A DNA stretch of 60,384 nucleotides from an uncultured Erysipelotrichaceae bacterium (GTDB lineage Bacteria > Bacillota_I > Bacilli_A > Erysipelotrichales > Erysipelotrichaceae): NCBI GenBank assembly GCA_945877405.1, contig CAMCSA010000009.1, forward strand, positions 1 to 60,384, written 5' to 3'. How positions within the stretch are numbered: position 1 is the first letter of the stretch; the number at the start of each line of letters is the position of its first letter. Under the pieces are notes generated by a model. It was given only the letters and a program-made list of their open reading frames with translations. It ran no database searches and was not told the DNA's origin. A program made the position numbers and the translations under genes. Below are positions 1 to 60,384 of this stretch, one piece after another.

Positions 1-95
1 TCAGTCTTCCCCAACGGCTCGTTTATATTACCTCATGCCTTACCTTTTGGCAAGTGTTATTTTCTTATTTTTTGCATTATTATCAGAAAATTTCA

Positions 96-109
96 TGTAA
101 TCGGTTACA
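96..109. promoter_or_regulatory. cre-like / LacI-family operator candidate
   Basis: TGTAATCGGTTACA is near-palindromic around a central CG and fits the CcpA cre pattern TGNAANCGNWNNCA. It lies beyond the 3' end of the leftward MFS gene, so it would more plausibly control a leftward gene lying outside the window. Apart from the MFS terminator, nothing else is recognisable in bases 1-191. This is a pattern match only. Confidence 0.35.
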
Positions 110-159
110 TTATATTTATTATCCCTCACGCAATACTGATATCGGTTTTCATCTAAAAC

Positions 160-187
160 AAAATGCAGAAGTATTTACTCCTGCATC
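160..187 (-). terminator. terminator of the MFS gene
   Basis: On the minus strand ATGCAG and CTGCAT form a 6-bp stem followed by a short T-rich stretch, just after the MFS stop codon. The stem is short, so termination strength is uncertain. Confidence 0.4.
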
Positions 188-191
188 TGTT

Positions 192-1427
192 TCACCCTTT
201 CTTTGTCTTATATAGAATTGAAATAACGACCATTGCTGTTCCCTGCATGATCAGGCACAGAATGAATAACGGCATATAACTCTGCATTGCATCATACAGG
301 AAGCCAAGCATTGTTATGCCAAGTGAATTCATTAATGAACCAACAAGATTCACGACCGGATACACACGTCCATAGTTTTCTGCGCCGAAGATATCAGAAC
401 AAGCCAGTGAAATGGCAATCGCACTGTTTGGCATTGTACAACCATATAACAGTGAACAGATTAGAAGCATAGTTGTATTTTTGGCAAAGAAAAAACCGAC
501 AATGCCGAGAAAGCTGATTGTACCGACAAGTAGTGAAGATTTCAATGTACCAACACGGTCTGCCAGCGTTCCATACACAAGCTTTGCTGCTACGTTAGCC
601 AGATTAACCGCGCTGATCAGCATCGCACCTACTCCTGCCCCAAGCCCAAGTACTTCTGCATAACCGGACAGGTGCATGAAAAGAGCTGCTATAACACATA
701 CAAGCGCAGTAAATACAAACAGAATACCAAGTTTGAAACCATCAATATGGGTATCTCTTACGCCACCTTCCTGTATCTTGGATGAAGATTCCATATTCTT
801 TTTATGTTCCAGATATGCTTCATATCCATATGGTTGCTTTCCAATATCTTCCGGTCTGATACCAAGTGGGAAAAACAGAGCCGGCAAATAGAATACAACG
901 ATTATCACTGCCATGACAATATATGCTGTCTGATAACCGAATGATGCAATAATTGTTGAGAACGGTGATGCAAACAATACACCTGACACCCCTGAAAAAC
1001 TCATGACAATACTGACAATCAGACCGTGATTGACATAAATCCAGTTATTGATGATCATTGTTGCAAGTACAAACCCGGTAAGACCTGCTCCAATTCCCTT
1101 TAGTCCATTCCATATATACAGCATCCACAACTGTGTTGAAAAAGCACACATGACCGTACCTGTTACAAGGCATGCTACGGAGATCCAAAGAAGAACTCTG
1201 ACTTTTACATGCTTTAACAGTGTTGGGATGAGCATACTTGTAAACGCCATCAGAATGGACATAATTGTAGTTGTCATGGAAATGGCACCTTTACCCACCC
1301 CAAGAACTTCAGCCATTGGATTGTAAAACACACCGGCAGTACTGATATTGATACCTACAGAAGCACCTACAATACCGCACATCGCAATAATAATGCCAAG
1401 ATGAACTTTTTCCAGTTTACATTTCAT
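192..1427 (-). CDS. MFS transporter, monocarboxylate/OxlT-like
   Basis: An integral membrane permease of about 411 residues with roughly 12 hydrophobic segments and the usual central hydrophilic loop (around residues 195-235, rich in E, K and S). The first half has the GxNIS...VFYNPMAEVLGVGKG pattern seen in major facilitator proteins that carry small carboxylates or unknown solutes. The loop YGTLADRVG matches the conserved motif-A-like element between helices 8 and 9. I chose the internal ATG at 1427 because GAGGG sits about 8 bases upstream; the longer reading frame has no ribosome site. It follows capA on the same strand after a strong terminator, so it probably has its own promoter. The substrate cannot be read from sequence. 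Confidence 0.8.
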   Translation of the reverse strand: MKCKLEKVHLGIIIAMCGIVGASVGINISTAGVFYNPMAEVLGVGKGAISMTTTIMSILMAFTSMLIPTLLKHVKVRVLLWISVACLVTGTVMCAFSTQLWMLYIWNGLKGIGAGLTGFVLATMIINNWIYVNHGLIVSIVMSFSGVSGVLFASPFSTIIASFGYQTAYIVMAVIIVVFYLPALFFPLGIRPEDIGKQPYGYEAYLEHKKNMESSSKIQEGGVRDTHIDGFKLGILFVFTALVCVIAALFMHLSGYAEVLGLGAGVGAMLISAVNLANVAAKLVYGTLADRVGTLKSSLLVGTISFLGIVGFFFAKNTTMLLICSLLYGCTMPNSAIAISLACSDIFGAENYGRVYPVVNLVGSLMNSLGITMLGFLYDAMQSYMPLFILCLIMQGTAMVVISILYKTKKG

Positions 1428-1522
1428 TCCTTTTTCCCTCTTCAATAAAGGCATTGTAATGTATAATTCCATTTTTCCTGATTATTTCTTTTATTTGAAA
1501 CTGTCAGCTTCCGTTACCATAC

Positions 1523-1556
1523 AAAAAAGCATAATCCGATCATTCAGATTATGCTC
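1523..1556 (-). terminator. terminator after capA-like gene
   Basis: AGCATAATC pairs perfectly with GATTATGCT across a 10-base loop and is followed by six T on the minus strand. It closes the leftward cluster that starts at the Nudix gene. Confidence 0.85.
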
Positions 1557-1565
1557 AATTCTCAT

Positions 1566-2795
1566 TTATCCATTCAGATCCAGGAATTCAGAACTGATGA
1601 CACTTTCACTCAGTTCCCTGATCTGCTGTAGTGAAACAGTCTCTCCTTCATAACCATTCAATACATGCTTTGCAGCAAGTTCATCTGTATACTGGCTCAG
1701 TTTATAGGACTGATAGTTATAACGGACATCCAGAATATTATTCTGATCTCCTTCAAAATGGATGAATGTCGGTATCCACTTCACATTTTCAATCGTAATG
1801 GAATCATCCGTCTGCACGAAATCCAGTTTGATCATTCCACCGATCGCATTGTTTGTTGTCAGCATTCCTCCAATAAAGTTACCAAGAGAATAAATGACCA
1901 GTGTTCTGTTTCCATTTACTCCACTCACCCATTCGACCGGTTCAATGGAGTGTGTATGTGTACCAATCACAAGATCAACGCCAAGATCTGCAAACAGCTG
2001 TGCATAATATGTCTGGAAGTCATTTGGCTGATGCGCATGTTCATCACCCCAGTGTGCTGAAACAATCACCACATCACTGATTTCCTTTGCACGAGCTACA
2101 TCAGCACGGATCTGTTCTTCATCAAAATAAGAGATGCTCCATGGATTTGCAGGCTCAATTCCATTTGTGCCATATGTATAGGCAAGAAAACTGAACTTCA
2201 CTCCCTTTGTTTCAAATACAGGTATCGTATCAAACTGTTCCTGACTGGAATAAGCACCATCCACAATGATACCGACATCATCAAATGCCTTTCTTGTCGC
2301 ATCAATGCCATCCTGGAATCGATCCATCGTATGATTGGATGCGATATTGGCAAGGGTAAATCCGGTATCTTTCAGATTCTGAGCAATCTCAGTCGGAGAA
2401 TTGAAACATGGATATCCTGCCAGGCCGAGCTCGTTTCCACCAAGTACGGTTTCCTGGTTGATAAAGGCTATATCTGCTGCCTGAATATCTTCTTTGACAT
2501 TGGCATACATCTTTTCAAAGTTAAACGAGCTATCATCATTTTCTGCATCCAGATAGACTGTTTCATGAATCAGATTATCACCTACACCGACTAAGGAAAT
2601 CACATTTTTTCCTTCTTCTTGCTGTGGCTGTTCCACAACGGATGTCGGTGGTTGTGTTTTTTCATCCTTTTTTTGATTCATGGCGGAAAGAACTGCTTTC
2701 CCACCAAGAACACAGCATATGATGACACATATACAGCCGGCAGCCAGTAATACCAGTCTGTCAGTTCTGAGTCTTCTCTTCTTTCTGTGAGCCAT
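1566..2795 (-). CDS. CapA-family poly-gamma-glutamate/capsule metallophosphatase-like protein
   Basis: A 409-residue protein with a basic N-terminus, one membrane helix at about residues 13-33 and an extracytoplasmic CapA domain (PGA_cap fold, calcineurin-like). Conserved family motifs are visible: GVGDNLIHETV near the start of the domain, ASNHTMDR in the middle and SAHWGDEHAHQP later. Relatives include CapA of Bacillus poly-gamma-glutamate export, but many are orphan envelope proteins, and no capB or capC is present here. The start at 2795 has a strong GGAGG seven bases upstream and lies inside the end of the preceding vanY-like gene (35-bp overlap), implying translational coupling. Function: envelope-associated, exact substrate unknown. 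Confidence 0.8.
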   Translation of the reverse strand: MAHRKKRRLRTDRLVLLAAGCICVIICCVLGGKAVLSAMNQKKDEKTQPPTSVVEQPQQEEGKNVISLVGVGDNLIHETVYLDAENDDSSFNFEKMYANVKEDIQAADIAFINQETVLGGNELGLAGYPCFNSPTEIAQNLKDTGFTLANIASNHTMDRFQDGIDATRKAFDDVGIIVDGAYSSQEQFDTIPVFETKGVKFSFLAYTYGTNGIEPANPWSISYFDEEQIRADVARAKEISDVVIVSAHWGDEHAHQPNDFQTYYAQLFADLGVDLVIGTHTHSIEPVEWVSGVNGNRTLVIYSLGNFIGGMLTTNNAIGGMIKLDFVQTDDSITIENVKWIPTFIHFEGDQNNILDVRYNYQSYKLSQYTDELAAKHVLNGYEGETVSLQQIRELSESVISSEFLDLNG

Positions 2796-3732
2796 GATAT
2801 TCCTCCAGTGTCCAGTTATTTTCGTATATGATCTTTGCGGCATCCTTTCCGACATAACGGAAATGCCAACTTTCATATCCATATCGTGTGATATCCTGTT
2901 TCTCTTCAGGATATCTGAGAATGAATCCATATTCATGAGCACTGCTCAGAATCCATTCATATCCATCATATAATTCGATTTCATTAAAATTGTGTCCATT
3001 GAATGTAATATCAACAGCCAGACCGCTGTTATGTTCACTCTGACCCGGTCGGGCATAATACTGGTCTGCATATTCTGTACCATACAGTCCGGCATTATAA
3101 TTCCAAAGACCAGCCTGATAGTCATAACTTCTGTAAGCGGCAATAGCACGAATCTGAATTTCCCGCTCCTGTGCAGCCTGACACCACTGGTAATAGGCAT
3201 TCAGTGCTTCACTTCTTAATTCCATATACGCAACATCCTGGCAGGAGTAATCCTCTCCAGCAATGCAGGCGTACTGTTCCATGACTTTTAAATCTGCTGG
3301 AATATACCCTTCTGGTAAAGCATGCGATTTATTGACAAGAAGTGTCATATCGGAATCATCCGTCACAGTTACACTGTTTTCATATGGTTCCATGTCCAGA
3401 TCCATATTGACATGCAACACTGTCTGTTCAATTGTATCTGCTCCTTGATAAGCAGCATAACGCTGTGCCCGTTGTGGCCAGTAATTGGATAAAGAAGTCA
3501 TCTCTCCAATCTGCTCATCACTGAGTCCACCATCTTTTAATACCTGATAGCCTTCCACCTGAGTGATGTCTTTTACGGGATCTTTTTCACTGGAAACCGA
3601 ATGATCAGAGGTCTTGGTCCTTTTATCATCTTTCATACAGCCAACACCCGCAAAGATTGCACCAATCAACAGTACACACCCAATTACCAGTACAGCAATT
3701 CTGTCATACCTGACTTTTCTTCTTTTCTTCAC
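2761..3732 (-). CDS. VanY-type D-alanyl-D-alanine carboxypeptidase (M15B)
   Basis: A 323-residue secreted or membrane-anchored peptidase. A basic start (MKKRRKVRYDR) and a hydrophobic segment at 12-32 end near a Cys that does not fit a good lipobox, so anchoring by the helix is likelier. The zinc site motif SxHxxGxAxD is at residues 232-241 (SEHNSGLAVD, with His234 and Asp241), and the second metal histidine is in ESWHFRY (His290). Members trim the terminal D-Ala of peptidoglycan stem peptides. It is one of three M15B paralogues in this window. The surrounding genes contain no vanHAX or vanRS, so housekeeping cell-wall trimming is more likely than glycopeptide resistance. Two bases separate it from the upstream hydrolase gene. 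Confidence 0.9.
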   Translation of the reverse strand: MKKRRKVRYDRIAVLVIGCVLLIGAIFAGVGCMKDDKRTKTSDHSVSSEKDPVKDITQVEGYQVLKDGGLSDEQIGEMTSLSNYWPQRAQRYAAYQGADTIEQTVLHVNMDLDMEPYENSVTVTDDSDMTLLVNKSHALPEGYIPADLKVMEQYACIAGEDYSCQDVAYMELRSEALNAYYQWCQAAQEREIQIRAIAAYRSYDYQAGLWNYNAGLYGTEYADQYYARPGQSEHNSGLAVDITFNGHNFNEIELYDGYEWILSSAHEYGFILRYPEEKQDITRYGYESWHFRYVGKDAAKIIYENNWTLEEYHGSQKEEKTQN

Positions 3733-3734
3733 AA

Positions 3735-4640
3735 TCAGTCTTCCTTTTCAAAATATCGGTTCAGCACACCAGTCATCCAGATTTCACAGGCTGCAGCATA
3801 ATCTTTCTGATCCTGTGTATACATCTGTTCTCTGCCCTTCTGATAATATTTGTTCTGTTCATATTCCGGATTATTGACTTCAATAAATCCGGTCGTAGCT
3901 GCAGAATAGTTTCTGACATCCGCCTGTACCCCTGCTCGATTCATATGAGAGACAAGCTGATCCACCATCTGATTCTCCTGCTGATTCTCACATGTGACAA
4001 AGGTAACTGGTGTACGGTAGATTCCCTGATCCACTAACTGAATCGATGAATCATCAATAAGCGGATAGAAGGAAATCATACCTTTCAGGTCCATTCCTTT
4101 TGTATGCAGAATTGCTGCAGCACCCATCATCAGATAAGCTCCCCCAGAAAAACCGACGAATGCGCTTCTGGATGGATCAATATGATAGAACGTACTTCTG
4201 GATGAGAAATACTCTACCGCATCAATGATTTCATCCTGCTGATAGGGAGGTTTCTGAACATCCAGTTTCGTGTAATTAATGGCTATGATCATACAGTTCC
4301 ATGACTGTGCCATTCTGTGACAGAATGTATCACATTGATCCGCATCACCATCAAACAGATTTCCTCCATGGATCACATAGACAACTGGGGTTGGCTGTTC
4401 ACTGCTGATTTCATACAGATTGACTGCCACTGCATCTTTACCTTCTCTTGGCACAGAAAATCTTCTGCCCAGAAGATCTTCATCTGCCTTCTGATTGATG
4501 GCTCTTATCTTTGCATATCTGCTGTTTCCTTTTTTCTTTGTCAGCAGATCCGGGTTTCTCTGATTCAACAGAGAAAAAAACATCGATACAATCAGAACAC
4601 CAATGATGACATTCATCAAAAAACTCAGATCCATACTCAC
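3735..4640 (-). CDS. membrane-anchored alpha/beta hydrolase (esterase-like)
   Basis: A 301-residue protein with an N-terminal helix at about residues 5-23 and an extracytoplasmic alpha/beta-hydrolase domain. YVIHGGNLFDGD carries the HGG oxyanion motif and VGFSGGAYLMMG carries the GxSGG nucleophile elbow, the arrangement of the hormone-sensitive lipase/carboxylesterase group. A catalytic Asp and His would be expected in the last third but I cannot assign them safely. It lies between two VanY-type peptidase genes with 2-3 bp gaps, so it is in one transcript with them and may act on an ester in the cell envelope (inference). Confidence 0.75.
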   Translation of the reverse strand: MSMDLSFLMNVIIGVLIVSMFFSLLNQRNPDLLTKKKGNSRYAKIRAINQKADEDLLGRRFSVPREGKDAVAVNLYEISSEQPTPVVYVIHGGNLFDGDADQCDTFCHRMAQSWNCMIIAINYTKLDVQKPPYQQDEIIDAVEYFSSRSTFYHIDPSRSAFVGFSGGAYLMMGAAAILHTKGMDLKGMISFYPLIDDSSIQLVDQGIYRTPVTFVTCENQQENQMVDQLVSHMNRAGVQADVRNYSAATTGFIEVNNPEYEQNKYYQKGREQMYTQDQKDYAAACEIWMTGVLNRYFEKED

Positions 4641-4643
4641 CTC

Positions 4644-5582
4644 TTAATATGCGTAATCGCCACCTTCAATACCAAAATATTCTTCAAGTGTACAGTCAGG
4701 TGAAACATTGTAGATTGCGGTAGCATATTCCACACCTACATAACGGTAGTGCCATGGTTCAAAGGAATAACCTGTAATCCATTCCTTTCCCTTAGGGTAA
4801 CGCAGAATAAAACCATATTCATGAGCGTGCGCATACAGCCACTGACCTTCCACCGTATTTTCCATTGCCTGTGTGAATACGGTTGCCTGATCATGGTCAC
4901 CAATATCTGCCGCAAGACCTGTCTGATGATCCGAATATCCAGGGCGGGCAGAAATCGTATCTGCAGTTGCTGTTCCATACATGGCAACATAGTTATTATA
5001 TAACGAAGCCTGATAAGATGCCGAACGATAACTGGAGCATGTCACAAGTGTAATACCTTCCTGAGCTGCTGCAACAAACATTGTTTCCAATGCCGATGCG
5101 GCACAGTCACGCAGATAATGCGTTCTGTTGCCTGTAGCGTTGACCACTCTCAGATCAGTTGGTTCAAAATAATAATCCAATGCATACTTTTTATTTGCAA
5201 CAACAAGAAGACTGTATGGATCCGAAAACTCAGCCGACAGTGCAGGTGGTGTATAAATCGGTACTTCCTGTACCGGTTCCTCGTAGACAGGATCTTCCAC
5301 TACAGGTGCCTGTTCAACCACAGGTTCTTCCTCGTTTACTGGTTCTTCTTCATTCTGCACTTCTTCAACCTGTTGTTCGTCCTCTTCCTGTACAGGTTCA
5401 TCTTTGGTCTCTTCTTTGATTTCTTCCTTCTTTTCTTCTTTTTCCTGCGTTACAGGTTCTTTTACGGCTGTTTGCTTAGCAGTAAGCTGATAATGTACCA
5501 GTAAGCCGATCACAAGCGAAAGAACAACTACACCCATCATCAGATACACTGTAGTCATCTTTCTCTTTTTTCTTTTTTTCAT
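4644..5582 (-). CDS. VanY-type D-alanyl-D-alanine carboxypeptidase with long Glu/Pro/Val linker
   Basis: A 312-residue M15B peptidase. After a basic start and one helix (about 11-31) comes a low-complexity linker at about 38-112 built from repeated EEPV/EEKKEE units. It should hold the catalytic domain away from the membrane in the wall. Catalytic motif SDHQTGLAAD is at 217-226 (His219, Asp226) and FEPWHYRY at 274-281 (His278). The start is shared with the mtnN stop: 4-bp overlap, translationally coupled. Same role as the neighbouring paralogue, but the much longer acidic linker suggests a different reach or partner (inference). Confidence 0.9.
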   Translation of the reverse strand: MKKRKKRKMTTVYLMMGVVVLSLVIGLLVHYQLTAKQTAVKEPVTQEKEEKKEEIKEETKDEPVQEEDEQQVEEVQNEEEPVNEEEPVVEQAPVVEDPVYEEPVQEVPIYTPPALSAEFSDPYSLLVVANKKYALDYYFEPTDLRVVNATGNRTHYLRDCAASALETMFVAAAQEGITLVTCSSYRSASYQASLYNNYVAMYGTATADTISARPGYSDHQTGLAADIGDHDQATVFTQAMENTVEGQWLYAHAHEYGFILRYPKGKEWITGYSFEPWHYRYVGVEYATAIYNVSPDCTLEEYFGIEGGDYAY

Positions 5583-6274
5583 AGCTTCTCTACCATATAA
5601 CGAACAATTCCCGCACAGTGTCTTGCAGCTTTTGCTTCAAATACCTCGTACGTTTCACTGACGGATTCATCCGCCTTATCTGAAATTGCACGGATGATCA
5701 CAAACGGAATCTGATTCAGATATGCGCATTCCGCAATGGCACATCCTTCCATTTCCGTGCAGTCAGCTTCAAATGTATTTCTGATCCAGTCTTTCTTTTT
5801 CCGTTCGGATACAAACACATCGCCCGTCGCAACTCTTCCGGTAAATGCATTTACTTCTGGAGCACATTCCTTTACTGCTGCAACAGCCAGTTTCTGCAGG
5901 TTTTCATCTGCCTTATAAAACAGAGTTCCAGTTCCAGGTATTTCACCTAACTGATAACCAAAATTCACCGCATCCACATCATGGAATACCGCATCTGCAG
6001 AAACAACAATATCACCGATGTTGATATCATTGTTCAAAGAGCCGGCAATACCCGTATTGATGATATGGCTCACCTGAAAACAGCTGCACAGCACCTGTGC
6101 TGCCATGCCAGCGCGTACTTTACCGATTCCACACTGCACAACAACAACTTCTGTTTTTCCAATATTACCTTCATAATAATTCTGTCCAGCATGAACAGAT
6201 ACATTTTTCACATCCATGGATCTGATCAGATATTCCACCTCTACATCCATGGCACCAATGATTCCAATCTTCAT
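5579..6274 (-). CDS. mtnN: 5'-methylthioadenosine/S-adenosylhomocysteine nucleosidase
   Basis: A 231-residue cytosolic PNP-fold enzyme of usual family length that cleaves adenine from methylthioadenosine and S-adenosylhomocysteine in the activated methyl cycle. Signature segments are present in order: GIIGAMDVEVEYL at the start (general-acid Glu), VQCGIGKVRAGMAAQ, NTGIAGSL, MEGCAIA near 175 and IRAISDKAD near 200 (catalytic Asp). Its stop overlaps the next gene by 4 bp, and its ATG overlaps the Nudix stop by 4 bp. Confidence 0.95.
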   Translation of the reverse strand: MKIGIIGAMDVEVEYLIRSMDVKNVSVHAGQNYYEGNIGKTEVVVVQCGIGKVRAGMAAQVLCSCFQVSHIINTGIAGSLNNDINIGDIVVSADAVFHDVDAVNFGYQLGEIPGTGTLFYKADENLQKLAVAAVKECAPEVNAFTGRVATGDVFVSERKKKDWIRNTFEADCTEMEGCAIAECAYLNQIPFVIIRAISDKADESVSETYEVFEAKAARHCAGIVRYMVEKL

Positions 6275-6822
6275 TTAATAATGCCCCTTTCCTTCATTTC
6301 CTTTACAAGGAAAGTCATGGATACGGTTTTCGCATCATGTATTTCCCCGTTCACAATCTTTTCCGTGATTTCATCCAGTGTCAGCTTACTGACATTGATA
6401 TGCTCATCCTGATCCAGATGCTGACCAACAAAGTCTCCTTTTTTTGCATAGTAAAGTCCGATGGTTTCACTGTCATAGGCAGGAGTCGGATAGATGGTTC
6501 CAAGATATACCCAGTCCTTTCCTTCATATCCGGTTTCTTCTGCAATCTCTCTTTTTGCTACAGCGAGGTCATCTTCACCTTTTTCTCTTTTTCCAGCAGG
6601 GTATTCCAGAGTCACTTCAGACTGTGCATACCGCCATTGACTGACAAAATAGAATCTGCCTTCCTCATCTTCCAAAGCAATACCAACACCACCTGGATGT
6701 TCCACAAGAGTTCTGTTTGCGATTGTATGATCAGGCATTTCAGCCGTATCTTCACGAAGGTTGACAACAGGACCTTCGTATACATATGTTTTTTTCAGTG
6801 TTTTTTCTTCCAGTTCATTCAT
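6271..6822 (-). CDS. Nudix hydrolase, ADP-ribose pyrophosphatase type
   Basis: A 183-residue protein with a complete Nudix box (GKREKGEDDLAVAKREIAEETGYE spans roughly residues 76-99, with the REIAEETG core). Residues after the box (YPTPAYDSETIGLYYA) match ADP-ribose pyrophosphatases of the NudF group, which convert ADP-ribose to AMP and ribose-5-phosphate. The start at 6822 has GGAAG upstream; a second ATG at 6837 would lie at the transcription start and lacks a ribosome site. First gene of the leftward cluster running to capA. Confidence 0.85.
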   Translation of the reverse strand: MNELEEKTLKKTYVYEGPVVNLREDTAEMPDHTIANRTLVEHPGGVGIALEDEEGRFYFVSQWRYAQSEVTLEYPAGKREKGEDDLAVAKREIAEETGYEGKDWVYLGTIYPTPAYDSETIGLYYAKKGDFVGQHLDQDEHINVSKLTLDEITEKIVNGEIHDAKTVSMTFLVKEMKERGIIK

Positions 6823-6846
6823 AGTTTTCACTTCCATGTATATAAT
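6818..6846 (+). promoter_or_regulatory. candidate promoter for the rightward N-hydrolase/P1 peptidase pair
   Basis: TATAAT at 6841-6846 lies 17 bases after a weak TTCATA box at 6818-6823. The weak box overlaps the start codon of the divergent Nudix gene, so the two transcription units share very little space. Confidence 0.45.
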
Positions 6847-6873
6847 AGTATCGCATAATGAGGTGAATAAATC

Positions 6874-7287
6874 ATGAAACTCAAGGCTTATTTTGCAGGT
6901 TCCATTCGTGGTGGAAGAAACGATCAGGCACTTTATGCCCGTATGATCGATGCAGTCAGAGAAAAAGCGGACGTATTGACGGAACATATCAGACTGTCAA
7001 CCATCAACCTGAACGAGACGAAAAACGACTATGATATCCATACTCAGGATATGAACTGGATGAAGGAATGTGACTTTGTCATTGCGGAATGCACAAATCC
7101 ATCCCTTGGTGTGGGCTATGAACTTGCCAGTGCGGAACACCTGCACAAACCTGTACATATTTTCTACAACACAACCCGGACACAGCTGAGTGCGATGTTA
7201 AAGGGTGATCCATATTTTATGATCCACCCATATACAACAGAAGAAGAGCTGTTCACACAGCTCCAGCAGGTGCTGGAGGCATTATGA
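6874..7287 (+). CDS. 2'-deoxynucleoside 5'-phosphate N-hydrolase (DNPH1/RCL)-like
   Basis: A 137-residue protein of the nucleoside 2-deoxyribosyltransferase fold. The N-terminal AYFAGSIRGGR motif matches the RCL/DNPH1 signature. The downstream block CDFVIAECTNPSLGVGYELASA matches the segment that carries the catalytic Glu. Family members hydrolyse deoxynucleoside monophosphates to base and deoxyribose-5-phosphate. GAGGTG lies 8 bases before the ATG. It overlaps the P1 peptidase gene by 4 bp (ATGA). I infer nucleotide salvage or sanitation; the small family also contains deoxyribosyltransferases, so the exact reaction is not certain. Confidence 0.75.
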   Translation: MKLKAYFAGSIRGGRNDQALYARMIDAVREKADVLTEHIRLSTINLNETKNDYDIHTQDMNWMKECDFVIAECTNPSLGVGYELASAEHLHKPVHIFYNTTRTQLSAMLKGDPYFMIHPYTTEEELFTQLQQVLEAL

Positions 7288-8327
7288 CAGGCAGTCAGAA
7301 ACGGATCCGTGATTATGGAATCATTGTCGGAGATCTTCCAACAGGTACAACCAACCGGATCACGGATGTCAAAGGTGTAAAAGTCGGACACTGCACCATT
7401 CACAACGACACAAATCACACCGGTGTAACTGTTATTCTGCCGGGAGAGGATAATCCTTTTCTGCATAAATATACAGCCGCAGCCTATGTCCACAACGGAT
7501 TTGGCAAAACCATCGGAATTCCCCAGATCAAGGAACTTGGAACACTAGAAACACCGATCGCCTTAACAAACACATTGAATGTCGGCAAAGTATCTGATGC
7601 TTTGATTTCATATATGATTGAAACAGTACATCAGGAAGGAAAGGAAGTCTATTCCATCAATCCGGTTGTCGGAGAATGCAATGACTCCCTCATCAACAGT
7701 ATTCAGAAACGTGCCGTAACCGAAGAAAATGTGCGCAAAGCCATTCAGATTGCAGATGTTCTATTTGAGGAAGGCAGTGTCGGGGCAGGTACGGGTACGA
7801 TCTGTTATGGCCTCAAAGGCGGGATCGGTTCCGCTTCAAGAGTCATTACCATTGATAACCACAACTATACAATCGGTGTTCTTGTACAGTCCAACTTCGG
7901 TTCCACACGTGATTTCATTCTGAATGGTAAACCAATCGGAAAAGACATCGAAGAACAGCTGAAAAAACCACAGTCTTCATACAGTCAGGAAGACCGTGGT
8001 TCCATCATGACCATTCTTGCGACAGACCTTCCTGTCAGCGATCGTCAGTTATACCGTATTATACGCAGATGCGGTGTCGGAATTGCACGAACAGGTGCCT
8101 ATACAGGTCATGGAAGTGGAGAAATCATGATCGGTTTTACAACCGCCAACAGACACTCTGACGACCATATTCAGTCTTTTTCCTGTATTCATGAGGATCT
8201 GATCAATCATGCCTTCAAAGCATGTGCGGAAGCTGTCCATGAAGCGATTCTGAATTCCATGATCACGACAGAACCTGCACATACAACCGATGGCAGAATC
8301 ATTCACAGCCTGAAGGAATTCATCTGA
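7284..8327 (+). CDS. P1 family peptidase (DmpA-type L-aminopeptidase/D-esterase)
   Basis: A 347-residue Ntn-hydrolase-like precursor. DmpA relatives self-cleave before a Ser that becomes the N-terminal nucleophile; here the expected Gly-Ser junction is Gly206-Ser207 in QSNFGSTRDF. Other family blocks are ITDVKGVKVGHCT near 27-38, PVVGECND near 127-134 and GSVGAGTGT near 164-172. Members release N-terminal residues or beta-peptides. It is cytosolic, with no signal peptide. Translationally coupled to the upstream gene. No clear terminator follows. Confidence 0.9.
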   Translation: MTGSQKRIRDYGIIVGDLPTGTTNRITDVKGVKVGHCTIHNDTNHTGVTVILPGEDNPFLHKYTAAAYVHNGFGKTIGIPQIKELGTLETPIALTNTLNVGKVSDALISYMIETVHQEGKEVYSINPVVGECNDSLINSIQKRAVTEENVRKAIQIADVLFEEGSVGAGTGTICYGLKGGIGSASRVITIDNHNYTIGVLVQSNFGSTRDFILNGKPIGKDIEEQLKKPQSSYSQEDRGSIMTILATDLPVSDRQLYRIIRRCGVGIARTGAYTGHGSGEIMIGFTTANRHSDDHIQSFSCIHEDLINHAFKACAEAVHEAILNSMITTEPAHTTDGRIIHSLKEFI

Positions 8328-8339
8328 TCCAGCTGAATC

Positions 8340-8600
8340 TTTGCGGAAGGTGTTTCCTTGCGTTTGTGAAGGCACATGCTCATGCAGATCAGATAATATA
8401 CTCTCTGTCATGATACTGACATTATCATGACAGAGAACAACGCCTTCTTTCATGTGAAAAACTTTCATTTGACCGCAGCTGGTTCAAAGCGGAATGACGT
8501 TTGTAGTCCTTCCCGCTTTTTACTTCAAGCGGAATCACTTTCTGATCCGTAGTTTCGATCAGGAAATCGATTTCTCTTCCTTATAATGTATTTTTCATTT
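8340..8600 (-). pseudogene. C-terminal remnant of an AAA ATPase with DUF4143 domain
   Basis: Minus-strand reading gives GREIDFLIETTDQKVIPLEV, then KSGKDYKRHSALNQL, then in another frame KEGVVLCHDNVS. This is the order found at the C-terminus of DUF4143 (archaeal-type ATPase) proteins. The frame changes at about 8468, and the ATPase N-terminal 300 or so residues are absent, so the gene is dead. A perfect 14-bp inverted repeat (8402-8415 / 8423-8436) lies in the remnant. No other gene is seen between 8328 and 8690. Confidence 0.65.
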
Positions 8601-8690
8601 TTCCAACCATAATCTGTTTAAATATTGCAATTTTCCAACTTTTTAAGTAAAACAGGAGAGATTCCGTATTCCGGAGTCTCTCCTGTCTGT

Positions 8691-10055
8691 TTAAGCATGT
8701 TTTCTGACTTCTTTAATGTATGGATTTGTGAAGAAACTGATCAGCAGTTCCACTGTCATGACACACCAGATCACAGGCTCACACCAGATTACCGCCTCAT
8801 AGTGGAATACCGGAATCAGGAAGAATGTGAAGATGATCTTACCGACACATTCAATGACCGAAGAGATCAGAGGCAGAAACTTGGAACCGATCCCCTGCAG
8901 GGCAAATCGTGTCTGTATCAGCACACCCAGTACCGCATAGAATGGTGCGACCACATACAGGAAACGGGAACCGTTTGCCAGAATCACCGGACTGTCAGAA
9001 CCGGAAATCAGATGAATCATAGCAGGAGCCGTTACCCACATGATTGCGGAAATCACGACGGCCGCAATCACGTCGAAGATATAGGCTGTCTTCATTGCGG
9101 ACAGAATTCTCTTACCCTGGTTGCTGCCTTTGTTCTGTGATACGAATGTGGAGATTGCCATGGACATTGCCATAAACGGAAGATTCATGATCGCATAGAC
9201 TTTACGCGCCGCCACATGACCGGCAATGATCTCTGTTCCAAGTCCATTGATACCGGACTGCAGAATAATACTTCCGATGGATACGATGGAACCCATGAAT
9301 GCCATGGAATAACCCTGACCTGCAAGATCCTTCACCAGTTCCCTGTCAAAGACAAAGTCTTTGCGGGATGGTACAAGCTCCTTTTCCTTTGTCAGAATAT
9401 AACCGATACATCCAACAGCGGATACACCCTGTGATACGACTGTCGCAAGTGCCGCACCGGCAACACCCATTCCAAACCATTTCATGAAAGCATAGTCAAG
9501 AACGATATTCAACAGGGATGAGAACACAAGGAACACCAGCGGCATGAATGAGTTACCAATAGAACGAAGAATACCGGATGCATAGTTGTACAGGAACATG
9601 ACAATGACACCGATTCCGATTACCTGAATATAAGCCATTGCTTCACCAAGTATCTCTGCAGGTGTATCGATCAGTACAAGCAGCCACTCCATACCCGCGA
9701 TCGAGAACACTGTAAATACAAGTGTTGTCAGCAGACCGATCACAATAGAGATTGCAATTGCTTTCTTCATTCTCTTTTCATCCTGAGAACCGAATGCACG
9801 TGCCACAACGATGGAGAATCCATTACCAAGACTCATCATGAATCCGACCATGAATTCAAATACCGATGCACAGGCACCAACAGCTGCCAGTGATGATGTT
9901 CCAAGCAGATTTCCTACAAGTGCTGTATCCACAGCATTGTACAGCTGCTGAAACAGATAGGAGATGAAGATCGGGATCATGAATGTTACCAGTGCCGGAA
10001 GAATCGGCCCATGGAGAAGATCCACTGATCCAAATACTGATTTCTTTTCTTTCAT
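8691..10055 (-). CDS. MATE family multidrug/sodium antiporter
   Basis: A 454-residue membrane protein with about 12 helices and the two homologous halves typical of MATE exporters. LFQQLYNAVDTALVGNLLG near the start and the internal repeat GINGLGTEIIAGHVAARKV in the second half are family signatures. Predicted to export cationic drugs or metabolites in exchange for Na+ or H+. The ATG at 10055 has AGGAGG 5 bases upstream and is preferred over the longer frame. The phosphatase gene lies 21 bp upstream on the same strand, so the two are probably one transcript. Confidence 0.9.
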   Translation of the reverse strand: MKEKKSVFGSVDLLHGPILPALVTFMIPIFISYLFQQLYNAVDTALVGNLLGTSSLAAVGACASVFEFMVGFMMSLGNGFSIVVARAFGSQDEKRMKKAIAISIVIGLLTTLVFTVFSIAGMEWLLVLIDTPAEILGEAMAYIQVIGIGVIVMFLYNYASGILRSIGNSFMPLVFLVFSSLLNIVLDYAFMKWFGMGVAGAALATVVSQGVSAVGCIGYILTKEKELVPSRKDFVFDRELVKDLAGQGYSMAFMGSIVSIGSIILQSGINGLGTEIIAGHVAARKVYAIMNLPFMAMSMAISTFVSQNKGSNQGKRILSAMKTAYIFDVIAAVVISAIMWVTAPAMIHLISGSDSPVILANGSRFLYVVAPFYAVLGVLIQTRFALQGIGSKFLPLISSVIECVGKIIFTFFLIPVFHYEAVIWCEPVIWCVMTVELLISFFTNPYIKEVRKHA

Positions 10056-10076
10056 GTATACCTCCTGTGAAAACAT

Positions 10077-10667
10077 TTATTCCGTTATATTTTTATTGAA
10101 CAGTTCCTCCAGAACAAAGATGCCGTTTTCATATGTGTATTTCAGTACACAGCAGTTATAGAATCTTTCCTTCTTTTCAACTTTTGCATATTTTTCAAAT
10201 GCTCTGTAGAAATTGGCAACGGAAGCCCCATGGGACACCATAAATACAGTATGATGATCTTCCTGATCCATGATTTCCGTAATGGTTTTTACCATTCTTT
10301 CCTGTACTTCACTCTGCCCTTCGCCACCAAACTGCTTGAAGAAATCCAGGTATGGAAGTTTTGGATTCAGGCATTCATCCTTACCTTCAAAGGCTCCGAA
10401 GTTCCATTCTTTTAATCCTTTGACTCTTTTATATGGATACTCACTTCCAAGCACGATTTCGAGTGTATCGCATGCCCTTTCACTGGTGGAGGAATAGGCA
10501 TGATCGAATGTGACATTCTGACTGTCAATATATTCCTTTGCCACCTGTGCCTGCGTGATTCCAAGAGGAGTCAGTGGTGCATCGCACCATCCCTGAATCT
10601 TATGCTGAAGATTGAAGAGCGTCTGTCCATGACGCATGATATACAGTGTTTTCTTTTCCATTTTCAT
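10077..10667 (-). CDS. histidine phosphatase family protein (phosphoglycerate-mutase-like)
   Basis: A 196-residue cytosolic enzyme. The catalytic RHG motif is in YIMRHGQTLFN at residues 10-17, followed by PLTPLGITQA; a second active-site His is in MVSHGASVANF near residue 150. These residues define the histidine phosphatase branch (cofactor-dependent mutases, PhoE and CobC-type phosphatases). The sequence does not discriminate among substrates. Upstream partner of the MATE exporter gene. Confidence 0.85.
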   Translation of the reverse strand: MKMEKKTLYIMRHGQTLFNLQHKIQGWCDAPLTPLGITQAQVAKEYIDSQNVTFDHAYSSTSERACDTLEIVLGSEYPYKRVKGLKEWNFGAFEGKDECLNPKLPYLDFFKQFGGEGQSEVQERMVKTITEIMDQEDHHTVFMVSHGASVANFYRAFEKYAKVEKKERFYNCCVLKYTYENGIFVLEELFNKNITE

Positions 10668-10752
10668 TTACCTTCCTTACATTCACATTGTAAAAGCGGA
10701 TGATATGAAAAGTACAATGCCGGAATTGAAAGCAGCTATTCATTTCATGCAT

Positions 10753-10772
10753 ACTGACCTATTTCAGTCAGT
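10753..10772. repeat. inverted repeat upstream of bglA-like gene
   Basis: ACTGAC and GTCAGT form a 6-bp inverted repeat separated by 8 bases in the 219-bp gap between the divergent phosphatase and glucosidase genes. Could be an operator; no regulator can be named. A possible -10 (TACAAT, 10850-10855) lies downstream, but no convincing -35 was found. Confidence 0.3.
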
Positions 10773-10865
10773 CTACAGTATTTTACAACTTCAAAAAAAT
10801 GTTTCCCGTATTTCCACAATCAGGAACTGAATATCAGATTTTTACCGCTTACAATGTTGTTATAG

Positions 10866-12350
<1,485 letters not shown>

Positions 12351-12361
12351 TTCTGCTTTTC

Positions 12362-12387
12362 AAAGCCGGCTTAACCGCCGGTTTTTT
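12362..12387 (+). terminator. terminator after bglA-like gene
   Basis: CCGGC and GCCGG form the core stem with A:T extension and a 6-base loop, followed by six T. Confidence 0.85.
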
Positions 12388-12459
12388 CAATTTCGGGAAC
12401 TTATGTGAACATGCATGAATCAGTGATATGATTTGCCGGCTAATAAACAGGAGGCATAA

Positions 12460-13635
12460 ATGAACTACGTAGATTCGAAAACATTTCTGACATTCAGTGT
12501 CATGGATTGTCTGTTCTGGGCATTCTTTGCGGCATGTGCAGGCTTTACAACAACCTACCTTCTGGAATGTGGCATGTCCAGTTCCATCTTATCCATCATG
12601 CTTGCTGCTTACATGGGAGCATCCTTCTTCGGAGCTTTTTTCTGGGGTCCATTATGTGATAAAAAACAGACAAACAGAAATATCTTCATTCCTGAATACA
12701 TCGCAGCTGTTGCTGTGGGATTTCTGATCTGGTTCTTTGCCTCCAGAAACTACTGGATTTCCGCATTTCTGTATCCGATCTTCGGATTTCTTGCGGTACC
12801 ATTAGGTTCCAATCTTGACTCCTGGATGTTAAGAGCCTTCCACAAGGATGCCGGCACATATGGTCGTGCCCGTTCCATCGGATCCATTGGTTATGCTATC
12901 ATGGCTCTAGGGATGGGAATGCTCATCGGAATGTTCGGATATGTTACAATCCCGGTATGTTCCATTGCTTTGGCAGCTTTTGTACTGGCAATTGCTTTTT
13001 CCATCAAAGAAGAGAAGTTTGAAAGTGTTGTTGTAAAAACAGACAGAAAAAACAGTGGTGGAATAAAGGATCTGATGAAAATCGGACCATTCATGTTCGG
13101 AGTTGTTGTTGTTTTCTTTACAGGTCTGTCCATCAATCCGATCAACAACCTTAAGACTGTATTCATCCAGAATGTCGGTGGTGATGTCGGCATGCTTGGT
13201 ATGGACTCCTTTATTGGTGTATGTGTACAGGCTGTTTTCATCTTCATTTCGGGTAATCTCAAGCGAATTCCTGCAAACGTCAGACTGTTTTTGATGTCAG
13301 GCTGTGTACTGATCACAATGGTGCTCATTACAACTGCCATCAATCCATGGATGGTCATTGCCGGAACTGTCTTCAGCAACATGAGCTACGGCATCATGCT
13401 CCCAACCCAAAGAGAAATCGTTGAAACCTGTGTTCCGGATCAGATGAAAACGACAGCACACAGTCTGTCTGATACGATGTACAGTGGCTTCTCAGGAATC
13501 ATTGCATTGACATATTCCGGTTATATCATCGATGCACTTGGTGCCAGATATGTATCCATGTTAGGCATCGGTATCATGCTGATCCCTTGTGTTCTGACAA
13601 TGTTCAGACTGTTCTTCAGAAAAAAATCAGTGTAA
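12460..13635 (+). CDS. MFS transporter, sugar-permease-like
   Basis: A 391-residue permease with about 12 helices. The N-terminal arrangement (SVMDCLFWAFFAACAGFTTTYLLECG, split across helix 1) and FWGPLCDKK between helices 2 and 3 resemble the LacY/nucleoside symporter-like MFS group. PTQREIVETCVPDQMKTTAHSL near the C-terminus also fits. AGGAGG lies before the ATG. Position after the 6-phospho-beta-glucosidase suggests a sugar or glycoside substrate (inference). Its terminator is the hairpin at 13690. Confidence 0.8.
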   Translation: MNYVDSKTFLTFSVMDCLFWAFFAACAGFTTTYLLECGMSSSILSIMLAAYMGASFFGAFFWGPLCDKKQTNRNIFIPEYIAAVAVGFLIWFFASRNYWISAFLYPIFGFLAVPLGSNLDSWMLRAFHKDAGTYGRARSIGSIGYAIMALGMGMLIGMFGYVTIPVCSIALAAFVLAIAFSIKEEKFESVVVKTDRKNSGGIKDLMKIGPFMFGVVVVFFTGLSINPINNLKTVFIQNVGGDVGMLGMDSFIGVCVQAVFIFISGNLKRIPANVRLFLMSGCVLITMVLITTAINPWMVIAGTVFSNMSYGIMLPTQREIVETCVPDQMKTTAHSLSDTMYSGFSGIIALTYSGYIIDALGARYVSMLGIGIMLIPCVLTMFRLFFRKKSV

Positions 13636-13644
13636 ACGATTACG
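13631..13644. promoter_or_regulatory. cre-like site overlapping the MFS stop codon
   Basis: TGTAAACGATTACG differs from the cre pattern TGNAANCGNWNNCA only at the final base. It lies about 90 bases upstream of the PTS IIB-like gene, in a carbohydrate neighbourhood where CcpA control would be expected. Confidence 0.35.
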
Positions 13645-13689
13645 TTTTCCTCATCCATTGACTTTCTTTCAAAACCGATATATACATGA

Positions 13690-13717
13690 ACCATACAGAA
13701 TGATCTGTATGGTTTTT
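13690..13717 (+). terminator. terminator after MFS sugar permease gene
   Basis: ACCATACAGA and TCTGTATGGT form a perfect 10-bp stem with a 4-base loop and end in five T. Confidence 0.9.
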
Positions 13718-13732
13718 GATTGGAGGTGTCAT

Positions 13733-14167
13733 ATGAAACAACATCGTATCGCAGTCTGTTGTGGTGAAGGATTTGCTTCAGGATTCCTTGCAGCACATCT
13801 GAATATATTTGCAGCCCAGGAAGGTATATCCGATAAGGTTCTGTTTGTCCGTATTCCTTATCCTGATCTGTATGCCCACCAGCATGAATTTGAAATGGCC
13901 ATGATTCTTCCTCATATTGAATGGAAAGTCAAAGATGATAAGAAGCAGTATGACATACCTCTGTATGTCATTCCATTCAAAGTCATGATGAAACCAAGAG
14001 CAGCAGACTTTGTTCAGGACTGTGCCGATATTCTTTCCATGGCTAATGGAAGAGGAGGAAGATTCTTCTTTCCTGGAGAAGAAAACACTCAAAGAGTAAC
14101 AAGACTCTGTTCTCATGCCCAATGGGTGGCAGAACAGATGGAAAAAGAAGAACATCATAAGCGATGA
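13733..14167 (+). CDS. PTS EIIB-like protein (cellobiose-type P-loop), tentative
   Basis: A small cytosolic protein of 144 residues. The N-terminus (MKQHRIAVCCGEGFASGFLA) has a beta strand followed by Cys9-Cys10-Gly-Glu-Gly-Phe-Ala-Ser. This resembles the phospho-cysteine loop (CxxGxxxS-like) of cellobiose/lactose PTS IIB domains. The rest (PFKVMMKPRAADFVQDCADIL) is not familiar to me. The ATG at 13733 has GGAGGTG five bases before it. Neither IIA nor IIC is adjacent, so it would be an orphan IIB or a regulator built on that fold. Flanked by terminators on both sides, so monocistronic unless read-through occurs. Confidence 0.5.
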   Translation: MKQHRIAVCCGEGFASGFLAAHLNIFAAQEGISDKVLFVRIPYPDLYAHQHEFEMAMILPHIEWKVKDDKKQYDIPLYVIPFKVMMKPRAADFVQDCADILSMANGRGGRFFFPGEENTQRVTRLCSHAQWVAEQMEKEEHHKR

Positions 14168-14173
14168 TCTGCG

Positions 14174-14197
14174 CCGATGCATATGCATCGGTTTTTT
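14174..14197 (+). terminator. terminator after PTS IIB-like gene
   Basis: CCGATGCATATGCATCGG is a perfect palindrome followed by six T. A TATAAT at 14201-14206 immediately downstream is a plausible -10 for the TetR gene. Confidence 0.85.
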
Positions 14198-14226
14198 GTG
14201 TATAATGGCACAAATGGAGAACTGAT

Positions 14227-14802
14227 ATGAGTAAGCTTACAAAACATGCACTGGAACAGTCACTGAAGAATCTTCTGAAAACAAAACCTCTTAACAGAAT
14301 TACGATCAATGACCTTGTTGAAGAATGCGGTATCAGCCGTATGACATTCTACTATCATTTTCAGGATATCTACGATCTTGTGGAATGGTCCTGCCTGGAA
14401 GATGCAAAGAAAGCTCTGAAAGGAAGAAAAACATATTCCACATGGCAGGAGGGATTCATTGATCTGTTTCATGCAGTATATGAAAATAAACCGTTTATCA
14501 TGAATGTCTATCATTGTGTATCCATCGAGCAGGTTGAAAAATATCTGAAACCATTAACAGATCAGTTATTGCTGGATGTACTGAATGAACTTTCCAAAGA
14601 TATGGTCATTCAGGAACAAGACAAACAGTTCATCGCAAAGATTTATTCCTATATGTTTGTCGGAGTGATGCTAGACTGGATCCGCAACGATATGAAAGAA
14701 GATCCGAAAACACTTGTTTCCCGTTTTGGTAAAGCCATTCATAATGATTTCATCAATGCTCTGGAGCGCTTCCGGCTGGATGGGAAACATACAGATCAAT
14801 GA
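14227..14802 (+). CDS. TetR/AcrR family regulator
   Basis: A 191-residue regulator. The N-terminal helix-turn-helix is at about residues 5-50: ITINDLVEECGISRMTFYYHFQDIYDLV contains the canonical TetR recognition helix with YYHF. The C-terminal ligand domain resembles the DhaS/YfiR-type group with a VGVMLDWIRNDMKEDP segment. It is immediately upstream of, and co-oriented with, the oleate hydratase gene. A 7-bp inverted repeat right after its stop (14806-14822) could be the operator. I infer control of fatty-acid detoxification. Confidence 0.88.
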   Translation: MSKLTKHALEQSLKNLLKTKPLNRITINDLVEECGISRMTFYYHFQDIYDLVEWSCLEDAKKALKGRKTYSTWQEGFIDLFHAVYENKPFIMNVYHCVSIEQVEKYLKPLTDQLLLDVLNELSKDMVIQEQDKQFIAKIYSYMFVGVMLDWIRNDMKEDPKTLVSRFGKAIHNDFINALERFRLDGKHTDQ

Positions 14803-14805
14803 TTA

Positions 14806-14822
14806 TGTTTATGTTATAAACA
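14806..14822. promoter_or_regulatory. candidate TetR operator upstream of oleate hydratase gene
   Basis: TGTTTATGTTATAAACA is a perfect 7-bp inverted repeat around a 3-base centre, placed between the TetR stop and the hydratase start. Confidence 0.4.
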
Positions 14823-14930
14823 CACACTTTTATCTGTCAAATCTTTGATCATTTATGTTCGCTTGTTCATATTCTTTTCTTTCCTGTATTTCTAGAATAT
14901 CTGTGTCAGAAGAAATGACAGGAGGAAACA

Positions 14931-16724
14931 ATGATGTATTATTCTGCAGGTAATTATGAAGCGTTTGCTCATCCGGTTACACCGGAGGGAGCAGACAGAA
15001 AATCTGCCTATATCATCGGTACTGGCCTTGCCGGTCTTACCGCTGCATTCTATCTTGTTCGAGATGCAGGTCTCAAAGGTGAAAGAATTCACCTTCTGGA
15101 AAAGATGGATATTACTGGTGGAAGCTGTGATGGAAGAAAGGATATCTCAAAAGGATTTATCATGAGAGGTGGCAGAGAAATGGACAATCACTTCGAAGTC
15201 ATGTGGGATATATTCCGTGATGTACCATCTTTGAAAAATCCGGATATCTCAGTTCTGGATGAATATTATCGCCTCAATAAGGAAGATCCGAACTTCTCAT
15301 TATGTCGTGCAACTGTGGATTGTGGAAAGAATGCACATACAGACGGCAAATTCAATCTGGACCGTGATTCAGCTATGGCTCTTTCCAGACTGTTTATCAC
15401 ACCGGAAGAAGACCTGGAAGATATCAGTATTGCCGAAGTGATGCCGGATTCATTCTGGGATACGAATTTCTGGTTATACTGGCAGACAATGTTTGCCTTC
15501 CAGAAATGGTCAAGTGCACTGGAAATGAAGAGATATCTTTGCCGCTATGTCCATCATATCGATGGATTACCGGATTTCAGTGCTCTGCGCTTTACAAAAT
15601 ACAACCAGTATGAAAGTCTGATTCTGCCATTACAGACTTGGCTGCTTGACCATGGTGTACAGATAGAATTCGGTATGGATGTGAAAAACGTCATCATTGA
15701 AACAAAGGGACATACAAAAACTGCCCGTCAGATTGTTTATGTCAAAGACGATGAAGAACATACCATCGATCTTTGCGAAGATGATCTTGTCTTTATCACC
15801 AATGGATGCTGTACAGATACAACATGCTACGGTGATCAGAACCATGCCCCAGATCTTTCTAAAGCCATCAATGGCAAAGGAGATTCATGGGATCTCTGGA
15901 AAAACATTGCATCTCAGGCAGAACATGGAGAATATGGTAATCCGGATCATTTCTGCAATGACATTGAAGCAACCAACTGGATGAGTGCGACTGTTGAAAC
16001 AAAAAATGAAGAGATCATCAATCACATCAAATCCATCTGCAAGCGTGATCCACGAAAAGGTAAAGTTACGACAGGTGGTATTGTAACCGTCAAGGACAGT
16101 GCAGAAAACTGGTATCTTTCCTGGACAGTCAACCGTCAGCCACAGTTCCAGTCACAGGATCCGGATACGGTTCTGATCTGGCTGTATGCATTATCCACCA
16201 ATCAACCTGGCAACTATATATCAAAACCGATGCGTGAATGTACCGGTAAGGAAATCTGTGAAGAATGGCTGTATCACATCGGCATTGAAAAAGATCATAT
16301 TCAAAAACTGGCAGGTGAAGCATGTAATACAACGACAGCTTTCATGCCATATATCAATGCATTCTTCCAGCCAAGAAAGAACAGTGACCGACCACATGTT
16401 GTACCGGATGGCTCTGTCAACTTTGCTTTCCTTGGTCAGTTTACCGAAACACCACATGATACGATTTTTACAATCGAATACTCCATGCGTACAGGCATGG
16501 AAGCTGTATACACATTAATGAATGTAGATCGTGGTGTACCGGAAGTCTGGGGTTCCCGCTATGATATCCGTGAACTGCTCAAAGCGTGTTATTATGCGAT
16601 TGATAAAAAGAAAATCACAGATGCAGATCTGAATTTTATGGAAAGAAAAATTCTGAAAACCGTTCTTCAAAAACTGGAACATACCGACATTGAAAAACTT
16701 CTGCATGAAAGCGGACTGATCTGA
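14931..16724 (+). CDS. ohyA: oleate hydratase (myosin-cross-reactive antigen family)
   Basis: A 597-residue FAD protein that adds water to cis-9 double bonds of free oleate and linoleate, giving 10-hydroxy fatty acids; the family is cytosolic or peripheral to the membrane. The Rossmann FAD site AYIIGTGLAGLTAAFYL is at about residues 26-42. Downstream are LLEKMDITGGSCDG, MRGGREMDNHFEVMWD and ITNGCCTDT..YGD, all family blocks. Length is normal for the family. AGGAGG precedes the ATG; ATG at 14934 is an equivalent alternative. Probably induced by fatty acids through the upstream TetR gene. Confidence 0.96.
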   Translation: MMYYSAGNYEAFAHPVTPEGADRKSAYIIGTGLAGLTAAFYLVRDAGLKGERIHLLEKMDITGGSCDGRKDISKGFIMRGGREMDNHFEVMWDIFRDVPSLKNPDISVLDEYYRLNKEDPNFSLCRATVDCGKNAHTDGKFNLDRDSAMALSRLFITPEEDLEDISIAEVMPDSFWDTNFWLYWQTMFAFQKWSSALEMKRYLCRYVHHIDGLPDFSALRFTKYNQYESLILPLQTWLLDHGVQIEFGMDVKNVIIETKGHTKTARQIVYVKDDEEHTIDLCEDDLVFITNGCCTDTTCYGDQNHAPDLSKAINGKGDSWDLWKNIASQAEHGEYGNPDHFCNDIEATNWMSATVETKNEEIINHIKSICKRDPRKGKVTTGGIVTVKDSAENWYLSWTVNRQPQFQSQDPDTVLIWLYALSTNQPGNYISKPMRECTGKEICEEWLYHIGIEKDHIQKLAGEACNTTTAFMPYINAFFQPRKNSDRPHVVPDGSVNFAFLGQFTETPHDTIFTIEYSMRTGMEAVYTLMNVDRGVPEVWGSRYDIRELLKACYYAIDKKKITDADLNFMERKILKTVLQKLEHTDIEKLLHESGLI

Positions 16725-16729
16725 ATCAT

Positions 16730-16764
16730 ACAGGAATACTGATAGATACAGTATTCCTGTTTTC
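16730..16764 (+). terminator. terminator after oleate hydratase gene
   Basis: ACAGGAATACTG and CAGTATTCCTGT form a perfect 12-bp stem with a 7-base loop, followed by TTTTC. Confidence 0.9.
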
Positions 16765-16812
16765 TGATACACGTAAAGGTATTTTGACATCATATTCCTG
16801 ATTGTTCTGTCA

Positions 16813-16821
16813 TGATACAAT
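16813..16821 (+). promoter_or_regulatory. extended -10 promoter for XRE regulator
   Basis: TGATACAAT is an extended -10 (TGnTACAAT) 22 bases before the start codon. TTGACA at 16784 is too far away to act as its -35. Confidence 0.4.
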
Positions 16822-16842
16822 CAATGAAAGGAGTCAGTATAT

Positions 16843-17775
16843 ATGTCAATCGGATCTAAAATCAGACAGTACAGAATCGAAAAAGGAATGTCACAGGAGG
16901 ATATCATTCATCAGCTTGGTATTTCCAGACAGACACTCAGTGCATGGGAAAATGACAGAAGTCTTCCAGATATCATCAGTCTGATCAGATTATCTGAAAT
17001 CTTTGAAACAACCATTGATGATCTTGTCCAAAGTGAAAAAACAGATGACAGTACAAAAGAATGGATATCTGATACAGGATTCAGTTTTATCAGATACCAG
17101 AACAGAATCATTGATGGCACAATTCCTCAGGCATGGAATCCCTATTTCAATATTCTTTCATTGGATGATACCGGCTTAACCGTAACTGCCTATGGCAGTT
17201 CCATGACAAAGCGATACCAGATCTCTGATCCATATCACATTGCATATGAAGATATCTCATTTATCCGCCTGCTTGTATTCAGAAGAATAAGTTCCAGTGT
17301 ATACAGAAAATTTCTGCCATCGTTTTACTACACTTTTGCCTTACAGGTCCATCTGAAAAGAAAACTGATCATTTCTTTTGAACTGCCACCAGAATATGAG
17401 ATGAAGGAATTCTTTGAAGAAATCCATTGTCATGTGCCATTTCAGGATCCATTAGGTATTTTTGAACAGTTTCCAACATCACAACAGTTCAACAGAAAGA
17501 CTGCTGAAAAAGAACCTGTTGCTTTCCAGCTATGGGTAAATGATAACTATGCAGAATGGTCAAAGAAATATGGTATTCCTTCACTCCGTTTCTATTCAAA
17601 AGGTGCAGATCATCCAGGTAACAGAACTTCCATCACTCAACCTAAGGAAATACCTTTAACACAACAGGAAAAGGAAAACATGATTGGTTCTAGGAAAACC
17701 AAAATATTCCTGATCATTCTGATCATCGGATGGATCGTTCTGACAGTATTTCTCGGCATCAGGGCATGCAGTTAG
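16843..17775 (+). CDS. XRE family transcriptional regulator with C-terminal membrane helix
   Basis: A 310-residue protein. The helix-turn-helix is at about residues 5-60 (IRQYRIEKGMSQEDIIHQLGISRQTLSAWENDRSLPDI). The middle 200 residues are of unknown fold. The final 25 residues form one hydrophobic helix (IFLIILIIGWIVLTVFLGI), so it is a membrane-tethered DNA-binding protein of the kind found widely in Bacillota. An AAAGGAG ribosome site precedes the ATG. No partner gene is in the same transcript; the target is unknown. Confidence 0.8.
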   Translation: MSIGSKIRQYRIEKGMSQEDIIHQLGISRQTLSAWENDRSLPDIISLIRLSEIFETTIDDLVQSEKTDDSTKEWISDTGFSFIRYQNRIIDGTIPQAWNPYFNILSLDDTGLTVTAYGSSMTKRYQISDPYHIAYEDISFIRLLVFRRISSSVYRKFLPSFYYTFALQVHLKRKLIISFELPPEYEMKEFFEEIHCHVPFQDPLGIFEQFPTSQQFNRKTAEKEPVAFQLWVNDNYAEWSKKYGIPSLRFYSKGADHPGNRTSITQPKEIPLTQQEKENMIGSRKTKIFLIILIIGWIVLTVFLGIRACS

Positions 17776-17790
17776 ATTATTCCACTATAA

Positions 17791-17820
17791 AGAGCATGGT
17801 TTCCCATGCTCTGTTATTTT
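17791..17820. terminator. bidirectional terminator between XRE gene and divIC
   Basis: AGAGCATGG and CCATGCTCT form a perfect 9-bp stem with a TTTC loop. A T-rich tail follows on the plus strand and TTTATA on the minus strand. It serves the convergent XRE and divIC transcripts. Confidence 0.8.
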
Positions 17821-18134
17821 TCCTTATTTTCCGGAAGATAGAAGATCTGCTCCCCATCTTTGGATAACTGATATTTACCACGGGCATATGTTTCCACATA
17901 GTCCGGATCCTGCAGTTTTTCCTTCTCATTTGTCAGATATCTGTTTTCATCCTGTACTTCCTGCAGTTTTGACTGTACTTCAGATAACTGCTGTTGAAGT
18001 TGAAGTGTTGTCATTCCTTCCTGTACAACCGCAAACAACATGAATCCACTTGCCACAAGCATACCAACACACAAAAATTTTGTAAAAGGTGTCAGTTTTC
18101 TTTTCTTCTTTACTGGTTTTTTCTTTGTTTCCAT
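17814..18134 (-). CDS. divIC: septum formation initiator DivIC/FtsB-like
   Basis: A 106-residue bitopic membrane protein: basic cytoplasmic start (KKKPVKKKRKLTPFTKF), one helix at about 22-40 and an extracytoplasmic leucine-rich coiled coil (LQQQLSEVQSKLQEVQDEN). The end, YVETYARGKYQLSKDGEQIFYLPE, is the conserved DivIC/FtsB tail. It acts with FtsL and DivIB in septal peptidoglycan synthesis. Last gene of pth-mfd-rqcP-divIC, the same relative order as in Bacillus subtilis but without spoVT, yabP and yabQ. Confidence 0.9.
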   Translation of the reverse strand: METKKKPVKKKRKLTPFTKFLCVGMLVASGFMLFAVVQEGMTTLQLQQQLSEVQSKLQEVQDENRYLTNEKEKLQDPDYVETYARGKYQLSKDGEQIFYLPENKEK

Positions 18135-18151
18135 GTTTCTATTCTAACACC

Positions 18152-18415
18152 TTATTCACTTTCTGTACGACTTTCTGAAATGACTTCATACATCAGCGCA
18201 GCATCCGCCTTTTTCTTTGCTTCAACTGTGGAAAGAACACGGATTTCCAGTTTTCTGTTACCAAACGTAATGGACACAATATCTCCAGGATTTACATCAT
18301 GGCCCGGCTTGACAATACGTCCATTGATTTCAACTCTCTGGTTTTCTGCCAGTTCCTTGGAAACCGTTCTTCTTTTCAAAATGCGGGATACTTTCAAAAA
18401 TTTATCAATTCTCAT
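18152..18415 (-). CDS. rqcP: S4-domain RNA-binding protein RqcP (YabO/Hsp15-like)
   Basis: An 87-residue protein made mostly of an S4 RNA-binding domain: MRIDKFLKVSRILKRRTVSK, then RVEINGRIVKPGHDVNPGD. RqcP works with RqcH on stalled 50S subunits to add C-terminal Ala tails during ribosome quality control. I start at 18415, where the domain begins; it overlaps the mfd stop by 11 bp, and GGGAGG lies 12 bases upstream inside mfd. Placement between mfd and divIC is conserved in Bacillota. Confidence 0.88.
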   Translation of the reverse strand: MRIDKFLKVSRILKRRTVSKELAENQRVEINGRIVKPGHDVNPGDIVSITFGNRKLEIRVLSTVEAKKKADAALMYEVISESRTESE

Positions 18416-21400
18416 CGTTTCGAATTGCCTCCCTTCCTTTTTCAATACACTTCCGAACAATCTTCATATCATTCTTTCCTTTTGGAATGAATACATGAAT
18501 ACATCCTTCCGTATATCTTAATGTAATGTTTTTAGATATGCGTGCATACTGTTCAAACAGGAATACACCATTCATATTACCGGATGCTTCCTTTGTGAAT
18601 GTCAGTTCAATGGTTTTTCCAGCTTCCTTGTAATGCTTTACAATCGGATCATTCAGAATCAGATCAAACTCCTTCTTTTCAAAGATCGCATTGACTTCTT
18701 TTGGCAGCCTGCCGTACTGGTCAATGATTTCCTTCTTATAGATTTCAAGCTGTTTCTGATCTTTAATACCATCTACCTTCTGATACAGATCCAGTTTATC
18801 AAAATCATCTGTTGTAAAGGAATCCGGAATATAACCGGACTTCTGAATATTGACATTGGCAACAGGCTCAGCATGTGAGACTGGTCTTCCTTCTTTTCTT
18901 GCGGTGATGGCTTCTTCCAGCATTTCAATATACATATCAATACCGACGGTATCGATAAAACCGGATTGCGATGAACCAAGCAGATCACCTGCCCCACGGA
19001 TTGTCAGATCCCTCATGGCAATCTTATATCCAGATCCAAGTCTTGCAAATTCCTTGACTGCCTGTAAACGTTTGGAGGCAATTTCGGATAACTGTCTTCT
19101 TGGTGGTATCAGCAGATACGCATAAGCTACGCGATCACTTCTTCCGACTCGTCCTTTGATCTGATAGATCTGAGCAAGTCCAAAGTCCTGTGCATTTTCA
19201 ATCAGGATTGTATTGGCATTCGGTACATCAATGCCGTTTTCCACGATCGTTGTACATACAAGTACATCGATTTCATGCTCCGTAAACCGGAACATCGTAT
19301 CTTCAATCTCATCTCTTCCCATCTGACCATGTACAACGCCGACTCTTGCTTTTGGAATCATGGATTGGATCTTTCTTGCTGTGTTATAGATCTGTTCAAT
19401 ATTGTTATGCAGATAGAATACCTGTCCATTTCTGGAAAGTTCTTTTTCAATGGCACTGCGGACAAGATTTTCACTCTTTTCGACTACATAAGTCGCCACA
19501 GCATAACGGTTAAGCGGTGGAGTATCCAGTTGGGACAGCTGTCTGATGCCTACAAGTGACATCTGCAGCGTACGTGGAATCGGTGTAGCTGAAAGTGTCA
19601 ATACATCAATACCGTTTTTCAGCTCCTTGATTTTTTCCTTATGTTCCACACCGAATCTCTGCTCTTCATCCACAACAAGAAGCCCAAGATCCTTGAACTG
19701 TACATCCTTTGAAAGAAGGCGATGCGTTCCGATCAGAATGTCAACTTTTCCTTCTTTTACATCCTGAAGTGTCCGTTTCACCTGAGAAGCAGGAACAAAT
19801 CTGTCCAGAACTCTTATGGTTACAGGATAATTCTGATACCGTTTCAGGAATGTCTGAAAGTGCTGTTCCGCAAGAATGGTAGTAGGACATAATACTGCAA
19901 CCTGCTTATTGTCACTGACTGCCTTAAAGGAAGCTATGACGGATACTTCCGTCTTACCAAAGCCGACATCTCCACAAACAAGTCGATCCATCGGTTTATC
20001 TGATTCCATATCCTTACGGATATCTTCAACCGCTTTTTTCTGATCCGGTGTCAGCTCATACGGGAACTCATTGATGAATTTTCTCATCTCTTCCCCATCT
20101 TCTGAGAATGCATAACCGACATTCTGTGTTCTGACGGAATACAGAGAAAGAAGTCTTTCTGCGATCTGATCCACACTTTCCTGGATCTTTTTCTTTGTTT
20201 TCTGCCATTCATTTGTACCAAGACGGTTCAATCTTGGTACAACACCTTCACGGGATACAAACTTTCGGACAAGACGGAACTGTTCCAAAGGAACAAGAAG
20301 TTCATCATTGCCTTTATATAAAATCTTCAGAAAATCTCTTCTGATGTTCTGAATTTCTCTTGTTTCAATTCCGACATACTGGCCGACACCATAGCTGGCA
20401 TGGACAATATAGTCTCCTGGCTGCAGCTCATCAAAATCATGAATGATTTCTGCACTCTGGAATTTGTTTTCATATCTGCCACGATGATGACGTATTTCAA
20501 ACAGTTCTGCAGATGTATAAACATTGAAATTTTCTGAACCAATGGAAAATCCCTGTCCAAGATCTTCCATATACAGATTCAGACCTTCCACAGGTTCACC
20601 ATCTTCATCCAGTAAATGATATGGTATCTTTGCTTCCACACATACAGATACGATTCTTTCGAATTCTTTTTCTGAAAGTGCGATGATATTGATTCCTTTT
20701 CCATCAGCCAGTTTCAACTTTACATCCATCGGTTCATTCGGAAGATGGATTTCTGAAATAGAAGAAATATTATCCATGAACGGATCTTCTTCCATACTTG
20801 GACAACCTCTGGCAATGGAACTGATTTCATGATGAATCGAATATCGTTCGATCATCTTTCCTTCCGATACCATTTCCTGAATATAGGCAATGCAGTCTTC
20901 TCTGTATGCTCTGATATTATCCAGAATGGTGGAACGATCAGACCAGATCACAACCGGATGGTCCATATAATCCCAGATCCCTGCACATTCCTTCAGTAAG
21001 GCCATATACGGATAAAGCCTGTTTTCAAATACACCAGCATCGATATCCGAAAGATCCGTTTCAATTTCACCAGGTATTTTCTTATCCGCTCTTGCATAAA
21101 GGTGTTCCGTTGCTTCTCTGATCAGCCCTTTCTGATCATCTGTAAACAGTACATCGGTCGCCGGTACAATCCGTACCTCATCTGTTGTGCTGACTGTTTT
21201 CTGCGAAGAAGGATCAAAGAAGCGGATCGAATCCACTTCCGTATCAAAGAATTCAATACGGATCGGGTTTTCATAGTTGATGGAATAGACATCCACAATA
21301 CCACCGCGTGATGCAAAGGTCAGAGGCTGATCAATATGAGACGTCTGCCTGTAGCCACCTGCCACAAGTATTCTTTTCAGTTCATTCATATTCAGCTGCA

Positions 21401-21839
21401 TGCCAGTATGAATATCCACACATCCTGCCAGGAAATCTTCCGGCATTGGCAGAAAACGGATCAAAGCACTCGGACAGGTAACTATTACCTGATCCGGATG
21501 ATTCAGTAAGGATGCCATGGTTTCCACCTTCATCGCAGTCATTTCCGGTGAAGAGGCAATGGTTTCCACACGCAGTGATTCATCCGCGCCAAAAAGGGCA
21601 CACTCTTCCTGGGACAGAAAGACTGACAGTCTTTCGTACAGAAGCTGTGCCTGGTACAGACTCTGTTTGACAACAAGTATTCCTCGTTTCTTTTCCTTAT
21701 AACTCTGCGCAATGACAAGCGCTTCCTGAATGCTGGATGAAAGAGGAAGACTTCCCCTGTTCTGGTTGCATATTCTGACTGCCGGATTATCCGACATTCT
21801 TTCATACAGCCAGACAGGATAACACGAACCATGTTCCAT
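18405..21839 (-). CDS. mfd: transcription-repair coupling factor Mfd
   Basis: A protein of about 1144 residues, normal for the family. It displaces RNA polymerase stalled at DNA lesions and recruits UvrA. UvrB-like N-terminal region: ILVAGGYRQTSHIDQPLTFASRGGIVDVY. RNA-polymerase interaction domain: LQPGDYIVHASYGVGQYVGIE. Translocase: Walker A in CGDVGFGKTEV, DEEQ box in VVDEEQRFGVEHKE, TATPIPRTLQMS, and GRVGRSDRVAYAYLL. The upstream GTG at 21851 is possible, but ATG at 21839 has GTGAGG six bases before it. The ribosome site overlaps the pth stop codon, so the two are coupled. Confidence 0.98.
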   Translation of the reverse strand: MEHGSCYPVWLYERMSDNPAVRICNQNRGSLPLSSSIQEALVIAQSYKEKKRGILVVKQSLYQAQLLYERLSVFLSQEECALFGADESLRVETIASSPEMTAMKVETMASLLNHPDQVIVTCPSALIRFLPMPEDFLAGCVDIHTGMQLNMNELKRILVAGGYRQTSHIDQPLTFASRGGIVDVYSINYENPIRIEFFDTEVDSIRFFDPSSQKTVSTTDEVRIVPATDVLFTDDQKGLIREATEHLYARADKKIPGEIETDLSDIDAGVFENRLYPYMALLKECAGIWDYMDHPVVIWSDRSTILDNIRAYREDCIAYIQEMVSEGKMIERYSIHHEISSIARGCPSMEEDPFMDNISSISEIHLPNEPMDVKLKLADGKGINIIALSEKEFERIVSVCVEAKIPYHLLDEDGEPVEGLNLYMEDLGQGFSIGSENFNVYTSAELFEIRHHRGRYENKFQSAEIIHDFDELQPGDYIVHASYGVGQYVGIETREIQNIRRDFLKILYKGNDELLVPLEQFRLVRKFVSREGVVPRLNRLGTNEWQKTKKKIQESVDQIAERLLSLYSVRTQNVGYAFSEDGEEMRKFINEFPYELTPDQKKAVEDIRKDMESDKPMDRLVCGDVGFGKTEVSVIASFKAVSDNKQVAVLCPTTILAEQHFQTFLKRYQNYPVTIRVLDRFVPASQVKRTLQDVKEGKVDILIGTHRLLSKDVQFKDLGLLVVDEEQRFGVEHKEKIKELKNGIDVLTLSATPIPRTLQMSLVGIRQLSQLDTPPLNRYAVATYVVEKSENLVRSAIEKELSRNGQVFYLHNNIEQIYNTARKIQSMIPKARVGVVHGQMGRDEIEDTMFRFTEHEIDVLVCTTIVENGIDVPNANTILIENAQDFGLAQIYQIKGRVGRSDRVAYAYLLIPPRRQLSEIASKRLQAVKEFARLGSGYKIAMRDLTIRGAGDLLGSSQSGFIDTVGIDMYIEMLEEAITARKEGRPVSHAEPVANVNIQKSGYIPDSFTTDDFDKLDLYQKVDGIKDQKQLEIYKKEIIDQYGRLPKEVNAIFEKKEFDLILNDPIVKHYKEAGKTIELTFTKEASGNMNGVFLFEQYARISKNITLRYTEGCIHVFIPKGKNDMKIVRKCIEKGREAIRNDEN

Positions 21840-21847
21840 GGGATTCC

Positions 21848-22420
21848 TCACTTTTTGATGTTGTAGTTGTTCATAACCAGATCCATTGGCTGATCAATCC
21901 ATGCATAGGCAGCATCTGCTGCCATTTTCAAAGCATGTTTGAAATCCGCCTGCTCTGCTTTTGGAACAGGAGAAAGCACCCAGTCTGGAACAAGGGAATG
22001 ATCCCCCTTATTACTGTGGCCTACCCCGACTCTGATTCTTGCAAAATCAGAAGTACCAAGGTGAGAAATGATGGATTTCATTCCCTTCTGGCCTCCAGCA
22101 CTTCCCTTTTTACGGATCCGTAATGCACCTGTAGGAAGATCCATATCATCATGGATGACAAGAATATCCTCTACAGCAATCTTATGAAAGTTCACAGCCT
22201 GAATCACTGCATTACCGCTTTCATTCATATATGTCATCGGTTTCATCAGAAGAACCTGCTGCCCATTGACATTACCTTTACCAATCAGCGCATTCCACTT
22301 TTTTGTGGTAATGGATACATTCATTTTATCACTCAGATAATCCATTGCCATGAATCCGCTGTTATGTCTTGTCTTTTCATATTCCTTACCGGGATTTCCC
22401 AGTCCTACAATCAGTTTCAT
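21848..22420 (-). CDS. pth: peptidyl-tRNA hydrolase
   Basis: A 190-residue enzyme that frees tRNA from prematurely released peptidyl-tRNA. MKLIVGLGNPGKEYEKTRHNSG carries the conserved Asn and catalytic His; GNAVIQAVNF, DDMDLPTGALRIRKKGSAGGQKGMKSI and FARIRVGVG complete the family pattern. The chosen ATG has GAGG ten bases upstream; an in-frame TTG further up is less likely. Adjacent to mfd, as in B. subtilis. Confidence 0.97.
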   Translation of the reverse strand: MKLIVGLGNPGKEYEKTRHNSGFMAMDYLSDKMNVSITTKKWNALIGKGNVNGQQVLLMKPMTYMNESGNAVIQAVNFHKIAVEDILVIHDDMDLPTGALRIRKKGSAGGQKGMKSIISHLGTSDFARIRVGVGHSNKGDHSLVPDWVLSPVPKAEQADFKHALKMAADAAYAWIDQPMDLVMNNYNIKK

Positions 22421-22465
22421 TTCTTTTATCCTCAATATCCAAAGTAGTATACCATCTCAGGAAAC

Positions 22466-22489
22466 AAAAAGCAGATCCTATTCTGCTTT
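22466..22489 (-). terminator. terminator at the 3' end of the membrane-anchored unknown gene
   Basis: On the minus strand AGCAGA and TCTGCT form a short stem followed by five T. The hairpin overlaps the stop codon of the gene at 22478. Confidence 0.65.
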
Positions 22490-23290
22490 CTTTGCTTTTT
22501 CAGCACTTGAAGATGTGATTGTGAAAGTCTCTTTATCACTGTCTTCCGTTTTTTCTTCCTTTTTCGGCAAAGTCAGTTTCAATGTCTTCAGCCATCTTTT
22601 TCCTACTCCATATTCCATGAAGTTTTCAACATATGGAACACATTCTTCAAACTGATCCATCTTTCCATCTTCCTTATATAATACCGCAAGATGAGAAACT
22701 GCAATGGACTTATAAAGACCGATCAAAGATTTCGAATATCTGTACTGACCATAATCACCATCGAGAACTGCTTTAAAAAATGCCATACCACGATCACCTT
22801 CATGATCATAAAAATCTGTTACAGCATGATGCAGCTGACAGACAAACTGATTCTGTAGTCTGTCTTCATACTTCTTCATTTTTTCATCGATTTTCTTTCT
22901 TAGATCTCTTCTTCTGTTTCCTTCCAGAATATTGCCGATCGCAAGATAGAGGTAGAAGAATGTATCTTCATTCTGTTCAATATCAGTTCTGCCTCTTTTC
23001 ACTTTGATCACAGCATCCACATCAATCTGATCCAGTACTTCGTCAAAATTTCTGTACTGGTTATGATATGCCATTCCCCACAGTTTCAATACCTGCGCCT
23101 TTACTGAAAACTCCTGATCTTTTCCATTGATCATTGCTTCTGTCTTTTCATGAAACAGCTGTACATCTTCTACACTGTTGACAATATCAATGACAGCCTT
23201 TGCTTTTTTATTTCTTCCATTCAGCATGATGACTCTGTACATCATAAAAACAGCCACAGCGAATAGAACCACATTCATTATCCACTCCAT
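22478..23290 (-). CDS. membrane-anchored protein of unknown function
   Basis: I do not recognise this 270-residue protein. The first 20 residues form one membrane helix (IMNVVLFAVAVFMMYRVIML). The cytoplasmic remainder is helical and charged (KKAKAVIDIVNSVEDVQLFHEKTEA; AVTDFYDHEGDRGMAFFKAVLDGDYGQYRYSKSLIGLYKSIAVSHLAVLYKEDGK), in a pattern reminiscent of helical-repeat (TPR-like) proteins. The last 35 residues are Lys/Glu rich and probably disordered. It lies upstream of pth on the same strand, with a terminator between them, and may have its own promoter near 23300. Confidence 0.7.
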   Translation of the reverse strand: MEWIMNVVLFAVAVFMMYRVIMLNGRNKKAKAVIDIVNSVEDVQLFHEKTEAMINGKDQEFSVKAQVLKLWGMAYHNQYRNFDEVLDQIDVDAVIKVKRGRTDIEQNEDTFFYLYLAIGNILEGNRRRDLRKKIDEKMKKYEDRLQNQFVCQLHHAVTDFYDHEGDRGMAFFKAVLDGDYGQYRYSKSLIGLYKSIAVSHLAVLYKEDGKMDQFEECVPYVENFMEYGVGKRWLKTLKLTLPKKEEKTEDSDKETFTITSSSAEKAKKAE

Positions 23291-23410
23291 AGAGTACCTC
23301 CAACACGCCCATTATACAGGAATTAGAAGAAATTTGACTGATCTGTTATAATAGGTTTGATACACATCCGTCATATTGACGTCAATTCTGAGCAGGAGAC
23401 GAAAAAGATT

Positions 23411-24328
23411 ATGAACGAAGATATCAAAAATGAAAAAGAAAATGAAGAGCATTCCGAGCTGACAACTGATCTGCAGGAAATGACATCAACCGATATACCT
23501 GTTGAAAAAGAAATGAATTCAGCAGAAGAAAATACGGAACAGCCAGCAAAGAAGAAAAGAAAACCTCTTTCCATCAATGTGCTGATTTCCTGTCTGCTTG
23601 TATGTTCCATTGCCTTGCTTGGCCTGTCCGTATTTGCCTTTATCAATCGTGGTGAAATTGCCAAGAAAATCCGTGATGATGCTACAACGCCGACATCATT
23701 TACGGAAACCACAACAACAGAAAATACCCTTCCATCGGAACTGACAACGCCTTCCTCCAAGACTGTGCTTGTTGACTCTGTTCATACACTGCCAGTTGAT
23801 TATGTACCATCCACATTAACAGAAATCTACATGCGATCTACTTCCGATGTTGTCATCGTAGATGAAGAAACAGGTAACAAGGCAAAGGAAATGCTGCAGG
23901 CAGCATCTGATGCAGGAATCAACATCTATGTTGTTACAGCATACCGTTCCTATGAAGATCAGCAGAAATACTATACTTCTCGAATGGAACTGCTTGGTAA
24001 TTCTGAAGAAGCAAAAAAACAGATTCAGGCTGCTGGATGTTCTGAACATCAGACAGGTCTGGCACTGGACTTCACGGATGATCCTGCCAATGCACAGTCT
24101 ACTGTGGAATTTGCCAATACGGATGCCGGTAAGTGGCTGTATGAACATGCACATGAATATGGATTCATCCTCCGTTATCCTGAAGGTAAGGAAAAAATCA
24201 CCGGTTATACATTTGAACCATGGCACTACAGATATGTCGGAACAGATGTATCCAATGCGATCTATGAAATGGGTCCAGATACAACATTTGAGGAATACTA
24301 CGGTATCAATCACGATGGCCAGTCATGA
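23411..24328 (+). CDS. VanY-type D-alanyl-D-alanine carboxypeptidase (third paralogue)
   Basis: A protein of about 305 residues. An acidic 50-residue cytoplasmic N-terminus precedes the helix at about 55-78, then a Thr-rich linker (TPTSFTETTTTENTLPSE), then an M15B domain with SEHQTGLALD at 211-220 (His213, Asp220) and FEPWHYRY at 268-275 (His272). I start at 23411, with AGGAG 12 bases upstream; an in-frame ATG at 23357 is possible. A TATAAT at 23347-23352 may belong to its promoter. The acidic cytoplasmic tail is absent from the other two copies. Its end overlaps the next gene by 14 bp. Confidence 0.88.
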   Translation: MNEDIKNEKENEEHSELTTDLQEMTSTDIPVEKEMNSAEENTEQPAKKKRKPLSINVLISCLLVCSIALLGLSVFAFINRGEIAKKIRDDATTPTSFTETTTTENTLPSELTTPSSKTVLVDSVHTLPVDYVPSTLTEIYMRSTSDVVIVDEETGNKAKEMLQAASDAGINIYVVTAYRSYEDQQKYYTSRMELLGNSEEAKKQIQAAGCSEHQTGLALDFTDDPANAQSTVEFANTDAGKWLYEHAHEYGFILRYPEGKEKITGYTFEPWHYRYVGTDVSNAIYEMGPDTTFEEYYGINHDGQS

Positions 24329-25301
24329 TCTGAAACTTGCAGCCGGAGCAAGGGCTGTCATCAACCAGTGGATCCGTGTAAAAAAAGGCATGACCATCTG
24401 CATTGTCACTTCTGATGTTCATAAAGAAGAATGTGAATATCTGAAGAAAGAAGCAGAGCTTGCTGGAGGCATACCGACAATCCTGTTGGTGGAACAGGAA
24501 GGAATTCACGTAGGTGAATACTTTGATGCCAATCCTGATATCTTTCTGCCATATGATGTCATCATCGGAGCATCAGATTATTCCATTATCACAACAAAAG
24601 CTGCTGAACAGGCATTGAGTGAAGGAAAGAAAGTACTTTCTCTTCCTCTTTCCACTTCCACGAATAGAAGCATGCTCAGTTATGATTTCATGTTCATGGA
24701 TCCTGTTGAAGCAAGAATCACTGCAGAAACAGCCATCGGCATGATTGGTAAAGCTGAATCCGTACATATCACAACAAGAAGCGGTACAAGTCTGACCATT
24801 TCCATCAAGGATCGACCTGTATCCTACTTCAATGGAAACTTCTGGCCAAGGCATCCATTCTCCAGTGCATCTTTTGAAATCTACTGTCCGATTGTTGAAG
24901 ACAGCATGGAAGGAACGCTGATCTGTGATGGAAGCTTCGGTTACATCGGAAAGGTAAAAGAACCTGTACGCATTGAATGGAAAAACGGCAGAATCGTATC
25001 CATCGATGACAATGAAGAAGGAAAAAGACTCAAAGCTTACTTTGAATCCTATGATGACCCGGAAATGTATGTTGCCGGGGAACTTGGCATCGGACTCAAT
25101 GAACTGAGCCGTTGTGTTGGAGAATGCTATATCGAAGATGAAAGTACATATGGTACATTCCATATCGGTGTCGGCAGAAATATCGGCCTTGGAGGAATTC
25201 ATAAGGCAAGTGGTCACTTTGATCTTGTCACATGGCATCCTACCATATGGTTTGATCAGAAACTGATTATGAAAGACGGCAGCTTTGTCATGCCGGACTG
25301 A
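24315..25301 (+). CDS. M29-like aminopeptidase (aminopeptidase T related)
   Basis: A 328-residue protein. Segments VAGELGIGLNELSR, YIEDESTYGTFHIGVGRN and HFDLVTWHPTIWFD provide Glu, Glu, His and His/Asp in the order used for the two-metal site of M29 (thermophilic) aminopeptidases. FNGNFWPRHPFSS is less usual. Family members remove N-terminal residues from peptides in the cytosol. A much longer reading frame exists upstream in the same frame, but it is a shadow of the vanY gene; ATG 24315 begins the recognisable protein. The 14-bp overlap suggests coupling to the VanY-type gene. Confidence 0.75.
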   Translation: MASHDLKLAAGARAVINQWIRVKKGMTICIVTSDVHKEECEYLKKEAELAGGIPTILLVEQEGIHVGEYFDANPDIFLPYDVIIGASDYSIITTKAAEQALSEGKKVLSLPLSTSTNRSMLSYDFMFMDPVEARITAETAIGMIGKAESVHITTRSGTSLTISIKDRPVSYFNGNFWPRHPFSSASFEIYCPIVEDSMEGTLICDGSFGYIGKVKEPVRIEWKNGRIVSIDDNEEGKRLKAYFESYDDPEMYVAGELGIGLNELSRCVGECYIEDESTYGTFHIGVGRNIGLGGIHKASGHFDLVTWHPTIWFDQKLIMKDGSFVMPD

Positions 25302-25330
25302 CAGGTGGTTGTGCACCTGTTTTTTTTTTC
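25301..25330 (+). terminator. terminator after M29-like gene
   Basis: ACAGGTG and CACCTGT form a 7-bp stem starting on the stop codon, followed by nine or more T. Confidence 0.9.
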
Positions 25331-25389
25331 ACTCTGATCATCATTCAGTGATACACTTGTTGTATAAGTATTGAAGGAGTTTAAATCAT

Positions 25390-26922
25390 ATGATCGAATG
25401 GCTGAAAGACGCAATATTCTATGAAATCTATCCGCAGACATTCAAAGATTCCAATGCGGATGGAATCGGTGACATCAATGGAATCATCGAAAAACTGAGT
25501 TATATCCAGGATCTTGGATGTAATGCGATCTGGCTGAATCCATGTTTTGATTCACCATTTGTGGATGCCGGATATGATGTTCGTGACTATTACAAAGTTG
25601 CACCAAGATATGGTACAAATGAAGATCTGAAACATCTGTTTGAACAGGCACACGAAAGAGGTATGCATGTCATTCTTGACCTTGTTCCTGGTCATACTTC
25701 CAGTGAATGCAGATGGTTTAAAGAATCTTGTAAAGCAGAAAGAAATGACTATACAGACCGATATGTCTGGTCGGATTCCATCTGGAATGCACCTACAGGC
25801 ATCGGTAGAATTACCGGATGGCTCAGAGGTGGATATGAGAGGAATGGATCTGCTGCAGTCAATTTCTTTACTGCGCAACCTGCACTCAACTATGGCTTCT
25901 ACGAAAAGGATGAAGGACAGTCATGGCAGCAGGATATCCATGATGAAGGACCTGTTTCCACAAGAAAAGAACTTCTGAACATCATGAAATTCTGGCTTTC
26001 TCTTGGATGCGATGGTTTCAGAGTAGATATGGCAGGCTCACTTGTCAAAAATGATCCGGATAATATCGGTATCATATCTCTCTGGCAGGAAATCTTCTCT
26101 GCATTAAGACCTGAGTTTCCAGAAGCTGCATTTGTATCCGAATGGGGTGAACCGGATGTTTCTCTTCAGGCAGGATTTGATATGGATTTCCTTCTCCATT
26201 TTGGACCAAGTCACTACCTGGATCTGTTCCGTACAGAAACACCTTATTTTGGTGGGAAAGGCAATCTGAAAGAATTCTTCTCCCTGTACATGAAGAATAT
26301 GAAAAAAACAGAAGGCAAAGGTATGATCTGTATTCCTAGCGGTAACCATGATATGGACCGTATGTCTGAAACACTCACTCCTGATCAGATGAAAATGGCA
26401 TTTGCATTCCTGATGACAATGCCTGGTGTACCTTTCATCTATTATGGAGATGAAATCGGCATGCGTAAGATTCATGATCTGCCAAGCAAGGAAGGTGGCT
26501 ATAACAGAACAGGATCAAGGTCACCAATGCAGTGGGATGACAGTGTCAACTGCGGTTTCTCTTCTGCTTCTTCTGATCTGCTGTATCTTCCAATCGATAC
26601 AGAGATGGCTGACACCATCAATGTCAAAGAAGAAAGTGCAGATTCCAGCAGCCTTTATCATGAAGTAAAAAAGCTGATCCGGATGCGTATCGTCCATCCT
26701 GCTCTTGCCAATACATCTGAATTCGAACTGCTGTATGCCAGTGGAAATCCTGTGATCTATCGCAGATTCTGTGATTATGAAAGTCTGATCATTGCATTCA
26801 ATCCATCCGATCAGCCTTGTTCCTTCTCTTTGCCACAGGGTGAAGTCATCTATTCCTTCAATGATCTTCCATTTGATTCGAATACCCTTCCACCACACAG
26901 CGCCTATATTATCTCCATGTAA
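25390..26922 (+). CDS. alpha-amylase family (GH13) alpha-glucosidase-like enzyme
   Basis: A 510-residue cytosolic GH13 enzyme (no signal peptide). Conserved regions in order: DAIFYEIYPQTFKDSNADGIGD at the start; GMHVILDLVPGHTS near 91; GFRVDMA with nucleophile Asp213; FVSEWGE with acid/base Glu251; GNHDMDR with Asp321. The oligo-1,6-glucosidase/trehalose-6-P hydrolase type of start is present, but several loops (YERNGSAAVNFFTAQPALNYGF) resemble uncharacterised GH13 enzymes of gut Bacillota. Cleavage of small alpha-glucosides is the likely role. GAAGGAG lies before the ATG; a strong terminator follows. Confidence 0.9.
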   Translation: MIEWLKDAIFYEIYPQTFKDSNADGIGDINGIIEKLSYIQDLGCNAIWLNPCFDSPFVDAGYDVRDYYKVAPRYGTNEDLKHLFEQAHERGMHVILDLVPGHTSSECRWFKESCKAERNDYTDRYVWSDSIWNAPTGIGRITGWLRGGYERNGSAAVNFFTAQPALNYGFYEKDEGQSWQQDIHDEGPVSTRKELLNIMKFWLSLGCDGFRVDMAGSLVKNDPDNIGIISLWQEIFSALRPEFPEAAFVSEWGEPDVSLQAGFDMDFLLHFGPSHYLDLFRTETPYFGGKGNLKEFFSLYMKNMKKTEGKGMICIPSGNHDMDRMSETLTPDQMKMAFAFLMTMPGVPFIYYGDEIGMRKIHDLPSKEGGYNRTGSRSPMQWDDSVNCGFSSASSDLLYLPIDTEMADTINVKEESADSSSLYHEVKKLIRMRIVHPALANTSEFELLYASGNPVIYRRFCDYESLIIAFNPSDQPCSFSLPQGEVIYSFNDLPFDSNTLPPHSAYIISM

Positions 26923-26929
26923 GGATCAA

Positions 26930-26951
26930 CAGAGGGTTTCCCTCTGTTTTT
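26930..26951 (+). terminator. terminator after GH13 gene
   Basis: CAGAGGG and CCCTCTG form a 7-bp stem with a TTT loop, followed by five T. Confidence 0.88.
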
Positions 26952-27000
26952 CAGTTTTCGTCCTTTGATTCATTCCCCTTTCTGTATCATGCTTATACAC

Positions 27001-27105
27001 GTCAATTACCCCGACTCTAAAGAGTCGGAGCTTGTAACTCACTCATATGGTCCTGACGTCATTACAAGGTAATGCTCCCATATTAGACGATTCACGTCTC
27101 CCTCG
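27001..27105 (+). mobile_element. relic of an IscB/IS200-605-type element (left-end and partial right-end motifs)
   Basis: The stretch opens with GTCAATTACCC, nearly identical to the left end of the intact IscB element at 32292 (GTCAATAACCC), and is likewise followed by a small hairpin (CCGACTC / GAGTCGG). A second pairing CTTGTAA (27031-27037) / TTACAAG (27062-27068) follows. From 27088 the motif CGATTC...CTCCC resembles the intact element's right end (CGATTCCTCCC at 33874). No nuclease gene lies between the two ends, and the sequence runs directly into a truncated peptidase gene. I read it as an internally deleted, dead copy. Confidence 0.55.
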
Positions 27106-27838
27106 GTACACTATGCCTATATTGATGCAGGTGGAAAGGCACCAAATGTTGTTCAGAGTGAAGCAATTCTGAAATATTTTGTCAGAAGTGCTACAAACCC
27201 AAAATGCATGGATCTTTATCACAGAGTCATTGACTGTGCCAAAGGTGCTGCTTTAATGACTGGTACAACAGTAGATATCATTTTTGATGAAGATCTGAGC
27301 AATCTTGTACCAAACTTCACATTGGAAGATGTACTGGCAGATTCCTTCAGAAAACTGTACCATTCATGTTTTACGCAGAAACAGCTCGACTATGCTCAGG
27401 CATTCAAAGATACCTTTGATACAAAACAGTCCATCAGCTGCATCCCTTCCCCTGTCAAAGACAGACAGAGCGTCATTGACAGTATCAGAAAACATCCGAT
27501 CAATGATTTCTTCGTGGAAACATTCCATAGCGATGTATGTGAAATGGGATCTACTGACGTAGGTGATGTATCATAGGTCGTTCCGACTGCCCAGATCAAT
27601 GCACAGCTATGGTGCAGTTGCTCACAGCTGGCAATGGGTCGCCCAAGAAAAAAGTGAAACAGCCATGCAGGCTGCCCTTCTTGCGGGTTATATTCTGTGT
27701 GATGCAGCTAAGACAATTTATCACAACCATCAGATCATAGAAACAGCAAAGGAAGAACTGAAACAGAGACTGCAGGGACATACTTATCAGTGTCTGATCC
27801 CTTCTGATATCATGCTACACATTTCAAAAGCGAAATAA
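27106..27838 (+). pseudogene. M20 peptidase pseudogene (AbgB, aminobenzoyl-glutamate utilisation type)
   Basis: Reading frame 27106 gives VHYAYIDAGGKAPNVV and continues through a typical AbgB C-terminal half to EMGSTDVGDVS. It is then broken by TAG at 27574-27576, where relatives have Trp (SW then VPTAQ). The frame continues as VPTAQINA and shifts by one near 27605 to a frame encoding AHSWQWVAQEKS and the normal C-terminus. The N-terminal half, with most metal ligands, is missing. So: 5' truncated at the element relic, one nonsense change and one frameshift. The intact protein would be a cytosolic amidohydrolase acting on folate breakdown products or similar N-acyl amino acids. Confidence 0.85.
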
Positions 27839-27839
27839 A

Positions 27840-27876
27840 AAAAGATCTGTTGACGATAAGTCTTCAGATCTTTTCA
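27840..27876. terminator. bidirectional terminator
   Basis: AAAAGATCTG and CAGATCTTTT form a 10-bp stem with a 15-base loop and have A/T tails on both sides. It separates the abgB remnant from the convergent DUF979 gene. Confidence 0.8.
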
Positions 27877-27879
27877 TAC

Positions 27880-28839
27880 TCAGAATGCCCAGAAATACAT
27901 TAACAGGATGTGTACGATCATCATGATCACAGCAATCGGAGCCTGTGCCTTGATGATGGAATACTTACCCTTTGTTTCCAGTAATGCAGCTGGCATGATA
28001 TTGAAGTTGGCTGCCATTGGTGTCAGCAGAGTTCCACAATAACCGGCAGTCAGACCAAGAGCACCTACAATTGCAGGATTTGCTCCCTGGTTGATCAGGA
28101 ATGGAATACCTACACCGACTGTAATAACAGAGAATGCTGCGAAACCATTACCCATGATCATTGTGAATAATGCCATACCGATGCAGTAAACTGCACATGC
28201 GATGAAGTGAGCACCTTCCGGTACAAGTCCAGCAACGAAACCGGAAATGACTGTACCAACACCAGCTGCTGTAAACAGCGCACCAAGTGCGGATAACAGC
28301 TGTGGAAGGAATGCAACTGCACCCATGTTATCCAGAAGTCTGTTACCTTCTGTAATAACAGACTTGGCTGGAGCCTTTGTGATCGCAAGAACTGCAATGA
28401 CACCAAATACTGCAGAAACGCCGATCGCATTGTTACCGGAAACAATACCAAGAGAAGCAAACAGTACGGATACAAGAGCCAGAATCAGAGCTGGAATGAA
28501 TACCTTGTAACCGACCTGATCCGCATTCGCTCTTGTTTCTTCACGTGTTGGAGCAACATTTTTTGTTTCAACAACACCACCGATGGCAGTGATGACTGCA
28601 CATGCAACAAGAAGGAAACCGATTAATGCTGGCGGTACATATGGTCCGGCAATGAAGCTGAATCCCATGATGCACCAGAAGATACCTGTTGTTGTGTGTT
28701 TTGCTGTGGATGTGTCCTTGAATGCCTTAACGCCATTGGCAATAAATACAAGACCGATAATGCAGTAGAAGATTTCCTGCAGAATTGGATTGTATACTGC
28801 ACTGACTTCAGCAGGAACAAGTGTAAGAGCCTGTACCAT
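27880..28839 (-). CDS. DUF979 family membrane protein (transporter subunit)
   Basis: A 319-residue polytopic membrane protein with about nine hydrophobic segments. Conserved DUF979 elements include GVAFxPQLLSALGALFTAAGVG, IMGNGFAAFSVITVGVGIPFL and GYCGTLLTPMAANFNIMPAALLE. It always pairs with DUF969; the pair is thought to form a transporter, often next to pyrrolidone carboxylate peptidase genes, which suggests 5-oxoproline or pyroglutamyl peptide uptake. Start and stop are fused with the upstream DUF969 gene (TAATG, 1-bp overlap). Confidence 0.9.
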   Translation of the reverse strand: MVQALTLVPAEVSAVYNPILQEIFYCIIGLVFIANGVKAFKDTSTAKHTTTGIFWCIMGFSFIAGPYVPPALIGFLLVACAVITAIGGVVETKNVAPTREETRANADQVGYKVFIPALILALVSVLFASLGIVSGNNAIGVSAVFGVIAVLAITKAPAKSVITEGNRLLDNMGAVAFLPQLLSALGALFTAAGVGTVISGFVAGLVPEGAHFIACAVYCIGMALFTMIMGNGFAAFSVITVGVGIPFLINQGANPAIVGALGLTAGYCGTLLTPMAANFNIMPAALLETKGKYSIIKAQAPIAVIMMIVHILLMYFWAF

Positions 28840-29543
28840 TATTTAGTACCTCCTTTTCCATACTTCTTTGCAAGTGTGATGTCATACCACATGTAATATG
28901 CAAAGCAGACTACCATTGTAATGACAGCGATTGGCCAGGAATTAGCCGCAATGGATAATGCATCTACTGCAAATCCCTGTTCTGTCAATGTGGAAACGAT
29001 CAGAAGAGTACCGGATGCACCCATGAAGCAGTTCTGACCGAAGAAGTTACCGAAGTTTTCTGTACCTGCACAGATACCCTTCAGGAAATCTTCTTCCTTG
29101 TCATCTTCAATGACAGCATCTCCATATCTGTTGGCAATAGCACCTTCAGACATAGGAAGAATAATCGGACGGATGAACTGAACATGGCCACCGAGTCTTA
29201 ATGAGAAAGCTGCAGAGAGAATACGGATGATTGTCCATACACCAAGCAGTCTTCCGACTGTCAGAGCCTTGAGGTTCTGGATGAAATCCTTTGCCTTATC
29301 ACGCAGACCATAACGTTCACAGATACCGATGACACCGACTGTTAAAGCAAACAGCGTAGCGGTACGGTTGGAAATAAAGGAATTACCGAATGTTTCGAAA
29401 ATTCCCATGAATGTCATCGAACCTTCCATAACCGCAACAAGACCTGTAGCGATACCGGCGGCGACGACTGTTGCGATCGTATCCCATCTTAATGTGAAAC
29501 CGACAACAACAATTAATACACCAATTAACTTGAGAAGTTCCAT
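28839..29543 (-). CDS. DUF969 family membrane protein (transporter subunit)
   Basis: A 234-residue polytopic membrane protein with five or six helices. GFTLRWDTIATVVAAGIATGLVAV at the start and FSLRLGGHVQFIRPIILPMSEGA in the middle are family blocks. Partner of DUF979, with which it is translationally coupled. The cluster (DUF979, DUF969, NagB-like, pcp) is split by a divergent intergenic region at 29544-29778 that should hold promoters for both directions; only AT-rich hexamers such as TATAAA at 29741-29746 are visible there. Confidence 0.9.
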   Translation of the reverse strand: MELLKLIGVLIVVVGFTLRWDTIATVVAAGIATGLVAVMEGSMTFMGIFETFGNSFISNRTATLFALTVGVIGICERYGLRDKAKDFIQNLKALTVGRLLGVWTIIRILSAAFSLRLGGHVQFIRPIILPMSEGAIANRYGDAVIEDDKEEDFLKGICAGTENFGNFFGQNCFMGASGTLLIVSTLTEQGFAVDALSIAANSWPIAVITMVVCFAYYMWYDITLAKKYGKGGTK

Positions 29544-29778
29544 GGTTTACCCCTTTCTTTGCGCATTTTTAGCGACTAACCTGTCCATCATAACAGAAAT
29601 CACACATAATTTCCCATATTTTTGAAAATATGTGATATAGTACAGATTATTTTGAAAACTGTTTACACTTCTTTTTCATTTCCATCAAATGGAAACTTCA
29701 TTCCTGATCTGAAAAAAACACATATTTCATATACTTTTCTATAAAATGGAATCATCAGAAACAAAGGAGAAAAACAAG

Positions 29779-30498
29779 ATGAAACTGATCATTGAAAAAG
29801 ATGAACACGCAATGAGCGAAAGCTGCATGCAGATTGTTCTTGGTGAAATGATGCAGGACAAGCGCGTCAACATTTCACTGACTTCCGGCAGATCCCCACG
29901 TACAATGTACAAGATGATGATCCCTTATGTTAAGGATCAGAAGAAATTCGACAAGATCGAATACTATATCTTCGATGATGGACCAAGACTTGGAGAAACA
30001 CATGGTCCGGTATGGGATGAAATGCATGAACTGTTCTATACACCTGCAAACATTCCTGATTCACGTGTACACTGCATTACAAGAGAAAACTGGATGACAT
30101 ATGATGAAGAAATCCGTAATGCCGGAGGACTTGATCTGATGGTCATCGGACTTGGATTTGATGGTCATTTCTGCTCCAACAGTCCACATGTTACACCTAT
30201 GGACAGTTATTCCTATGAAATGGAAAGAAAGAAGATCATCGAAAAGAATCCAGTCTATAGAGAAAGACCTGAAATTCCGATGATCTATACAATGGGTCCA
30301 AAGTCCCTGATGAGAGTAAAGAGACTTGTCATGATCGTTAACGGTAAGGAAAAAGCTGAAATCCTCAAGGCAGTTCTGGATTCACCTGTCAGCGATACTC
30401 TTCCTTCCACAGTCCTCAAACTGCATCCAAACTTCACAATCATCGCTGATGAAGATGCAGCTTCCCTTCTCAATCCTGCAGACTACGAAAACTGCTGA
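29779..30498 (+). CDS. glucosamine-6-phosphate deaminase/6-phosphogluconolactonase-family protein
   Basis: A 239-residue cytosolic protein. [18 protein letters not shown] matches the phosphate-binding start of NagB, and [20 protein letters not shown] matches the GxGxDGHxxxNxP active-site segment. The usual NagB 'F-N-[ML]-D-E-Y' is replaced by [15 protein letters not shown], and the allosteric C-terminus is absent. It may therefore be a divergent isomerase of another amino sugar phosphate rather than true NagB. AAGGAG lies 9 bases before the chosen ATG. Divergent from the DUF969/979 pair. Confidence 0.78.
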
Positions 30499-30507
30499 GA
30501 AACCTTC

Positions 30508-30537
30508 AGAACAGCTGTTACATACAGTTGTTCTTTT
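30508..30537 (+). terminator. terminator after NagB-like gene
   Basis: AGAACAGCTGT and ACAGTTGTTCT pair with one G:T, have a 5-base loop and end in TTTT. Confidence 0.8.
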
Positions 30538-30611
30538 CTGTTTATTTTTTTACACTGTCTTTTTATGTAATCTGTTCTACAATAGTAAAAGAAAAGAAGG
30601 AGATTATAATC

Positions 30612-31253
30612 ATGAAAATTTTAGTAACAGGATTTGATCCATTTGGTGGTGAACCTGTCAATCCGGCAATCGAATCTGTCAAGCTTTTACCGGATACAAT
30701 CGCAGGAGCTCAGATCATCAAGCTTGAAATTCCGACTGTTGTACATAAATCTCTTGCAAAGATTGATGCAAAGATTGCAGAATGTAATCCAGATGTCATT
30801 CTTTCCATCGGTCAGGCAGGTGGAAGACCTGATATTACAGTAGAAAGAATCGGTATCAACTGTGATGACTGCAGAATTCCGGATAACGAAGGCAACCAGC
30901 CTGTCGATGAACCTGTATTTGCGGATGGTCCAGCCGCATATTTCTCTACTCTTCCAATCAAAGCAATGGTAGAAAACATCCATAAGGCAGGTATTCCGGC
31001 ATCCATTTCCAATACAGCCGGAACATTCATCTGTAACCATGTTCTGTATGGTGTCAGATATCTTTGTGAACACAAATATCCTGGAAAGAAGAGCGGATTC
31101 ATTCATATCCCATTCATGACTTCCCAGTGTGTTGACAAAAGAAACATGCCATGCATGGCATTAAATGAAATCGTAGCAGGACTGACAGCTGCCATCGAAG
31201 CAATTGTCACAACAGACGAAGACATCAAAGTTACTGGTGGTGCAACTCATTAA
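30612..31253 (+). CDS. pcp: pyroglutamyl-peptidase I (pyrrolidone carboxylate peptidase)
   Basis: A 213-residue cytosolic cysteine peptidase (C15) that removes N-terminal pyroglutamate. Catalytic triad in family context: Glu78 in TVERIGIN, Cys141 in [11 protein letters not shown], His165 in FIHIPF. The start [14 protein letters not shown] is canonical. AGGAG precedes the ATG. Its product, 5-oxoproline, plus the nearby DUF969/DUF979 pair and the remains of abgB, suggest a locus for using pyroglutamyl and N-acyl peptides (inference). Confidence 0.96.
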
Positions 31254-31258
31254 CTCAA

Positions 31259-31296
31259 TAAAACGGTATGAGATTTTCCTCACACCGTTTTGTTTT
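31259..31296. terminator. bidirectional terminator between pcp and the YgjV-like gene
   Basis: AAAACGGTATGAG pairs with CTCACACCGTTTT (one mismatch). The A and T tails allow use on both strands. Confidence 0.8.
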
Positions 31297-31305
31297 TTAC
31301 TTCAG

Positions 31306-31926
31306 CTATTTTCTGTGGATCTGTTTTGCCTTGGAAGCAGATTTTCTTTCCTGCTTTTTTTTCTGCTGCTGTTTCTGATACAGTGCTTCTTCTGCAGCAG
31401 CTGCTTCCAGCCCTCCACCTTTTACAAGACGTACAGCTGAGAAAAGACCAGCCATCGCAATGATGACAAGGATCACCGCAAATACGATACCTGTAACTGA
31501 TCTGACTGAAATGCTGTAATACAGCAGAGCCAGTGCTGTCAATACATCAATGAATGCGGAGGTGGTCATCATCTTCTGATCGTTCATATGAATGAATACC
31601 AGAATCATAGACACACCAAGAATCATGCCAGCAATCCCATTATTATTGAAAAAAAGAACTGTTCCACATCCTGCAACACCAAATAACAGTGAAAAGATGG
31701 AATGATGCTCAATCTGTTTTTCAAAAAGACCAGACAATATCATAAACAGATAATAGACAACACCTGCCAGACATCCAATGTAGAAAAACATCAGGCCAAA
31801 CAGAAGTTCCGACAGAAGTCTTGCATAAAATGCCCTTTTTCCATCATTAAAAAAAGGTGCACTCATATATAAAAGGATCGCAAGGATTCCAATTACGTTA
31901 CTCATGAAAGAAACAGAAAGTTCCAT
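31306..31926 (-). CDS. polytopic membrane protein, possibly YgjV-like
   Basis: A 206-residue protein with about six membrane helices packed as short hydrophobic pairs, and a basic, Gln-rich cytoplasmic tail (YQKQQQKKKQERKSASKAKQIHRK). The arrangement and the repeated small-loop helices resemble the YgjV family of inner membrane proteins, a family with no established activity; that link is weak. It sits leftward, divergent from rpmH. Confidence 0.6.
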   Translation of the reverse strand: MELSVSFMSNVIGILAILLYMSAPFFNDGKRAFYARLLSELLFGLMFFYIGCLAGVVYYLFMILSGLFEKQIEHHSIFSLLFGVAGCGTVLFFNNNGIAGMILGVSMILVFIHMNDQKMMTTSAFIDVLTALALLYYSISVRSVTGIVFAVILVIIAMAGLFSAVRLVKGGGLEAAAAEEALYQKQQQKKKQERKSASKAKQIHRK

Positions 31927-32029
31927 ATTACTCCTCCTATGACAACTGAGTTTAACACTGTTTTTTCATAAATCGAATGTTTTCTTCATTTTATCCGTAT
32001 TTTTAACTTTTATTTCATATCTGCTCATA

Positions 32030-32058
32030 TTGACTTATTTGACGTAAGAATATATTAT
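32030..32058 (+). promoter_or_regulatory. rpmH promoter
   Basis: TTGACT (32030-32035) and TATTAT (32053-32058) are separated by 17 bases, 52 bases before the rpmH ATG. Confidence 0.75.
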
Positions 32059-32109
32059 TGTTACGCGTTTGTTTTCTAAACATTAGAAAAAATATGGAGG
32101 TGGTACGAA

Positions 32110-32244
32110 ATGAAGAGAACATACCAGCCAAGCAAGAAAAAGAACAAAGCTACTCATGGCTTCAGAGCCCGCATGGCTACTGTTGGCGGACGTAAGGTCC
32201 TGGCAAGAAGACGTGCCAAGGGCAGAAAGGTCTTATCTGCTTAA
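32110..32244 (+). CDS. rpmH: 50S ribosomal protein L34
   Basis: A 44-residue protein beginning [20 protein letters not shown] and ending in the basic GRKVLSA tail; unmistakable L34 at normal length. GGAGG lies 10 bases before the ATG. In most bacteria rnpA follows at once; here a terminator and a 1.6-kb IscB element intervene. Confidence 0.99.
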
Positions 32245-32245
32245 G

Positions 32246-32270
32246 AAACCACCAGTCGGTGGTTTTTTTT
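32246..32270 (+). terminator. terminator between rpmH and the IscB element
   Basis: AAACCACC and GGTGGTTT form an 8-bp stem with an AGTC loop, followed by a run of T. It lies outside the element, so it either is part of the native rpmH-rnpA spacer (attenuating rnpA) or arose after the insertion. Confidence 0.88.
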
Positions 32271-32282
32271 CTCAGATTATCT

Positions 32283-32286
32283 GGAG
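32283..32286 (+). promoter_or_regulatory. probable displaced Shine-Dalgarno of rnpA
   Basis: GGAG in CTGGAGATTAT lies immediately left of the IscB element's left end. Rejoining this flank (…GGAGATTAT) to the right flank (ATGAAAAAG…) would place GGAG five bases before the rnpA ATG, an ideal spacing. The present rnpA ATG has no such site. Confidence 0.55.
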
Positions 32287-32291
32287 ATTAT

Positions 32292-32605
32292 GTCAATAAC
32301 CCGCGATTGAAATCGCAGGCTTGAAAAAGCCTTTGTTGACTAGCCTTAGTATTCTTGTATTACCGTATACGCTAAGAATACTACGTTATCTTTGTCATCA
32401 CACCACCGGACGTAACACCAAATCCTGTGCTCTGTGGTTTGTCATTAAACAGTTCTGAGAGGTAGGAACAGTGTGACATACATAACAAGCAAAGATAACA
32501 TTGGCGATGGTGTCTAAACAGGTTAACGGTACCCTGTTTAACTACGGCTGTCAGATGCCGGACAGAGTATTTTGTTCTCTGTCATGATCTGACATTCAGA
32601 AAGGA
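32292..32605 (+). ncRNA. omega RNA / HEARO-type RNA of IscB
   Basis: This 320-base non-coding stretch directly before iscB folds into many nested perfect stems: GTCAA 32292-32296 / TTGAC 32336-32340 enclosing GCGATT/AATCGC and GGCTT/AAGCC; TAGTATTCTT 32347-32356 / AAGAATACTA 32374-32383; GTTATCTTTG 32385-32394 / CAAAGATAAC 32490-32499 enclosing TCACAC 32398-32403 / GTGTGA 32471-32476; TAAACAGG 32515-32522 / CCTGTTTA 32533-32540; TGTCAGAT 32549-32556 / ATCTGACA 32587-32594 enclosing GACAGAG / CTCTGTC. The position upstream of an IscB gene and this complexity match the HEARO class, which guides IscB. The guide would come from bases just left of 32292. Confidence 0.88.
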
Positions 32606-32611
32606 CGGCAT

Positions 32612-33892
32612 ATGTACGTATACGTTATCAATAAGCACGGTAAGCCACTTATGCCGTGCAAACCAAGAAAGGCCAGAGTGCTTCTACAGAGTGGAAAGGC
32701 TACTGTAGTAAAAAAGATGCCTTTCACAATCCAGCTTCTTTATGGAAGCTCTGGATACAGACAGCCTGTTTCTCTTGGAATGGATGCAGGAAGCAAACAT
32801 ATCGGGATTGCTGCAACCACAGAGAAGAAGGTTCTTTACGCAGAAGAACTTCAGCCAAGAAACGATGTCGTAAGCCTTCTGTCCAGCAGAAGACAGAACA
32901 GAAGGACAAGAAGAAATCGAAAAACAAGATACAGAAAAGCAAGGTTTGACAACAGAGTACATTCCAAGCCAAAAGGATGGGTAGCACCATCTGTACAGGT
33001 TAAGATTCAGGAACATATTTCCGCAGTATTGAGAATACAGAGGATTCTTCCGGTTTCAGAAATACATGTGGAAACAGCAGAGTTCGACACACAACGCCTG
33101 AAAGCAATGATGGATGGCAAACCATTACCAGTCGGTACAGATTACCAGAAAGGCGAGATGTATGACGAATACAACGTCAGACAGTATGTACTTCACAGAG
33201 ACAACTATACATGTCAGTGCTGTAAAAAGCACAAAGAAGGAACAAAGCTTCACGTACATCACATCGAATCCCGCAGAACAGGTGGCAACGCACCTGGAAA
33301 TCTGATTACTCTTTGCCCTGAATGCCACGAGTCAATTCATGCGGGTACAAAGAAATTGCCAAAGGACAAATCAAAACGCAGACCATCTATAAGGGACGCA
33401 GCATTCATGGGGATCATGCGGAAGACGTTCGTGTCTCAGCTACGGGCATTGACAGATGTACCAGTCACAGAAACCTATGGTTACATCACAAAGTTTCACA
33501 GAGAACGGATGAACATCCCAAAGTCTCATATCAACGACGCAGTCATGATCAGTAAAAACTTCAACGCAGAGCCGGATGATGTTTACTACTGTTCAAAGGC
33601 AATAAGACATCACAACAGACAGATCCACAAGAGCAAAATCCTGAAAGACGGTATACGGAAGCGTAATCAGGCACCACATACAGTCAAAGGATTCAGACTG
33701 TTCGATACCGTCGGATACAATAACGATACCTATTTCGTATTTGGAAGAAGAATAAGTGGATGTATGGATATACGAAACTTAGATGGTACGAAAGTCAACA
33801 AAGGCTCTGTATCCTCAAAAAAGCTGAAACACATCCAGTGTAATACTGGAATACTGATAGAAAGGAGAATGGGCGATTCCTCCCGCAGATAA
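32612..33892 (+). CDS. iscB: IscB RNA-guided HNH/RuvC endonuclease
   Basis: A 426-residue, apparently intact IscB, the family from which Cas9 descends. PLMP domain at the N-terminus with the name-giving motif at 12-15; RuvC-I with Asp58 in LGMDAGSKHIGIA; arginine-rich bridge helix at about 92-112 (RRQNRRTRRNRK); RuvC-II with Glu154 in IHVETAEFD; HNH domain at about 195-245 with zinc Cys201/Cys204 and Cys235/Cys238 and catalytic LHVHHIES (His216/His217) plus Asn230; RuvC-III with His306 and Asp309 in SHINDAVMI; C-terminal TAM-interacting region after about 345. All expected catalytic residues are present. AAAGGA lies 9 bases before the ATG. Its stop is 30 bases before rnpA. Confidence 0.95.
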   Translation: MYVYVINKHGKPLMPCKPRKARVLLQSGKATVVKKMPFTIQLLYGSSGYRQPVSLGMDAGSKHIGIAATTEKKVLYAEELQPRNDVVSLLSSRRQNRRTRRNRKTRYRKARFDNRVHSKPKGWVAPSVQVKIQEHISAVLRIQRILPVSEIHVETAEFDTQRLKAMMDGKPLPVGTDYQKGEMYDEYNVRQYVLHRDNYTCQCCKKHKEGTKLHVHHIESRRTGGNAPGNLITLCPECHESIHAGTKKLPKDKSKRRPSIRDAAFMGIMRKTFVSQLRALTDVPVTETYGYITKFHRERMNIPKSHINDAVMISKNFNAEPDDVYYCSKAIRHHNRQIHKSKILKDGIRKRNQAPHTVKGFRLFDTVGYNNDTYFVFGRRISGCMDIRNLDGTKVNKGSVSSKKLKHIQCNTGILIERRMGDSSRR

Positions 33893-33914
33893 ATCTGCAG
33901 GTTTCCTCGCCTAA
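33873..33914 (+). repeat. right-end structure of IscB element
   Basis: GGCGA and TCGCC pair around an inner hairpin CCCGCAGAT / ATCTGCAGG, overlapping the last codons of iscB. Such subterminal structures are typical of IS200/IS605-type right ends. Confidence 0.7.
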
Positions 33915-33922
33915 ATTTTTCA

Positions 33923-34255
33923 ATGAAAAAGAAAAACCGTGTCAGAAAAAGTGAAGAATTTCAGAAGATCATACATAAAGGAAAGAAACATGTATGTCAT
34001 CAGTATGTTCTTTACATGATGCCTAAAACGGAACAGGAAAGCAGAATCGGCATTTCTCTTTCCAAAAAAATAGGAAATGCTGTAGAAAGAAACTTAATCA
34101 AACGTCAGGTACGTATGATGTGTCAGGATTTATTTGACTTTGAGACCTGCAAATATGACTTTGTCATCATCATCCGCTTCGGTTATCGCAATAACAGCTA
34201 TGATACCAACAAAAATAGCTTGGAAAAACTATGCAGAAAAGCTACAATATTGTAG
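33923..34255 (+). CDS. rnpA: ribonuclease P protein component
   Basis: A 110-residue basic protein that assists the RNase P RNA in tRNA 5' maturation. MKKKNRVRKSEEFQKIIHKGKK, RIGISLSKKIGNAVERNLIKRQVR (the RNR-box) and the C-terminal KYDFVIIIRFG give a sure match at normal length. The ATG is preceded by CTAAATTTTTCA with no Shine-Dalgarno, because the element lies upstream. Translation may be coupled to iscB or inefficient. Downstream yidC follows within 20 bp. Confidence 0.97.
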   Translation: MKKKNRVRKSEEFQKIIHKGKKHVCHQYVLYMMPKTEQESRIGISLSKKIGNAVERNLIKRQVRMMCQDLFDFETCKYDFVIIIRFGYRNNSYDTNKNSLEKLCRKATIL

Positions 34256-34274
34256 ATATTCTAAAGGAGAAAAA

Positions 34275-35192
34275 ATGAAACTGAGTCCTCGTACAAAACG
34301 TATCCTCACGGTTCTGTCCGTATTGATACTTGCTGTAGTGCTGACAGGATGTACTTCACCGATGGATGAAAACGGTAAGGTCATTCTGATTACAGAAAAC
34401 ACAACATTCTCACAGGTCATGAGTGAAGAATCCTGGTTCTCTGCCATCTTTGTATGGCCATTATCCTGGTGTCTGAACAAACTGACCCCTATGATCGGTG
34501 TCGGTGGAGCAATTGCCGTCATCACGATCGTCGTCAACACAGTTCTTGCTGCAGCGACAATGAAGTCCACTGTCGGTGCACAGAGAATGCAGATGATCCA
34601 GCCGGAACTGGAAAAGATCCAGCGTAAATATGAAGGCAGAGATGATGATGCTTCCAAGATGAGACAGGCAAACGAAATGAATGCCCTCTACAAGAAGTAC
34701 AACATCAATCCATTTGGAACTATTGCAGTTACATTCCTGCAGTTCCCGATCATCATGGCTATGTACATGTCCGTACAGAGAGCCGAAGCTGTCGCAACAG
34801 GTACATTCCTTGGTATTGACCTTCAGGTCAAAGCATGGGATGGTATCAAGGGTTTCCTGAATGGTAATACATCCACTGCTGCCGTATTCCTTGGTCTGTT
34901 TATTTTCATGGGCATCTGTCAGTTCCTTTCCATGAAGATTCCGATGATTCTTCAGAAGAGAAAAGCTGAAAAGGAAGCAGCAAAGCATCACAGAAAGCCG
35001 GAAATTTCCAAGAATTCTCAGAACAATATCATGCAGATCTACATGATGGTCATGATTCTGTTCTTCGGTATGACATTACCTTCCGCAATGTCTCTCTACT
35101 GGGCAATCAACTCTCTTGTCAATATCGTCAAGACTCTGGTTGTTCAGACTGTTATCGATAAATCCGATCTGAAAGAAGGAAAAGCAAGATGA
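34275..35192 (+). CDS. yidC: membrane protein insertase YidC/OxaA (SpoIIIJ-type)
   Basis: A 305-residue polytopic lipoprotein with an N-terminal signal ending in a lipobox (VVLTGC) and five core helices. The conserved Oxa1 segment starts WPLSWCLNKLTPMIGVGGAIAVI; MKSTVGAQRMQMIQPELEKIQRKY and PFGTIAVTFLQFPIIMAMY follow. It inserts small membrane proteins alone or with SecYEG. AAAGGAG lies 5 bases before the ATG. Overlaps khpB by 4 bp. Confidence 0.97.
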   Translation: MKLSPRTKRILTVLSVLILAVVLTGCTSPMDENGKVILITENTTFSQVMSEESWFSAIFVWPLSWCLNKLTPMIGVGGAIAVITIVVNTVLAAATMKSTVGAQRMQMIQPELEKIQRKYEGRDDDASKMRQANEMNALYKKYNINPFGTIAVTFLQFPIIMAMYMSVQRAEAVATGTFLGIDLQVKAWDGIKGFLNGNTSTAAVFLGLFIFMGICQFLSMKIPMILQKRKAEKEAAKHHRKPEISKNSQNNIMQIYMMVMILFFGMTLPSAMSLYWAINSLVNIVKTLVVQTVIDKSDLKEGKAR

Positions 35193-35806
35193 AAAACTAT
35201 CAGGCTAAAACATTAGAGGAAATCCTCGAACAGGCAGCTGAAGATTACGGATGTGATACATCCTCACTCCTGTACAATGTTCTTGAAGAAAAAGATGGCA
35301 TTCTTGGAATCGGAAAATCCATTACAGCTGAAGTATTCACAATGGACGATGTCAAGGAATTCCTGTTTGACTACATGGGTGATTTCTTCACAGGCATTGA
35401 TCTTGATCTGGAATGTGCAATTGAAGAAAAGGACAATGCGTTCATCGTCAATCTGAATGCTGACAACAATGCAGTTCTGATCGGTAAGATGGGTAAGACA
35501 CTGTCAGCCTTCAATACAGTCATCAAGGCTGCTGTCAATGCAAAGTTCAAGAAGAGAATCGACATTCTGATCGATGTCAATCACTATAAGAGTGATCGTT
35601 ACTACAAACTCCGTGGTATGGCAAAAAGAATCGGTAAACAGGTACAGAGAGATCATGTCAAGGTAGCTCTTGATCCAATGCCGAATGATGAAAGAAAAGT
35701 CATCCACAAAGCTCTCAACGAATGGCATAACATCAAGACAGAATCTGAAGGAGAAGGCTCCAACAGACATGTCTGCATCAGTTACGTTGAAGATCAGGCA
35801 GAATAA
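35189..35806 (+). CDS. khpB: RNA-binding protein KhpB/Jag
   Basis: A 205-residue cytosolic protein with the Jag-N domain (KNYQAKTLEEILEQAAEDYGC) at the start, a KH domain (about 85-130, with VLIGKMGKTLSAFN) and an R3H domain (about 140-200, with RDHVKVALDPMPNDERKVIHKAL). KhpB acts with KhpA in RNA-based control of cell elongation and division. Coupled to yidC (ATGA overlap), the usual partner. Confidence 0.95.
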   Translation: MKNYQAKTLEEILEQAAEDYGCDTSSLLYNVLEEKDGILGIGKSITAEVFTMDDVKEFLFDYMGDFFTGIDLDLECAIEEKDNAFIVNLNADNNAVLIGKMGKTLSAFNTVIKAAVNAKFKKRIDILIDVNHYKSDRYYKLRGMAKRIGKQVQRDHVKVALDPMPNDERKVIHKALNEWHNIKTESEGEGSNRHVCISYVEDQAE

Positions 35807-35814
35807 CTCATATC

Positions 35815-35845
35815 AGACAGTGCTCAGACGCACTGTCTTTTCTTT
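35815..35845 (+). terminator. terminator after khpB
   Basis: GACAGTGC and GCACTGTC form a perfect 8-bp stem with a 6-base loop, followed by TTTTCTTTT. Confidence 0.88.
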
Positions 35846-35899
35846 TCCAGATCAAACGAAAAAAACATCCATATATGTTGATAAATAGTTCTTTTTTCA

Positions 35900-36270
35900 T
35901 TGAATCTTTGAATGAAAAATTTTTCTTTTCCACATGTAACTCACAAAACATTTAAACTGGTTTTCCACAATTGTGGAAAAGTGTTGAAAATTCAAATAAT
36001 ACTTTATTTATGCTGTTTTTCTGTTGTTGAGAATCGTGTATTTCATTTTTACATTTTCAGGTTTTCCCCAATTTTTATAATTTTCCACAGTGTGGATTTA
36101 TTATCCACTATTTATCCACTTTTTAAATTTTGTGGAAATATGTGGAAAACTCAAAATAATGTTTAATATATCCTTTTTTTTAGAAATATTCATTGTGGAT
36201 AAAAAATATATCCACAATTTTTATATGGATTTTGATCCAAAGTGACATTACAATGATTGTGGAAAAAATG
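35900..36270. other. oriC, DnaA-box cluster upstream of dnaA
   Basis: A very AT-rich stretch with many DnaA-box-like nonamers: palindrome TTTTCCACAATTGTGGAAAA (35961-35980), TTTTCCACA 36081, TGTGGATTT 36091, TTATCCACT 36101 and 36112, TGTGGAAAT 36131, TGTGGAAAA 36141, perfect TGTGGATAA 36194-36202, ATATCCACA 36208-36216 and TGTGGAAAA 36259. No gene is in 35807-36287. The dnaA promoter must lie here; I cannot fix it among the AT-rich hexamers. Confidence 0.9.
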
Positions 36271-36287
36271 ATTTACGAGGGTATAAC

Positions 36288-37655
36288 ATGCCAATAAAAA
36301 AAGATCAGTATCTGAATGACATATGGGACCAGGTCACTCAGTACTTACTTACAAATAAAACGATTGAACCTGAGATGATCAGCAGTTTCTTTCAGACTTC
36401 ATATATCTATGAACTGACAGAAGAACATGCCATTATTTCAGTTGAAAATGTGATCCATCTACAGGTTCTTCGATCACTGGTCGATAAAATTGCAGATGCA
36501 TTTATACATGTTCTGGATCTTTCTGCGCCGATTGAAATACGGATGATGCAGAAATCAGATATTAAGGCCTTATCTGAGCAGAATGGAATTAAATATGATG
36601 AGAATGAATTCCATTCCATGAATATTCAGAAGGACAGAACATTTGAAAACTTTGTCGTAGGGGACTGTAATAGGGAATCCCAGGCTGCTGCACTTGCATG
36701 TGCACTCAATCCTGGAAAATTCTTCAATCCATTATTCATCTATGGTAATTCAGGCCTTGGAAAAACACATCTGATGATGGCAATTGCCAATTATGTGCTG
36801 AAAACAGATCCGACAAAAAAAGTGTATTATACAGAGTCTTTGAAGTTTGTCGAAACGGTTGTCAATGCGATCAGAGATAATCGTATTGAAGCATTCAAAC
36901 GATTCATGTTCTCCATTGATCTTCTTCTGGTTGATGATATTCAGTTCCTTGCTGGTAAGGAAAAATCACATGAGGTATTCTTTACAATCTATAACGAACT
37001 GGTAAATAACGGAAAACAGGTATGCATTGCATCTGACCGACAGCCACGTGAAATCAAAGGTCTTGAAGATCGACTCATATCCCGTTTCTCCAGTGGTCTT
37101 TCTGTAGGAATTGATTCACCTGAATTTGAAACATCTCTTGCGATTCTGCAGATGAAAATCAAGCAGAACGGATATGGAATCGATGACTGTGATGAAGAAG
37201 GTCTGGCTTATATTGCTTCTAACTTCTCTGGAAATGTCAGAGATCTGGAAGGGGCATGGAACAGAGTGCTGTTTTACGCCATTCAGTTTCAGCCTGATGG
37301 CAGATCCATCCGTTTTGAAACAGTGATGAATGCTTTGAAAAGCCAGGCTGTCGTATCAGATAAGACCGGGCTTTCCCCAAAGAAGATCATCAAGACAGTT
37401 GCAGATTATTATGGCCTGACACGTCAGCAGGTTACTTCAAAAACAAGAACGAAGAATATTTCCAGTGCAAGGCATATATCCATATATCTGTGCCGTAAAC
37501 TGCTGAATATTTCCTATATCAAGATCGGTGAGGAATTTGGAGGCAGAGATCACTCAACAATCATGTCTGCCTGTACAAAAGTAGAAAAGCAGATCAAGAA
37601 GGATCCGCTGTTTGAGAAGGTCATCAAAGACCTCGAACAGCAGCTGAATGTCTGA
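36288..37655 (+). CDS. dnaA: chromosomal replication initiator DnaA
   Basis: A 455-residue AAA+ initiator that binds DnaA boxes and opens oriC. Domain I about 1-85; AAA+ domain with Walker A GNSGLGKTH near 150, Walker B LLVDDIQFLAG, and sensor regions; domain IV with the DnaA signature GGRDHSTIMSACTKV near the C-terminus. Preceded and followed by DnaA-box clusters. An ACGAGGG ribosome site precedes the ATG. Confidence 0.99.
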   Translation: MPIKKDQYLNDIWDQVTQYLLTNKTIEPEMISSFFQTSYIYELTEEHAIISVENVIHLQVLRSLVDKIADAFIHVLDLSAPIEIRMMQKSDIKALSEQNGIKYDENEFHSMNIQKDRTFENFVVGDCNRESQAAALACALNPGKFFNPLFIYGNSGLGKTHLMMAIANYVLKTDPTKKVYYTESLKFVETVVNAIRDNRIEAFKRFMFSIDLLLVDDIQFLAGKEKSHEVFFTIYNELVNNGKQVCIASDRQPREIKGLEDRLISRFSSGLSVGIDSPEFETSLAILQMKIKQNGYGIDDCDEEGLAYIASNFSGNVRDLEGAWNRVLFYAIQFQPDGRSIRFETVMNALKSQAVVSDKTGLSPKKIIKTVADYYGLTRQQVTSKTRTKNISSARHISIYLCRKLLNISYIKIGEEFGGRDHSTIMSACTKVEKQIKKDPLFEKVIKDLEQQLNV

Positions 37656-37800
37656 TATCCACAAACTGTCCATATTTCTTCCACATGCATTTTCATAAAG
37701 AAAACCGCATGAATATCGCATATTTGACAGTTTTCCACATTTTCCACAGCCTTAATAACAATAAAGCTTATTATATTAAAATAAATAAATAACAAAAAAA
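37655..37800. other. oriC, DnaA boxes and AT-rich unwinding region between dnaA and dnaN
   Basis: ATATCCACA 37655-37663, TTTTCCACA 37731-37739 and TTTTCCACA 37740-37748 (head to tail) are followed at once by about 45 bases of nearly pure A/T (37752-37797). This layout resembles the DNA-unwinding side of bipartite Bacillota origins. Confidence 0.75.
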
Positions 37801-37813
37801 GGAGCCACCAAAG

Positions 37814-38935
37814 ATGAATTTTTCCATCAGTACAAGCGTATTTGCCAATGCTGCAGGCATGACGGATCGTGCAATCAATGCAGGCAGCCCTCAGCCATCT
37901 TTAAGAGGATTGAAAATCCAGGCTGTCGATAACAGCCTGATTCTGACCGGAAGCAATGCAGACATTTCCATTATGAAAACACTGCGTGCAAATGAAGAAA
38001 ACAGCCTTTCCATTGTAGAAGAAGGCACGATTCTGATTGAATCCAAATATCTTCTCGACATTGTCAGAAAAATGGATTCACCAATCATGACAGTTGAAGT
38101 CATTGATGGTGCATTAACAAGATTTTCAGGTGACCGTGCAGTATTCAAAATCAATGGCTTGAATGCCATGGATTATCCTACAATCGATTTTTCAAAACCT
38201 GGAGATACGGTTACCATGAAGTGTTCCATGTTAAAAGACATCATCGAACAGACAACTTTTGCTACGGCATTGAAGGAAACAAGACCAGTTCTGACTGGTG
38301 TCAATTTCAGACTCGAAGATCATGTTCTAAAATGTACAGGAACTGATTCATATAGACTTGCTAAGAAAGTATTCCCATTCAATGTGGATGGATCATTCAA
38401 TGTTACGATCCCTTCCCGTACGCTCAATGATGTCAAGGCTACAATGCTTGATCAGAATGATGAAGATATTGAGATATCCTTATCAGACAAGAAGGCACAG
38501 TTCAATATCGAAGATATGGTATTACAGACAAGACTTCTGGATGGTACATTCCCGGATGTAGACCGTCTGATCCCATCTTCTTTTGATTACGTTCTTTCCA
38601 TCAATCGTAATGAACTGATCCGTTCCATTGACAGAACAACATTCATCCGCAGTGACAACATGTCCATCAACCGTCTGCAGTGCTGCGAAAATGAAGTCAT
38701 TCTGACAAGTAAGTCACAGGAAATCGGTGAATCACGTGAAAATCTGGACTGCTCATTCAAAGGAAATGATCTTGATATCAGTTTCTCTGCAAATTATGTC
38801 ATTGATGCCGCAAGAGCATTACGCGGTGAAAACATCACAATCAATTTTTCCGGTGATATGAGACCATTTGTTCTCAAGGATGAAGATGACGAAACTGTCA
38901 TCCAGCTTGTCCTTCCATTGCGAACATATAACTGA
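37814..38935 (+). CDS. dnaN: DNA polymerase III beta sliding clamp
   Basis: A 373-residue clamp subunit of usual length with three related domains. Recognisable blocks: MNFSISTSVFANAAGMTDRAIN, ALKETRPVLTGVNFRLEDHVLKCTGTDSYRLA and the C-terminal VLPLRTY. An AAAGGAG-like ribosome site precedes it. Followed by two terminators in a row, so transcription of dnaA-dnaN appears separated from recF-gyrBA. Confidence 0.98.
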   Translation: MNFSISTSVFANAAGMTDRAINAGSPQPSLRGLKIQAVDNSLILTGSNADISIMKTLRANEENSLSIVEEGTILIESKYLLDIVRKMDSPIMTVEVIDGALTRFSGDRAVFKINGLNAMDYPTIDFSKPGDTVTMKCSMLKDIIEQTTFATALKETRPVLTGVNFRLEDHVLKCTGTDSYRLAKKVFPFNVDGSFNVTIPSRTLNDVKATMLDQNDEDIEISLSDKKAQFNIEDMVLQTRLLDGTFPDVDRLIPSSFDYVLSINRNELIRSIDRTTFIRSDNMSINRLQCCENEVILTSKSQEIGESRENLDCSFKGNDLDISFSANYVIDAARALRGENITINFSGDMRPFVLKDEDDETVIQLVLPLRTYN

Positions 38936-38950
38936 TCCGTGCATCTATTA

Positions 38951-38978
38951 CATGACCTTGGAAACAGGGTCATTTTTG
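38951..38978 (+). terminator. first terminator after dnaN
   Basis: ATGACC and GGTCAT form a 6-bp stem, followed by five T. Confidence 0.75.
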
Positions 38979-39001
38979 TTGTTTTACAAATCGGTGTATT
39001 G

Positions 39002-39033
39002 ATGCTGAAAAACAGGATTTTTCAGCATTTTTA
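39002..39033 (+). terminator. second terminator after dnaN
   Basis: ATGCTGAAAAA and TTTTTCAGCAT form a perfect 11-bp stem with a 5-base loop and a T tail. Confidence 0.85.
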
Positions 39034-39042
39034 TGGTATAAT
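39034..39042 (+). promoter_or_regulatory. extended -10 promoter of yaaA-recF-gyrB-gyrA
   Basis: TGGTATAAT is an extended -10 directly downstream of the second terminator and 39 bases before yaaA. No convincing -35 is visible. Confidence 0.6.
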
Positions 39043-39080
39043 TATTCAGATTCAATGCAATGGAAAAAAGGAGAATTGCC

Positions 39081-39281
39081 ATGGAAAAAATCACCACCGA
39101 ATTCATTACATTACAGCAGTTTCTGAAAATGAACGATCTGATCTTATCTGGTGGTGAAGCCAAGTATTTTGTCAGAGAAAATACAATACTTGTCAATGGC
39201 GAAACCGAAGACAGAAGAGGCAGAAAACTTTATCCAGGGGATGAAGTTACAGTCAACGGAAAGAAGTATCGGATCAGTTGA
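39081..39281 (+). CDS. yaaA: S4 domain protein YaaA (RlbA)
   Basis: A 66-residue single S4 RNA-binding domain: FITLQQFLKMNDLILSGGEAK, then NGETEDRRGRKLYPGDEV. It sits between dnaN and recF in most Bacillota and is linked to ribosome assembly. AAGGAG lies before the ATG at 39081. The stop overlaps the recF start by one base. Confidence 0.93.
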   Translation: MEKITTEFITLQQFLKMNDLILSGGEAKYFVRENTILVNGETEDRRGRKLYPGDEVTVNGKKYRIS

Positions 39282-40381
39282 TGATCATTCAAAATCTGCA
39301 GCTGAAGAACTTCAGAAACTATTCGGAATGTTCCATCGACCTGTGCGAAGGATTGAACCTGCTGACAGGCAGAAATGCGCAGGGGAAGACCAATCTTCTT
39401 GAATCCATTGTCGTTCTTTCTACAACGCGAAGTCACAGAATCGCAGAAGATCAGAAAATGATTCGAAATCAAAGCGATTTTTCCATTCTTACGTGTATAT
39501 ATAACAGTGAAGGAAACCAACACAACCTGAAAGTCATCCTTCACAGAAAAGGAAAGACATTGATGAAGGATGGTTATCCTGTCATGAAGACAAGTGATTT
39601 CATTGGTGAAATCCATACTGTTCTTTTTACACCGGATGATCTGAGAATCTTTACAGATTCTCCAAAAGAAAGAAGAAAACTCATCAATCAGGTCATAACA
39701 GGTGTGTCAAAAAGCTATATGAATGCACTTGGAAAATACCAGACATTGTTGAAGGAAAGAAATATTCTTCTCAAAAATGAAAGAGTCGATGAATCATTAC
39801 TTCTGGTTGTAGATGATCAGATGGCTGTTGCGGAAGCTGCTGTCTATCAGATCCGAAAGGAATTCATTGATTTCATCAATACATGGATCGGAAAGATATA
39901 CGAAAGACTTTCTGATGAGAAAACTGATCTGAAGATCCGTTATATGAGTCAGTCTGATTCATCAGATCCTGCAGTACTGATGCAGAAAAGAAAAGCAGTC
40001 TTAAAAAGAGATCTGGAATTCCGTGTTACAACAACAGGAATTCATAAAGATGACATCATCTTTGAAAAGGGTGGTGTGAATATGATTGATACAGCGAGTC
40101 AGGGACAGAAAAGAATGGTCATTCTTTCCTTCCGTCTGGCGTTGCTTCTGTATATCAAGGAAAAAACAGGGAAAAAACCTGTACTTCTTCTGGATGATGT
40201 ACTCAGTGAGCTGGATCACATTCGACAGGTAAGACTTCTGAACATGGTGGCAGAAAAATATCAGTGTATCATCACTGCAACAGAACTGCCTCCATTCATC
40301 AGAAATCTGAAATACAGACAGTTCCATATCGAAGATGGTATGGTCAAAGAAATACGGGAGGGTGAAAATGAGCGAAGATAA
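39281..40381 (+). CDS. recF: DNA repair ATPase RecF
   Basis: A 366-residue SMC-like ATPase that helps load RecA at gaps. Walker [10 protein letters not shown] near 30, the signature segment [20 protein letters not shown] near 270 and Walker [14 protein letters not shown] near 300. The first in-frame ATG (39281) overlaps the yaaA stop in TGATG. The gene's last 14 bp overlap gyrB. Confidence 0.97.
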
Positions 40382-42362
40382 GAAACCGGAAGTCATTACA
40401 AATGAAGACGGAACGGAAGCAGTCATCGGAGCAACGCTGGATTCAAGAGTAACAAAGGAATATGATGACTCTGAGATTCAGGTATTGGATGGTCTGGAGG
40501 CTGTCAGAAAAAGACCTGGCATGTATATTGCTTCCACATCTTCCAAAGGTCTGCATCATCTCGTATGGGAAATCGTAGACAACGGTATTGATGAAGCAAT
40601 GGCTGGTTATGCTGATACGGTTGAAGTCACAATCGACAGTGACAATGTCGTATCTGTTGAAGATAATGGTCGTGGTATGCCAACAGGTATCAATGCTAAA
40701 ACAGGCAAATCCACAATCGAAACAATCTATACGGTTCTTCATGCCGGTGGAAAATTCGGTGGGGGTGCCTATAAGATTTCAGGTGGTCTGCATGGTGTAG
40801 GTGCTTCTGTTGTTAATGCATTATCTTCATGGCTGGAAGTATCCGTATTCCATGATGGTTCCATTTATTTCATCCGTTTTGAAGATGGTGGACATCCAAC
40901 GGAGCCATTGAAGGTTATTGGAAGCTGTGATCCTGCAAAACATGGTTCTCTTGTACGTTTTAAAGCGGATCCATCCATCTTTACAGAAACAACAGTGTAT
41001 GACCATGAAACGATCAGAGACCGTTTAAGACAGCTTGCTTTCCTGAATAAAGGAATTCATCTTGTCTTCCATGATGAACGACAGGAAGAAGAGTCCAAAC
41101 GTCACTATGATTTCCTTTTTGAAGGTGGTCTGTCTGAATACGTTACATTCCTCAATAAAAACAGAACGGTCATTCATTCCGAAGTCGTTTATGCGGAAGG
41201 TTATGAAAGTGATATTCAGGTGGAAGTTGCATGTCAGTACAATGATGGCTATAATCCATCCATTTATACATTCTGTAATAACATCAATACAGTGGAAGGT
41301 GGAACACATCTGGAAGGATTCAATCTTGCATTGAGCAGAGTCATCAACAAATATGCAAGGGATACGAAACTGTTAAAGGAAAAAGACGAGAATCTGACAA
41401 CAGAAGACTGTCGCGAAGGTATCACTGCAGTCATTTCCGTCAAGCATCCGGATCCGCAATACGAAGGACAGACGAAGACGAAACTTGGCAATTCAGAAGT
41501 CAGAAAGATTGTATCTGATATTTTCGGTACGCAGCTGGAAAGATTCCTTCTTGAAAATCCGGATCAGGCTAAACTGATTTTTGAAAAGGCAAGCGTGGCT
41601 TCTCAGGCTCGTAAAGCTGCTAAAAAAGCAAGAGAACTGACCAGAAGAAAGAGTGCACTTGAAATCTCATCTCTTCCTGGTAAGCTGGCGGACTGCTCTT
41701 CAAAGGATGCCGGCATCTGTGAAATCTATATTGTCGAGGGTGACTCTGCGGGTGGTTCAGCAAAACAGGGCAGAGATTCTCATTATCAGGCAATTCTTCC
41801 ATTAAGAGGTAAGATTCTGAATGTCGAAAAGGCAAGACAGGCAAGAGTCTTTGAAAATAATGAGATCAGATCCATGATTACTGCATTCGGATGCGGCATT
41901 CTTGATGAAGTAGATACATCAAAACTGCGTTACAACAAAATTGTCATCATGACCGATGCCGATGTCGATGGAGCGCATATCCGTATTCTGCTTCTGACAT
42001 TCTTCTACCGTTACATGCGTCCAATTATTGAGCAGGGATATGTCTATATTGCCCAACCGCCTTTATACAAGGCACAGAAGGGTAATACTGTCCGCTATGC
42101 CTATACAGAAGGACAGATGGACAGAATCCGTGCTGAGCTTGGTGAAAGAATCGCTGTACAGCGTTACAAAGGTCTTGGTGAAATGAATCCGGAACAGCTT
42201 TGGGAAACAACAATGGACCCGAAAAACAGAACACTGATCCGTGTCACTTTGGATGATGCAGAAACAGCAGATGAATATTTCAGCATCTTTATGGGAGATG
42301 AAGTAGAACCACGTAAGAACTACATCATTGAACATGCAAAGTTTGCAGAACTGGATATTTAA
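40368..42362 (+). CDS. gyrB: DNA gyrase subunit B
   Basis: A 664-residue type IIA topoisomerase ATPase subunit. GHKL ATP site: [29 protein letters not shown] and [35 protein letters not shown] and [11 protein letters not shown]. The C-terminal GAIR-type end is replaced by ...[18 protein letters not shown] lies before ATG 40368, inside recF. Confidence 0.98.
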
Positions 42363-42373
42363 GGGAGGTAATG

Positions 42374-44887
42374 ATGGCTAAAGATGATTTCATGGAATTT
42401 GATGAAACCAAATTCGATCCGGGACATATTACCGAACAGAATCTGACAAAGGAAATGCATGATGACTTCATTGACTATGCAATGTCTGTTATCGTCGCAA
42501 GAGCTCTTCCGGATGTCAGAGATGGTTTAAAACCTGTACAGAGAAGAATTCTGTACGCAATGAATGAAATGAATAATACACCTGACAAACCATACAAGAA
42601 GTGTGCGCGTATTGTCGGTGAAACAATGGGTAAATATCACCCGCATGGTGACTCATCCATCTATGGTGCTCTTGTATATATGGCACAGACATGGAATATG
42701 AGAGAAATCCTGATTGATGGACATGGTAACTTCGGTTCCATGGATGGTGATGGTGCTGCGGCAATGCGTTATACCGAAGCCCGTATGTCAAAACTGTCTG
42801 TGGAAATGATCCGTGATCTGGAAAAGGAAACGGTTGACATGTCACCAAACTATGACAATGAAGATCTGGAACCGAATGTTCTTCCTGCTCGATTCCCAAA
42901 TCTTCTTGTGAATGGATCAATGGGTATTGCGGTAGGTATGGCAACAAATGTTGCTCCTCATAACCTTGGTGAAACCATTGATGGTGTTATTGCGGTGATG
43001 AATAATCCTGAAATTGAAGCAGGAGAACTGATGCAGTATATCAAGGGACCTGATTTTCCAACAGGTGGTTATATCATTGGAAGAACAGCAATCCGCAGAT
43101 CCTTTGAAACAGGTAAAGGCACCATTATCATGCGTGCAAAAACAGAAATTGATACACTTCCAAACGGTAAGCCAAGAATCATCGTGACTGAGATTCCTTA
43201 CATGGTGAATAAGGCTTCCATGGTAGAACGTATTGCACAGCTTGCACGTGATAAGCAGATTGAAGGAATTACTGATCTGAGAGATGAATCCAATATGTCC
43301 GGTGTCAGAGTTGTAATGGAACTGCGAAAGGATGTTCAACCGGAAGTACTGCTGAATCAGCTTTATAAACTGACGCCTTTACAGTCCAACTTCAATGTCA
43401 ACAATGTTGTTCTGTTCAATAATGTACCACGTCTTTCTTCCATGAAGGAAATGATTCAGGGGTATATTGATCACCAGATTGATGTTGTTGTCAGAAGAAC
43501 GAAATATGATCTGAAAAAAGCACAGGATCGTGCCCATATTCTGGAAGGATTGAGAATTGCTGTTGACAATCTGGATGCGATCATTCATACGATCCGCAAT
43601 TCCAGAGATGCTGCGGAAGCAATGCCAAGACTGATGGAAGGATTTGATCTGGATGAAATTCAGGCAAAGGCAATTCTTGATATGCAGTTCAGAAGACTGA
43701 CAGGTCTGGAACGTGAAAAGATCGAAATGGAATATCAGGATCTGCTGATTAAGATTGCAGATCTCAAAGATATTCTTGCCCGCCAGGATCGAATTGAGCA
43801 GATCATTAAAGATGAACTGACAGAAGTAAAGAACAGATTCTCTACACCAAGAAGAACCGAAATTATTGATGGTTCAGCGGATATGGAAGATGAAGATCTG
43901 ATTCCTGTAGAAAACATCATCATTACGCTTTCTTCCAATGGATATATCAAGCGTATGACAACGGATACATATCGCGTACAGAACAGAGGCGGTAAGGGTA
44001 TCAAGGGAATGGATCTTAACAAGGATGATGCGATTGATCAGTTCATCAACATGTCAACACACGACAATCTGCTGATCTTTACAGACAGTGGACGTGTATT
44101 CCGTATTAAGGGATATCATATTCCACAGTTCTCCCGTACATCCAAGGGAATTCCGATTATCAATCTGATTGCGATGAACAGGGATGAAAAGGTTAAATCT
44201 CTTGTATCCTATGCAAAAGATGACAGTGCATCTTTCCTGTTCTTTGTCACAAAGAATGGTATTGTCAAGAGAACAGAAATTGCTGAGTTTGAAAATATCA
44301 ATAAAAACGGCAAGATTGCAATGAAGCTGAATGAAGATGATTCACTCGCATTTGTATGTGCAACCGATGGTGATGCGGAAATCATTGTTGCCGGTTCCAA
44401 TGGAAAGGCTGTACGTTTCAATGAATCGACAGTACGTCCGATGAGCCGTATCGCTAGAGGTGTCAAGGGCTTTAATACAGATGGTGGTGAAGTCATTGGT
44501 CTTGCAACTAATGAGCAGGGTAAATATATTCTGACCATTTCTTCCAACGGTTATGGTAAGAAATCGTTACTCGAAGACTTCCGCCTGACAAACCGTGGCA
44601 GCAGAGGTGTTAAGGCAATTAACATCACTGAAAAGACAGGAGATCTTGTCGCATTAAGAGCTGTTAATGGAGATGAAGATCTGATGATCATGTCTGATGG
44701 TGGTATTATCATCCGTATTTCTTTGAATCAGGTAGGTGTATATTCACGTGCAACACAGGGTGTAAAAGTCATCAATCTGTCTGATGATCAGATTGTATCA
44801 TCCGTAGCAGTTGTGGCACCGGATGGAGAAACAGAAGAAATATTGGAAGAGAATTCATCAGAAGTAACTGAACAGAGTGAAAGTTAA
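42374..44887 (+). CDS. gyrA: DNA gyrase subunit A
   Basis: An 837-residue DNA-cleaving subunit. QRRILYAMNEM, YHPHGDSSIYGALV (quinolone pocket with Ser, Asp) and AAMRYTEARMS with the active-site Tyr. The C-terminal beta-pinwheel has the GyrA box QNRGGKGIKGM near residue 540. GGGAGG precedes two adjacent ATG codons; the second (42374) has better spacing. Acts with gyrB nine bases upstream. Confidence 0.98.
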   Translation: MAKDDFMEFDETKFDPGHITEQNLTKEMHDDFIDYAMSVIVARALPDVRDGLKPVQRRILYAMNEMNNTPDKPYKKCARIVGETMGKYHPHGDSSIYGALVYMAQTWNMREILIDGHGNFGSMDGDGAAAMRYTEARMSKLSVEMIRDLEKETVDMSPNYDNEDLEPNVLPARFPNLLVNGSMGIAVGMATNVAPHNLGETIDGVIAVMNNPEIEAGELMQYIKGPDFPTGGYIIGRTAIRRSFETGKGTIIMRAKTEIDTLPNGKPRIIVTEIPYMVNKASMVERIAQLARDKQIEGITDLRDESNMSGVRVVMELRKDVQPEVLLNQLYKLTPLQSNFNVNNVVLFNNVPRLSSMKEMIQGYIDHQIDVVVRRTKYDLKKAQDRAHILEGLRIAVDNLDAIIHTIRNSRDAAEAMPRLMEGFDLDEIQAKAILDMQFRRLTGLEREKIEMEYQDLLIKIADLKDILARQDRIEQIIKDELTEVKNRFSTPRRTEIIDGSADMEDEDLIPVENIIITLSSNGYIKRMTTDTYRVQNRGGKGIKGMDLNKDDAIDQFINMSTHDNLLIFTDSGRVFRIKGYHIPQFSRTSKGIPIINLIAMNRDEKVKSLVSYAKDDSASFLFFVTKNGIVKRTEIAEFENINKNGKIAMKLNEDDSLAFVCATDGDAEIIVAGSNGKAVRFNESTVRPMSRIARGVKGFNTDGGEVIGLATNEQGKYILTISSNGYGKKSLLEDFRLTNRGSRGVKAINITEKTGDLVALRAVNGDEDLMIMSDGGIIIRISLNQVGVYSRATQGVKVINLSDDQIVSSVAVVAPDGETEEILEENSSEVTEQSES

Positions 44888-44958
44888 GATAAGAATGATG
44901 TATTGATCCTTTGGAAAATGACCGTAGTGATCATATACTATTCGAACAAATAAAATGT

Positions 44959-45007
44959 GGAAGAACCATATTGCTGATTGATGCAGTTATGGCTCTTCCG
45001 CTTTTTA
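44959..45007 (+). terminator. terminator after gyrA
   Basis: GGAAGAACCAT and ATGGCTCTTCC pair with one mismatch and are followed by GCTTTTT. Other bases of 44888-45096 hold only the hairpin at 45038. Confidence 0.75.
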
Positions 45008-45033
45008 GTATGTGCTCAATAGAGATGTGATAA

Positions 45034-45080
45034 TGAAAAGCACCTCTGTATGGGAGAAAAATATGCATAGGGAGGTGCTT
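45034..45080 (-). terminator. terminator of the ribbon-helix-helix gene
   Basis: AAGCACCTC (45038) and GAGGTGCTT (45072) form a 9-bp stem. On the minus strand TTTTCATT follows, just beyond the stop of the leftward gene. Confidence 0.6.
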
Positions 45081-45096
45081 GTGTGTCATATTGTGT

Positions 45097-45291
45097 TTAC
45101 CTTTTTCTCATATCATTCAGAATCAGTTCCGTGATATAGGATTTAATACTGTTTTTAGATTCAAGCCAATGAATGATTTCGCGTTCCGTCTTCTGATTGA
45201 ATCGAATCGAAAATGATCTGTAGTTGTTTCTGTTATAGGCATTGTTGTAATCCATTCTGTTTCGTAATGTATCTTTGTTGTGATCTTCCAT
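45097..45291 (-). CDS. ribbon-helix-helix (Arc/CopG-like) small DNA-binding protein
   Basis: A 64-residue protein. YRSFSIRFNQKTEREIIHWL fits a beta strand followed by the two helices of a ribbon-helix-helix fold, ending SYITELILNDMRKR. Such proteins bind DNA as dimers, often as antitoxins or plasmid/phage regulators. No toxin gene is next to it. Start at 45291, with AGG upstream; the promoter is at 45310-45338 on the minus strand, divergent from the serS leader. Confidence 0.7.
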   Translation of the reverse strand: MEDHNKDTLRNRMDYNNAYNRNNYRSFSIRFNQKTEREIIHWLESKNSIKSYITELILNDMRKR

Positions 45292-45309
45292 ATTCGTACC
45301 TGTAAGAAA

Positions 45310-45338
45310 AGTGTAGCAGAACAATATGCGGTTGACAA
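45310..45338 (-). promoter_or_regulatory. promoter of the ribbon-helix-helix gene
   Basis: On the minus strand TTGTCA and TACACT are 17 bases apart. Its -35 overlaps the -35 of the divergent serS promoter. Confidence 0.6.
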
Positions 45339-45361
45339 AAGAATTATAAAATGACTACAAT
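45332..45361 (+). promoter_or_regulatory. promoter of the T-box-serS transcript
   Basis: TTGACA (45332-45337) and TACAAT (45356-45361) are 18 bases apart, just upstream of the T-box leader. Confidence 0.75.
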
Positions 45362-45367
45362 GTTTCT

Positions 45368-45600
45368 AACGCGAAGAAGGGAAGCAGTAGTCTTGATGTG
45401 CAGCAGACAGAAAACTGGTGTGTGATGTGAACCAGTGCACTAAAAGATGAATCCGTCCTGGAGTGAAACCAGTCATTTCCGGCAACGACCGTTATCCGTA
45501 ATGAAGAGGTATAAATTGTTTCACGTGAAACAATTTTATGCAAGAAGGGTGGCACCGCGGCAGATCGTCCCTTTATTCGATGGTGCTTTTTATTTTGCAC
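45368..45600 (+). promoter_or_regulatory. T-box riboswitch (seryl-tRNA responsive) of serS
   Basis: The 14-base T-box AGGGTGGCACCGCG is at 45546-45559. Upstream are the Stem I apical hairpin (CTGGTGTGTGATGTGAACCAG region), a segment AAAAGATGAATCCGTCC in which UCC is the likely serine specifier, a Stem II-like pairing (TCATT / AATGA) and a perfect palindrome at 45513-45536 in the Stem III position. The terminator (GCACC 45552-45556 / GGTGC 45582-45586, inner ATCG / CGAT, then five T) competes with the antiterminator. Uncharged tRNA-Ser would promote serS expression. The Stem III palindrome is also a parS site. Confidence 0.95.
45517..45532. other. parS site 1 (in serS T-box leader)
   Basis: TGTTTCACGTGAAACA matches the ParB-binding consensus TGTTNCACGTGAAACA exactly. 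It lies inside a 24-bp perfect palindrome within the serS leader. Confidence 0.95.
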
Positions 45601-45615
45601 GATAAGGAGAATAAC

Positions 45616-46902
45616 ATGATTGATATTAAACTCATCAGAGAAAATCCGGAACTCGTAAAGGAAAACATGCGCAAGAAGTTCCAGGATGAAAAGATTCCTA
45701 TGGTTGATGAAGTCATTGCACTGGACCAGGAAGTCAGAGAAGTCAAGCAGAAGGGTGATGCACTCCGTGCTGACCGTAATCGTATGTCCAAAGAAATCGG
45801 TGGACTTATGAAAAATGATCAGAAGGAAGAAGCAGAAAAAATCAAAGCCCAGGTTAAGGAAATGGGCGATGAAATGAAGTCTCTGGAAGAAAGAGAAGCA
45901 GTTCTGAACGAAGAAATCAAAACAAGAATGTATTCCATTCCAAACATCATTGATCCATCCGTTCCGATTGGTAAGGATGACAGTGAAAATGTTGAAAAAC
46001 AGAGATTTGGTGAACCTGTTGTACCGGATTACGAGATTCCATATCACGCAGATATTCTGCATTCTGTAAATGGTCTGGATAAGGAATCCGCTGGCAGAAC
46101 ATCTGGTGAAGGTTTCTATTATCTGACTGGTGATATTGCACGTCTTCATGAAGCAATGCTTGCTTATGCAAGAGACTACATGGTTGCTCAGGGATTCACT
46201 TATGCGATTCCACCATTCATGATTCATTCTAATGTCGTAACTGGTGTCATGTCTTTCCCGGAAATGGAAGCAATGATGTATAAGATTGAAAATGAAGATC
46301 TGTATCTGATTGGAACATCTGAACATTCCATGATCGGTCGCTTCCAGGGCCAGATTATCAAAAAGGATGAACTTCCGATCAGAATGACATCATACTCTCC
46401 ATGTTTCCGTAAAGAAGGTGGAAGCCATGGTTTGGAAGAAAGAGGTCTCTACAGAGTTCATCAGTTTGAAAAACAGGAAATGATTGTACTTTGTGAACCA
46501 GAAGACTCCATGAAGTATTATGAAGACATGTGGAGATATACAGTAGAAGTATTCAGAAACATGGATGTTCCTGTCAGACAGCTGGAATGCTGTTCTGGTG
46601 ATCTTGCTGATCTGAAAGTCAAGTCCTGTGATATTGAAGCATGGTCCCCAAGACAGAAGAAGTACTTTGAAGTAGGTTCCTGCTCCAATTTAGGCGATGC
46701 ACAGGCAAGAAGACTTGGCATCAGAGTTAAGGGAGAAAAGGGTAACTATTTCCTCCATACACTGAATAATACAGTTGTAGCTTCTCCAAGAGGTTTGATT
46801 GCTGTAGTTGAAAACAACTACAATGAAGATGGTTCAATCAATGTTCCAGAAGTATTGAGACCATACATGGCTGGTCTTGAAAAGATTACACCAAAGAAGT
46901 AA
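45616..46902 (+). CDS. serS: seryl-tRNA synthetase
   Basis: A 428-residue class II synthetase. N-terminal coiled coil about 25-105 (EVREVKQKGDALRADRNRMSKEIGG) that binds the tRNA-Ser long arm. Motif 2 in FRKEGGSHGLEERGLYRVHQFEK and motif 3 in NNTVVASPRGLIAVVENN. AAGGAG lies 6 bases before the ATG; expression is controlled by the T-box leader. Confidence 0.98.
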   Translation: MIDIKLIRENPELVKENMRKKFQDEKIPMVDEVIALDQEVREVKQKGDALRADRNRMSKEIGGLMKNDQKEEAEKIKAQVKEMGDEMKSLEEREAVLNEEIKTRMYSIPNIIDPSVPIGKDDSENVEKQRFGEPVVPDYEIPYHADILHSVNGLDKESAGRTSGEGFYYLTGDIARLHEAMLAYARDYMVAQGFTYAIPPFMIHSNVVTGVMSFPEMEAMMYKIENEDLYLIGTSEHSMIGRFQGQIIKKDELPIRMTSYSPCFRKEGGSHGLEERGLYRVHQFEKQEMIVLCEPEDSMKYYEDMWRYTVEVFRNMDVPVRQLECCSGDLADLKVKSCDIEAWSPRQKKYFEVGSCSNLGDAQARRLGIRVKGEKGNYFLHTLNNTVVASPRGLIAVVENNYNEDGSINVPEVLRPYMAGLEKITPKK

Positions 46903-46910
46903 TACATGAG

Positions 46911-46934
46911 GATGAGGGGATACTCTCATCTTTT
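46911..46934 (+). terminator. terminator after serS
   Basis: GATGAG and CTCATC form a 6-bp stem followed by TTTT; parS site 2 begins two bases later. Confidence 0.65.
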
Positions 46935-46935
46935 A

Positions 46936-46951
46936 TGTTTCACGTGAAACA
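46936..46951. other. parS site 2 (serS-ffs intergenic)
   Basis: TGTTTCACGTGAAACA, an exact match to the ParB-binding consensus, between the serS terminator and the SRP RNA promoter. Confidence 0.95.
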
Positions 46952-46971
46952 ATTGGTGAAAAATATAAAAC

Positions 46972-46999
46972 TTGAAAAAAAGAGTGAGTTGTTTATAAT
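46972..46999 (+). promoter_or_regulatory. promoter of SRP RNA
   Basis: TTGAAA (46972-46977) and TATAAT (46994-46999) are 16 bases apart, immediately before the RNA gene. Confidence 0.75.
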
Positions 47000-47003
47000 A
47001 GTA

Positions 47004-47086
47004 CTTGGCACAGCAGTCATGTTCTAACCTGGTCAGGTCCGGAAGGAAGCAGCCATACGATCCTCTGACCGCGTGTGCCATTTTTT
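47004..47086 (+). ncRNA. ffs: small bacterial signal recognition particle RNA (4.5S type)
   Basis: The conserved core GTCAGGTCCGGAAGGAAGCA (tetraloop and Ffh-binding bulges) is at about 47033-47052. Terminal pairing GGCACA (47007) / TGTGCC (47074), then six T as terminator. The length, about 80 bases, is of the short type without an Alu domain. tadA follows 6 bases after the T tract. Confidence 0.95.
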
Positions 47087-47091
47087 ATTAT

Positions 47092-47580
47092 ATGAAAACA
47101 CCGGAATACTTTATGAAAGAGGCTTTGAAGGAAGCAGTCAAAGCTAAGGAAAAAGATGAAGTGCCAGTTGGCGCAGTCATTGTAAAAGATGATGTCATTA
47201 TCGCAAGAGCTCATAATCTGAAAGAAAAGAAGCAGAAGGCAACAGCACATGCAGAAGTGCTTGTGATTGAAAAGGCAGAGAAAAAACTCGGCACATGGTG
47301 CCTGCAGGATTGTGACCTGTATGTGACTCTTGAACCTTGTCTGATGTGCACTGGGGCAATACAACTTTCTAGAATCCGAAAACTGTATTTTGGAACATCA
47401 GATCCTAAAGGTGGAACAGTCAGAACTCTTATAAATATCAAAACCATTCCCCATCTGAATACATATCCAAAAGAAATTATTCCGGATATACTGCATGATG
47501 AATGTGCAGAAATACTGACTTCCTTTTTCAAGGAAAAACGAAGAATCAGAAAACTGCTGAAGAAAGAACAGAACCACTGA
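47092..47580 (+). CDS. tadA: tRNA-specific adenosine deaminase
   Basis: A 162-residue zinc deaminase that makes inosine 34 in tRNA-Arg. HAEVLVIE gives the zinc His and catalytic Glu; EPCLMCTGAI gives the two zinc Cys. The C-terminal basic tail KEKRRIRKLLKKEQ is typical. I chose ATG 47092, which matches family starts (PEYFMKEALKEA). There is no Shine-Dalgarno: the preceding bases are the T tract of the SRP RNA terminator. Its own hairpin terminator follows at 47580. Confidence 0.95.
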   Translation: MKTPEYFMKEALKEAVKAKEKDEVPVGAVIVKDDVIIARAHNLKEKKQKATAHAEVLVIEKAEKKLGTWCLQDCDLYVTLEPCLMCTGAIQLSRIRKLYFGTSDPKGGTVRTLINIKTIPHLNTYPKEIIPDILHDECAEILTSFFKEKRRIRKLLKKEQNH

Positions 47581-47608
47581 AAACCCTGAAGGAAATCAGG
47601 GTTTTTGT
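47580..47608 (+). terminator. terminator after tadA
   Basis: AAACCCTGA and TCAGGGTTT form a 9-bp stem followed by T. A TATAAT at 47611-47616 just downstream is probably the dnaX -10. Confidence 0.85.
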
Positions 47609-47633
47609 TGTATAATCTACTTTAGGAGAAACT

Positions 47634-49346
47634 ATGGCGAAACTTGCTTTATATCAGAAATACCGTTCGACTGATTTTGATGAGGTTGTCGGACAGGAAT
47701 ATGTTGTACGATCGATTCAGAATGCAGTTCGACAGGGAAAGACAGGACATGCATATCTGTTCTGTGGACCAAGAGGTACAGGTAAGACCACTATGGCAAG
47801 GCTGCTGGCCAAAGCAGTAAACTGTACAGATCATGAACATGCACCATGTGGAGCATGCGAAAACTGTATTGCGGCAGCCAATGGTACACATCCTGACATT
47901 GTCGAAATTAATGCGGCAAATGAAACGCACGTTGAGGATATTCGAGAACTGATTGACAGATCACAGCTTGCGCCAATGATGGGAAAACATAAGATCTACA
48001 TCATCGACGAAGTACATCAGCTCTCATCGGCTGCATCCAGTGCATTACTGAAAACATTGGAAGAACCGCCGGAAAATGTTCTGTTTGTTCTTGCAACAAC
48101 AGACCCACAGAAACTTCTTCCAACTATTATTTCCAGATGCCAGAGATTCGACTTTACCAGTCTGAGAAAAGATCAGATCAGAGATCATCTGATGTCAGTT
48201 GCAGAAAAAGAAAACATTTCAATGGAGTCGGAAGCTGCAGAAATGATTGCTGAACTGTCAGATGGGGGAATGAGAGATGCTCTTTCCATCATGGATCAGT
48301 GTGCAGCATATACTGCAGATCAGATTACGATGGAAGCAATTGACAGAATATATGGTCTTACTACAACAGATGAAAAAATAGATCTTCTGTGTGATATGAT
48401 CACACATGATATTCCATCTGTTTTAACAAGAATCGATGGATACAGAAAACGTGGTATTGATATGTCACGTTTTACAGATGATATCATTGATGTTCTGAAA
48501 GAAACGGTCATCTATAAAACAACAAAAAGAGAAGATCTTCTAAAACTGATTCATGCAGATCAGGCACGCAGACTGTTTGAACATGCAGATCTGAAAACAT
48601 GTCTGCATATGGCAGATGTATTTCTGGAAACTAAAGAAAGATTTCGTCTTTCTTCCAACAGCACGACATGTTTTGAAATTACATGTCTGAAACTGGCAGC
48701 AGAAGATGAGATACCAGTATCTCAACCTGTACAGCCAATCAGACAGGTTAACAGTGAAGTTCCTGCCTATCGTGCACCTGCTCCAATTGTTTCACGTGAA
48801 ACAAAACAGGAACCGGTTGAACAGGTGAGTAAAACAGAAGAAAAACCTGTTCAGAAAGTAATAGAAGAAATCCGTTCGCTGACAGATGAAGATATTCTCT
48901 CCATTCTGGTACAATGCAGCAAACAGTCAAAGGCAGCAGATGAAACTACATTTGCACTGCTGAAAAACCACAATACAATCGATAACAGGAAGTATATCAG
49001 TGTACTGGAAAACGTACGTGTTGCGGCAAGCTGTAACGATGGAATCATTGTGATGTCAAAAGTTCAACAGATCGTCAACAGGATTAATGAATCAACAATG
49101 AATGAACAGCTGTATGAATTTATGAAGAATACAATGCAGACAGATAAGATGATCTTTGCAATTACAGAAGATCAGTATCTCAATGTAACAAAACTGTTCC
49201 GTGAAAGAATGCAGAATAAAACACTGCCTTCACCGATGAAAATCACACGATATCATCAGGTGGAAGAAGAAAAGAAAGAAGAATCACCAGCCGACAGAAT
49301 CATGAATCTGTTCGGTAAAGATCAGGTGGAAATTATTGAGGATTGA
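47634..49346 (+). CDS. dnaX: DNA polymerase III gamma/tau subunit
   Basis: A 570-residue clamp-loader ATPase. KYRSTDFDEVVGQEYVVRSI; Walker A GPRGTGKTTMAR near 44; zinc-binding CGACENC near 73; DEVHQLSSAASSALLKTLEEPPENVLFVLATTD. Domain III follows, then a variable linker and tau region. parS site 3 is encoded in the linker (IVSRETK, about residues 385-391). AGGAG precedes the ATG. Head of dnaX-ybaB-recR. Confidence 0.98.
   Translation: MAKLALYQKYRSTDFDEVVGQEYVVRSIQNAVRQGKTGHAYLFCGPRGTGKTTMARLLAKAVNCTDHEHAPCGACENCIAAANGTHPDIVEINAANETHVEDIRELIDRSQLAPMMGKHKIYIIDEVHQLSSAASSALLKTLEEPPENVLFVLATTDPQKLLPTIISRCQRFDFTSLRKDQIRDHLMSVAEKENISMESEAAEMIAELSDGGMRDALSIMDQCAAYTADQITMEAIDRIYGLTTTDEKIDLLCDMITHDIPSVLTRIDGYRKRGIDMSRFTDDIIDVLKETVIYKTTKREDLLKLIHADQARRLFEHADLKTCLHMADVFLETKERFRLSSNSTTCFEITCLKLAAEDEIPVSQPVQPIRQVNSEVPAYRAPAPIVSRETKQEPVEQVSKTEEKPVQKVIEEIRSLTDEDILSILVQCSKQSKAADETTFALLKNHNTIDNRKYISVLENVRVAASCNDGIIVMSKVQQIVNRINESTMNEQLYEFMKNTMQTDKMIFAITEDQYLNVTKLFRERMQNKTLPSPMKITRYHQVEEEKKEESPADRIMNLFGKDQVEIIED
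48788..48803. other. parS site 3 (inside dnaX)
   Basis: TGTTTCACGTGAAACA, an exact ParB consensus, lies in frame within the unstructured linker of DnaX, where it encodes VSRET with flanks. Confidence 0.95.
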
Positions 49347-49348
49347 AG

Positions 49349-49645
49349 ATGGATTTTGGAAAACTGATGGAGCAGGCGAGCAGAATGCAGGAATCTCTTG
49401 GTCGCCTGGAAGATGAACTGAATGAAACCGTATATGAAGGAAGTTCCAATGGACTTTCTGTAAAAGTGAATGGAAAGATGGAATGTCTTGAAATTCATAT
49501 TCCTGAAGAAATGATGGATGATCGTGAAATGCTGGAAGAAGTACTTCGTATTGCTTTCAATCAGGCAAGTGAAAAAGCAGATGAAGATCGTAACAGCAGA
49601 TTACGTTCAGCTGCAGGGGGACTGGGTATTCCAGGATTGAAATAA
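49349..49645 (+). CDS. ybaB: YbaB/EbfC nucleoid-associated protein
   Basis: A 98-residue DNA-binding dimer. FGKLMEQASRMQESLGRLEDELNE, then SVKVNGKMECLEIHI and AFNQASEKADE match the family throughout. Genes of this family lie between dnaX and recR in most bacteria. The ATG at 49349 (GAGG upstream) is preferred to an overlapping TTG. Start-stop fused with recR (TAATG). Confidence 0.95.
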   Translation: MDFGKLMEQASRMQESLGRLEDELNETVYEGSSNGLSVKVNGKMECLEIHIPEEMMDDREMLEEVLRIAFNQASEKADEDRNSRLRSAAGGLGIPGLK

Positions 49646-50241
49646 TGTATCCACAGAGTTTACAGAATCTTATTGGTGCATTCCGCAGACTCCCTGGTGT
49701 TGGTGAAAAGACAGCAGAACGTTATGCCCTGTCTGTCATTGATATGAATGAGCAGGATATCATGGCTTTTTCAAAAGCATTATCGGATATCCGTACGCAT
49801 CTGAAACACTGCAGTATATGTGGTAATCTTTGTGAAGATGATAGATGTTCCATCTGTTGTGATCACAGCAGAGATGCAAAGACAATTTTTGTTGTTCAAT
49901 CTGCAAAAGATATCATGGCAATGGAAAAAACAGGGGAATATAAAGGTGTGTATCATGTTCTGAATGGACTGATCTGCCCATCAAAGGGTATCATGCCGGA
50001 TAATCTGAATATTGATTCACTTGTGCAAAGGGCAGCAGATGCGGATGAAATCATTCTTGGTACAAATACGACAATGGATGGTGAAACAACATCCATGTAT
50101 CTGCACAGACTCTTACAGGAACAGTATCCTGGTCTCAATATTACGAGAATCGCACATGGGCTTCCAAGTGGAGGACTACTCGATTATGCCGATGAAATGA
50201 CACTGGCGCATGCCCTGTCAGATCGTCGTTCAATGAAATAA
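49645..50241 (+). CDS. recR: recombination mediator RecR
   Basis: A 198-residue DNA repair protein. HhH near the start ([17 protein letters not shown]), zinc finger [16 protein letters not shown] at about 53-68, TOPRIM with [24 protein letters not shown], and Walker-B-like tail [18 protein letters not shown]. Works with RecF and RecO. Confidence 0.98.
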
Positions 50242-50255
50242 AAAGGAGAAAAGAA

Positions 50256-51923
50256 ATGAACACAGATTTACAGATTGCTCAGGCAGCTTATTTGGAAAAC
50301 ATCCATACGATAGCTGAAAAAGCAGGCATCGCAGAAAACTATCTCGAATTATATGGTAACGACAAGGCAAAGGTCAAAGATGAACTGATGGATGCCATCT
50401 CTGAAAGACCGGATGGCAAACTGATTCTTGTGACTGCCATCAACCCGACAAAGGCTGGTGAAGGTAAGTCTACAACAACAATCGGTCTTGCGGATGGTCT
50501 TGCAAGAGAAGGAAAGAATGTCATGGCATGTCTGAGAGAACCATCCCTTGGTCCGGTATTTGGTCTCAAGGGTGGAGCTACCGGTGGTGGTTATGCTCAG
50601 GTTGTACCAATGGAATCCATTAATCTGCACTTTACAGGTGATATGCACGCTATCACTTCTGCAAACAACCTGATTGCTGCTGTATTGGATAATTCCATTT
50701 ATCAGGGTAATCCTCTGAATATTGATCCGGAAAAGGTTGTATGGAAAAGATGCATGGATATGAATGACAGAACATTACGTTCCATCACAATTGCACAGGA
50801 AAAGAAGACAAACGGTGTTGAAAGAAAAGACGGCTTTGTTATCACGGTTGCTACAGAAGTCATGGCGATTCTGTGTCTTTCTAAAGATATTCATGACTTT
50901 GAAGAACGTATCAGCAAGTGCATTGTTGCATATACATATGATGGACAGCCTGTTACTGTCAAAGATATCAAGGCAGAAGGCGCTGCTACCGTATTAATGA
51001 AGGATGCAATCAAGCCAAACCTTGTTCAGACACTGGAACATACACCTGTATTCATTCATGGTGGACCTTTTGCCAATATCGCACATGGATGTAACTCTGT
51101 CATCGCAACTAAGACTGCACTCAAGCTTGCAGATTATGTTGTAACAGAAGCAGGATTCGGTGCTGACCTTGGTGCAGAGAAGTTCCTTGATATCAAGTGC
51201 AGAGCTGCAGGACTGAAACCGGATGCAGTTGTCATTGTTGCGACAGTACGTGCATTAAAGATGCATGGTGGTGTGGAAGCTGAAGATCTTGGTGAAGAAA
51301 ACGTGGATGCAATGCTAAAAGGTGCAGAAAACCTTGCTAAGCATATCGATTCCATTTCCAAGTTCGGTGTCCCATATGTTGTTACGATCAATAAGTTTGC
51401 CAAGGATACACCAGCAGAAGTTGAAGCACTTCTTTCCTGGTGTGAAGAACACAATCATCCTGTTGCTCTGGCTGATGGATGGGCAAAAGGTGGTGCAGGC
51501 ATGAAGGAACTTGCTGACCTTGTAACTGAAGCATGTGAGAAAGAAAACAGTTTCCATCATCTGTATGATGTCAATTCTTCCATTGAAGAAAAGATCAATA
51601 CAATCGCAACAGAAATCTATGGAGCGGATGGCGTTGAATTCTCCGATGAAGCAAAGGAAAAGATTGCTCTGTTTGAAAAGTTCGGTTGGGATCATATGCC
51701 TGTATGTATGGCTAAGACACCAAACTCTTTAACAGATGATGCAAAGATCAAGGGTCGTCCATCCGGATTTACGATTCATGTCAGAGATCTGAATGTATCA
51801 GCAGGCGCAGGATTTGTTGTTGCCTATACAGGTAATATCATGACAATGCCAGGTCTGCCTAAAGTTCCTGCAGCAGTAAATATGGGTATTGATGAACAGG
51901 GAGAAACATACGGACTGTTCTGA
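50256..51923 (+). CDS. fhs: formate--tetrahydrofolate ligase
   Basis: A 555-residue enzyme making 10-formyl-THF from formate, THF and ATP in one-carbon metabolism. The P-loop-like [23 protein letters not shown] is near 57; [44 protein letters not shown] and [21 protein letters not shown] are family hallmarks. AAAAGGAG precedes the ATG. Confidence 0.98.
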
Positions 51924-51942
51924 TTGACAGAAAGAAAAGAAG

Positions 51943-52842
51943 ATGAGTTCAATAGCATACACGGCGGATGAAAACATGCTGGAATATCACAGATTGTGCA
52001 GAAATCGCACAATCCTTTTCTGGCGTCTTTCCAATAAAAGAAAGTTTGCAGATTTCAAAAAAGGTGATCTGCTGTTCTTCTATTCCCGTCCGATGCATGG
52101 CAGAAGAAAGGGACTCGTCGGATATGCACATTACGATTCAACCAAACGCCTGACGCTGACACAAATGTGGAACCGTTATGGAGAGGCAACCGGGTATGAA
52201 AACATCAGCAGACTTTCAGATGCTATATCCAGAGCTGCCAAAGGTGAAATACCAAAACAGATGAGCTGTCTGTATCTGACAGATGTCGTATTCTTTCTGA
52301 CACCTGTCTATGCAGAAGAAGCTGGAATACAGCTTCCTGCCAATCTGGAAAGCTATACCTATCTGGATCGATCAGATCCGGGAGTTACAGTCAATATTCT
52401 GAAATGTGCTGCAAAACATGGCATTGATTTATGGAGTGCTGACCCGACAAGGAAACCGGATGAAATCTTCCATGAGGATGTCATTCGACATCAGCTTGCC
52501 ATGATCCATAAGAATATCGGCGTAGAATCCGGATCGGAAAGAGAAAGAAATGCGGCGCACAGACTTGCCGCAAAGCAGATTTTGAATGAAGAGTGGGAAC
52601 TGATCAGAGGTTCTCTGACAGACTGCATTAAAACAGATAAGAAAAAAGTGGAAATCATGCTGCCATTGACATATCAGGCAAATGACAGAGATGCACGCAT
52701 CCGTGAATTGTTCGGAAGAATGTATCTGTATCGTCTGATGGCGAGCAAAATCGGATTTGAACGTAAAATCTGTTTTTCCGTATGTTCAGACAGAAATACG
52801 GATGACATAACAGAACTGGTGGAAACAATCAATCATGAGTGA
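51943..52842 (+). CDS. protein of unknown function, possible PUA/EVE-like N-terminal domain
   Basis: I do not recognise this 299-residue cytosolic protein. The first 100 residues (ILFWRLSNKRKFADFKKGDLLFFYSRPMHGRRKGLVGYAHY) look like a small beta-barrel in which a 'KKGDLLFFY' strand and 'GLVGYAHY' strand recall PUA/EVE-type nucleic-acid or modified-base readers. The C-terminal half is helical and charged (GSERERNAAHRLAAKQILNEEWELIRG). It overlaps mnmG by 8 bp and so is co-translated with a tRNA-modification gene. Function unassigned. Confidence 0.75.
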   Translation: MSSIAYTADENMLEYHRLCRNRTILFWRLSNKRKFADFKKGDLLFFYSRPMHGRRKGLVGYAHYDSTKRLTLTQMWNRYGEATGYENISRLSDAISRAAKGEIPKQMSCLYLTDVVFFLTPVYAEEAGIQLPANLESYTYLDRSDPGVTVNILKCAAKHGIDLWSADPTRKPDEIFHEDVIRHQLAMIHKNIGVESGSERERNAAHRLAAKQILNEEWELIRGSLTDCIKTDKKKVEIMLPLTYQANDRDARIRELFGRMYLYRLMASKIGFERKICFSVCSDRNTDDITELVETINHE

Positions 52843-54715
52843 TTTTGATATAACAGTAATCGGGGGAGGTCATGCCGGTATTGAAGCGGCACTGGCTGCA
52901 GCCCGTACAGGAAAAAAGACATGTCTTCTGACACTGTCAAAAGAAAATATTGGTAAGATGCCATGTAATCCGTCCATTGGAGGACCTGCCAAAGGCATTG
53001 TTGTCCGTGAAATTGATGCCTTGGGTGGTCAGATGGGAATTACAGCTGACAAAACTGCATTGCAGTTTAAGATGCTCAACAGTGCGAAAGGACCAGGTGT
53101 CAGAGCATTGCGTGTGCAGTCTGATAAGATTGCCTACAGCAGATATATGCAGAATGTATGCATGCATCAGGAAAACCTGACAGTAATGGAAGGAATGGCA
53201 GTAAAACTCAATGCGGAAAATGGTAAGGTAACAGGTGTAACCCTGTCAGATGGATCCTTTATTTCTTCAACGATTGTCATATTGACAACCGGTACCTACA
53301 TGGCTGGTGTCAATATGATTTCCGATGAAGTCAAAGAAGGAGGACCGGATCTGGAAAAGACAACATCTGACCTTTCTGCTTCCTTACGTGACCTTGGTAT
53401 TGAAACGTTCCGTCTGAAAACCGGAACACCGCCAAGAGTGCTGACATCTTCCATTGATTTTTCAAGAACGCAGTATGAACCTGGTACAGAAGGATTTCTC
53501 CGTTTTTCTGAAACAACACAAAGAGAAGATGTCCTTCCTTATGAAAAACAGGTTCCATGTTATCTGACTTATACAACACAGGAAACACACGAGCTGATCA
53601 TGAACAACCTCAACCGTTCTTCTATGTACTCTGGTGTTGTGAAAGGTGTTGGACCAAGGTACTGCCCATCCATTGAAGATAAACTTGTACGCTTCAAGGA
53701 CAAACCAAGACATCTGCTGTTTCTTGAACCGGAATCTCTGCAGATGGATACAACTTACATTCAGGGATTTTCAACCTCCTTACCAAGGGATATTCAGGAA
53801 AAAATGGTTCATTCACTGCCTGGGTTTGAACACAGTATCATCAGAAAATATGCGTATGCGATTGAATATGATGCGATCTATCCGGTACAGATGAAACCGA
53901 CATTTGAGTCTAAAATCATTGAAAATCTGTTTACAGCCGGTCAGGTAAACGGCACTTCCGGTTATGAGGAAGCTGCTGGTCAGGGATTGATGGCGGGCAT
54001 CAATGCTTCTTTGAAACTGGAAGGTAGAGAACCGATCGTATTTGGCAGAGATGAAGCCTATATCGGTGTTCTTGTGGATGATCTGACAACGAAAGGAACA
54101 TTGGAGCCATATCGACTTCTAACAAGCCGATCTGAATTCAGACTTCTGTTAAGACATGATAATGCAGAAGAAAGACTGATCCAGTATGGCAGATATGCCG
54201 GACTGATCAGTGATGAAAGAATGGCACAGTATGAAAGAAAGATGCAGGCCTTATCTGATCTGAAAGAACATCTTTCTTCCACAAAGTTTGAGATGGATGA
54301 TCCTGCAGTCAATGCCTATATGAAGCAATGTGGCTATGATGAAACAGAACATCGTGGAATCAATGGAATGGATCTGGTTAGAAGACCGAATGTGGAATGT
54401 GAAAAACTGTTATCTGCCATTGGTGAAACAGTAGATCCGTTTATTGCCGGTAAATGTGATATTGATATCAAATATGCAGGCTATATTGATAAGGCAAGAA
54501 GAGAAGCAGATAAACTGAAAGCAATGGATTCCATCATTCTTGGAATGGATTTCAACTATGATGAAGTAGATAATCTTTCTCTTGAAGGAAGAGCAAAACT
54601 GATAAAATACAGACCTGCCACTATGGGTCAGGCAAGCAGAATCTCCGGTGTCAATCCGGCGGATATTGCTGTACTGGCAATCGCAATTCGCCAGGGAAAG
54701 GGAAAAAAAAGATGA
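52835..54715 (+). CDS. mnmG: tRNA uridine-5-carboxymethylaminomethyl modification enzyme MnmG (GidA)
   Basis: A 626-residue FAD protein that with MnmE modifies U34 of certain tRNAs. FAD site TVIGGGHAGIEAALAAARTG at 6-25; PCNPSIGGPAKGIVVREIDALGGQMG; FRLKTGTPPRV; GQVNGTSGYEEAAGQGLMAGINA. mnmE is not in this window, although in many bacteria it lies next to mnmG. Overlaps the next gene by 4 bp. Confidence 0.98.
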   Translation: MSDFDITVIGGGHAGIEAALAAARTGKKTCLLTLSKENIGKMPCNPSIGGPAKGIVVREIDALGGQMGITADKTALQFKMLNSAKGPGVRALRVQSDKIAYSRYMQNVCMHQENLTVMEGMAVKLNAENGKVTGVTLSDGSFISSTIVILTTGTYMAGVNMISDEVKEGGPDLEKTTSDLSASLRDLGIETFRLKTGTPPRVLTSSIDFSRTQYEPGTEGFLRFSETTQREDVLPYEKQVPCYLTYTTQETHELIMNNLNRSSMYSGVVKGVGPRYCPSIEDKLVRFKDKPRHLLFLEPESLQMDTTYIQGFSTSLPRDIQEKMVHSLPGFEHSIIRKYAYAIEYDAIYPVQMKPTFESKIIENLFTAGQVNGTSGYEEAAGQGLMAGINASLKLEGREPIVFGRDEAYIGVLVDDLTTKGTLEPYRLLTSRSEFRLLLRHDNAEERLIQYGRYAGLISDERMAQYERKMQALSDLKEHLSSTKFEMDDPAVNAYMKQCGYDETEHRGINGMDLVRRPNVECEKLLSAIGETVDPFIAGKCDIDIKYAGYIDKARREADKLKAMDSIILGMDFNYDEVDNLSLEGRAKLIKYRPATMGQASRISGVNPADIAVLAIAIRQGKGKKR

Positions 54716-55347
54716 ATTATCAGGATGTTGTATCCAATGTAAAAGTATATGGATTTGAAGATGCTGTCAAAGGTGCAAAGTATTCCTATGCAACAGATAT
54801 TGATCAGGTAACTTCTGAAATAACAAAGACGACGGAATCTCTAGCCGGAAGCCCTGCCGGAAGTGGCCATGATCAGTTCATGACAGGTATTATCGTTCAG
54901 TTTGACCTGACTTTTTCCAATAAGGCATGGGTAGAGGCAGAACGTTACAAGTTTCTGAACTTTGTATCATCACAATCTACAATGCACAGAATTACAAAAT
55001 TTAATCTGGACGAAGTATATATGGAATATACAGATCCACGTATTGTAGCAATCATGAAGGAAAAGGTTGCAGAATATAATGCGCTGATGAGTAAAATAAC
55101 AGCAGAAAAGGAAAAAGGAAATGATGTCAGTGATCTGAGAAAGGAAGCAGACCGCAGATATCTGGAAATTCTTTATTCCAATCCTGCTGGATTCCGTCTT
55201 ACCGCAAAGATGACGACAAATTATCGTGCGCTCAAGACAATCTATCACCAGAGAAAGGATCATCGTCTTCCGGAATGGAAAGCATTCTGTGCATGGGTGG
55301 AAACTCTGCCATATGCATATTTCATTACCGGAAAAACTGCAGAATAA
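54712..55347 (+). CDS. unknown protein, possible degenerate ThyX-like fold
   Basis: A 211-residue protein translationally coupled to mnmG (ATGA). QFDLTFSNKAWVEAERYKFLNFVSSQSTMHRITKF followed much later by TTNYRALKTIYHQRKDHRLPEW is reminiscent of flavin-dependent thymidylate synthase (ThyX): the two segments would correspond to the RHRxxSxNExSxRY region and the C-terminal arginine-rich helix. The ThyX signature itself is not conserved, so catalytic function is doubtful. Similar proteins occur in phages and Bacillota. Function unassigned. Confidence 0.6.
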   Translation: MNYQDVVSNVKVYGFEDAVKGAKYSYATDIDQVTSEITKTTESLAGSPAGSGHDQFMTGIIVQFDLTFSNKAWVEAERYKFLNFVSSQSTMHRITKFNLDEVYMEYTDPRIVAIMKEKVAEYNALMSKITAEKEKGNDVSDLRKEADRRYLEILYSNPAGFRLTAKMTTNYRALKTIYHQRKDHRLPEWKAFCAWVETLPYAYFITGKTAE

Positions 55348-55441
55348 AAAAATTTGTGCAGTAAAATTCGATGACGCCATCGATGGGGTAACAGAAAAAG
55401 GCATGTTTATGTGGAAAATGGAATGTCTGCATTTTTGTAAT

Positions 55442-55464
55442 TGTGGACAAAAAAGTTTTCCACA
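55442..55464. other. pair of DnaA-box-like nonamers upstream of rsmG
   Basis: TGTGGACAA (55442-55450) and TTTTCCACA (55456-55464) each differ by one base from the DnaA box and lie five bases apart, facing each other. The gap 55348-55527 holds no gene. Confidence 0.35.
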
Positions 55465-55527
55465 TATTTTATTCTTTTTTTCCATTTGAACTAGTGTTAT
55501 CATTGCATCAGAAAGACAGAGAACATC

Positions 55528-56226
55528 ATGAATTTACAGGAATTTGTACAGAAATCGCAGGAATGCGGTATTGAAGTGACCGACCAGATGGTTCAGCAGT
55601 TTGAAACATATATGCACCTGTTGCAGCAGTGGAATCAGAAAATGAATCTGACTGCAATCACACAGGAAGAAGAAATCATAGAAAAGCATTTCTATGACTG
55701 CATACTTCCTTTATCCATCATGCCATTTACCGGAAGAATCGCAGATATCGGCTCTGGAGCAGGATTTCCAGGTCTTGTCTGGAAAATCGTATTACCTGAA
55801 TCGGAAATGGTGCTTGTTGAACCGACTGGAAAAAGATGTACATTCCTGAATGCTGTAATTGACGAGCTGAAACTGGAAAAAATCAGTGTTGTGAATCAGA
55901 GAAGTGAAGAATATGTTCTGAACGCAAGAGAATCATTTGATATTGTTTCCGCAAGAGCAGTTGCCAATCTGCGAGTGCTCAGTGAACTGACAGTACCTCT
56001 TGTCAGAAAGGGAGGTATGTTTGTTGCGATGAAGGGAGCAAAAGGATACGAGGAAGCAAAGGAAGCAGAACATGCCATGAAGGTATTGGGAGCTTCCTTA
56101 TGGAAGAGTCAGGACGTATCTCTGTATTCCGGTGATGAAAGAGTGAATCTGTTCTATCGTAAGGAAAGTTCAACACCTTCCATCTATCCAAGAAATTACG
56201 GCACAATCAAAAAGAAGCCATTATAG
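55528..56226 (+). CDS. rsmG: 16S rRNA (guanine-527-N7)-methyltransferase RsmG (GidB)
   Basis: A 232-residue SAM-dependent enzyme. NLTAITQEEEIIEKHFYDCI and the SAM loop IADIGSGAGFPGLVWKI near 72 are diagnostic; VSARAVANLRVLSELTVPLV follows. Stands ahead of noc by 8 bp, the conserved Bacillota order rsmG-noc-parA-parB. Confidence 0.97.
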   Translation: MNLQEFVQKSQECGIEVTDQMVQQFETYMHLLQQWNQKMNLTAITQEEEIIEKHFYDCILPLSIMPFTGRIADIGSGAGFPGLVWKIVLPESEMVLVEPTGKRCTFLNAVIDELKLEKISVVNQRSEEYVLNARESFDIVSARAVANLRVLSELTVPLVRKGGMFVAMKGAKGYEEAKEAEHAMKVLGASLWKSQDVSLYSGDERVNLFYRKESSTPSIYPRNYGTIKKKPL

Positions 56227-56234
56227 GAGTTCAT

Positions 56235-57041
56235 ATGCCAAATCGATTCTTTGATTTATTTAATGAAACAGATAAAGACCGTATCATCGATGTGGATGTT
56301 GAGAAGATTGTGCCATCTCCATATCAGCCAAGAATTGTATTTGATGATCTGGAGCTGCAGGAACTTGCAGCATCCATCCATCAGAATGGACTGATTCAGC
56401 CGATTACCGTACGCAAGGTGGAAGATCACTATGAAATCATTGCGGGTGAAAGAAGATATCGTGCGTGCAGGAAGCTTGAAATGGAGAAGATCCCATGTTA
56501 TGTTCTGACACCAAATGAAGACCAGGCAGCTCAGATGGCTCTTGTTGAAAACATTCAGAGAAAAGATCTGACTGCGATTGAAGAAGCGAAGAGTTATCTG
56601 ATGATCATGCGGCAGTGCCATATGACACAGGAACAGCTTGCTGAAAAAATAGGTAAGTCACAGTCATCCGTCGCAAATAAGATCCGCCTGCTCAATCTTC
56701 CGGAAGATATTCAGGGTGGTGTACTGAATGGAGAAATAACAGAACGACATGCCCGTGCACTGCTTTGGGCACCAGCAGATCAGCAGAAGAAAATCTATCA
56801 GGAAATCATTAAGAAAAACCTGAATGTCAAACAGACAGAAGAGCTGATTGAAAAAAACGGCGCACAGAAAAAAAGAAAGAAAAAGCAGACAACAAAAGGA
56901 TTCTCACGCAATGTGAGAATCGCAGTGAATACGGTGGAACAGAGTGTCAGGATGATCGAGAAGCTTGGCATTTCCGTCAGTATGGAAACAGAACAGAAAG
57001 AAGATGAGATCCGTGTGATCATCCATCTTCCTAATCAATAA
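56235..57041 (+). CDS. noc: nucleoid occlusion protein Noc (ParB paralogue)
   Basis: A 268-residue ParB-fold protein. A short amphipathic start (PNRFFDLFNE) as needed for membrane contact; VDVEKIVPSPYQPRI, then the CTP-binding GERRYRA motif at about 72-78, ENIQRKDLTAIEEA, and a helix-turn-helix with GKSQSSVANKIRLL near 139, which is the Noc form (ParB here has GKSREYCANIMRLL). In B. subtilis Noc binds NBS sites and blocks septation over DNA. I saw no ATTTCCCGGGAAAT site in the window. Confidence 0.88.
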   Translation: MPNRFFDLFNETDKDRIIDVDVEKIVPSPYQPRIVFDDLELQELAASIHQNGLIQPITVRKVEDHYEIIAGERRYRACRKLEMEKIPCYVLTPNEDQAAQMALVENIQRKDLTAIEEAKSYLMIMRQCHMTQEQLAEKIGKSQSSVANKIRLLNLPEDIQGGVLNGEITERHARALLWAPADQQKKIYQEIIKKNLNVKQTEELIEKNGAQKKRKKKQTTKGFSRNVRIAVNTVEQSVRMIEKLGISVSMETEQKEDEIRVIIHLPNQ

Positions 57042-57056
57042 GATAAAGGAGAAAAA

Positions 57057-57836
57057 ATGGGTAAAATCATCGCTATTGCCAACCAGAAGGGTGGTGTAGG
57101 AAAAACAACAACATCGATGAATTTGGCTGCCGGGCTTGCCTACGTCGGCAAAAAAATACTTCTTGTCGACTTTGATCCACAGGGAAATGCTACCCATGGC
57201 ATCGGTACCAATAAAGTCGGTTATGATAAAAGTATTTATGATGTTCTGATGGGGGATGCAACCCCACAGGAAGTCAGAGTATCACTGCAGATGCCACCAT
57301 TAGATGTCATTCCATCTACAATGGATCTTTCCGGAGCAGATCTGGAAATGGCAAACTATGAACTTGGCAGAGAAAGACTTCTCAAAAACAAGCTGGATCT
57401 TGTACGACATGAATATGATTACATCATCATTGACTGTCCTCCATCCTTGGGTCTGCTTAATACAAATGCACTGACTGCTGCAGATTCAGTCATGATTCCA
57501 GTTCAGTGTGAATACTTTGCCCTGGAAGGTCTGACACAGCTGTTAAGCACGATCCGTCTTGTTCAGAAACTGTTCAATCCAGGATTAAGTATTGAAGGTG
57601 TACTTCTGACGATGTTTGATGTCAGAACAAAACTTTCCGTAGAAGTTCAGCAGGAAGTCAGAAAATACTTTAAGGAAAAAGTATACAGATGTTATATTCC
57701 AAGAAATGTCAGACTCTCTGAAGCTCCATCCAGAGAAGAGAGCATATTCGAATATGATACACGTTCCGAAGGGGCAAAGGCATATGCTGCCTTAGTCAAG
57801 GAAGTCATTACACAAAACGAAAAAGGAAGGAGATAA
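57057..57836 (+). CDS. parA: chromosome partitioning ATPase ParA (Soj)
   Basis: A 259-residue Walker-type ATPase. Deviant Walker [21 protein letters not shown] at 8-27 with the signature Lys, [16 protein letters not shown], and [20 protein letters not shown]. Drives origin segregation with ParB and controls DnaA. Two bases from parB. Confidence 0.98.
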
Positions 57837-57838
57837 TC

Positions 57839-58735
57839 ATGGCTCAGAAAAAGAATCCTGCCCTGGGAAAGGGATTGGGAGCTATTTTCGGATCTGATGT
57901 GGAAAAATATCTGGATGATATCCAGACCAATTCCGCAGAAGCTCCAGGACGCAGAGAAATCGAAATTCCGGTAAAGGAAATCAGACCGAATCCATATCAG
58001 CCACGTAAGGAATTTGATAAGAAAGCATTGGAAGAACTGTCAGAATCGATTCGTGTGCATGGTATCTTTACACCTCTTCTGGTGCGTAAAGGTTTAAACG
58101 GTTATGATCTGATTGCCGGAGAAAGAAGACTGCGTGCCGCAAAGATGGCAGGGCTGGAAACAGTACCGGCAATTGCGGTTGAATTTACAGAAGAGCAGAT
58201 GATGGAAATCTCCATCCTGGAAAATGTACAGAGAGAAGATCTCAATCCGATTGAAGAAGCTGCTGCCTATGATTCATTAATTCGCAAGCTTGGCTATACA
58301 CAGGAAAAACTGGCAGAAAGAGTCGGTAAATCAAGAGAATACTGTGCCAATATCATGCGTCTCCTCAAACTTCCATCAGAAGTACAGGCGATGGTTATTG
58401 ATAAAAAACTGACCATGTCCCATGTACGTCCATTGTTGGGACTCAAAAACGAGGATGATATGTATGATGCGGCAGTAGAAGTCATGCAGAAAAAGATGTC
58501 TGTACGTGAAGTGGAACAGTATGTCAAGGATCTCAATCAGAATGGCAGACCGGAAAAACCTGCCACAAAACAGAAAGATCCGATGATTGCAAGTCTTGAA
58601 ACGCGTATGAAGCAAAGACTTGGTACAGATGTTGAAGTCAAGAAAAAGAAGATCGAAATTCATTATAGTGATACTGATGATCTCAACCGTATTCTTGAAC
58701 TGATCGGATGTCTGGAAGAATCACTGAATGAGTGA
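57839..58735 (+). CDS. parB: chromosome partitioning protein ParB (Spo0J)
   Basis: A 298-residue CTPase clamp that loads at parS. Short N-terminal ParA-activating start (PALGKGLGAIFG), EIPVKEIRPNPYQPRKEF, GERRLRAAKMAGL at about 96-108, ENVQREDLNPIEEA, helix-turn-helix with GKSREYCANIMRLL near 160 and a C-terminal dimer domain. Three perfect parS sites lie 9-12 kb upstream in this window. Confidence 0.98.
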   Translation: MAQKKNPALGKGLGAIFGSDVEKYLDDIQTNSAEAPGRREIEIPVKEIRPNPYQPRKEFDKKALEELSESIRVHGIFTPLLVRKGLNGYDLIAGERRLRAAKMAGLETVPAIAVEFTEEQMMEISILENVQREDLNPIEEAAAYDSLIRKLGYTQEKLAERVGKSREYCANIMRLLKLPSEVQAMVIDKKLTMSHVRPLLGLKNEDDMYDAAVEVMQKKMSVREVEQYVKDLNQNGRPEKPATKQKDPMIASLETRMKQRLGTDVEVKKKKIEIHYSDTDDLNRILELIGCLEESLNE

Positions 58736-58749
58736 AAGGAAGAATGCAG

Positions 58750-59997
58750 ATGATACTTGAAGAAATATCATATCAGGATTATCAGTCCTTTCTGAATCAG
58801 CAGAGCAGTGTGGATTTTCTGCAGTCCGTTGAGCAGGGAAAGAAAATGCAGAAACTTGGCTGGACAGTAGAATATGTTCAGGCAAAAGAAAACGATGAAA
58901 TCAAAGCTTCAGCAATGCTGTGCATGATTCCATTAATGAAAATCTTCCGTTACTGTTATATTCCAAGAGGTTTTTTCTGTGATTATCATAATCAGAAAAT
59001 GATCGATGAATTCACTTCCTTATTAAAGGAGTACCTGAACAGAAAAAAAGTAGTTTACATGGAAATGGAACCACTGATTATTCTGAAGGAAAGAGATCAG
59101 AACGGGGATATCGTAGAAGGTGGCATCGATAACAGTGATGTTGTAGAAATACTGAAACATGCCGGGTATGAGCAGCTTCCACTGAAACAGGGGTATGATC
59201 TTTCCAAAGAATGCAGATTTGTATCCGTTTTGGATCTGAACAAAGATCAGGACCAGCTGCTGAAAGAATTCTCCTATCAGACAAGACAGGATGTACGCAC
59301 ATCTGAAAAATACTGTGTCTGTGTCAAGGAACTGGATCGCAATGGACTGCAGCTTCTGGATGAAATGGAAAAGAAGACATCGCAAAGACATCACTTCACA
59401 GGTTTCAATATGAAATTCTATGAAAATGTAATTGATGCTTTCGGAGAACAAAACATCTTCATTCCATATGCATATCTTGATATAGAGTCCTATCATAACC
59501 GGATATCTTCTGAATATGAAAGACTGAAGAAAGAAGTAGAAGAAACAGAAGAAATACTGAAAACAAATCCATCGGTCAAAAAACAGAAAAAGCTGAAGAC
59601 AGACATGGAATATCTAACTTCTTTGCAGAAGAAGCTGGATGGTGTTAATAAACTGCATGAGCAGCATGGAAATCAGCTTCCACTTGCTGCATGCTTCTTT
59701 TTGAAGTATAGAAATCAGATGTATTATCTGGTTGGAGCTTCTGAATATGAATACAGGACATATAAGGGTCCATATGCAATTCAGTGGCATATGATCCGTA
59801 AAGCAAAACAGCTTGGATGCACCAGATACAACTTCTATGGAATCAGTGGTTATTTTAATGAAGGTGAAGAAGGATATGGTGTCTTTGACTTCAAACGTGG
59901 TTTCAATGCGGTTGTGGAAGAATATATCGGTAATTTCATTTTACCTGTCAGACCGGCAGTTTATCAGCTGTATAAAATGCTGAAAAAACAAAATTAA
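58750..59997 (+). CDS. FemX/FemAB-type peptidoglycan bridge aminoacyltransferase
   Basis: A 415-residue cytosolic transferase with two GNAT-like halves and an inserted coiled coil at about 250-305 (SEYERLKKEVEETEEILKT). Family blocks: SVDFLQSVEQGKKMQKLGW at the start, YIPRGFFCDY, KEFSYQTRQDVRTSEK and YRTYKGPYAIQWHMIRKAKQLGCTRYNFYGISGYF at the end. Members add an amino acid from tRNA to the lipid II stem peptide. I start at 58750, nine bases after AAGGA; GTG 58732 and ATG 58744 are alternatives. It overlaps or abuts parB. Confidence 0.92.
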   Translation: MILEEISYQDYQSFLNQQSSVDFLQSVEQGKKMQKLGWTVEYVQAKENDEIKASAMLCMIPLMKIFRYCYIPRGFFCDYHNQKMIDEFTSLLKEYLNRKKVVYMEMEPLIILKERDQNGDIVEGGIDNSDVVEILKHAGYEQLPLKQGYDLSKECRFVSVLDLNKDQDQLLKEFSYQTRQDVRTSEKYCVCVKELDRNGLQLLDEMEKKTSQRHHFTGFNMKFYENVIDAFGEQNIFIPYAYLDIESYHNRISSEYERLKKEVEETEEILKTNPSVKKQKKLKTDMEYLTSLQKKLDGVNKLHEQHGNQLPLAACFFLKYRNQMYYLVGASEYEYRTYKGPYAIQWHMIRKAKQLGCTRYNFYGISGYFNEGEEGYGVFDFKRGFNAVVEEYIGNFILPVRPAVYQLYKMLKKQN

Positions 59998-60081
59998 CAT
60001 CATTGACTCTGCTGACCTTTGTGTATATTCCACCGCAGATCATCTGTAGAATATGAATCATAACATGGGAGAAAAAAAGTT

Positions 60082-60303
60082 ATGAGAAATACACACAGAT
60101 GTCCAAAATGCGGTGAGACAAGACTGATTTATATACCTGGAAAAGCAGGTGCTTATGGAACAGGCAATAATATCATGACAGGTATGACAATCTTTTCTGC
60201 AGTACTGGTCAACAGATATGTATGTTGCCGGTGTGGTTATTCGGAAGAGTGGATTGATCCATCTGATCTTGCACAACTGAAGAAAAAGTATGAAGAAGTA
60301 TGA
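60082..60303 (+). CDS. small zinc-ribbon protein
   Basis: A 73-residue protein with two CxxC knuckles (CPKCGE at 7-12 and CCRCGY at 48-53), so one zinc ribbon. The middle is Gly/Met/Thr rich. GGGAG lies 11 bases upstream. A possible promoter is TTGACT 60003 / TATATT 60024 (15-base spacing). The role is unknown. Confidence 0.75.
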   Translation: MRNTHRCPKCGETRLIYIPGKAGAYGTGNNIMTGMTIFSAVLVNRYVCCRCGYSEEWIDPSDLAQLKKKYEEV

Positions 60304-60335
60304 CAGGTGCATGATACATGCCCTGTCTTTTTGCT
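60302..60335 (+). terminator. terminator after zinc-ribbon gene
   Basis: GACAGG and CCTGTC enclose GCATG / CATGC and are followed by five T. Confidence 0.85.
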
Positions 60336-60384
60336 TATGTGTGATAAAGAAGCAATAGAAGTGCAAAAAATTTTGCCGTTCCTA

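What the first reader, a model, noticed from the sequence alone, without database searches (positions are those of the whole stretch)
32276..33931. IscB element inserted between the ribosome site and start codon of rnpA
The sequence shows an intact IscB element between rpmH and rnpA, a junction that is nearly invariant in bacteria. The left flank ends CTGGAGATTAT and the right flank begins ATGAAAAAG. Joining them recreates GGAG-5-ATG for rnpA. The right flank ATGAAA also fits A/T-purine-rich IscB target-adjacent motifs (NWRRNA-like) and the ATGA/GTGA preference I recall for HEARO sites. If so, the guide is about 16 bases at 32276-32291, that is, the rnpA translation start region itself. An RNA-guided nuclease whose target is the start of an essential, conserved gene would have a conserved landing site in related strains.
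Basis: partly seen in the sequence, partly recalled or inferred. Interest (0 to 1): 0.88.

Follow-up and report, generated by a model that had tools for sequence, protein, structure and literature searches.

The report
Transposon with portable ribosome site
An RNA-guided-nuclease transposon (IscB) has landed exactly between the ribosome-binding site and the start codon of the essential gene rnpA; many of its relatives also sit in front of start codons, and their right end seems to carry a substitute ribosome-binding site that could keep the interrupted gene working.

Summary
An apparently intact IscB/HEARO element occupies 32292-33922, exactly between GGAG-5-nt and the ATG of rnpA. In 28 congeneric genomes the rpmH-rnpA junction is empty (32-100 nt). 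The 'conserved landing site' idea fails: only the ATGAARAA side is conserved, the 16-nt guide stretch is not.

The larger finding is that this is a habit. All five high-scoring IscB-type right ends in this genome abut gene starts. In a 43-element survey, 16 sit on start codons, against 67 of 2047 control ATGA sites (p about 1e-12). Starts also beat plain intergenic ATGA sites (p about 3e-6).

The right end has a conserved anatomy. A Shine-Dalgarno-like GAAAGGAG(G) precedes a strongly covarying hairpin; 7-12 nt later comes the host ATGA. iscB stops at most 83 nt before that ATG, five times on the target's own ATGA. Homologous hairpins at ends that do not abut ATGA mostly lack the motif.

Best explanation: a known kind of transposon whose right end is a portable, hairpin-bridged ribosome site. 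It lets the element sit in host operons, borrow the promoter for its guide-bearing RNA, and restore translation of the host gene. Anatomy and enrichment are shown; translation from the element is inferred.

The parts
32110..32244 (+). rpmH (ribosomal protein L34), upstream host gene
   Evidence: PF00468 / TIGR01030 full length
32246..32271 (+). intrinsic terminator of rpmH (AAACCACC-AGTC-GGTGGTTTTTTTT), conserved in congeners
   Evidence: sequence; same element in the empty junctions
32283..32286 (+). original rnpA Shine-Dalgarno GGAG, now cut off from its ATG
   Evidence: sequence; 5 nt from ATG when the flanks are joined
32276..32291 (+). left flank = predicted 16-nt guide of the omega RNA
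   Evidence: inferred from HEARO start at 32292 and published IscB guide length; RNA 5' end not tested
32292..33922 (+). whole IscB element
32292..32519 (+). HEARO / omega RNA scaffold
   Evidence: RF02033, 151.7 bits, full model
32612..33892 (+). iscB, 426 aa, PLMP + RuvC + HNH, catalytic residues present; stop codon inside the right-end hairpin
   Evidence: NF040563 353 bits; PF14239, PF01844; PDB IscB matches; residues
33860..33867 (+). right-end SD-like motif GAAAGGAG
   Evidence: SD >=6-mer at this place in 29/52 elements versus 8/1248 control windows
33870..33913 (+). right-end hairpin; closed, it leaves about 11 nt between GGAG and ATG
   Evidence: CM R1 62.3 bits; fold z -3.4; covariation across 56 distinct rows
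33923..34255 (+). rnpA, complete, native start codon ATGA at the element boundary
   Evidence: PF00825 residues 1-107 on profile 1-108; TIGR00188; only rnpA match found in the genome

Best explanation
This is an IscB transposon whose right end works as a portable translation-initiation region. It sits between a host SD and an ATGA start codon, in the direction of the host gene. The host promoter then transcribes flank (guide), omega RNA, iscB and host gene as one unit. The host SD is cut off, but the right end supplies GAAAGGAG(G) followed by a hairpin that, when folded, brings it about 9-12 nt from the host ATG; iscB terminates 0-83 nt before that ATG, so reinitiation may help. The insertion is therefore tolerable even in front of an essential gene. 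The RNA-guided nuclease would cut the empty allele and favour retention of the element. Shown: position, anatomy, conservation and enrichment. Inferred: translation from the right end, promoter borrowing, cleavage of the empty site.
For: Start-codon habit: 18/45 elements have an SD in the left flank, an ORF of at least 60 aa from the right-flank ATG, and a nearby upstream in-frame stop, versus 74/1908 control ATGA sites (p=1.5e-13). With one gene caller applied to both sets: 16/43 versus 67/2047 on starts (p about 1e-12), and start versus intergenic 16:8 versus 67:264 (p=3.4e-6). All five high-scoring right ends in this genome face ORFs (rnpA, GH2, GNAT, DUF4097, a >=497-codon ORF). Elsewhere: HisA, LGT, M42, response regulator, cytidylate kinase and others. 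Uninterrupted orthologues of the M42 and GNAT genes start at the same codon. Right-end anatomy: hairpin 96.8% of cells paired, 91 both-side-changed cells, 0/500 shuffles; SD >=6-mer in 29/52 versus 8/1248 windows. SD >=5 in 17/19 ATG-abutting end types versus 2/14 homologous hairpin ends that do not abut ATGA (p=2e-5). iscB stop within 83 nt of the ATG in 41/42, five on the target's own ATGA. Precedent: T4 genes 25 and 38 use a hairpin to shorten SD-AUG spacing (PMC3014915).
Against: No expression data. 19 of 43 insertions were called genic, so start-codon landing is frequent, not a rule. IS200 ends in the same genome carry a weaker AAAGGA before the homologous hairpin, so part of the motif may be ancestral or serve TnpA. 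The motif can pair with CCTCC in the hairpin loop, and in the rnpA copy it can pair with the linker in one fold. Some copies (L135, L138) have no SD. End types were sorted by hand, and most of the non-ATGA ends are TnpA-side ends, not right ends.
Confidence: 0.6

Rival explanations
1. Passive survivorship: the transposase needs ATGA-like sites and selection removes insertions in coding DNA, so survivors pile up in front of start codons without any adaptation of the right end.
For: ATGA/ATGG starts satisfy the TAM NNRR by themselves; non-genic sites are strongly favoured over genic ones (p about 6e-9).
Against: Among non-genic sites, starts are over-represented 8-fold over intergenic ATGA; the SD motif tracks ends that abut ATG. 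The gene caller is crude and its start choice uses SD.
Confidence: 0.25
2. The GAAAGGAG motif is a DNA-level transposase or end-structure signal, and host gene expression survives by promoter or coupling effects unrelated to it.
For: The motif sits next to a hairpin homologous to IS200/IS605 ends; an AAAGGA variant occurs at own IS200 right ends.
Against: 12 of 14 homologous hairpin end types without an ATG target lack any 5-mer of it; in RD49 copies the motif and the CCTCC loop vary independently.
Confidence: 0.2
3. One reading: the element is a guided invader adapted to a conserved essential landing site at rnpA.
For: The right flank ATGAARAA is conserved in the congeners read; the nuclease looks intact.
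Against: The guide half of the site is not conserved; no insertion at this junction in any congener read; other copies sit at unrelated genes.
Confidence: 0.07
4. Assembly error joining an element to rnpA.
For: Draft genome, 86 contigs; several sibling copies lie at contig ends.
Against: This copy is 24% diverged from siblings and lies inside a 60-kb contig; the flanks reconstruct a junction like those of relatives.
Confidence: 0.02

Closest known systems
IscB / HEARO (ISC) elements
   Same: HEARO RNA at the left end, IscB with PLMP-RuvC-HNH, guide predicted from the left flank, right flank ATGA fitting the NNRR TAM
   Different: Placement on gene starts and an SD-hairpin right end are not described in the papers I could read; the original HEARO and ISC papers are not held
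IS200/IS605-family ends mobilised by Y1 TnpA
   Same: Subterminal imperfect hairpin homologous to resident IS200/IS605 ends; Y1 transposases are present in the genome
   Different: The element itself has no tnpA; the ATGA-type right end carries GAAAGGAG(G)
Split ribosome sites of T4 genes 25 and 38 (PMC3014915)
   Same: SD and AUG brought together by an intervening hairpin; 27 to 11 nt for gene 25, comparable with 55 to about 11 nt here
   Different: Here the arrangement is the end of a mobile element, made anew at each landing site; function untested
IStrons (PMC4227781)
   Same: A mobile element with a built-in way to lessen damage to the host gene
   Different: IStrons splice out of RNA; this element would restore translation instead

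Membership tests
IscB / HEARO element | HEARO RNA directly upstream of iscB | tested here: met
   RF02033 151.7 bits at 32292-32519
IscB / HEARO element | IscB protein with PLMP, split RuvC and HNH, catalytic residues kept | tested here: met
   NF040563 above cut-off; residues located
IscB / HEARO element | Right flank fits the TAM | tested here: met
   ATGA fits NNRR of OgeuIscB; this IscB's own TAM is not measured
IscB / HEARO element | RNA-guided cleavage with a guide from the left flank | not testable with these tools
   needs RNA sequencing and a cleavage assay
IS200/IS605-type transposon ends | Subterminal hairpin recognised by Y1 TnpA | tested here: inconclusive
   Hairpin conserved and homologous to IS200/IS605 ends; binding not testable here
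IS200/IS605-type transposon ends | No target-site duplication | tested here: met
   Joined flanks rebuild a relative-like junction without a repeat; no same-species empty site was available
Split (hairpin-bridged) ribosome site | SD, then hairpin, then AUG at normal spacing once folded | tested here: met
   GAAAGGAG, hairpin z -3.4, about 11 nt closed spacing; prediction only
Split (hairpin-bridged) ribosome site | Translation depends on SD and hairpin | not testable with these tools
   needs reporter mutants

The most novel reading that the evidence does not exclude
A lineage of IscB elements, and probably their TnpA-only partners (L218, L227), has evolved a right end that is a portable ribosome-binding site matched to ATGA targets. 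Landing on gene starts then gives the guide RNA a host promoter and spares the host gene: damage control by translation, a counterpart to the self-splicing of IStrons.
Probability: 0.5. Interest if true: 0.85.

Novelty: new variant of a known kind. Interest (0 to 1): 0.72.

Why it matters
It would explain how an element whose guide lies outside itself gets that guide transcribed, why ATGA-like flanks suit it, and how it can live in front of essential genes such as rnpA and cytidylate kinase. It offers a simple testable trait (reporter with and without GGAG) and a new kind of truce between a mobile element and its host.

Tried and rejected
Conserved landing site across the genus: rejected at species level. 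Automatic right-end finding by pattern misplaced many ends, so ends were read by a fixed rule, then checked with covariance model R1, which leaves out the ATG. A first MAFFT alignment shifted the outer stem by one in several rows; the model was built on ten in-phase rows instead. SD:CCTCC pairing as the reason for the motif: not co-conserved in RD49 copies. A strong promoter at the element boundary: the scan found no more sites than chance. Original HEARO and ISC papers are not held; literature searches for IscB with start codons or ribosome sites returned nothing.

Full report
Observation. The window has rpmH at 32110-32244, a terminator, then GGAG-ATTAT at 32283-32291, an element, and rnpA from 33923. 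Rfam places a full-length HEARO RNA at 32292-32519 (151.7 bits); iscB lies at 32612-33892 (353 bits). The catalytic residues known from OgeuIscB are present. rnpA is complete and is the only rnpA match found in the genome. The left boundary is fixed by the HEARO start and by other genomic copies, whose flanks diverge 5' of the same G. The right boundary follows from copy comparison, with 1-2 nt of play. Of 30 rnpA loci fetched, one was our own and one lacked rpmH; the other 28 show an empty junction of 32-100 nt with a terminator and an ATGAARAA-like start.

The right flank ATGA fits the NNRR TAM reported for OgeuIscB, and a guide of 16-17 nt is known (PMC9640706). The guide half is however not conserved: 3-9 of 16 matches in 28 relatives, and no match of guide+ATGA with up to 3 mismatches at the rnpA start of any relative whose rnpA was located. 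The hits found elsewhere (24 of 70 genomes, more than the reversed-pattern control) probably reflect shared SD-ATG content. So a landing site conserved across species is not supported; strains of the same species could not be tested.

A habit. The genome holds several further copies. All five right ends that score 62-67 bits face ORFs: rnpA, a GH2 glycosidase, a GNAT acetyltransferase, a DUF4097 protein and an ORF of at least 497 codons. Weaker hits of the same hairpin in this genome belong to IS200/IS605-type ends where examined; four of them (C25, C59, C66, C11:58558) were not examined. In 80 loci from other genomes, HEARO starts came from Rfam. Among 45 elements with both ends, 18 have left SD, an ORF of at least 60 aa from the right ATG and a close upstream in-frame stop, against 74 of 1908 control ATGA sites. 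With one gene caller applied to insertions and controls alike, 16 of 43 insertions are starts against 67 of 2047; starts are also favoured over intergenic ATGA (p=3.4e-6). Downstream proteins match their families over essentially full length, and uninterrupted orthologues of the M42 and GNAT genes in relatives start at the same codon. In a finished genome (G243), four of nine IscB right ends face ORFs of 78-419 codons.

Right-end anatomy. Right ends share GAAAGGAG(G), a two-helix hairpin, 7-12 nt, then ATGA. A covariance model without the ATG found the end in most elements. Pairing is 96.8% of cells, with 91 both-side changes, no shuffle as high, and slid structures far lower; this alignment was fitted to the structure, so counts lean towards it. 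The SD-like motif (6-mer or more) lies within 15 nt 5' of the hairpin in 29 of 52 elements against 8 of 1248 windows. Homologous hairpins at ends that do not abut ATGA mostly lack it: 5-mer in 2 of 14 types versus 17 of 19. Two TnpA-only elements show the same SD+hairpin+ATGA end (L218, L227). iscB stops within 83 nt of the host ATG in 41 of 42 intact frames, five times on the target's ATGA itself. In the rnpA copy the fold leaves about 11 nt between GGAG and ATG, as in the split ribosome site of T4 gene 25 (27 to 11 nt, PMC3014915).

Mechanism. I infer that the element rides host transcripts: the flank gives the guide, so transcription must begin outside the element; the promoter-like site before rpmH (32030-32058) with readthrough of the terminator is the likely source. 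The host gene's SD is cut off, and the right end replaces it, perhaps aided by reinitiation after iscB. The main rivals are survivorship alone and a DNA-level role of the motif; both could act in part. No step of expression, translation or cleavage was measured.

Limits. The gene caller and SD scoring are simple and share assumptions; end types were sorted by hand; right ends for searches were read by a fixed rule; ORF calls do not prove that every right-flank ATG is the native start. The founding HEARO and ISC papers could not be read, so prior notice of start-codon insertion cannot be excluded.

Noticed in passing
L107 1655-1866, 2075-2283, 2558-2769, 4504-4738: Three tandem HEARO RNAs before one iscB and a fourth downstream in a Butyrivibrio contig: a possible multi-guide array.
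   Followed up: no
L218, L227 (and probably L224, L228): TnpA-only elements with the same SD+hairpin+ATGA right end, candidate autonomous partners.
   Followed up: partly
window 27001-27234: Sub-threshold HEARO-like left-end remnant (22.5 bits) before what looks like a broken peptidase gene.
   Followed up: partly
rpmH-rnpA junctions of congeners: rnpA starts shortly after a terminator and often without a clear SD (11 of 28 have a 4-mer or more).
   Followed up: partly
L105, L109: Right ends that appear to have lost the hairpin but keep GGAGG 15-16 nt before the ATG.
   Followed up: no
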